Assembly (NCBI GenBank): GCA_030041545.1
Contig: JASHNQ010000022.1
Coordinates: 1-33,583 of the forward strand
Length of the DNA stretch: 33,583 nucleotides
Origin: a candidate division FCPU426 bacterium
Lineage (GTDB): Bacteria > Oederibacteriota > Muellerivitia > Muellerivitales > Muellerivitaceae
Reading direction: 5' to 3'
Of this stretch, positions 1 to 33,583 are shown piece after piece; the first letter of the stretch is position 1, and the number at the start of each line of letters is the position of its first letter. The notes beneath the pieces are model-generated. The model saw only the letters and a list, made by a program, of their open reading frames with translations, made no database searches and was not told where the DNA came from. A program made the position numbers and the translations under genes.

Positions 1-93
1 CCGGGCCAAATGACCCTCCTCCAGCCAGTCTTCTAGCGAAGGCGGCAGCAACAGCATCTGTTCCCGGTCACAGGGGTGGAAGTTGTAGGCCAT
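1..93 (-). CDS. IS transposase, N-terminal fragment cut by window edge
   Basis: The minus strand opens at 93 with ATG and encodes about 31 residues beginning MAYNFHPCDREQ and continuing through LLPPSLEDWLEEGHLAR before the window ends. A leucine/proline-rich LPPSLxxWLxExHLAR opening is typical of IS1182-like DDE transposases, which is the family I recognise. The GGGAGG ribosome-binding site about six bases upstream of the ATG supports the start. The gene runs off the left edge, so neither its catalytic residues nor its integrity can be judged. The stretch 94-194 up to the purL stop codon would hold the IS end. A plausible terminal motif is GCGACAGGCTC at 184-194, but its partner repeat lies outside the window, so this is unproven. 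Confidence 0.72.
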   Translation of the reverse strand, partial: MAYNFHPCDREQMLLLPPSLEDWLEEGHLAR

Positions 94-198
94 GAAATTC
101 CCTCCCAAAAAATCAAAATCCTCTTTCCTTCTTCCCCTCTTACTCCTTTTCCCTTGGTTTTCAATGAAAATTTATGGGATTATGCGACAGGCTCTTAA

Positions 199-2493
199 TT
201 ATGAATTTTGGAATGGTGATGCCATTAATTTTTCGATACGGTTGAAAAATAAGTCCGCCAGGCGGGTGACCGGAACGTTGATTTCCCCGCCTATCACCAG
301 GGTACCGCCGCCCACTTGGCCTATTTTCGCACAAGGAACGCCGAATTTCCCGGCTAAAGCCTCGATTTGCGCGCTCGCCGCGGCTTCGCAGGAAACAATG
401 ACCCTGGACTGGGCCTCGCCAAAAAGCCGGGCATCCACCCTTCCCTGGCCGGGCAACTCAACCCTCGCGCCGAGTGTCTTCGCTTCGTGGGTCCCGCCTG
501 TCATGCAGCACTCCGCCAAGGCCACGGCAAAACCCCCATCCGAACAGTCGTGAGCGCTTTGGAGAAGGCGGGCGTCCGCCATGGCCTTCAAGACCTGGTG
601 AAGCTTGTGTTCGGGCTCCAAATCCAATTTAGGGCACCGGCCGGTCTTTTTTCCATGGGCCACCTGCAGGTAGCGACTCCCGCCAATGGAATCCCCTATA
701 TTCCCCAGTAAATAAATAAAATCGCCGTCGTTCTTGAACCATTGGGTCACGGCCGCGGATACGTCGGCAAACAGGCCGATCATTCCCACAATGGGGGTGG
801 GGTCAATGGCGCCCGAGGGGTTTTCGTTGTAAAGGGAGACGTTTCCGCCCGTTATGGGAATTTGGAAAGCCCGGCAGGCGTCGCCCAACCCGGCGATGAC
901 CCGGTCGAAGCAATAGAAAACCTCAGGTTTCTCGGGGCTTCCAAAATTCAGGCAATCCGTCATTCCGATAGGCTCCGCTCCCGAACAGGCGATGTTGCGG
1001 GCCGCTTCCGCCACCACGATCTTGGCGCCCTCATAGGGATCCAAGGCGCAATAGGAGCCCAAACCGTCGATCGTCATGGCCAGCCCGATAGGAGTTCCTT
1101 TGACGCGGAGCACGGCGGCGTCCGAACCCGGCCGTACAAGGGTGTTGGAGCGCACCATGTGGTCGTATTGGCGGTAAACCCAGCGCTTGCTGGCGATCGT
1201 GGGATCGGAGATGAGTTTTTCCAAAATTTCCCCAGGGTCCTTGGGAACCGGCACGCTGGCCTCGTCGAACTCACGGTGCTTCTTTAGGATGGCCGGCTCG
1301 GATTTCGCCGGGTGGTAAACCGGGGCCTCGGCCAGGGAGTCGGCCGGCACATCCGCCACGACCTTTCCGTTTTCCTTGACCACCATGCGGCCCGTGTCCG
1401 TCACGAACCCGATGGTGGCCGCGTGCAGGTCCCACTTGGCCAGGACGTCGTGGACTTTTTGTTCGCAACCGGGCTTGGCCACCAGGAGCATCCGTTCCTG
1501 GGATTCGGAGAGGAGGATTTCATAAGGGGTCATTCCCTTTTCCCGCTGGGGCACCTTGGCCACGTCGATCTCGATGCCCGCCCCGCCCCGGCTCGCCATT
1601 TCGCAGGTGGAACAGGTCAGGCCCGCGGCGCCCATGTCCTGGATGCCCACCAAAAGACCGCTGTGGATGAGTTCCAGGGTGGCTTCCATGAGGAGCTTTT
1701 CCATGAAGGGATCGGCCACCTGCACCGCGCTTCGCTTCTCCGTGGACTCGTCCGTGATCTCCGTGGAGGCGAAAGTGGCTCCGTGGATTCCGTCCCGGCC
1801 CGTGGTGGCCCCGATATAGATGACTGGGTTGCCCGCGCCGCTGGCGCGCCCTTTGATGATGTGCTCATGCCGCACCAAGCCCACGGACATGGCGTTGACC
1901 AGGCAGTTTTCCGTGTAGGATTCGTCGAAAACCACTTCCCCAGCCACGGTCGGGATGCCCATGCAGTTGCCGTAGTCGGCGATGCCCCTGACCACTCCCG
2001 CGAAAAGCCTTTGGACCGTGGGGTCGGTGAGGGGGCCGAAACGCAGGGAGTTCAAGGAAGCGATGGGCCGGGCGCCCATGGTGAAGATGTCGCGCAGGAT
2101 GCCGCCCACTCCAGTCGCCGCGCCCTGGTAGGGCTCGATCGCCGAGGGGTGGTTATGGGACTCCACTTTGAAGGCCACGGCCCATCCCTCCCCGATATCC
2201 ATGATGCCCGCGTTCTCGCCGGGGCCTTGGAGGACCTTGGGGCCCTGGGTGGGCAGCGTTTTCAAGAGGGCCCTGGAATGCTTGTAGCCGCAATGTTCGC
2301 TCCACATGACCGAGTAGAGGCCCAGTTCGGTGATGTTGGGCTTGCGTCCCAGGACTTCGCAAATGCGACCGTATTCGTCGGGTTTGAGGCCGTGTTCCTT
2401 AATGACCTGGGGCGTGACCTCGGCGTCCATGACCTGCCCTGAGCTTGCCCGCGGTGAGCTTGTCGAACCCGCCGAATGGGTGGAGGAGGTCAT
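199..2493 (-). CDS. purL: Phosphoribosylformylglycinamidine synthase, large subunit (small-type PurL)
   Basis: PurL carries out the ATP-dependent amidation of FGAR to FGAM in de novo purine synthesis, using ammonia from PurQ with PurS as the bridging subunit. At 764 residues it is the short, Bacillus-type PurL that needs separate purQ and purS, both of which lie just upstream. Visible family motifs are [20 protein letters not shown] near residue 110, [20 protein letters not shown] near 285 and the [10 protein letters not shown] stretch near 330. The ATG at 2493 has an AGAGGT ribosome-binding site about seven bases upstream. A second ATG at 2430 (MDAEVTP) begins the conserved region but has a poorer site. 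The intervening 21 residues are encoded by a palindromic repeat (2437-2470) and are probably functionless. The gene ends next to an IS. Confidence 0.97.
2437..2470. repeat. TGAGCTTG repeat inside the purL N-terminus
   Basis: Two copies of TGAGCTTG sit 16 bp apart, the second followed by TCGAAC. This resembles the short dispersed repeat built around CTGAGCTTGTCGAA that is common between genes in many bacteria. Here it lies between two candidate purL starts and is read as a Ser/Thr-rich leader of about 20 residues if translation starts at 2493. Confidence 0.6.
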
Positions 2494-2503
2494 AACGGCA
2501 AAC

Positions 2504-2793
2504 CTCTTTTCACCGCGAAGGCGCGAAGTTCGCGAAAAAAGACATGAACAGGATTTATAAAAATATTAAAATTTCCGGAACTATGCACTTGGCATAACTC
2601 ACAAAAAACCCTCGTCCCTTGCGGGAGAGGGTAGGGTGAGGGGGGCTTAAATTCCCGAAAATCACCCTCACCACGGCCCTCTCCCCTCAGGGGATAGGGG
2701 GAAAAGCAAAGGCTTAACATCCAAGTTATGCCAAGTTTATAGTTCCGAAAATTTTTACCTCTCTTCGTGGCCTTCGCGCCTCCGCGGTGAGAG
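2504..2793. repeat. Triple-nested palindromic element between purQ and purL
   Basis: This element fills the purQ-purL gap with three concentric inverted repeats. The outer arms (2513-2536 and 2764-2787) are octad arrays of words such as GCGCGAAG. The middle arms (2568-2599 and 2724-2755) match at 29 of 32 positions around GGAACTAT and ACTTGGCATAACT. The inner arms (about 2605-2641 and 2662-2704) are of the widespread CCCTCTCCC/GGGAGAGGG type. Either strand could fold into one long hairpin, and the purQ-purL transcript would carry it. A 104-codon frame crosses it, but its SPYPLPQG-type translation is a familiar artefact of such repeats, so no gene is called. Confidence 0.85.
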
Positions 2794-2800
2794 TCGTTGT

Positions 2801-3499
2801 TCATTTTGCCGCCGCCATTGAGGAAATAATGGACTTCCAGATGAATTGTCCGTCATGGCTTCCCAAGGCGTCCTCCCCCGACCGGTCGGGATGCGGCATG
2901 AGGCCGAAGACGTTTCGTTTCGGGTTGCAAACCCCCGCGATATTGTCCAAGGAGCCGTTAGGGTTGGCCTCGGACGTTACATTACCCTTCTCATCGCAAT
3001 AGCGCGCCACGACTTGGCCGTTGCCCTTAAGTTTTTTCAAGCCTTCGGGGTCGATGAAGTAATTCCCTTCCCCGTGGGCGATGGGAATTTTCAGGACTTG
3101 TCCAGGTTGGCAGGCGCTGGTGAAGGGCGTGCCGGCTTGTTCCACCTTGATATAAACGTTCTCGCAGATGAACTGAAGGCTTTTGTTGCGGATCAGGACT
3201 CCGGGAAGGAGTCCGGCTTCGCAGAGGATTTGGAAGCCGTTACAGATGCCGATCACAAGTCCGCCCTTGGCGGCGAAGTCGGCCACCGACTTCATGACGG
3301 GGGAAAAGCGGGCGATGGCGCCCGTGCGCAGGTAGTCCCCGTAGGAGAAGCCGCCCGGCACCACCACGCAGTCGGGGCTTTTTAAATCCGTTTCCTTATG
3401 CCAGATCATTTCCACTGGCTGGCCCATGACGTCCCGTATCACGTACTCGCAGTCGTGGTCGCAGTTGGAGCCCGGGAAAACCGTAACGGCGAACTTCAT
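2801..3499 (-). CDS. purQ: Phosphoribosylformylglycinamidine synthase, glutaminase subunit
   Basis: PurQ hydrolyses glutamine and channels ammonia to PurL. It is a class I glutamine amidotransferase of 232 residues, normal for the family. Visible are the N-terminal [12 protein letters not shown] strand, the oxyanion region [13 protein letters not shown] (residues 47-59), the nucleophile Cys86 in GICNGFQ, and MPHPDR with catalytic His203 near the C-terminus. The ATG at 3499 is preceded by GGAGG at five bases and matches the family N-terminus. A longer in-frame start at 3532 would add 11 unrelated residues encoded by repeat DNA and is rejected. It sits between purS and purL, and the three products form one enzyme complex. 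Confidence 0.97.
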
Positions 3500-3514
3500 G
3501 CGGGCCTCCACCCA

Positions 3515-3602
3515 CATCCAACACGAAGACACGAAGGCGCGAAGACCGGCCCTAAAACCGGACTCATGAATATCCTTGCGTCTTGGTGGCTTAGTGTTGG
3601 GT
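3515..3602. repeat. Octad quasi-palindrome filling the purS-purQ gap
   Basis: The left arm (3521-3544) reads on the plus strand as three 8-bp words ending in AAG, two of them exact copies of ACACGAAG. The right arm (3574-3597) reads on the minus strand as ACACTAAG, CCACCAAG and a third related word. Both arms are flanked by CCAAC/CCCAAC. The short centre contains CCGG twice around an AT-rich core. The element occupies nearly the whole gap between the purS stop and the purQ ribosome-binding site. Confidence 0.8.
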
Positions 3603-3608
3603 TTTGGT

Positions 3609-3863
3609 TCATTTCTTCTCCACCGTGAAGCGGTAGGATTCGATGTTGGGATTGGCCAAAAGCTTGTCGCAGATCTCGTTGGCCTGTTTTTTCACGTCGG
3701 ATTCGGCCAGTTGGCCGTCGAACTCCAGTTCAGTGAATTTCCCCATGCGCACGCCTTGGACGGCCTGGTACCCCATCTGGTTCAGGGCCCGTTGCACGGT
3801 GGCGCCCTGGGGGTCCAGCACCGACGGCTTTAAGGTCACGTAAACGCTCACATGCCAGCTCAT
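3609..3863 (-). CDS. purS: Phosphoribosylformylglycinamidine synthase, PurS subunit
   Basis: PurS is the small structural subunit that joins PurQ to PurL and forms the ammonia channel. The 84-residue protein has the family pattern: an N-terminal beta strand with [17 protein letters not shown], then ALNQMGY and the [11 protein letters not shown] segment, and a final helix and strand with [15 protein letters not shown]. Length is typical. The ATG at 3863 has GGAG six bases upstream. It is the first of the purSQL trio on this strand and lies downstream of purB. Confidence 0.95.
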
Positions 3864-3883
3864 CGCTCACTCCGTTCACTCGG

Positions 3884-3932
3884 GCCCTAGGGCCTAGGTT
3901 CTAGGCCTTAGCTAACACCTAACACCCAGCAC
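3884..3932. repeat. Heptad quasi-palindrome between purB and purS
   Basis: Seven 7-bp words sit in unbroken register. The left four read on the plus strand and all end in TAG (for example GCCCTAG, GTTCTAG; 3884-3911). The right three read on the minus strand (GTGTTAG twice, then GTGCTGG; 3912-3932). The two arms meet with no spacer. The element lies 14 bp from the purB stop. Confidence 0.75.
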
Positions 3933-3946
3933 CCCTATCCCTTGAT

Positions 3947-5242
3947 TTAAAGAATTCCCGCGCGTTTGAGGATGTAATCCACGTTCTTCAAGTGATAGGA
4001 AAGGTTGAAGCATTCCTCAATCTCCGAGGGTGTCAGCGCTTTCGTGACCTCCGGGTCCGCCTCGATCAACTGACGGAAATTGGCCTCGTTTTTCCAGGCA
4101 TCCAGGGCGTTGCGCTGGACGATGGCGTAGGCCTCCTCCCGCGTGTAACCCCGCTTCACCAGGGCCAAAAGCACCTGCTGGGAGGAAACCAGGCCCCGGG
4201 TCAGCTGGATGTTGCGCTTCATGCGCTCCGGATAAACGTTGAGCTTTTCCATGATCCCGTTGAACTTGGCCAGCATGTAGTGAAGGAGAATCGTGGCGTC
4301 CGGCAGGATGATGCGTTCGGCCGAGGAATGGGTGATGTCCCTCTCGTGCCACAAGGCCACATTTTCCTGGGCCACCAGGGCGTAACCCCGCATGACGCGG
4401 GCCAAACCGGCCACCCGCTCGGCGGTCAGGGGGTTGCGCTTGTGCGGCATGGCCGAGGAACCCTTTTGGCCCTCGGCGAAATATTCCTCGGCTTCCAGGA
4501 TTTCGGTCCGCTGGAGATTACGGATTTCCGTGGCGAATTTCTCCAGTGACGAGGCAATGACCGCCAAAACCGAGAGGAAATAGGCGTGCCGGTCCCGCTG
4601 GAGGGTCTGGGTGGAAACCGGGGCGGGTTTCAGCCCTAAGATCTTGCAGACGTGTTTCTCAACCCGGGGATCGATGTTGGCGAAAGTGCCGACCGCGCCC
4701 GAAATCTTGCCCACGGCCACCTGTTCCCGGGCCTGCTGGAGGCGTTCCATGTGCCGGCCCGCCTCGTCATGCCAGAGGGCCATCTTCAGGCCGAAAGTGA
4801 CGGGTTCGGCGTGCACCCCATGGGTTCGGCCGATCATCATGGAATAACGGTGTTCCCGGGCTTGGCGCTTGAGCACCTCCATCAGGTTCTTCAGTTGGGC
4901 CAGGATCAAATCCGAGGCTGCGGTCAATTGCAGGGCCTGGGCCGTGTCCACCACATCGGTGGAGGTAAGTCCCATATGGATGAACCGGGAGGAAGGGCCC
5001 ACATTTTCAGCCACGGAAGTCAGGAAGGAAATCAGGTCGTGGTTGGTCTTGCGCTCGATGGCCTCGATGCGCCGTATGGAAAACTTCGCCTTTTTCTTGA
5101 TGGCCGCCAGGTCTTTGGGGGGGATTCGGCCCAGCCGGGTCCAGGCCTCACAGGCCGCGATTTCCACCTTGAGCCAGGACTCGAATTTGGACTGTTCGGA
5201 CCAGATGGATCCCATTCCCGGAATCGTATAGCGCGCTATCAA
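3947..5242 (-). CDS. purB: Adenylosuccinate lyase
   Basis: PurB removes fumarate at two purine steps: SAICAR to AICAR and adenylosuccinate to AMP. The protein belongs to the fumarase/aspartase superfamily. Visible are the N-terminal ARYTIPGMGSIWSE, the HMGLTSTDVVDTA loop, GRTHGVHAEPVTFG with a catalytic His, and the flexible signature loop GSSAMPHKRNP. With a TTG start at 5242 the product is 431 residues and begins IARYT, as family members do. The longest frame starts at TTG 5272, inside a heptad repeat, and a GTG at 5254 is also possible. A run of G lies about six bases before the chosen TTG. It heads the purB-purS-purQ-purL series. Confidence 0.95.
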   Translation of the reverse strand: MIARYTIPGMGSIWSEQSKFESWLKVEIAACEAWTRLGRIPPKDLAAIKKKAKFSIRRIEAIERKTNHDLISFLTSVAENVGPSSRFIHMGLTSTDVVDTAQALQLTAASDLILAQLKNLMEVLKRQAREHRYSMMIGRTHGVHAEPVTFGLKMALWHDEAGRHMERLQQAREQVAVGKISGAVGTFANIDPRVEKHVCKILGLKPAPVSTQTLQRDRHAYFLSVLAVIASSLEKFATEIRNLQRTEILEAEEYFAEGQKGSSAMPHKRNPLTAERVAGLARVMRGYALVAQENVALWHERDITHSSAERIILPDATILLHYMLAKFNGIMEKLNVYPERMKRNIQLTRGLVSSQQVLLALVKRGYTREEAYAIVQRNALDAWKNEANFRQLIEADPEVTKALTPSEIEECFNLSYHLKNVDYILKRAGIL

Positions 5243-5258
5243 AAAAACCCCCACAAAA

Positions 5259-5360
5259 GTTTTAAGTTCCAAGCGTTGGGTTTTAAGTTCACGAAACTTT
5301 CATCCGATAAGGCGGATGAAAACAGCCATAACTTAAAACTGAAAACTTCGAACTATGAAC
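5259..5360. repeat. Heptad quasi-palindrome upstream of purB with apex hairpin
   Basis: The left arm (5259-5293) is five in-register heptads on the plus strand, including GTTTTAA twice. The right arm (5326-5360) is five in-register heptads on the minus strand, including GTTCGAA and GTTTTAA. Between them is a perfect 9-bp stem, TTTCATCCG (5298-5306) with its complement at 5313-5321 and a 6-base loop. The left arm runs into the longest possible purB reading frame. The remaining gap to 5457 shows no gene. Confidence 0.82.
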
Positions 5361-5457
5361 TGCGAAAGCGAATGGGCGGTGAAAGGAAAACGACGGGGGA
5401 AACGGAACCAGTATAAAAGACTTCAGGATTTCCACCAACAAAAAACAGGAATTAGGA

Positions 5458-5679
5458 TTAAAGCTCGACCACACCCCTCACTTCAGGAAGCCGTTCCATC
5501 AGCATCCGCTCAACGCCACGCCGCAACGCGGGCATCGAGCCGCCGCAGGAGCCGCAAACTCCCTTGAAGCGAATTTGGACAATTCCTTCCACGGTGACAC
5601 GGACGAGTTCGATATCGCTTCCGTCGGCCCGTAGAATTTTCCGGATTTCTTCCAAAACCTGTTCGATTTTTTCCCTCAC
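5458..5679 (-). CDS. NifU C-terminal-domain (Nfu-type) Fe-S scaffold protein
   Basis: This small protein of 73 residues corresponds to a stand-alone Nfu domain, which carries a labile 4Fe-4S cluster and passes it to target enzymes. The family pattern is clear: an N-terminal helix, ILRADGSDIELVRV, then VQIRFKGVCGSCGGSM containing the cluster-binding CxxC (Cys42 and Cys45), and a C-terminal RLPEVRGVVEL strand. The usual proline after the second cysteine is replaced by glycine. The start is GTG at 5679 with GGGAGG four bases upstream. It follows surE after 31 bases and may share its transcript. Confidence 0.88.
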   Translation of the reverse strand: MREKIEQVLEEIRKILRADGSDIELVRVTVEGIVQIRFKGVCGSCGGSMPALRRGVERMLMERLPEVRGVVEL

Positions 5680-5710
5680 AAAACCTCCCGAGACCGGCCC
5701 AAAGCTTCCT

Positions 5711-6484
5711 TTATTTTATTTCCAAGCCTTCTTCCCAGGGCCAATCGGAAAAATGCGGGAAGTGTTGTTTGGCCGTGAGGTCTAAATGCAGGGGCGTAAC
5801 CGATACGTAACCTTCCTTCACCTTGGCCACATCGGACTCCGGATGCTCCATCAATGGTTCGCTGGGACTGTTCAGGACGTAACGGAAGTGGTCCTCCAGT
5901 TGCGCGTGGGGTTCCAGGTCATCCACATGCTTGAATTGCCCTTGGTGGGTCAGGGCCATTCCCTTGATTTGGCCGATTTCCAACGGCGGCGCATTGACGT
6001 TGAGGAAAACGCCCGGCGCCAGGCCTTTTTCGTGAATCCATTGGGCGATTTTCTTGGCGAAATATCCGCTGGCCGTGAAATCCTTGTAGGTATGGCTGGC
6101 GAGGGAGACGGCCATGGCCGGAACCCCTAAAAGGGCGGCCTCGGCGGCCGCGGCCACGGTGCCGGAATAAAGGATCAAGGAACCGTAATTGGCTCCTTGG
6201 TTGACGCCGGAAATCACCAAATCGGGTTTCCAAGGCAGGAGCCTTAGCACCGCCGTCCTCACGCAATCAGCCGGGGTGCTGGAAACCCGGTAGGAATAAG
6301 GAACCCCGGGCCAAGCCGGGGAAAGAACCTTGAAGGGAGTGTTAAGGGAAATCGAGTGGCCTGAAGCGCTTACTTGCCGGTCTGGCGCCGAAACCGCTAC
6401 TTCCCCCAAGGGATGGACAGCCTGGTAAAGCGCCTTCAAACCCTCCGCATCCATCCCGTCGTCGTTCGTCAGCAAAATACGCAT
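5711..6484 (-). CDS. surE: 5'/3'-nucleotidase SurE
   Basis: SurE is a metal-dependent survival phosphatase that removes phosphate from nucleoside monophosphates. The 257-residue protein starts MRILLTNDDG, with the metal ligands Asp8 and Asp9 in NDDG, Ser39 in SAPDRQVSASG and Asn95 in SGVNQGANYG, followed by SGTVAAAAEAALLG. Length and motif order are those of the family. The ATG at 6484 is supported by the alignment, but no clear ribosome-binding site precedes it because the upstream sequence is a heptad repeat. Poor translation from its own site would fit coupling to an upstream reading frame. It lies downstream of bamA on the same strand. Confidence 0.95.
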   Translation of the reverse strand: MRILLTNDDGMDAEGLKALYQAVHPLGEVAVSAPDRQVSASGHSISLNTPFKVLSPAWPGVPYSYRVSSTPADCVRTAVLRLLPWKPDLVISGVNQGANYGSLILYSGTVAAAAEAALLGVPAMAVSLASHTYKDFTASGYFAKKIAQWIHEKGLAPGVFLNVNAPPLEIGQIKGMALTHQGQFKHVDDLEPHAQLEDHFRYVLNSPSEPLMEHPESDVAKVKEGYVSVTPLHLDLTAKQHFPHFSDWPWEEGLEIK

Positions 6485-6489
6485 AAGGC

Positions 6490-6602
6490 AAGTTAGGAGT
6501 TAGAAGTTAGGAGTGGCGAGTTGCCCGCCAACGTGAAAAGCCTCCGCAAGTAAATAAGCCCCATTGATTTTCACTCCTAACTCCTCACTTCAAACTCTTA
6601 AC
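6490..6602. repeat. Heptad quasi-palindrome upstream of surE
   Basis: Left arm: five in-register heptads on the plus strand from about 6490 to 6526, including GTTAGGA twice. Right arm: five in-register heptads on the minus strand from 6568 to 6602, including GTTAGGA and GTGAGGA. The rest of the surE-bamA gap (6603-6744) has no recognisable gene or RNA. A 7-bp stem, TCTGACC with a GCTT loop (6732-6749), spans the bamA stop codon, but no T-run follows on the minus strand. Confidence 0.8.
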
Positions 6603-6744
6603 CCAGACGAGCCGGAGCCAAACAGGGTTGCATCCGCTGCTTTCACGGGTGAATCCACTGTAAAAGCGCCCGATCCCTTAGGTCGGGAATTTTCGGCTTT
6701 TTGTATAAAATTTCACGACTAAGGGACTAACTCTGACCGCTTGG

Positions 6745-9078
6745 TCAGAAAAGGTTCCCGAGGTTGAAGTTCAGGACGCCCCCGGGCGGCGCGGCGGAAG
6801 CCGGTAGCTGGGAGTCGATAGGCCAGCCATAATCCAGGCGGATATTCATGATCGTGCCAGGAATGGTCAATCTCACCCCCACCCCCGCGTCATACTGCAC
6901 GTGGGATTCGTCCAGGTTCCAGGCGTTGCTCCAGCAATTGCCCGTGTCGAAGAAAACAACCCCCAGGAGGGGCCCGATGATGACCCGCCGAAGTTCGGTG
7001 TTCGAGATGAAAATGGCGTCTCCTCCCGACACCGGACCGACGGTCCGGAAGTTGTAGCCGCGGAGGGTATCCATTCCACCCGCGTAAAACTTATCGTAAA
7101 TGGGCAGGTCCGTGTATCCCCGGCCGGACCACCAGTACCCTTGGCCCACCCCGATGTTGACGTGTTCCCCCAGGACGAAATCGACCGGCAAAAGGATGAA
7201 ATGGCTTGAATCGCCGACCACCTTGATGAAATTGTTGTCGAAACCCAGGGGCCCTCCGGCGAACTCCACGGAAAGGGAGTGTTTCCATCCCGAGGTGGGA
7301 TTGAAGAAATTGTCCCGGCTGTCATAAACGATGCGGGGCGTGATGCTGCTGGTGGTGGTATCCGTGGCGGCGACGTACTGGGGCGTGCCGACGGTGGTGA
7401 AATAGGAGTCGACGTTGTAGATATCGACGTTTTGCAGCGAATAACTGCCGAAAACGCTCCAATAGCGGCTCAAACGGCGCCCCAGGCTCACCGAACCGCC
7501 GATCGAGGTTTCCGTGTAAAAGGTGTTGGTGCCGTCCGGGTTGGGGGTCGCCGTGGTCCAATACTGGGTGCTGTCGAAGAGGCTGATGGTGAAGGAAGTG
7601 CGGGTGTTGAAGAGCCACGGCTCGGTGAATCCGACCCTGAAGCTGGACACCAGGGACCCGAACTCCAGGTCGATGCTGGCGTTCTGGCCTTTGCCGAAAA
7701 GGTTGGCCTCCTCCAGCTTCACGTTCCCCACCAGGCCCTGGATGGAGCTATAACCGCCGCCCACGCTGATGGAGCCCGTTTTCCGTTCCTTCACACGGAA
7801 GACCAGGATTTCCTTGTCCGGGCTGTCCCCGGGTTCCACCTCCGGGTCGACCTCGTCAAAAAACCCCAGGTTGTTGAGGTTCTGGACCGAAAGCTTGATT
7901 TTATCCGCCTCGAATTTGTCGCCGGGATGGATTTCCAATTCACGGCGGATGACGTAATCCTGGGTTTTGTAGTTCCCGACGATCTTGATATCCTGCACGT
8001 AGGCCACCTGGCCCTCGGTCACGGTGAAGGTGACGTCCACGCGTTTCAAGTCGTCGTCGTAGTTCATGTCGGGATTGACGTTGGCGAAAATGTAGCCCTT
8101 GTCCGCGTAAAGGGTCCTCATCCGCCTCACGCCGTCGTCGAAATCCTTTTTCCTTAAAAGCTCCCCTTTTTTGAGCCCGAAGTACCTCAGGAGGTCCGAA
8201 TCGTCGAAAAGGATGTTGCCCAGGAACTTCACGTCTCCCAGGGTGTATTTGACCCCCTCATTGACCTTGAGGGTGATGTAAACCCGCCGTTTTTCATCGC
8301 TGAATTTTTCCTCATGGCCCAGGACAGCGGCCTTCAGGTAACCTTCGTCGTGGTAGAAATCCTCGATGGCCTTCAAATCGTCGTCCAAGTCGTCGGGTTT
8401 GTATTTATCCCCTTTGTGGTTCTCCTTCATTTGGCCCGCGATCTTGTCGCTGCTGAAGGCCTTGGCTCCGATGACGTCGATGCCGCCGATCTTGACCTGG
8501 GTCCCCTCGAAGATATCGATGACCAAATCCACGTTGCCATCTGGATCGAACTGGGTTTTGGCGTCCACCGTGACGTTGGGATAACCCTCGTCCAGGTAAA
8601 GCTTCTTGATCGCCACCATGTCGTCGTTCAATTGGGACTGATTGAACGGGAGCTTGGGGGCCAGCTTCATTTCCCCAAGGAATTTCTTGGCGTCCCATTT
8701 TTTATTGCCCCGGAAGATGATCCTTTCAATGAGGGGCCTCTCCGTCACCTTGAAAACCAGGATGACCTGGTTGGGCTTGGCGCCCTCTTGGGCTTCCACC
8801 TTCACGTCCTTAAAGTCCCCCATCGAAAACAGGTTGTGGATGTCCATCCGCACCCGGCGGAGGGAAAAAGGGTCCCCTTCCTTCTCCTCCAGGTGGCCGT
8901 AGATGATGAGGCTGGAGACGTTCTTGTTCCCCTCGATTTTGATGGCGGAAATCTTGAGGGGATTCGCGTCGTTTTGGGCCCGGAGAGATGCGGCGCAGAA
9001 AAGGACAAGGGCCAGGACGCCGGGAAACCAGGTCCCCGGGATGCGGTGGGCGTTGAATCGGAACGGGTTTAAAAACAA
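6745..9078 (-). CDS. bamA: Outer membrane protein assembly factor BamA
   Basis: BamA is the outer-membrane insertase that folds beta-barrel proteins. The product (777 residues) has a signal peptide ending near CAASLRAQ, five POTRA repeats over roughly residues 40-425 (recurrent GNK/GN..F..DD patterns), and a 16-stranded Omp85 barrel. The barrel contains GGGYSSIQGLVG and a DTLRGYNFRTVGP segment matching the conserved loop-6 RGY motif, and ends with phenylalanine in FNLGNLF. The start chosen is TTG at 9078 with GGAGGAG six bases upstream. A longer TTG frame from 9093 would include that ribosome-binding site as codons. It directly follows tamB, and a separate promoter is proposed upstream. Confidence 0.96.
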   Translation of the reverse strand: MFLNPFRFNAHRIPGTWFPGVLALVLFCAASLRAQNDANPLKISAIKIEGNKNVSSLIIYGHLEEKEGDPFSLRRVRMDIHNLFSMGDFKDVKVEAQEGAKPNQVILVFKVTERPLIERIIFRGNKKWDAKKFLGEMKLAPKLPFNQSQLNDDMVAIKKLYLDEGYPNVTVDAKTQFDPDGNVDLVIDIFEGTQVKIGGIDVIGAKAFSSDKIAGQMKENHKGDKYKPDDLDDDLKAIEDFYHDEGYLKAAVLGHEEKFSDEKRRVYITLKVNEGVKYTLGDVKFLGNILFDDSDLLRYFGLKKGELLRKKDFDDGVRRMRTLYADKGYIFANVNPDMNYDDDLKRVDVTFTVTEGQVAYVQDIKIVGNYKTQDYVIRRELEIHPGDKFEADKIKLSVQNLNNLGFFDEVDPEVEPGDSPDKEILVFRVKERKTGSISVGGGYSSIQGLVGNVKLEEANLFGKGQNASIDLEFGSLVSSFRVGFTEPWLFNTRTSFTISLFDSTQYWTTATPNPDGTNTFYTETSIGGSVSLGRRLSRYWSVFGSYSLQNVDIYNVDSYFTTVGTPQYVAATDTTTSSITPRIVYDSRDNFFNPTSGWKHSLSVEFAGGPLGFDNNFIKVVGDSSHFILLPVDFVLGEHVNIGVGQGYWWSGRGYTDLPIYDKFYAGGMDTLRGYNFRTVGPVSGGDAIFISNTELRRVIIGPLLGVVFFDTGNCWSNAWNLDESHVQYDAGVGVRLTIPGTIMNIRLDYGWPIDSQLPASAAPPGGVLNFNLGNLF

Positions 9079-9166
9079 ACTTTTCTCCTCCAAGGCTCGC
9101 TGCCTCCGGCCTGGATCAACAGAATCTTAACGCTAAGGGAGCGGACAAAGGCGCGCAAAGACGCGC

Positions 9167-9196
9167 ATTCTAGCATGGGGCCCTTAAAATCGGCAA
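9167..9196 (-). promoter_or_regulatory. Candidate sigma70-type promoter with extended -10 for bamA
   Basis: On the minus strand TTGCCG (9191-9196) is followed after 18 bp by TAGAAT (9167-9172), with TG one base before the -10 hexamer as in extended -10 promoters. The downstream leader contains GCGCG-TCTTT-GCGCG, a small hairpin. This would give bamA and surE transcription independent of the clpC/tamB genes. The call rests on sequence match only. The remaining tamB-bamA gap (9094-9276) shows no gene. Confidence 0.5.
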
Positions 9197-9276
9197 TGAC
9201 ATACCACAGCCCAAGCTGGAATTTAGACGAACGAATGGGAAGTAAAGGTCGGCTTTTAGGGATGAAAAAACGGCTT

Positions 9277-12200
9277 TCAATCGCTGGAAGGCGTCAGTTT
9301 GCGGAATTCATTTCTCTCATTTTGGTTGAGGTCTTTCGCCAAAATCTCGAGTTGGTAGGGAGCCGTAGGGTCAAGCCCCGTGATTTCAATCGCGTGGTCG
9401 TAGGCATCCTGTTTCTTTTCAACATTATCCATGACGACTTTCCCCTCCAAATCCATCACCCGTACCTCGCATTGGGTGACTTTGTCGGTCTCCCAAACCA
9501 CATGGAATTTACCGGGGCCGATGGAGGTGGCATCCAAGCGCATGAACCTCGGCCGGTCCTTGTCCCCCCGCTTCGGCTGCATGATGTCGGGCAGGGCCTC
9601 CTGGAACTGGATTCCAACCTGGGTCTCCTCCTGGCCGATGTTGTTTTCACCCGTGGTCGCGTTGAAGGAAAGGTTCCGGTTAAGGTCGTACTGGAGCCCC
9701 AGTTGGTTTTGGGGGGTGAAATTTTCGGCGAGTCCGGGGTTCCACATGAGTGAAAGCCGTTGATCCAAAGGCTTGCGGATCTTCAAGCGGAACAAGGAAA
9801 CGTTGCTCGCTCCCGTGGAGTTGCCGGTGGCGTCCGGTCCCGCGGGCAAAACGCCCGGCGATGAAACCGATCCCGAGTTGGCGCCCGCAATATTGGTTTC
9901 CACGTTAATGTCCACACCCGCGACCTGCTGTAAAACGGATCGCGTCATACCTGTCAGTTGGCTGGAAGCCATTCGATCGATCAAGTCCAAGGCCGTTTGG
10001 TCGACTACTTGCCCAACCCGCTGCTGGTAAGCGGCTTTCAATTGGTCGGGGGTCGCCGCCGTGTTGTTGGTGGTGAGGCCCGTCATATCCGTGCCGAACA
10101 TGACATAGGAATAAAGGATGTTTTTGGAAGCATCCTCTCCATAGGAGGCTGGAGCGCAGCTAGGGTCGGAGCTCAGTTTAAAATCGATGTTTCCAAAGTT
10201 CCCCTCGAAATCCACCCGGACGTTCAAATCCACCTGCCTCACCCCCCCCGCCGTGAGCACATTGACGTTGGGAAATACGTCCGTGGCATAGCCCTCCATT
10301 CGTGGCGGCTGGACCCGCGTCATCGTAATGCTGGATTCCTGCATTTGGAACTCGTGCCCCAAGTAACGCAGCCAGCCATATTTGGAGCCCGCGCTTCCTT
10401 CGCACTTGATGCCCCCTTGTTCCGTTCCGCGGTCGATATCCCTCCCAAAAATGTGGATTTTGTCGCCCGGATCCACTTTTAATTCAAGGTATTGGGTATT
10501 GAATTCGTTGGAATACCATGTGTTCTTCCCGGAAACCAAATAAAGGTCAAAATTGACACCCGCCAGTTCCCGGTATTCAATCTTTTGACCATGTTCATCG
10601 AGCTGTTCCTCGGGTGGGAAGGTGTAGTGCCCCGTGTCCAAAAGCGCCGTGCCCTTGACCGTGGGTGAGTCAATGGGGCCTTGGATGAGGAGTGGGTCGC
10701 TCGGCGTGGGGCCATAAAAATAAATCTCGCCCCACTCCCCTTTGCGCATGATGTCGGGAATGCTCAGCCACAAGCCGTGGCTTCCGATGGTCTTTACCTG
10801 GAAATCCAGGTACTGGGGGATGAAGTCCACCAACACCATCTTGCTTTGGTCCACCGGCGGCGAGGTAATGAACACACGCCCCTGGCCGATGCGCGCGTTT
10901 AAATCCTCCACGGCCAGGTGGTTGTGCCGGACCTTGATGCGGCCGTTCAGGTCGTCGATGGATTGGGCCACCATGGGCGGGACCAGTTGGCATTGGTTCA
11001 AATCCAAATCCATCGTCACGTCGGGATCATCCAAGGTCCCGCCCAAATGGGCTGAGAAATCCATGTCGCCCGATGCTTTCTTGGCCCAGCCGGCCAAGAG
11101 GATCAGGCTGAAATCACCCTTTTCCATTTTCGCGGTGACGTCCATTTCCTGGTTTCTCACCCTCTCCTTCGCCTCTTCGGTTAAGGCCAGGGGGATGTGC
11201 CCGCCCAAGGCAAAGGTGAAGACGCCCTCCCGGCTCAAGGTAATGGGGTTTTCCGCGTCCCCCAGGTAAAGCGTGTCGTTGCTGGCCTTGACTTCCCCGT
11301 CCAGGAGGTCGAACTTCAAGTCCCCCACCTGGCCGTCCTGGACGGATAGGGAACCCGTGAAGATGGGGGCGTCCACCGTCCCCTCGAACACCAGGTGATA
11401 ACTACCCGTCCCACTCAGTGGGAAGTCAGGCAATATCCATTTCCCAATCTCCTGGATGGGAACGTTCTTGGAATCCGAAACCAGGCTGCAGGGTCCGTTG
11501 AGGTCCACCAGCCCGTTCACCGAAAAGGAACTGGCGTCATTCACCAGGCGCAAGTTGTTGAACTGGAACTTTTGGCCCTGGGACAAATCCACTTCGCCGA
11601 CCAGTTGGGGCTTCGGGTTATCCATGGGTTTAAATTCCAATTTCTTGTCATGAACGCTCATGGCGATGTCAAAGGGAATGGGTTTCTTGGCGTTGACTTC
11701 GGTTTCGATCACGGAAAGAAGGCCGTCGAAAGTCGGCCTTTCTTCCTTCTCTTCCAAGGCCAGCCGCCCGGCCAAATGGAGCTGGCTGGTGAAGTGGATG
11801 AAGGCGATGGGCAGGTTCCGGGTGGAACCCCAGAGGTCCAAAACCGCCACGCTGGGGTCCTGGGGGTCCAAGTAAGCGATACCCTGTTCAATGTCGATTT
11901 GACCCGCGGGAAGGGTGATTTGATTGTCCTTTTCCACGGTGATTTTCCCGCCGGAGTAGGCGAAATGGAGTTGGGCCTCGGGGACGACATTGTTGTCGTA
12001 CCTCAAATTTTCACCGCCCACCGTGAAATCGGCCACCGGCGCGGCCAAGGAGCCGCTGACGGCCAGGTTTCCATTGACTTCCCCGCCCACGTGGTGTTTT
12101 TCGGTGTCGATCCCCAAAAGCGACAGGATGTTGCGGAGTTTCTCATGCTCGACCGGGCCATTGACGCTGACCTGGCTGTCCGGGTCCCAAAAGGACCGGG

Positions 12201-15096
12201 GGGATGAAAGGGTTCCCGACAGGCTGTAACGGGCTTCCTCCCGTGCCAGGGAAAACTTGGAGGAAATTTTGGATTTAGTCCCTTCCAAAATTAGTTCCGC
12301 CCGGTCGAAATCATACTTTTGAATGGAACCGTTTACGACCGTGAAGGAACCTTCCATCGGCAGTTCGTCGAAAGTCCCTTTTTCCAGCTTCAATTCCCCT
12401 GAAATCATCCCCTTCACCTTCAATGAAGGAGGCAGGAATTGTGTCAATTCCGGCACTTGGGTGAGCATCGTGGGTTCGATTTTCAACAACGCCTGGATCG
12501 TCGGCGAAGCAACCGACTCGTCCAAAACGGCCGAACCCATGACCACGCCAGCCAGCGTTACCCGGCTTCGATAGACCAAATCCTCGCAGGAGGTGGGCAT
12601 GGAAAAATCCGTGAAGTGGTATTCCCTTCCCCCGGCGTCGGTGAAGGTGAACGCCTTGGAGGCGAAGATTCCGGTCCAATTTTTCCAGAAAGGATCGCCT
12701 GTGGTTTTGGCATCCAGCGAAAACTCGCCGGTAACGGCATCCCAGTCCCCAAGCTGGAATTTTTCGGCGGTGAACCGCAGGTCCAGGTTTCCCGCGCCCG
12801 GGCGGGTGTCCCAGGAACCGTCAACCGTCAGGGAGTTCCCCCCCTGGGATAGTTTCAGCTGTTTGACCAGGAGTTTTCCATCCACCATGTCCAGGGAGGC
12901 CTGGACCTTGTCGGCGTACCAATCCCCCACTTTTAGGGATTCCACGGCGATGTCATCCCCCTCCAAAATGGGGTTTGCGGCCGTACCCCCTAGGTGCAAA
13001 TGGCCGGTCACCGATCCCTCGAAAGGCTGGGGCGGGTTGTTCCACTGGCTGATTTCAGCCACCAGTTGGATGGGGAATTCCTCGGCGGCGATCTTCAGGT
13101 CGTTGGGGGAGTCCGGGCTCAGGCCCAGGGTTCCTTGCGCCGAAAAAATATCCCCAATAATCAGTTTCTCGAACTGGAGTTGCCCCGGCTTCCACGTCAG
13201 GGAAAGGGCCAAAGGCTGGGGTTCCATGCCCTGGACCAAGACCTGGTCTGAGGAAAGCCTCACGGTAGCGGTGGGCTCCGCCTTGGTCCCGCCCACTAGA
13301 AGGTCCAAGTCAACGAGCCCGGAAAGGTCCGGGAACTGATCGTTGAAAATCGGCAGGTTTTCCAGGGCAATCGCCCGGCCTTTCACCTCAATTTGAATGG
13401 GCTTGTCCTCTGTCTTGGGCCAAGTCCCACGGCCGGTCAATTTCAGGGTCTTTTTCCCGGAAACCGCCAGGAATTTCTCCATCTTCCAATCGTCCGCTTC
13501 CGCCGTGAAAACCGCTTCCAGCCTGGATTTATCGTTGAGGGAGGCCCATACCTGGAGTTTTTGGTCGGACAGCTGGATGCTGTTGTGGATGCTGTATTGA
13601 ACCACCGAATTGCGCAGGACCCGGGTCAGGGCCATGTCGCCGCTGGCGGAGATGATGGGGTGGGACACCGTTCCACCGTAGTGGACTTCCTGGCTGATGC
13701 GCCCACTGGTTCCCGAAACCCCCAGGGTGGAGGCGACTTTCATGGCCTCCACGTTTTTCAAATCCACGGTGAGTGAAACCGGGGCGTCGGGTTGTCCTGT
13801 TAAGGGGTAGAATCCATTGGCGTTCAGGCTTCCGCCGTAAATTTTGCCGTCGGACTGTTCGAGTTTGACGGTCCCATTCTCGTAGCCGGCCTTCAATGAT
13901 ACGGCGTCCATCTGCCAATCCCCGACGTTGGAAGGCCCCAGTTGGGCGGTCCCTTCCACGATAGGTTCGGAAAAAGTACCGGTGACGGACAATTCCGCGG
14001 TTCCCTGGCCCCCGGTTTTCAAATTTTTTATTTTCAGGATGTCGTTGAAAACGCTGTCCAGGAAAAGCTGGTCAGTGGAAGTACGGACCTGAAGGGGTCT
14101 TCCATCGAAGGGGAGGGCGCCCGAGGCCTTCCAAGCCGTATCCCCCACGTGGAACTGGACCTCCTCCGGCACGTTGATGCCCGTGGGCCGGATAAAGGCC
14201 CGCCCGGTGATTTGGGAAAAAGTGATCCCCACGGGATCGGGCGACCGGAGGGAGGCCCCGTGGACATCGGCCTTGGCGTCGTACCAGGGGGACCGCCCCA
14301 ATTGGAACACGAAGGGTGACTCCCCGTCGATGGTGCCCGCCGAGAGGTCCCACCCCGTGGTTTCCAGCAAAGCGGGTCCGGCGGAAGCCAGCGGCCATTG
14401 GGTGAGCCGGACCACGCCCCGTACCTTCACGTTCTCCAGGCGTAGGCTTCCGTTGAATTGAAGGATACCCTGGCTGTTTTCCTCGGGCGAATGGGCCAAA
14501 AGCGACAGTCCCCAGACCGTTCCATTGCCGATGGCGTCGAAGTTGAGGAGCTTCAGGACGGGGCGGGGGGACTTGCCGGCTTGGATGGAAAAAGACCCCT
14601 CCCGGACCGAAACTTTTTGGACGGGAAAAACCGGGATGGGAATGGCCGGCGGCGCGGAAGGGTTCCCCCCGGGGGCGGAAACGGAAGCGGCCGGCGCCTC
14701 CATTTTCGTCAAGGTAATCTGGGGGCGGATGAAGGAAAGGCTGTCCAGGCAGTCTTCCAGGGGCTTGCGGTGGAAAAGCAGGTTGAAAAGCTGGACGTTC
14801 ACCGAAACCTGATCCACAGCCAGGCGGGATTCCCAGGGAGAACCGGGGATGTTGAGGTCGACTTGGTTTAAGACCACATTCCCGGTTAAACCCGCCCGGA
14901 CCGACCGGATGACGACGGGCCCATGGACGGCTTCCGCCAGCTTGCGCTCAATGAGGGGTTTGAGCTGGGTGTCGACGACGCCGTATTGGAAATAAGCGTA
15001 AGACCCGGCCAAAAACGCCAGCCCGCCCAGCAGCCACCACGGCCACCGGCGCTTCCTGGGCCCAGGGGCGGCCCCGGCCCGGTGCTTCTGGCTCAT
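9277..15096 (-). CDS. tamB: TamB/DUF490 (AsmA-like) inner-to-outer membrane bridge protein, with C-terminal FnIII-like tail
   Basis: TamB-like proteins are anchored in the inner membrane and span the periplasm as a long beta-taco groove, serving outer-membrane assembly or lipid transport. The product is 1939 residues. It has a basic N-terminus and a single membrane anchor (WWLLGGLAFLAGSYAYF, about residues 20-36), a very long run of alternating beta-strand repeats, and a DUF490-type C-terminal region (ITMTRVQPPRMEGYATD onward to about 1836). About 103 further residues follow, containing FHVVWETDK and ITGLDPTAPYQLEILAKD, a fibronectin-III-like pattern not usual in TamB. The ATG at 15096 has AAGG six bases upstream and lies 11 bases after the clpC stop. 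No tamA is present; bamA follows directly, so BamA is the likely partner. Confidence 0.9.
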   Translation of the reverse strand: MSQKHRAGAAPGPRKRRWPWWLLGGLAFLAGSYAYFQYGVVDTQLKPLIERKLAEAVHGPVVIRSVRAGLTGNVVLNQVDLNIPGSPWESRLAVDQVSVNVQLFNLLFHRKPLEDCLDSLSFIRPQITLTKMEAPAASVSAPGGNPSAPPAIPIPVFPVQKVSVREGSFSIQAGKSPRPVLKLLNFDAIGNGTVWGLSLLAHSPEENSQGILQFNGSLRLENVKVRGVVRLTQWPLASAGPALLETTGWDLSAGTIDGESPFVFQLGRSPWYDAKADVHGASLRSPDPVGITFSQITGRAFIRPTGINVPEEVQFHVGDTAWKASGALPFDGRPLQVRTSTDQLFLDSVFNDILKIKNLKTGGQGTAELSVTGTFSEPIVEGTAQLGPSNVGDWQMDAVSLKAGYENGTVKLEQSDGKIYGGSLNANGFYPLTGQPDAPVSLTVDLKNVEAMKVASTLGVSGTSGRISQEVHYGGTVSHPIISASGDMALTRVLRNSVVQYSIHNSIQLSDQKLQVWASLNDKSRLEAVFTAEADDWKMEKFLAVSGKKTLKLTGRGTWPKTEDKPIQIEVKGRAIALENLPIFNDQFPDLSGLVDLDLLVGGTKAEPTATVRLSSDQVLVQGMEPQPLALSLTWKPGQLQFEKLIIGDIFSAQGTLGLSPDSPNDLKIAAEEFPIQLVAEISQWNNPPQPFEGSVTGHLHLGGTAANPILEGDDIAVESLKVGDWYADKVQASLDMVDGKLLVKQLKLSQGGNSLTVDGSWDTRPGAGNLDLRFTAEKFQLGDWDAVTGEFSLDAKTTGDPFWKNWTGIFASKAFTFTDAGGREYHFTDFSMPTSCEDLVYRSRVTLAGVVMGSAVLDESVASPTIQALLKIEPTMLTQVPELTQFLPPSLKVKGMISGELKLEKGTFDELPMEGSFTVVNGSIQKYDFDRAELILEGTKSKISSKFSLAREEARYSLSGTLSSPRSFWDPDSQVSVNGPVEHEKLRNILSLLGIDTEKHHVGGEVNGNLAVSGSLAAPVADFTVGGENLRYDNNVVPEAQLHFAYSGGKITVEKDNQITLPAGQIDIEQGIAYLDPQDPSVAVLDLWGSTRNLPIAFIHFTSQLHLAGRLALEEKEERPTFDGLLSVIETEVNAKKPIPFDIAMSVHDKKLEFKPMDNPKPQLVGEVDLSQGQKFQFNNLRLVNDASSFSVNGLVDLNGPCSLVSDSKNVPIQEIGKWILPDFPLSGTGSYHLVFEGTVDAPIFTGSLSVQDGQVGDLKFDLLDGEVKASNDTLYLGDAENPITLSREGVFTFALGGHIPLALTEEAKERVRNQEMDVTAKMEKGDFSLILLAGWAKKASGDMDFSAHLGGTLDDPDVTMDLDLNQCQLVPPMVAQSIDDLNGRIKVRHNHLAVEDLNARIGQGRVFITSPPVDQSKMVLVDFIPQYLDFQVKTIGSHGLWLSIPDIMRKGEWGEIYFYGPTPSDPLLIQGPIDSPTVKGTALLDTGHYTFPPEEQLDEHGQKIEYRELAGVNFDLYLVSGKNTWYSNEFNTQYLELKVDPGDKIHIFGRDIDRGTEQGGIKCEGSAGSKYGWLRYLGHEFQMQESSITMTRVQPPRMEGYATDVFPNVNVLTAGGVRQVDLNVRVDFEGNFGNIDFKLSSDPSCAPASYGEDASKNILYSYVMFGTDMTGLTTNNTAATPDQLKAAYQQRVGQVVDQTALDLIDRMASSQLTGMTRSVLQQVAGVDINVETNIAGANSGSVSSPGVLPAGPDATGNSTGASNVSLFRLKIRKPLDQRLSLMWNPGLAENFTPQNQLGLQYDLNRNLSFNATTGENNIGQEETQVGIQFQEALPDIMQPKRGDKDRPRFMRLDATSIGPGKFHVVWETDKVTQCEVRVMDLEGKVVMDNVEKKQDAYDHAIEITGLDPTAPYQLEILAKDLNQNERNEFRKLTPSSD

Positions 15097-15107
15097 GGGC
15101 CACCTTC

Positions 15108-17558
15108 TCAAACGGTCGCGGGGGACGCGGGTTTGGGCTCACCGGAGACAAAATCGAGTTTGTCACCGGCCGATTTCAACAAAAGGTTGTCGCCTTCCTT
15201 GACGTTGCCGCGCAGGAGTTCCTCGGCCAGGGCGTCCTCCACGTATTTCTGGATGGTCCGCTTCATCTGCCTGGCCCCGTAAATCTTGTCATAACCCCGG
15301 TCGATGAGGAAATCGCGGGCCGCGGCATCCAGTGTGAGCGTGATCTTTTTGTCGCTCAGGCGTTTCTGCACGTCCTCCAGCTGGATGTCCACGATCTTCT
15401 CGATGTGGTTGTGGTCCAGGGGATGGAAGATGATGATGTCGTCCACCCGGTTGAGGAACTCGGGGTTGAAGGCCTTTTTGAGCTCCATCTGGATTTTGCT
15501 TTTCATGCTGCTGAAGGGGACGTCCGGGCCTTCCGGATGAAAGCCCAGGCTTTTTTCCAGGCCGATTTCCCGTGCGCCCAGGTTGCTGGTCATGATCACC
15601 ACCGTGTTGCGGAAGTCCACCACCCGCCCCAGTGAGTCCGTCAGGCGTCCGTCCTCCAGTATTTGAAGCATGATGTTGAAGATCTCCGGGTGGGCCTTTT
15701 CGATCTCGTCGAAGAGCACCACGCTATAGGGCTTGCGCCGCACCTTCTCGGTCAGCTGCCCGCCCTCGTCGTGCCCCACGTAGCCCGGGGGCGCGCCGGC
15801 CAGCCGCGACACGTTGAATTTCTCCATGTATTCGCTCATGTCGAAACGGATCAGGGCGTCCTCGTCGTCGAAGAGGAACCAGGCGAGGGCCCGGGCCAGC
15901 TCGGTTTTCCCCACGCCCGTGGGGCCCATGAACATGAAGCTCCCGATGGGCTTCTTGGGGTTGCCGATGCCCGCGCGGCTTCGGCGGATGGCCTTGGAGA
16001 TGGATTCGATGGCCTCGTCCTGTCCCACCACCCGTTTGTGGATCTCCTCCTCCATCTTGAGGAGCTTCTCGCTTTCCTTCTCGCCCAGCTTGATCATGGG
16101 GATGCCGGTCCACTTGGAGGCCACATAGGCGATGTCCTCCCAGGTGACCACGGCTTCTTCCTTGGACTTCATGTTTTCCCACTTCTCTTTTTCTTCCTGC
16201 AGCTTCTGCCGCATTTTTTTCATCTTGTCCCTGAGGTCGGCGGCGCGCTCGAATTCCTGGGTCTTGATGGCCTCCTCCTTTTCCTGCTTCACCTTTTCCA
16301 CTTCCTTTTCCAGGTTGCGGATTTCGGGAGGCATGGTCGTAATGCGAAGGCGCGTGCGGCTTCCCGCTTCGTCGATGAGGTCGATGGCCTTGTCCGGCAG
16401 GAACCGGCCGGAGATGTAGCGGTGGGAAAGCTGGGCCGCGGCCACGATGGCGTCGTCCGTGATGCGCACGCGGTGGTGGGCCTCGTAGCGGTCCCGCAGG
16501 CCCTTGATGATCTGGATGGTCTCGTCCACCGAGGGCTCATCCACCATGATCATTTGGAAACGGCGCTCCAAGGCCCCGTCCTTCTCGATGTATTTGCGGT
16601 ACTCGTTGAGGGTGGTGGCCCCGATGCACTGCAGTTCTCCCCGCGCCAGGGCGGGTTTGAGCATATTGGAGGCGTCTATGGCTCCCTCAGCCGCTCCCGC
16701 CCCCACGAGGGTGTGAAGCTCGTCCACGAAAAGGATGACCTTCCCCGATTGGCGGATTTCGTTGATGACGGCCTTCAAGCGCTCCTCGAACTCGCCACGG
16801 TACTTGGTGCCGGCCACCAGCGCGGCGAGATCGAGGGTCACAATACGTTTATCTAGAAGCAGTTCGGGCACATTGCCTTCCTTAATGCGCTGGGCCAGTC
16901 CCTCGGCGATGGCGGTCTTGCCCACGCCCGGTTCGCCGATCAGGACCGGATTGTTTTTAGTGCGGCGGGAAAGGATTTGGATGACGCGTTCGATCTCGTC
17001 CTCGCGGCCGATGACCGGGTCCAGTTTTCCGTCCTTGGCCATTTGGGTCAGGTCCCGGCCAAAGGTGTCCAAAGCCGGGGTTTTGGATTTCTTCACCTGT
17101 TTGGAAAACTTAGGGAAAGTCCCGCCCAGGAGGTTGATAACCATGTCGCGGGATTTCTCGTAGGTGACGCCCAGGTTTTCGAGGGCCCGGGCCGCGACGC
17201 CCTCCCCTTCCTGGATGAGCCCCAACAGCAGGTGTTCGGTGCCGATGTAATTGTGACCGAGCTTTTGCGATTCTTCCGCGGCCAGTTCCAGAACTTTTTT
17301 GGCCGAAGGGGTGAATTGGGGGTCGCCGATGGTTAAGGTGTCCGACGACGGGGTCGTGAGGTTTTCCACTTCGATGCGCACCGACTCCAAGTCCACCCCC
17401 AGGGATTCCAGGACGGCCACCGCCACTCCGCCGCCTTCCCTAATCAGGCCCAGCAAAAGGTGTTCGGTTCCAATAAAATTATGGTTCAACCGGCGGGCCT
17501 CTTCCTTGGCCAGCGGGTTAATAACTTTTTTAGCGCGCTCGGTAAAGCGTTCGAACAT
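15108..17558 (-). CDS. clpC: ATP-dependent Clp protease ATPase subunit ClpC
   Basis: ClpC is the Hsp100 unfoldase that feeds ClpP and, in systems with McsB, degrades proteins marked with phospho-arginine. The 816-residue protein has two N-terminal Clp repeats ([17 protein letters not shown] and [16 protein letters not shown]), AAA module 1 with Walker [10 protein letters not shown] and [11 protein letters not shown], a coiled-coil middle domain with a UVR-like [15 protein letters not shown] segment, AAA module 2 with Walker [10 protein letters not shown], and a C-terminal D2-small domain. The ATG at 17558 has GAGGAG at the right distance. It follows mcsB, as in Firmicute ctsR-mcsA-mcsB-clpC operons, but no ctsR is present here. 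No CIRCE or CtsR operator was recognised upstream. Confidence 0.97.
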
Positions 17559-17580
17559 GAGTTTCTCCTCAAAAAAGCCC

Positions 17581-17783
17581 GGTATTAGGTTTTAGGTGTC
17601 CGGAAGTTAGTTTAACATCCAACACCTTTGAATTGGCCTCATTTTCAACCGAAAAGAGGGAATAAATCAATGATGAGGAACATATCAAGATCGAATCAAA
17701 CCACTGGGATGATCCAATTCCGATTGAAGATGATGGGGCCTAGGTGTTCCCGATGCCTGAAACCTTGAGCCTGACGCCTGCCG
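17581..17783. repeat. Heptad arrays at both ends of the mcsB-clpC gap, facing inward
   Basis: The left array (17583-17624) is six in-register heptads on the plus strand, starting TATTAGG, TTTTAGG. The right array (17742-17783) is six in-register heptads on the minus strand, including CGTCAGG and TTTCAGG, and ends exactly at the mcsB stop codon. About 117 bp of less GC-rich sequence lies between them, with no gene or convincing promoter seen. Confidence 0.7.
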
Positions 17784-18842
17784 TTAGGCCGCCTCGGCGG
17801 GCTTCAGGTACAACCCCAAAATACGGGCCCTTTCCATGGCTTCCTGTTCGGCATTCAGCTCGCGGGCGGCGATTTTCGCCAGGTGGGCCGGCTGTATTAA
17901 GATCAGAAGACTATTGAGTTTTGGCAAGTCGATCCCGCTCAAAATCTTCCGCTCCACCCCCACCCGCAAGGCCGAAAGGCCGTCCAAGGCCTCCTGAAGG
18001 GTGATGATCTTGGCGTTGCGCAGGGTTCCAAGGGCCCGGCAGATCCGGTCCTGCAGCTTCACGCCTTCCTGCTGGAAAATCGCATTTTGCGTCTGGAGTT
18101 CCACTTCCACCAGTTGCCTCGCCGTGCGGTCCACGTGGTCCACGATATCCACGCCCCTTTTCCCCATGGAGGATTGGTTGGAAATTTGGAAAAAGGCGCT
18201 GGCCACCTGGGTGGTTTCCCCCTGCAGTCCCCGCACGGTCAAGCCTACTTGAGTCACCCCTTGGAACACCTGGGCCGCCCGGTTGGTGTAAACCAGGGCC
18301 GGAAGGTGCAGCATGACGCTAGCCCTAAGCGCCACACCCAGGTTGGTGGGACAGGCGGTCAAGTAACCCAGCCGGGGGTCCTTCGCGTAGTGTAGCTTTT
18401 CACCCAGGGCGTGGTCCAAACGGGTTAAATAACGGAAGGCTTCCCGCAAATTGAGTCCGGAGCGGAAAATCTGGAGCCGCAAGTGGTCTTCCTCGTTGAT
18501 TAATAGGCTAAGGCCGTCTTTAGGGTCGTAGGCCACGGCCCGCTCCCCCAAACTGGCCGCGTGCTCAGCCGAGATCACCTGATGTTCGGTCAGCAACTGG
18601 CGGTCAAGGGATGAGATTTCGTTGAGCCGGACGAACTTCAAGTTTCCCGCGTCGGATAGGCCCGCAATAGCGGCCTTAACTTCCTCCACCGCTTTGCGCT
18701 GTTCCACCGCATTGGCGTGGTGCGGGAATTTTTCGCCCTCCAGGTTGCGGGCTAACCGCAGGCGGCTGGACACCACCACTTCGCAGGATGGCCCGGATTT
18801 TAAGAACCAGTCGTCGGTGGAGGTTAAAAGTTCCTCAAACAA
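17784..18842 (-). CDS. mcsB: Protein arginine kinase McsB
   Basis: McsB phosphorylates arginines on damaged proteins and so targets them to ClpC-ClpP. It is a guanido-kinase homologue. Visible are VVVSSRLRLARNLEG near the N-terminus, the INEEDHLRLQ segment, GYLTACPTNLGVALRASVML and the FFQISNQSSMG nucleotide-binding region. Length (352 residues) is normal. The start is TTG at 18842, preceded by GAGG; a longer TTG frame from 18854 would place that site inside the gene. The C-terminal phospho-arginine-sensing motif RDXXRA known from Bacillaceae appears as EAMERA here, so allosteric control may differ. It lies between mcsA and clpC, which is the canonical order. Confidence 0.95.
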   Translation of the reverse strand: MFEELLTSTDDWFLKSGPSCEVVVSSRLRLARNLEGEKFPHHANAVEQRKAVEEVKAAIAGLSDAGNLKFVRLNEISSLDRQLLTEHQVISAEHAASLGERAVAYDPKDGLSLLINEEDHLRLQIFRSGLNLREAFRYLTRLDHALGEKLHYAKDPRLGYLTACPTNLGVALRASVMLHLPALVYTNRAAQVFQGVTQVGLTVRGLQGETTQVASAFFQISNQSSMGKRGVDIVDHVDRTARQLVEVELQTQNAIFQQEGVKLQDRICRALGTLRNAKIITLQEALDGLSALRVGVERKILSGIDLPKLNSLLILIQPAHLAKIAARELNAEQEAMERARILGLYLKPAEAA

Positions 18843-18867
18843 TTTACACCTCAAAATTAATAGTTAA

Positions 18868-19084
18868 CCGTCATTGCGAGGAGTGGCCCGCGAATAGCGG
18901 GCCGATCACGACGAAGCAACCTCAGTTTAAATATGCCGCTGTGTAAATCAGTCGGCAAAGGCTTTAACCACTCATAAACGGGTTTGACTCCCTTCGGTCG
19001 CTCACCGCAAGCTGGGTGGCCGGAGCCCCGATCGAGAAAAGCGAGTCGAAGGGTTCGCCTCAAAATTCGAGGCCCGCAATGACG
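18868..19084. repeat. MITE-like element with GTCATTGCG termini between mcsA and mcsB
   Basis: The element begins CGTCATTGCGAG and ends with the inverted CGCAATGACG, giving a 216-bp unit with short terminal inverted repeats. Inside are a perfect 7-bp hairpin (GGCCCGC with a GAATA loop, about 18885-18903) and an inverted CCCTTCG/CGAAGGG pair (near 18991 and 19048). Elements starting GTCATTGCGAG are widespread between genes in many bacteria. A 68-codon frame across it is judged spurious. It sits 5 bp from the mcsA stop, inside an otherwise co-directional operon. Confidence 0.75.
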
Positions 19085-19088
19085 CTTT

Positions 19089-19652
19089 TTACTTCTCTAA
19101 CTTCTTAACCTCATCCCGCAACCGGGCCGCTTCCTCGTACTTTTCCGCTTTAATGGCCTCTTCTATCTTTTTGCGCAATTCCTTTGCGCTTGGGTTCTCC
19201 GGGCTTTTCGCCATTACCCTTTCACTTTCACTCTTGCCTCCTTCCTCCCCAACCTCCTCCACATGCCGCACATTTCCATGGATGCTTGCGATGAGAGGAT
19301 CCAACATGCCCTTAAAGGCCTCATAGCATTTAGTGCAACCCAAGCGCCCGTTTTGGCGGAAGGTGGAAAGCTGGTAGCCGCAATAGGGGCATTGGGCCTG
19401 GGGATCGACAGCCACGGACCCGGCCCGGCCGGAGTTCACCTCCGTAATGGCTCCCTCGTTCCAATTCATGAAACTATTGAGGAAATCCGAAAGGGCCGCA
19501 AAGGGATTAAAGGCCAATGGGTTCAAGCCGCCGTAAGCCTGGCTTTGTTCTTGGGCGCAGACTTCGCACAGGTGGGCCTGGGTGGTTTCATTACCCACCG
19601 TTTTGGAAAAAAACACGGTTGCTTGTCGTTTTCCGCATCTTTGGCAAAGCAT
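19089..19652 (-). CDS. mcsA: McsA, zinc-finger/UVR-domain activator of McsB
   Basis: McsA binds and activates the arginine kinase McsB. The 187-residue protein has four CxxC pairs, presumably zinc ligands: Cys3/Cys6 (CQRC), Cys29/Cys32 (CEVC), Cys88/Cys91 (CPYC) and Cys106/Cys109 (CTKC). A C-terminal UVR domain (LRKKIEEAIKAEKYEEAARL, about 159-178) follows. The ATG at 19652 has GGAG five bases upstream and starts right at the first zinc finger. A longer frame from 19742 would add 30 residues encoded by a heptad repeat and is rejected. It is separated from mcsB by a repeat element but on the same strand, and it follows lolD. Confidence 0.93.
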   Translation of the reverse strand: MLCQRCGKRQATVFFSKTVGNETTQAHLCEVCAQEQSQAYGGLNPLAFNPFAALSDFLNSFMNWNEGAITEVNSGRAGSVAVDPQAQCPYCGYQLSTFRQNGRLGCTKCYEAFKGMLDPLIASIHGNVRHVEEVGEEGGKSESERVMAKSPENPSAKELRKKIEEAIKAEKYEEAARLRDEVKKLEK

Positions 19653-19672
19653 TTCCACTCCGTGAGTCCACG

Positions 19673-19759
19673 GTTTTAAGTTCCCAATTTTAAGTTGAGG
19701 AAAATTTTCGATGTATCCAAGTCGAAAATTACCACAACTCAAAACTTAGAGCTTAAAAC
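19673..19759. repeat. Heptad quasi-palindrome filling the lolD-mcsA gap
   Basis: Left arm: four in-register heptads on the plus strand (GTTTTAA, then GTTCCCA and others; 19673-19700). Right arm: four on the minus strand (GTTTTAA, GCTCTAA and others; 19732-19759). The apex adds a perfect ATTTTCGA/TCGAAAAT pair around a 10-base centre. The right arm stops one base before the lolD stop codon. Confidence 0.85.
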
Positions 19760-19760
19760 T

Positions 19761-20441
19761 TTAGCTGCGTTTCTTAATAACCTGCCCCGCATTAAGAGTA
19801 AGGATATGGTCCGCCCGTTTGCCTAGGGGCTCATAGTGGGTCACCACGATCAAGGTCCGGCCTTCCTTCTGGCACAATTCCCATAAAACATCGTGGATGC
19901 CCTCGGCGGTTTTAGCGTCCAGGTTACCCGTCGGCTCGTCGGCCAGGATGATCTCCGGTTCGTTCATGAGCGCCCGGGCCACCGCCACCCTTTGTTGTTC
20001 CCCTCCCGATAATTCGCCGGGTTTATGGATCATCCGGTCCTTGAGGCCCACGTGGTAAAGAAGGGCCGCGGCGCGTGCTTCGCAAACGCCGTATTCCCTT
20101 CGGGCCACTTGGCCCGGCAGAGTCACATTCTCCAACGCGGTTAATTCCGGCATCAAGTAGTGGAATTGGAAAACAAACCCAAATAGCTTGTTTCGCCATT
20201 GGGCCAATTGTTCGCCCGGCATGTCATAAAGCGACTTCCCCTTGCAATAAACCTTTCCTTCCGAGGGGCTACTCAAGCCACCTAAAAGGGTCAAAAGGGT
20301 GCTTTTCCCCGAGCCGGAGGGCCCTAGGATGACCGTAATATCACCCGCGTCCAGGGTAAAGCTGACGTCCCTCAAGGCGCGGACGTCTTCCCCGTCCATG
20401 TGATAGGTTTTGGTGACGTTATCGACTTTAAGAATTTCCAT
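19761..20441 (-). CDS. lolD: Lipoprotein-releasing system ATP-binding protein LolD
   Basis: LolD is the ABC ATPase of the LolCDE complex, which extracts lipoproteins from the inner membrane for delivery to the outer membrane. The 226-residue protein has Walker [10 protein letters not shown] (residues 40-48), a Q-loop in FVFQFHYL, signature [15 protein letters not shown] (from 144), Walker [13 protein letters not shown] (164-175) and the switch His202 in VVTHYEP. The ATG at 20441 has GGGAG five bases upstream; a frame from 20486 adds repeat-encoded residues and is rejected. The family also includes MacB/FtsE-type ATPases, but the adjacent lolC/E gene fixes the assignment. Confidence 0.94.
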
Positions 20442-20453
20442 TAAAACTCCCAA

Positions 20454-20560
20454 ACCAACATCCAACGCAAAGCCACAAAGACTCAAAGACTCAAAGAAAA
20501 TATGGGTTAATTTTGTTACCGGCTCTTAGTAACTTCGTGTCTTCGTGTTGGCCTTTGGTT
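20454..20560. repeat. Octad quasi-palindrome filling the lolC/E-lolD gap
   Basis: Left arm: octads on the plus strand from 20465 to 20496, with ACTCAAAG repeated exactly. Right arm: octads on the minus strand from 20525 to 20548, with ACACGAAG repeated exactly. The outer flanks AAACCAA match on both sides. Aligned end to end the arms agree at about 22 of 31 positions. The element abuts the lolC/E stop codon and the lolD ribosome-binding region, and uses the same words as the element at 3515-3602. Confidence 0.8.
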
Positions 20561-21813
20561 TAGCCAAATCGGATTGCATCAACCGGTTCAAGTTTGGCGG
20601 CCTGTCGCGCGGGATAAAGGGTCGCCAGGAAGCAAAGCGCCACGGACATGATGGGAATAATGAAATAACAAATTCTCGGGTCCACCTTTACCGGCAGCCG
20701 GTCGATGTAATAGACCATTCCCCCGCCCGGCATGGGGATGGGCACTTTCGCGATGATCTCGCAAAGGATGAAGCCGACCAAAAGGCCGATCAAAATTCCG
20801 GCGATTCCAATCACCATTCCCTCGAAAATAAAAATCAAAGTGACGCTCTTATCCGTGCCGCCCATGGCCTTCAAGATGCCGATTTCCTTGGTTTTCTCGA
20901 TGACCATCATGGTCAAGGGATTGATGATATTCAGGGCCGCCACCAAAACGATGAGCGACAGGATGATGCCCATGACCCATTTTTCCGTCTGAAGGGCCAC
21001 GAAAAGATTGCGGTTCATCTGGAGCCAGTCCTGGACGAAATACTTTCCGTTGAACTTTTCCCTTATTTCCTTGGCCACCTCAGGCGCCCGGTCCACATCG
21101 TCCACCTTGACCGCCACCCCGGTGGCGGTGTCACCCAGTTGGTACATCTTCTGCGCCATCGAAAGGGTGACGTAGCTGTAAGCCGAATCGTAATCGTACA
21201 TGCCGGTGGAAAGGAGGCCCACCACCTCGAACTTCATGCTTCGCGGCATCATGCCAAGGGGTGTGGGTTCGAGGATGGGCAGGAAAAGGATCAAATCGTC
21301 CCCGGCGCTCACCTGAAGCCTGCGGGCAAGCTCGGCGCCCAGGAAAATTCTTTCTTCCCGGCCGGTCCCCGCCGTAGTGGGGGGCTTCAAAGCGCTGGAC
21401 TTCACATCCCAGAGGTATTTGTTCAAATCAGCGATGGCTTGTGGCGCGTCCGGATCAATGCCCCAGACCATGACGCCCAAGGACCGCTCCCGCGAACGGG
21501 CCAGCACCTGGCCTTCCACATAAGGGCCCGCCGCCTTTACGTGCGCCATTTTGCGAATGATGTCGGTGACTTGGTTGTAATCGCTGATGGGATGGTTCTC
21601 GTAACCCGAGACGATGATATGGGCGTTCAGTCCCACGATTTTGGACTTCAAATCCTCGTCAAAGCCGTTCATGACGGACAGGACGACATTTAAAGCCGCG
21701 ACACCAATGGCCACCCCGAAAACCGAAAGCCAGGTCAGCACCGAAATGGCGCTGCGCTTGCGCTTGGAGCGCAGGTAGCGGAGGCCCAGAAAGATTTCAA
21801 AGGGATAATTCAT
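20560..21813 (-). CDS. Lipoprotein-releasing ABC transporter permease LolC/LolE
   Basis: This is the membrane subunit of the lipoprotein exporter. The 417-residue protein has the LolC/E layout: a cytoplasmic start IFLGLRYLRSKRKR, TM1 at about 23-46 leading into SVMNGFDEDL, a large periplasmic domain (about 50-275), then three C-terminal membrane segments (about 280-303, 325-352, 381-400) with the FtsX-type EIGILKAMGGTD motif between TM2 and TM3. It ends YPARQAAKLEPVDAIRFG. LolC cannot be told from LolE, and a single gene may serve both roles. The ATG at 21813 lies three bases after the lysS stop with no clear ribosome-binding site, suggesting translational coupling. Confidence 0.93.
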   Translation of the reverse strand: MNYPFEIFLGLRYLRSKRKRSAISVLTWLSVFGVAIGVAALNVVLSVMNGFDEDLKSKIVGLNAHIIVSGYENHPISDYNQVTDIIRKMAHVKAAGPYVEGQVLARSRERSLGVMVWGIDPDAPQAIADLNKYLWDVKSSALKPPTTAGTGREERIFLGAELARRLQVSAGDDLILFLPILEPTPLGMMPRSMKFEVVGLLSTGMYDYDSAYSYVTLSMAQKMYQLGDTATGVAVKVDDVDRAPEVAKEIREKFNGKYFVQDWLQMNRNLFVALQTEKWVMGIILSLIVLVAALNIINPLTMMVIEKTKEIGILKAMGGTDKSVTLIFIFEGMVIGIAGILIGLLVGFILCEIIAKVPIPMPGGGMVYYIDRLPVKVDPRICYFIIPIMSVALCFLATLYPARQAAKLEPVDAIRFG

Positions 21814-21816
21814 GGA

Positions 21817-23325
21817 TTATTCGAAAATCATCTTTTCTTCATCGTCCCGGAGCCGCATCAATGGAAAAAGAATCACGTCGCGGATGGAGGGACTATTGGT
21901 AAGGAGCATCAAAAGCCGGTCAATACCGATACCCACCCCTCCCGCCGGCGGCATGCCGTAGGACAGGGCCAGGATGAAATCCTCGTCCAGGTACATGCCT
22001 TCCTCATCCCCCGCCTTGCGCAGTTCCACTTGTTTCTCAAAACGACGGCGCTGGTCAACGGGATCATTTAATTCGGAAAAACCATTGGCGATTTCCCGGC
22101 CCAAAACAAAGAGTTCGAATCTTTCGGTCAAGCCGGGGTTATCCGCCCTGGCCTTGGCCAATGGAGAAACCTCTACCGGGAAGTCCGTAATGAAGGTGGG
22201 TTGAATCAGTTTGGATTCCACCAGTTCCCCGAAAAAGAGGTAGGCCAATTCCGCCTTGGAAAGAGCGTCCACGTGTTTGACTTGGAGAGACGTGGTCTTT
22301 AGTCTTTTTTTCAGGTCGTCCACTGAAATCTCACCATATTCAATGCCGCCGATTTCCTCCAAAGCCTGCAAAAGGGGAAGCCTTTTAAAGGGCGGAGTGA
22401 AATCCAGCTCGGTTTCCCCCGCCATTATCCGAGTGCCTTGGCCTGCGGCCTTGGCAGCCTCGAATAAAAGCTGTTCCGTCAAGGCCATCACCGTTTCATT
22501 ATTGCCGTAGGCTTGGTAGGCCTCCAGCATGGTGAATTCGGGATTGTGCTTGACGCTGATGCCCTCATTCCGGAAATTGCGGTTGATCTCGTAAACCTTC
22601 TCGAATCCGCCCACCAAGAGGCGTTTCAAGTAAAGCTCCGGCGCTACCCGCAGGAAAAGGTCCATGTCCAGGGCGTTGTGATGGGTGATGAAGGGCTTGG
22701 CGGCGGCGCCGCCAGGGATGGGATGCATCATGGGAGTTTCCACTTCCAGGAATTCTCGACCGTCCAGGTATTGGCGGATGGCCGCCACCACCCGTGAACG
22801 GGTTTCAAAGGTCTTGCGGACGTCCTCATTGACGATTAAATCCACGTAGCGGTTACGGTAGCGTGCTTCCAGATCGGTCAAACCGTGCCATTTTTCTGGC
22901 AAAGGGTGGAGGGATTTGCAGAGAACCTCGAAGGAATGAACGTGGATGCTCACTTCCCCGGTCTTGGTCTTAAATGGAAATCCCTTGACGCCGATAATGT
23001 CGCCCAAGTCCAGCAACTTGAAGACCTCATAAGCTTTATCGCCCACCGAATCCTTGCGGACATAAACCTGGATTTTTCCATTGGCGTCCTGGACATGGGC
23101 GAAACAGCTTTTCCCCATGTCGCGGATGGTCATGAGGCGCCCAGCTATGGCGACCTTCTCATCCTCCCGGTGTTCGCCAGCCTGAAGGCCTTGGTGCTTT
23201 TCCAGGACTTCCTTCGAATGGTGGGTGACCTCGAAAGCTGCCGAAGGATAGGGGTTGATACCCTTTTCCTTGAGCGACTTGAGTTTCTCGAGACGAATTT
23301 TTAGAAATTCATTCATTTCAGGCAT
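21817..23325 (-). CDS. lysS: Lysyl-tRNA synthetase, class II
   Basis: LysS charges tRNA-Lys. The product is about 502 residues with an N-terminal OB-fold anticodon-binding domain (VAIAGRLMTIRDMGKSCFAH, HVHSFEVLCKSL) and a class II catalytic core. The core shows motif 1 around VETPMMHPIPGGAAAKPF, motif 2 EINRNFRNEGISVKHNPEF and motif 3 GGVGIGIDRLLMLL. The start is uncertain: ATG 23325 (MPEMNEF, weak GGGA before it), ATG 23316 (MNEFLKI) and TTG 23334 are all in frame. In E. coli lysS directly follows prfB; here two foreign-looking genes lie between them, ending 16 bases upstream. Confidence 0.96.
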   Translation of the reverse strand: MPEMNEFLKIRLEKLKSLKEKGINPYPSAAFEVTHHSKEVLEKHQGLQAGEHREDEKVAIAGRLMTIRDMGKSCFAHVQDANGKIQVYVRKDSVGDKAYEVFKLLDLGDIIGVKGFPFKTKTGEVSIHVHSFEVLCKSLHPLPEKWHGLTDLEARYRNRYVDLIVNEDVRKTFETRSRVVAAIRQYLDGREFLEVETPMMHPIPGGAAAKPFITHHNALDMDLFLRVAPELYLKRLLVGGFEKVYEINRNFRNEGISVKHNPEFTMLEAYQAYGNNETVMALTEQLLFEAAKAAGQGTRIMAGETELDFTPPFKRLPLLQALEEIGGIEYGEISVDDLKKRLKTTSLQVKHVDALSKAELAYLFFGELVESKLIQPTFITDFPVEVSPLAKARADNPGLTERFELFVLGREIANGFSELNDPVDQRRRFEKQVELRKAGDEEGMYLDEDFILALSYGMPPAGGVGIGIDRLLMLLTNSPSIRDVILFPLMRLRDDEEKMIFE

Positions 23326-23341
23326 AATTCCCAATCAGTTT

Positions 23342-23947
23342 TTAGTGAAGCGAATTAATTTTTTCTAATTCTCTTTTTAATTTTTCTAAGGATGGAGATA
23401 GCCTTAGTGCTTCGTTTATATCAAATTGATCAGTAAAAGCTGGTTGGTCCACTCGGGGCGAATATCTAAAACCGCTAATCATAATATCCGTCAAATATTG
23501 CTTTGCTCCCCGAATGGACTCTGGGTACATCGGAGGCTCAGCATCGTTCTTAATCCCTCTAAATCCACGTAGTGAAATAAGCGAGGCCAAGAACCACGCC
23601 TCATATTCTTTGTTCGCGATAGTCGCAAAAATCGGTACATCAATTTGAAATCCTTGCGCTCTTGCAAGTAGGCTAGGGCCCAAATCTTTGGGACAATCAT
23701 CATCGGCATCCACAAGAATCAAGATGCATCCGGGCGATTTTATTTTGTGGAAGGCAAATCTAAGCGCTCGTTCTAATTCCGAGTCTTTCGAAATCATGTT
23801 TCGAGGTATACGAATCGGTTTTGCTATCTCCGGAACATTAAATCCAAGTTGAATCATCATTCGTCGAATAAGGATAGGCACGGCTTCTACCTCGCCGTGG
23901 CCTTCGACGATAGGAACTATGTGCACGTTATCCGCCGTTCTAATCAC
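23342..23947 (-). CDS. DUF4276-family protein, predicted TOPRIM-like nuclease partner of the adjacent AAA ATPase
   Basis: The 201-residue protein matches the DUF4276 pattern: VPIVEGHGEVEAVPILIRRM at residues 11-30 with acidic Glu15 and Glu19, then CILILVDADDDCPKD at 74-88 with Asp80 and Asp82-84, and NKEYEAWFL at 112-120. A glutamate in the first strand and a DxD cluster after a later strand are what TOPRIM domains use to bind metal, and I recall DUF4276 being grouped with TOPRIM-like folds. Nuclease activity is an inference. The start is GTG 23947, overlapping the ATPase stop by eight bases, so the two are translationally coupled. Base composition is visibly more AT-rich than the flanking genes. 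No experimental function is known to me. Confidence 0.78.
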   Translation of the reverse strand: MIRTADNVHIVPIVEGHGEVEAVPILIRRMMIQLGFNVPEIAKPIRIPRNMISKDSELERALRFAFHKIKSPGCILILVDADDDCPKDLGPSLLARAQGFQIDVPIFATIANKEYEAWFLASLISLRGFRGIKNDAEPPMYPESIRGAKQYLTDIMISGFRYSPRVDQPAFTDQFDINEALRLSPSLEKLKRELEKINSLH

Positions 23948-25163
23948 TTTCCAACAAATCCAACTGCTTTACTGATTCAATGTACTTTTCTGTATTTGGT
24001 TCAAGTTGCCCCAAACGCAAAAGTTCTCCAACTGTATACAAGTTCTCTTGAACAGCTTTTACCGAAGCTTCGTCCACAGGTGCTATAACAGTCTCTCCAC
24101 CGCGATTAATAACTGCCAGAAGTGAATCTGCTGTAACTCCATCGTGGTCCAATAAATCAGGACTATGTGTTGTAACAACAAGTTGGGCATGGTATTGCCC
24201 TTCCAAAAGAGCATCCATTAGTTTTTGAGTTGCTCCTGGATGTATTGCTGCTTCGGGCTCTTCTATTCCAACAAGCGGAACCGACCCTTTGCCGTTGTTG
24301 GTTCCTGCTTGAAAGACTGCTACGAGAGCGCCAAGAGCCCTAAGAGTTCCATCCGACATATTTCCAGCGAGAAACCTCCAAGGGTTTTCTTCACCGGCAA
24401 CCTTTTGTCGAAACTCTAAAGTTTCTTTGGGCCCTAACGATTTGTGACCAATTTCCTCAATGCCTGGAATCACCGATTTCAAGTATTCAACAATCCTATC
24501 GAGACTATTTATATTTTGAACTTTAAGCCTCCTCACGACGGCAGCTATATTCTCTCCAGAACGCTTTAAAAGATCGCCGGGATCAGTGTCCTGTAAATCT
24601 TTCATTCGATCTGGATTCAAATTATAAAATCCCATTCGCGACAATTTTTCATAAACAAGGGAAAATTCCGGAAGGGCCGAAGCCAAGGACAAATAAAGTC
24701 TGTCTCGTTCAATCTTCAAAGGTAAATTTTTAAAAGAGCTATTTGCCAAAGAACCATCTTTGATTTCGTAAAAGGAGGGGGTGTTTCCAATAATATTTGT
24801 TGGTACTTTGCAAATTTCGTTTTGAATAGTAAATCCGCCATTTGGCAAAGCTCCAATTTTGAATCCATAAAAAGCTTTCCATCCATTTGGCAATTGAATA
24901 TTTAAGGCAATTCCAAAATTATTTGGATGGCCACTAGATTTACGTCGAACTTCGCTAATCCCTCCACGCTCTCTAAAAGCATGTTCAGGTGTAGTGCGAA
25001 GAGAGTCTGCTACAAATCTTAACGCATCTAAAAAATTACTTTTTCCGCTTCCATTGGGACCGACCAAAAGAGTAAAAGGCTTTATTTCGATTTGACAACG
25101 ACCGATACTTTTATAATTTTGAATTTTAACTTTAGTAATAAAGTTTTTCGGTTCTTCGCTCAT
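23940..25163 (-). CDS. AAA (SMC/OLD-like) ATPase, partner of DUF4276
   Basis: This is a 407-residue ATPase of the AAA_21/COG4637-like group, related to the ATPase half of OLD nucleases and to RecF/SMC heads. Motifs in order: an N-terminal FITKVKIQNYKSIGR strand, Walker A GPNGSGKSN (residues 35-43), ABC-like signature NMSDGTLRALG (268-278), Walker B VPLVGIEEPEAAIHPG (295-310) with tandem glutamates, and the H-loop TTHSPDLL with His333. No TOPRIM domain follows; that part seems to be supplied by the overlapping downstream gene. The ATG at 25163 has GAGG five bases upstream. The gene is AT-richer than its neighbours and sits 71 bases after prfB, consistent with acquisition. Confidence 0.85.
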   Translation of the reverse strand: MSEEPKNFITKVKIQNYKSIGRCQIEIKPFTLLVGPNGSGKSNFLDALRFVADSLRTTPEHAFRERGGISEVRRKSSGHPNNFGIALNIQLPNGWKAFYGFKIGALPNGGFTIQNEICKVPTNIIGNTPSFYEIKDGSLANSSFKNLPLKIERDRLYLSLASALPEFSLVYEKLSRMGFYNLNPDRMKDLQDTDPGDLLKRSGENIAAVVRRLKVQNINSLDRIVEYLKSVIPGIEEIGHKSLGPKETLEFRQKVAGEENPWRFLAGNMSDGTLRALGALVAVFQAGTNNGKGSVPLVGIEEPEAAIHPGATQKLMDALLEGQYHAQLVVTTHSPDLLDHDGVTADSLLAVINRGGETVIAPVDEASVKAVQENLYTVGELLRLGQLEPNTEKYIESVKQLDLLESD

Positions 25164-25178
25164 GGCGCCCTCATCAAC

Positions 25179-25212
25179 TAAACTAAATAATTTTGAAATT
25201 CATTTTAGTTTA
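25179..25212. repeat. AT-rich hairpin between prfB and the AAA ATPase
   Basis: A perfect 9-bp inverted repeat, TAAACTAAA (25179-25187) and its complement (25204-25212), encloses a 16-base AT-rich loop. It lies between the prfB stop and the ATPase start. No G+C in the stem and no T-run after it on the minus strand make a terminator unlikely. It could mark a cassette junction or bind a regulator. Confidence 0.45.
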
Positions 25213-25234
25213 AATGAAAAATTAAAAAAGCCAC

Positions 25235-26336
25235 TTATTCCACCAATTTTGCTTTTAGGGCCGCCTCAATAAACGGGTCCAGGTCCCCATCCATGACATC
25301 GTTGATCTGGGCGGTTTCCACCTCGGTGCGGTGGTCCTTGACCATCTGGTAGGGCTGGAACACGTAGGAACGAATCTGGCTTCCCCACTCGATCTTCTTC
25401 TTGGCCCCGGCCACTTTGGCCATTTCCTCGTCATGCAGGTCCTGGTAATACTGGAAAAGGCGGGCCTTGAGCATTTTCATGGCCTGGTCGCGGTTTTGCA
25501 GCTGGGAACGCTGGGTTTGACAGGCCACGATGATGCCCGTGGGAATGTGGGTCAGGCGGACGGCGGTTTCTACCTTGTTGACGTTCTGGCCGCCCTTTCC
25601 GCCGGACCGGAAGGTGTCCAGCTTGATGTCCTCGGGCCGTATTTCGAACTCCACGTCCTCCACCTCGGGCATGACGTCCACCGAGGAAAAGGAGGTATGG
25701 CGGCGTTTGTTGGCGTCAAAGGGCGAGATGCGCACCAGGCGGTGCACGCCCTTCTCCACCTTGAGAAACCCGTAGGCCCAGGGGCCCTTGACCAAAAGAG
25801 AGACGGATTTGATGCCCGCTTCCTCGGCCGGTTGGTAATCCAGCGTTTCCACTTCATAGCCCTTGGCTTCCATCCAACGCAGGTACATGCGAAGCAGCAT
25901 GGAGGCCCAGTCCTGGCTTTCGGTTCCGCCCGCGCCGGGGTGGATGGAGACGTAGGCGTTGTTGTAGTCGTATTTGCCGGTGAAATTGCGCTTGAGCTCG
26001 AAGTTGCGGAAAGCCAACTCGAACTTCTTGTAACTTTGTTCCATCTCGTGGACGAGACCGGAGTCGTGCTGTTCCCTGGTCAACTCGTGGTAGGTGAGCA
26101 GGTCGTGGTATTGTTTCTCGAAATCCTGTACCAAGGCCAGGGTGTCTTTCAACCGGGCCAGTTGGGAAGTTACTTCCTGTGCGGCTTTCGGATTATCCCA
26201 AAAGTTGGGCTGGGTGGTCTGTTCTTCGAGGCGCTCTATGTCCCGCTTGACTTGAGCGGGGTCAAAGATGATCCCTCACTTCGGTAAACTTCTTGGCCAG
26301 AGACTTGACGTCCAATTCGAACAACGCCAATCCCAT
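25235..26336 (-). CDS. prfB: Peptide chain release factor 2, expressed by programmed +1 frameshift
   Basis: RF2 ends translation at UGA and UAA. The first frame starts at ATG 26336 ([12 protein letters not shown]) with a G-rich site upstream and reads 24 codons to an in-frame TGA at 26262-26264. A +1 shift on CTTTGAC then continues [15 protein letters not shown] through [11 protein letters not shown] to the C-terminus, giving about 366 residues, the usual RF2 length. The stop-codon-recognition tripeptide SPF lies in [12 protein letters not shown], and the catalytic GGQ in [11 protein letters not shown]. An uninterrupted frame covers only 25235-26152 and would lack the N-terminus. The gene autoregulates through RF2 level in the known manner. 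It is divergent from pheT and upstream of the ATPase/DUF4276 pair. Confidence 0.96.
26261..26278 (-). promoter_or_regulatory. RF2 programmed +1 frameshift site
   Basis: The minus strand reads GAGGGATCATCTTTGAC: an internal Shine-Dalgarno-like AGGG, a short spacer, the slippery CTT and the UGA stop followed by C. This is the canonical bacterial prfB arrangement. When RF2 is scarce the ribosome pauses at UGA and slips +1 from CUU to UUU. Confidence 0.93.
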
Positions 26337-26417
26337 CACCGCCCTTTCGGAATAAATTTGGAATGACACTTTATAAGACGAATCGTTGAAAATCACCTAT
26401 AAAATGGCCCCTTTTGA

Positions 26418-26446
26418 TTGACAGCCCTTGAGGCCTCCTCTAAACT
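26418..26446 (+). promoter_or_regulatory. Candidate sigma70 promoter for pheT
   Basis: TTGACA (26418-26423, perfect -35) is followed after exactly 17 bp by TAAACT (26441-26446, four of six matches to TATAAT). Transcription would start near 26453, giving a leader of about 45 bases before pheT. No attenuator or T-box was recognised in so short a leader. Confidence 0.6.
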
Positions 26447-26497
26447 TCTTCGAAATCACCGAGTTTTAAAGCTTTATTCCCAAAAACGGAACGCCTC

Positions 26498-28909
26498 GTG
26501 CTCATTTCCTATAATTGGCTCAAACAATATATCCACCTGACCGACCCGGTTGAAAAAGTCTTGAACCGCCTCACCCACGCGGGCGTTGCGGTGGAAAACA
26601 TCCGTCACTTAGGCCGCGACATCTCCCAAGTGGTGGTGGCCGAACTGCTTTCCGTGGAAAAGCATCCCCAGGCCGACCGCCTTTCACTGACCAAGGTTTC
26701 CAACGGCAAAGAAACCTTCCAGGTCGTCTGCGGGGCCAAAAACATCGCTCCTGGCCAAAAGGTGCCCCTGGCTAAGGTGGGGGCCGTGCTGCCCGGCAAT
26801 TTTGAGATCAAGGCGGCCAAAATCCGGGGAATTGAATCCTTCGGCATGCTTTGTTCGGCCAAGGAACTAGGCCTGGCCGAGGACGCCGAGGGCATCTTCA
26901 TCCTTTCGCCCGATGCACCGGTCGGCACGGATTTCCTGAAGTATATGGGCCTTCCGGACACCCTTTTCGATCTGGAAATCACCCCCAATCGCGCCGACCT
27001 TTTAAGTCATTGGGGAGTGGCCCGGGAATTGGGCGCCCTTTACCACAAACCCCTGCAATATCCCAAACCCAAAAAACTCAAAGAAAGCACACCCCCCATT
27101 TCCAAATTGGCCCGTGTCAAGATTGAAGCCAAGGACCTTTGTCACCTCTACACTTGCCGGGCAATGGAAGGGGTCCGGGTAGGCCCTTCCCCCAAATGGC
27201 TGGCCCAGACGCTGGAAAGGCTGGGCCAAAGGGCCATCAATAACATTGTGGACGTGACCAATTATGTCCTTTTAGAAACCGGCCAACCCCTTCACGCCTT
27301 TGACCTGGGCCAAATCCATGGGGGCCAAATCATTGTCCGCCGTGCGGCCAAGGGCGAAAAAATTCCCCTTTTGGACAATACCGAACGCGAACTCAAGGAA
27401 GACATGATGATCATTGCCGATGCGGACCGTCCCGTGGCCCTTGCGGGCATCATGGGTGGAAGCAATTCCCAAGTCACGGACCAGACCCAAAGCATCCTCC
27501 TGGAATCCGCTCTTTTCCTCCCCGGCAGCGTCCGCAAGACCGCCCGCCAGTTGGCCATTTCCACCGACTCCTCCTACCGCTTTGAGCGCGGCGTGGACCC
27601 GGAAGGGGTCAGAATCGCATTGGAAAGGGCCGCCGCCCTTATCCTGGAAGTCGCGGGCGGACGCCTGGCTAAGGGCGTGGGCTCGGTTTCCACAAAAACT
27701 CTCACCACCCCCAAAGTTTCCTACCGCCCCCAAAGGGCTAATGCCCTTTTAGGCTTGGACCTACAGGCTAAAGCCCAGATTCAAATCCTTAAAAGCCTGG
27801 AATGCCGTGTGAAGGGTACTGACAAATCCAAGACTTGGACGGTCCAATCCCCTTCTTACCGCCTGGATATCACCCGTGAGATCGACTTGATCGAGGAAAT
27901 CGCCCGGATAACAGGTTACGACAAGGTACCGGTGACGCCCCCCAGCATCCCCTCCAACCTTTTCCCCGAAGACACATCGGTGCCTTTTGAAAAGGAAATC
28001 CGCGTGGTGCTCCATCAAGCCGGGTTCTACGAGGCGGTAAACTCTTCCTTCCTGCCGCCCAACTTCGCCCAAAAGCTAAGACTTCCGGAAGGCCACCCGT
28101 TAAGAAACTTCCAGGAATTGGCCAACCCCATCGCGGACGACCAAAAATTGCTCCGTTCCACTTTGTTGCCATCCCTTCTTGCCAATATTCAACTCAACCT
28201 TTCCCACCAGCAGGAAGGAGCGGCTCTTTACGAACTGGACAAGGTTTTCTCGCTTGCCCCCAGTGGCAAAGTTGAGGAAAGAACCCAAGTGGTAGCGGTT
28301 GTGGCGGGCGTGGCCGGTTCCGCCCAATGGTATTCGGCCGAACGAAAGGCGGATTTCTACGATATCAAAGGCCTGGCCCAGGGCCTCATCGGCGCTTGCG
28401 GGCTTACGGACTTTCAATGGCATTTTGGCGGATCCACCGCGCTTTATGACCCGGGCCAAAGTTTCCAGGTAAAAGCCCCCAACGGGCAAATAGGGATGCG
28501 GGGCGGCGCCCTCCACTCCAAGGTCCTGAAGGAATATGACATTACCGTCCCATGCCTGGCCCTGGAAATCGAGCTGGAAGCCCTGCGCCAGGCGCCCCGG
28601 TCCGTCTTAAGCCACCGGACCCTTCCCAAGTTCCCCGCGGCCTGGCGGGACATTGCCCTGGTGGTTCCCGATGGTGTAACATCAGAGCAGGTTTTGGGCA
28701 CTATTGAGGAATGCGGCCAACCGGAGCTCAAAACGGTCCATTTGTTCGACCTTTACCGGGGCCCCAACCTTCCTTCGGGTTTCCGGAGCCTTGCCTACCG
28801 GATGCAGTTCCTCAACGAGGAACGCACCCTGACCGATTCGGAAGTCGCCCAAAAGGTCGCCCGCATCGTGGATGCCCTGAAATCGAGGTACTCTATTGCA
28901 CTCCGGTGA
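26498..28909 (+). CDS. pheT: Phenylalanyl-tRNA synthetase beta subunit
   Basis: PheT is the large subunit of the alpha2-beta2 PheRS. The 803-residue protein shows the full bacterial layout: N-terminal MLISYNWLKQYIHL, a tRNA-binding OB fold (about 40-150, with VVCGAKNIAPGQKVPLAKVG), the B3/B4 editing domain (about 210-370, with NNIVDVTNYVLLETGQPLHA and GIMGGSNSQVT), B5 (about 405-475), a catalytic-like core (ARITGYDKVP) and a C-terminal anticodon-binding FDX-ACB domain (about 710-803, with FPAAWRDIALVVPDG). The start is GTG 26498. The partner pheS is not upstream; prfB is divergent there. The gene is followed by a small coiled-coil gene overlapping its end and by zapA. Confidence 0.97.
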   Translation: MLISYNWLKQYIHLTDPVEKVLNRLTHAGVAVENIRHLGRDISQVVVAELLSVEKHPQADRLSLTKVSNGKETFQVVCGAKNIAPGQKVPLAKVGAVLPGNFEIKAAKIRGIESFGMLCSAKELGLAEDAEGIFILSPDAPVGTDFLKYMGLPDTLFDLEITPNRADLLSHWGVARELGALYHKPLQYPKPKKLKESTPPISKLARVKIEAKDLCHLYTCRAMEGVRVGPSPKWLAQTLERLGQRAINNIVDVTNYVLLETGQPLHAFDLGQIHGGQIIVRRAAKGEKIPLLDNTERELKEDMMIIADADRPVALAGIMGGSNSQVTDQTQSILLESALFLPGSVRKTARQLAISTDSSYRFERGVDPEGVRIALERAAALILEVAGGRLAKGVGSVSTKTLTTPKVSYRPQRANALLGLDLQAKAQIQILKSLECRVKGTDKSKTWTVQSPSYRLDITREIDLIEEIARITGYDKVPVTPPSIPSNLFPEDTSVPFEKEIRVVLHQAGFYEAVNSSFLPPNFAQKLRLPEGHPLRNFQELANPIADDQKLLRSTLLPSLLANIQLNLSHQQEGAALYELDKVFSLAPSGKVEERTQVVAVVAGVAGSAQWYSAERKADFYDIKGLAQGLIGACGLTDFQWHFGGSTALYDPGQSFQVKAPNGQIGMRGGALHSKVLKEYDITVPCLALEIELEALRQAPRSVLSHRTLPKFPAAWRDIALVVPDGVTSEQVLGTIEECGQPELKTVHLFDLYRGPNLPSGFRSLAYRMQFLNEERTLTDSEVAQKVARIVDALKSRYSIALR

Positions 28910-29210
28910 TTTGTTCGGCCAGGGGCCGGGCCCCAAGTTCCAGTGGGAAGACCTGGAACGGCGCATCAACAGCCTTCTCGAGGGCATCGTCAAGCTCCGC
29001 AACGCCAACGCCCAACTCATGAAGGAAAATATCTTCTTGAAAAACCAGGTCAAGGACCTTTCCGCCAATTCCAACGGCTCCAACCCTGTGTCCGAAGATA
29101 CGACTCTCCTCAAAAGACAGTATGAAACCGCCATCCAGGACCTCAAGCAGGTCAAGCAAAACCTCCAGCGCCTGGAAACCCTGGCGCAGGAACTGAAGCT
29201 GGAAGAATGA
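28896..29210 (+). CDS. Small coiled-coil protein, possibly ZapB-like
   Basis: The 104-residue product is mostly one predicted coiled coil: WEDLERRINSLLEGIVKLRN, NAQLMKENIFLKNQVKDL, then a short Ser/Asn break, and LKQVKQNLQRLETLAQELKL. No membrane segment or catalytic motif is seen. The TTG start at 28896 has GAGGT six bases upstream and overlaps the pheT end by 14 bases, so it is translated with pheT. A short coiled-coil gene between pheT and zapA recalls the ZapB/cell-division accessory genes placed there in some bacteria. That role is inferred from context only, since coiled coils align poorly. Confidence 0.75.
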   Translation: MHSGDLFGQGPGPKFQWEDLERRINSLLEGIVKLRNANAQLMKENIFLKNQVKDLSANSNGSNPVSEDTTLLKRQYETAIQDLKQVKQNLQRLETLAQELKLEE

Positions 29211-29216
29211 AAATCG

Positions 29217-29316
29217 GTTCATAGTTCGAAGTGCTAAGTTCGCAGTGAATGTGTGTTTTTGAACCGAAGGTTCAAAAACTTCCAAAACTTCGAACTACGC
29301 ACTTAAAACTTCGAAC
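29217..29316. repeat. Heptad quasi-palindrome with perfect apex hairpin upstream of zapA
   Basis: Left arm: five in-register heptads on the plus strand (GTTCATA, GTTCGAA and others; 29217-29251). Right arm: five on the minus strand (GTTCGAA twice, GTTTTAA and others; 29282-29316). Between them is a perfect 11-bp stem, GTTTTTGAACC with a GAA loop (29255-29279). The element fills the gap between the coiled-coil gene and the zapA ribosome-binding site. Confidence 0.86.
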
Positions 29317-29332
29317 TTTAAAAGGCGTGGAA

Positions 29333-30085
29333 GTGAGCGACAAAAAAGCTGTCACCGTCACCATCTACGGCAACGAATACACCCTCAAGGGCGAGGCCGA
29401 CCCCAACTATATCGCCGAACTGGCTAAGTATGTGGACGGCAAAATGAGCGAGATCGGCAAAAAATCCTCTGCTCCCGCCGCCAAGGTGGCCATCTTGGCC
29501 TCCATGAACATCGCCGACGAATATCACCGCCTGGAAAAAGCCAAGAATGAAAACCTCAAACTGATCGAAACCCTGGAAAAGAACCTATTGGAAATGAAGA
29601 AGTCCTCCGATGGTTCCTTGAAGCATAGCCTGGAGCAAAAGGAACAATTGGACAAGGCCAAAGTCGAAGCCGCGGAAATCAAGAAAAAGCTGGAGGAAGC
29701 CACCAAGTCCTTGGAGCAACACAAAGCCGAAGCCGAGCAGTCCAAGAAAGAATGGGAAAATTCCAAAAAGGTTTCCAGCGGGCACAAAGCCGAATTGGAA
29801 AAATTAAACGAAGAGCTTGAAAAGTTGAAGAACGAATTAACCGCGGAGAAAGCCAAGGCCAAGGAAATACTGATTGAGGAGGAAGATATTCACTCAAAAT
29901 CCTCCCAATTAAACGCCGAGTTATCCAAGACCAAGGATGAAGTGGTGAAGCTTAAGGAGGAACTCGAAAAAGCCCGTCACGCTAAACCCGCCCCAACCTC
30001 CGCATCCGCGTCCATCGCGTCCTTCCTGCCTTCCGACGACAAGCTCGCTTCCCTCTTCAAAAAAATCGACGCCATTCTTGAATAA
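29333..30085 (+). CDS. zapA: ZapA-domain cell division protein with long coiled-coil extension
   Basis: ZapA binds FtsZ and bundles its filaments at midcell. Residues 1-95 or so match ZapA: VTVTIYGNEYTLKGEADPNY, YVDGKMSEIGKKS and KVAILASMNIADEYHRLEKA. Usual ZapA proteins are about 100 residues. This one is 250, with a Lys/Glu-rich coiled coil from about 70 to 220 and a Pro/Ala/Ser linker before a short C-terminal helix (DDKLASLFKKIDAILE). The start is GTG 29333, with AAGG upstream; the longer frame from 29249 is repeat-encoded and rejected. Its place after pheT is conserved in many bacteria, supporting the call. Confidence 0.86.
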   Translation: MSDKKAVTVTIYGNEYTLKGEADPNYIAELAKYVDGKMSEIGKKSSAPAAKVAILASMNIADEYHRLEKAKNENLKLIETLEKNLLEMKKSSDGSLKHSLEQKEQLDKAKVEAAEIKKKLEEATKSLEQHKAEAEQSKKEWENSKKVSSGHKAELEKLNEELEKLKNELTAEKAKAKEILIEEEDIHSKSSQLNAELSKTKDEVVKLKEELEKARHAKPAPTSASASIASFLPSDDKLASLFKKIDAILE

Positions 30086-30100
30086 CATTCCTTTTCCCAA

Positions 30101-30405
30101 ATGATCTCTCGAGAAGTCCTTAAATTTCACTTTGACGCCAAGTCCGTAGGTTTTCGTTTCTGGATTGACGGTGGTTGGGGGGTAGACGCCGTCCTTGGGA
30201 GCAAACTCGCCGACACTCCGATTTGGACATCGCCGTGGAAAAAACGGTTGAGTCTGCCCTAGTATCTCATTTGATGAAAAACGGCTATAAAGAAACGGAA
30301 AAGACAAATGAATGGAACTACGTGATGGCCGATGAAGCCGGACACAGGATTGACTTTCATGTATTTATCTTCAATGAACACCGCAGATTCAGGAGCAGTC
30401 AATAA
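30101..30405 (+). pseudogene. Nucleotidyltransferase (aminoglycoside/lincosamide type) remnant, frameshifted and truncated
   Basis: ATG 30101 opens a frame reading MISREVLKFHFDAKS and FRFWIDGGWGVDAVLG, the typical start of small nucleotidyltransferases of the aminoglycoside/lincosamide type. One base is then missing near 30195-30200. The next frame continues EQTRRHSDLDIAVEKTVES, carrying the metal-binding DLDIA, and runs to a stop at 30403-30405 after FHVFIFNEHRRF. Read through, the product is about 100 residues, whereas relatives are roughly 160-170, so the C-terminus is also gone. It is either a decaying gene or one affected by an assembly error. It lies between convergent zapA and glgP. 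Confidence 0.8.
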
Positions 30406-30419
30406 TCCTCTCCCCATCG

Positions 30420-30454
30420 AAAAAACCCAAGGGCGTTTCCGCGGCCCGCCAGGG
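30420..30454 (-). terminator. Candidate intrinsic terminator of glgP
   Basis: On the minus strand, ten bases after the glgP stop, CCC-T-GGCG pairs with CGCC-CTT-GGG around an 11-base loop and is followed directly by TTTTTT (plus-strand A-run 30420-30425). The stem is short and has an internal bulge, so strength is uncertain. Confidence 0.5.
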
Positions 30455-30463
30455 CAGGGGAGA

Positions 30464-32966
<2,503 letters not shown>

Positions 32967-32980
<14 letters not shown>

Positions 32981-33236
32981 TTTCGTCCTTTACTTCATAG
33001 TCGACGTCAATGACGGAGCCCGGCTTTAAGGAACCACCTTTCGCTTTCCCCAAGGTGGGGGACCCACCAACCCTGCCAGACGGTAAAAACGCCCTTAAAA
33101 CGGAAACGCCCACGGCCAAGGCGGCGACTCCCAAGGCCAGCATTAAGGCAAAGGGAATGAGCGCGAGGGCCGCAAGGGCCAGGACCGGCACCATCCACCG
33201 AGGAAGTTGATAGGAACGCACCTCGAATTTCAACAT
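32967..33236 (-). CDS. Small membrane protein of unknown function
   Basis: The 89-residue product starts MLKFEVRSYQLPRW. It has a hydrophobic stretch from about residue 15 to 50 (VPVLALAALALIPFALML followed by ALGVAALAVGVSVLRAF), enough for one long or two short membrane helices. A polar tail ends SVIDVDYEVKDENEKE. I do not recognise a family. The ATG at 33236 has AGAGG five bases upstream; a longer frame from 33263 lacks such a site. It overlaps the glgP start by 14 bases. Confidence 0.7.
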
Positions 33237-33583
33237 GAAAGCCTCTCTTCCGGCGCGAAGCATTTTCTTACAGTGGCACTAAATTCTCAACCCAATAAGG
33301 GAAGGGGTAGTGCATCAGTTTGATGGGAAAGTCTAAATTCACTCTTACCCCGTCTCTCTTCCCTCGGGAGAGGGGGAAAATCCTCAAAAACCCTCGCCCC
33401 TTGGGGGAGAGGGTAAGGAGATGATAACGAAGACCCCTCCTGGAGGGGGTTAGAATCGAGATTAGCAAAGTCATACGGGAAGAGAGGGAAGGCCGACACC
33501 CTACTGGGGCGACGAAGACCCCGCTTGGTAAGTGGCCTCCCGCGATCAACTTTTTTGGGCCTAAGAGCCCGAATAGATAGTTG
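33237..33583. other. Non-coding stretch at the right end of the window
   Basis: No credible gene is seen. It holds the CCCTCTCCC-type inverted element (33336-33425), a near-perfect CCCCTCC-T-GGAGGGG palindrome (33434-33448), two GACGAAGACCCC-like words (about 33427-33438 and 33510-33522) and a small GGGC hairpin near 33559. Open frames here translate to the low-complexity peptides typical of such repeats. A promoter for the glgP pair should lie just upstream of 33236, but none matched well. Confidence 0.6.
33336..33425. repeat. CCCTCTCCC-type inverted repeat, second copy
   Basis: Left arm about 33341-33373 (around CCCTCGGGAGAGGG) and right arm about 33388-33420 (around CCCCTTGGGGGAGAGGGTA) are imperfect inverted copies separated by an A/T-richer centre with GAAAATC. 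The same arms and a similar centre occur as the inner layer of the element at 2504-2793. This supports one dispersed family in the genome. Confidence 0.7.

Follow-up and report, generated by a model that had tools for sequence, protein, structure and literature searches.

Within the window, by which we mean the whole 33,583-nt stretch of DNA from a candidate division FCPU426 bacterium that was analysed, two overlapping genes occupy positions 23342-25163 of the minus strand and encode a 407-aa ATPase (HEC-01A) and a 201-aa DUF4276 protein (HEC-01B). A first-pass annotation of the same DNA, made from the sequence alone, had described this arrangement, and both open reading frames lie where it had placed them and overlap by 8 nt (Table 1). 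The overlap makes translational coupling of the two genes probable. The pair is flanked by the housekeeping genes prfB and lysS and, since its surroundings throughout the window consist of housekeeping genes only, this copy does not reside in a defence island.

Table 1. Features of the HEC-01 cassette (positions in the window) and the evidence or conservation on which each rests
Feature	Position	Strand	Evidence or conservation
Low-GC insert of ~1.9 kb between prfB and lysS; site empty in relatives	23326..25234		GC, GC3, prfB-lysS adjacency in five relatives
HEC-01A, 407-aa predicted ABC/OLD-type ATPase, ATG start; probable sensor/regulator subunit	23940..25163	-	PADLOC, Pfam AAA_21, AF2 model
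Walker A GPNGSGKS, residues 35-42 of HEC-01A	25038..25061	-	G35, N37, G40, K41, S42 invariant, n=51
ABC-type signature SDGT, residues 270-273 of HEC-01A	24345..24356	-	S270, G272, T273 invariant, n=51
Walker B and catalytic glutamates LVGIEEPE, residues 297-304 of HEC-01A	24252..24275	-	E301, E302, P303, E304 invariant, n=51
H-loop His333 of HEC-01A	24165..24167	-	H in 40/51, Q in 11/51
Overlap (8 nt) of HEC-01A stop and HEC-01B GTG start	23940..23947	-	ORF coordinates
HEC-01B, 201-aa DUF4276 protein, TOPRIM-like, GTG start; probable nuclease effector	23342..23947	-	PADLOC, Pfam, AF2 model, hhalign
TOPRIM glutamate motif VEGHGE, residues 14-19 of HEC-01B	23891..23908	-	E15 78/81, E19 77/81; in register with OLD VEGxxE
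TOPRIM DxD motif DADDD, residues 80-84 of HEC-01B	23696..23710	-	D80 81/81, D82 80/81; in register with OLD DxD; predicted strand end
EYEAW motif (ExEAW), residues 114-118 of HEC-01B, resembling RloB CFExW	23594..23608	-	E114, E116, A117, W118 invariant, n=81

The pair had been presented as a candidate defence system, but it is not an uncatalogued one: PADLOC-DB already holds both components as HEC-01. HEC-01A matches model PDLC04178 (2.5e-148; residues 1-401 on profile positions 1-391 of 399) and HEC-01B matches PDLC04196 (1.1e-63; residues 9-197 on positions 3-191 of 197), so that both are near-full-length matches, and the gene order, the overlap and the protein sizes are likewise those of the HEC-01 type. 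In Pfam, the ATPase is recognized by AAA_21 (98.4 bits, 1.1e-27) and also by AAA_15, and the smaller protein barely exceeds the cut-off for DUF4276 (30.7 bits against 30.2). HEC denotes a Hma-embedded candidate from a ‘guilt-by-embedding’ survey; where PMC12988326 and PMC11411939 cite that survey, several HECs are mentioned as active against phages, HEC-05 and HEC-06 by name, and the source of HEC-01 cited in PMC12988326 is a preprint by Payne et al. Unlike the type, the copy described here stands alone between prfB and lysS and is not embedded in Hma, embedding being the route by which the family was discovered and not a sequence criterion. A literature search yielded no mention of DUF4276 and, in titles and abstracts, no description of HEC-01. 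HEC-01 is thus a catalogued anti-phage candidate that is mechanistically uncharacterised, and this cassette exemplifies well a design that was already known.

The cassette was acquired horizontally at this locus. The GC content of the insert is 0.40, compared with 0.564 ± 0.025 in 1.9-kb windows, and GC3 is 0.30 and 0.38 in the two genes, as against 0.65-0.81 in their neighbours. In five relatives, two congeners and three further members of the family, prfB lies directly beside lysS, and in one of these empty-site congeners PrfB is 99% identical. No close homologue of HEC-01B occurs in the other 44 of the 45 genomes of the phylum, and across 28 relatives the best matches to HEC-01A are distant, at 25-26% identity. 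The absence of a close homologue, the empty sites and the deviant composition together indicate that the cassette was gained here. It is hardly credible, then, that the pair is native, inherited vertically and engaged in some housekeeping task near prfB and lysS, as its shared orientation with the neighbouring genes of a conserved cluster might suggest; vertical inheritance at prfB-lysS is refuted by the empty sites, and the composition also speaks against it. The first-pass annotation had named vertical inheritance without association with a defence island as one outcome that would tell against its proposal: the empty sites establish transfer, but there is indeed no island around this copy.

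As to how the cassette arrived, the window contains no tRNA gene as a mobile-element signature, the ends of the insert carry no convincing terminal repeats, only short AT-rich matches of 13-16 nt, and promoter-like sites are not more numerous than expected by chance. The prfB-lysS spacer of four relatives has a TATACT-type box in common, and a TAAACT-like version of it persists upstream of HEC-01A within 23326-25234. Because of this persistence, the cassette may have separated lysS from its promoter on insertion, and may be co-transcribed with that gene.

The larger protein has the complete set of nucleotide-binding motifs that had been noticed in its sequence. The key residues of Walker A, of the ABC-type signature and of Walker B are invariant in an alignment of 51 ATPases, with variation confined, in the first two, to positions 36, 38 and 39 of Walker A and to position 271 of the signature, which is either D or E. 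The H-loop that had also been claimed is present in this HEC-01A but, with glutamine in place of histidine in some members, is not a family-wide feature. In Foldseek searches the AF2 model (pLDDT 94.6) matched SMC heads, PtuA (from Septu and retron complexes) and GajA at 1e-12 to 1e-14, the matches to SMC heads and PtuA reaching 1e-14. Since the full-length model matches ATPase heads of this kind, there is no TOPRIM tail, as had been inferred from the sequence. The earlier label of AAA ATPase, on the other hand, has to be replaced: by its predicted structure, HEC-01A is an ATPase of the ABC/OLD/SMC-head type, not an AAA+ protein, an assignment that has been argued for such ATPases in general (PMC12839542).

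The relationship of HEC-01B to TOPRIM domains is well supported at the level of motifs and of profile-profile comparison. When the family alignment was compared by hhalign with 15 OLD-type TOPRIM domains, the probability was 91.3 (E 9.6e-7), with VEGxGE paired with VEGxxE and DADDD with DxD, and the likeness spanning residues 10-100 only; by comparison, ten other proteins of the window gave at most 0.3, 60 column-shuffled alignments at most 1.1 and a reversed alignment 0.4. The two motifs put forward earlier as a TOPRIM metal site, EGHGE and DADDD, are thereby supported as TOPRIM motifs, and both are conserved, but the equally conserved ExEAW motif had been overlooked. In all 81 DUF4276 proteins aligned, D80, E114, E116, A117, W118, R146, K149 and Y162 are invariant. 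The AF2 model (pLDDT 95.8) consists of alternating strands and helices, and E15 and D80 sit at the ends of strands 9-14 and 73-80, respectively. Its sole significant structural match was to an RloB-like protein among viral models (BFVD; Foldseek probability 1.00, E 1.8e-4, TM 0.56); RloB is the family of AbiLii and has been related to OLD TOPRIM by HHpred (PMC10440598). Searched against the PDB, the model found nothing below 0.001 and the sequence found no match. Members of the family also show weak Pfam matches, to RloB in 13 of the 81, to OLD-like_TOPRIM in three and to DUF3226 in two.

These data bear on the possibility that HEC-01B is not a nuclease but a TOPRIM-derived or Rossmann-like subunit that binds nucleic acids or processes nucleotides, within a complex that clamps DNA in the manner of SMC proteins and is driven by the ATPase. 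The PDB search with HEC-01B returned only generic Rossmann-like folds, HEC-01A is as similar to SMC heads as to PtuA, and a natural HEC-01B variant (locus L044, 7995-8603) has VGGYGD in place of VEGxGE, and hence no VEG glutamate, while keeping the equivalents of D80, D82, E114 and E116; judging from its sequence, that variant may be inactive or have an altered metal site. Against such a role stand the strict conservation of D80, E114 and E116 in 81 of 81 proteins, and of D82 in 80, and the in-register profile match to the TOPRIM nuclease domains of OLD proteins, so that we consider it quite improbable.

Scanning genome contigs with the HEC-01B alignment identified 179 relatives; the 80 retained for analysis come from about eight phyla (Pseudomonadota, Actinomycetota, Acidobacteriota, Planctomycetota, Chloroflexota, Myxococcota, Verrucomicrobiota and Rokuibacteriota), and scans of viral contigs found no relative. 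All 81 sequences of the resulting alignment are matched by the PADLOC HEC-01B model. The two genes belong together: a HEC-01A homologue lies immediately upstream of HEC-01B, on the same strand, in each of the 78 loci that could be evaluated, that is, those with the upstream side of the gene present, and the two genes overlap by 4 nt in 56 of these 78. In the HEC-01B tree, the protein from the window forms a long branch within a group of mixed phyla, a position of which we are unsure. The same genome carries a second pair of a divergent subfamily (PDLC04180 and PDLC04194; locus L003, 203-1351 and 1348-1962, and also L168, 7331-9090), whose ATPase is 22% identical to that of the window and which is also solitary, with gcvT on one side and, on the other, a small ORF and then a gene for a peptidyl-prolyl isomerase. 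One more pair (PDLC04182 and PDLC04205) turned up inside a control region (among L148-L167) that had been picked regardless of HEC-01, which suggests that HEC-01 is common and that several copies may be present per genome.

Elsewhere, the neighbours of HEC-01 point to an association with defence genes. The first-pass annotation had proposed that neighbourhood statistics would be informative, and the outcome agreed with its expectation: 118 ORFs flanking about 20 HEC-01 loci gave 176 PADLOC model matches at 1e-15, most prominently type I methyltransferases and specificity subunits, but also PD-T4-6 and mad2, whereas 118 control ORFs, from regions of the same set of genomes chosen regardless of HEC-01, gave 27, nearly all of them to the additional HEC-01 pair, generic ATPases and DinG. 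Given the mechanical choice of ORFs and the redundancy of model counts, this is a coarse test. One copy on a Streptomyces plasmid adjoins both a Fic toxin-antitoxin gene and a pair formed by a large ATPase and an ATP-dependent helicase in a Gabija-like layout (L004, 9741-13590).

The pair had been proposed as a split system of the OLD/PARIS kind. What holds is the general design, an ABC-type ATPase and a TOPRIM-like protein encoded by separate genes, together with its transfer and its defence neighbours elsewhere; the pair belongs to neither group. With PARIS (AriA and AriB, the latter DUF4435), HEC-01 has in common the split between an ABC ATPase, here a probable sensor, and a separate TOPRIM-type protein, here a probable effector, but HEC-01A matches AriA merely as a generic ATPase (5.8e-28), and the pair is not PARIS because its partner is DUF4276, with no match to DUF4435 or AriB; the genome contains no DUF4435 at all. 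The earlier view that the second component differs from that of PARIS was correct. With OLD nucleases and with GajA of Gabija, the cassette shares the type of ATPase, and its TOPRIM motifs align in register with those of the OLD-type C-terminal domains, but the ATPase and TOPRIM-like parts are here separate genes, which excludes an OLD/GajA fusion, and the GajB helicase is absent beside the pair, where prfB and lysS are found instead.

AbiL (the ATPase AbiLi and AbiLii, of the RloB family) is also a two-gene combination of an ATPase with a small TOPRIM-related protein. The RloB-like protein that HEC-01B matches structurally belongs on this side of the comparison, as does the common order of motifs, E..E, DxD and ExW, although hhalign aligned HEC-01B to a small RloB alignment only weakly (Prob 2), including the EYEAW part at this low probability. 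HEC-01A scores 1.5e-25 with the AbiLi model against 2.5e-148 with that of HEC-01A, and we reject membership in AbiL since HEC-01B of the window has no RloB or AbiLii match and its hhalign score with RloB is low. Septu and Septu-like retron effectors share the PtuA ATPase fold with HEC-01A, as indicated by Foldseek, but PtuB is an HNH nuclease whereas HEC-01B is a DUF4276 protein. HEC-01A is also distantly similar to MAD3; membership in MADS is rejected, as the score of 109.6 bits is far below the cut-off of 420 and no other MADS genes lie beside the pair.

Our preferred reading, to which we give a probability of about 0.72, is that the two genes of this horizontally acquired cassette make up an anti-phage system of split OLD/TOPRIM type. 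Its division of labour, with the ATPase as sensor and restrainer and the TOPRIM-like protein as effector, is drawn by analogy with PARIS, where sensing falls to AriA and AriB acts as a two-metal TOPRIM tRNase (PMC12409363), and with AbiL and related pairs, in which the ATPase neutralises a toxic TOPRIM protein (PMC10440598). HEC-01A, an ABC/OLD-type ATPase without a nuclease domain, would probably multimerise, keep HEC-01B inactive and respond to a cue of infection. Once released or activated, HEC-01B would probably cut nucleic acid, either tRNA or DNA, at a putative metal site formed by E15 and E19, D80 and D82, and probably E114 and E116. Cleavage would then halt or kill the cell and thereby stop the growth of the phage.

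The same analogy lends itself to another interpretation, namely that the two genes form a toxin-antitoxin or addiction module, maintained because it secures its own persistence, in which HEC-01A neutralises HEC-01B but is not dedicated to sensing phage. ATPase:TOPRIM_OLD pairs behave as antitoxin and toxin in E. coli, with neutralisation of the toxicity, and testing a related pair, likewise neutralised by its ATPase, against the BASEL phages yielded no hits (PMC10440598); moreover, the cassette is a solitary insertion among housekeeping genes, and the second, divergent pair is equally alone beside gcvT. It has to be set against this that HEC-01 has defence genes as neighbours in other genomes, that its catalogue name implies discovery inside Hma defence loci, and that a large and conserved ATPase would be costly as a mere antitoxin. 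We regard the addiction module as unlikely, and continue to favour an anti-phage system.

The extra invariant residues of DUF4276, ExEAW and the R, K and Y further on, raise the speculation that it is a separate lineage of TOPRIM effectors, which would differ from AriB, AbiLii and GajA both in the nuclease site and in the substrate, the latter being perhaps one particular tRNA; in that case HEC-01 would represent a widespread class of split-OLD defence with its own trigger. We offer this tentatively, as somewhat less than an even bet. What is usefully added to the existing catalogue entry is profile evidence, backed by controls, for a TOPRIM-like DUF4276, together with the structural match to an RloB-like protein and a list of residues. 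The controlled comparison ties an unexplained Pfam family to the TOPRIM effectors found in OLD-type defence systems, and residues E15, D80, D82, E114 and E116 make HEC-01 directly testable. The locus itself illustrates the entry of such a cassette into a bare housekeeping site, without a defence island. If the TOPRIM link is confirmed, the split ABC-ATPase/TOPRIM design known from PARIS and AbiL would extend to HEC-01.
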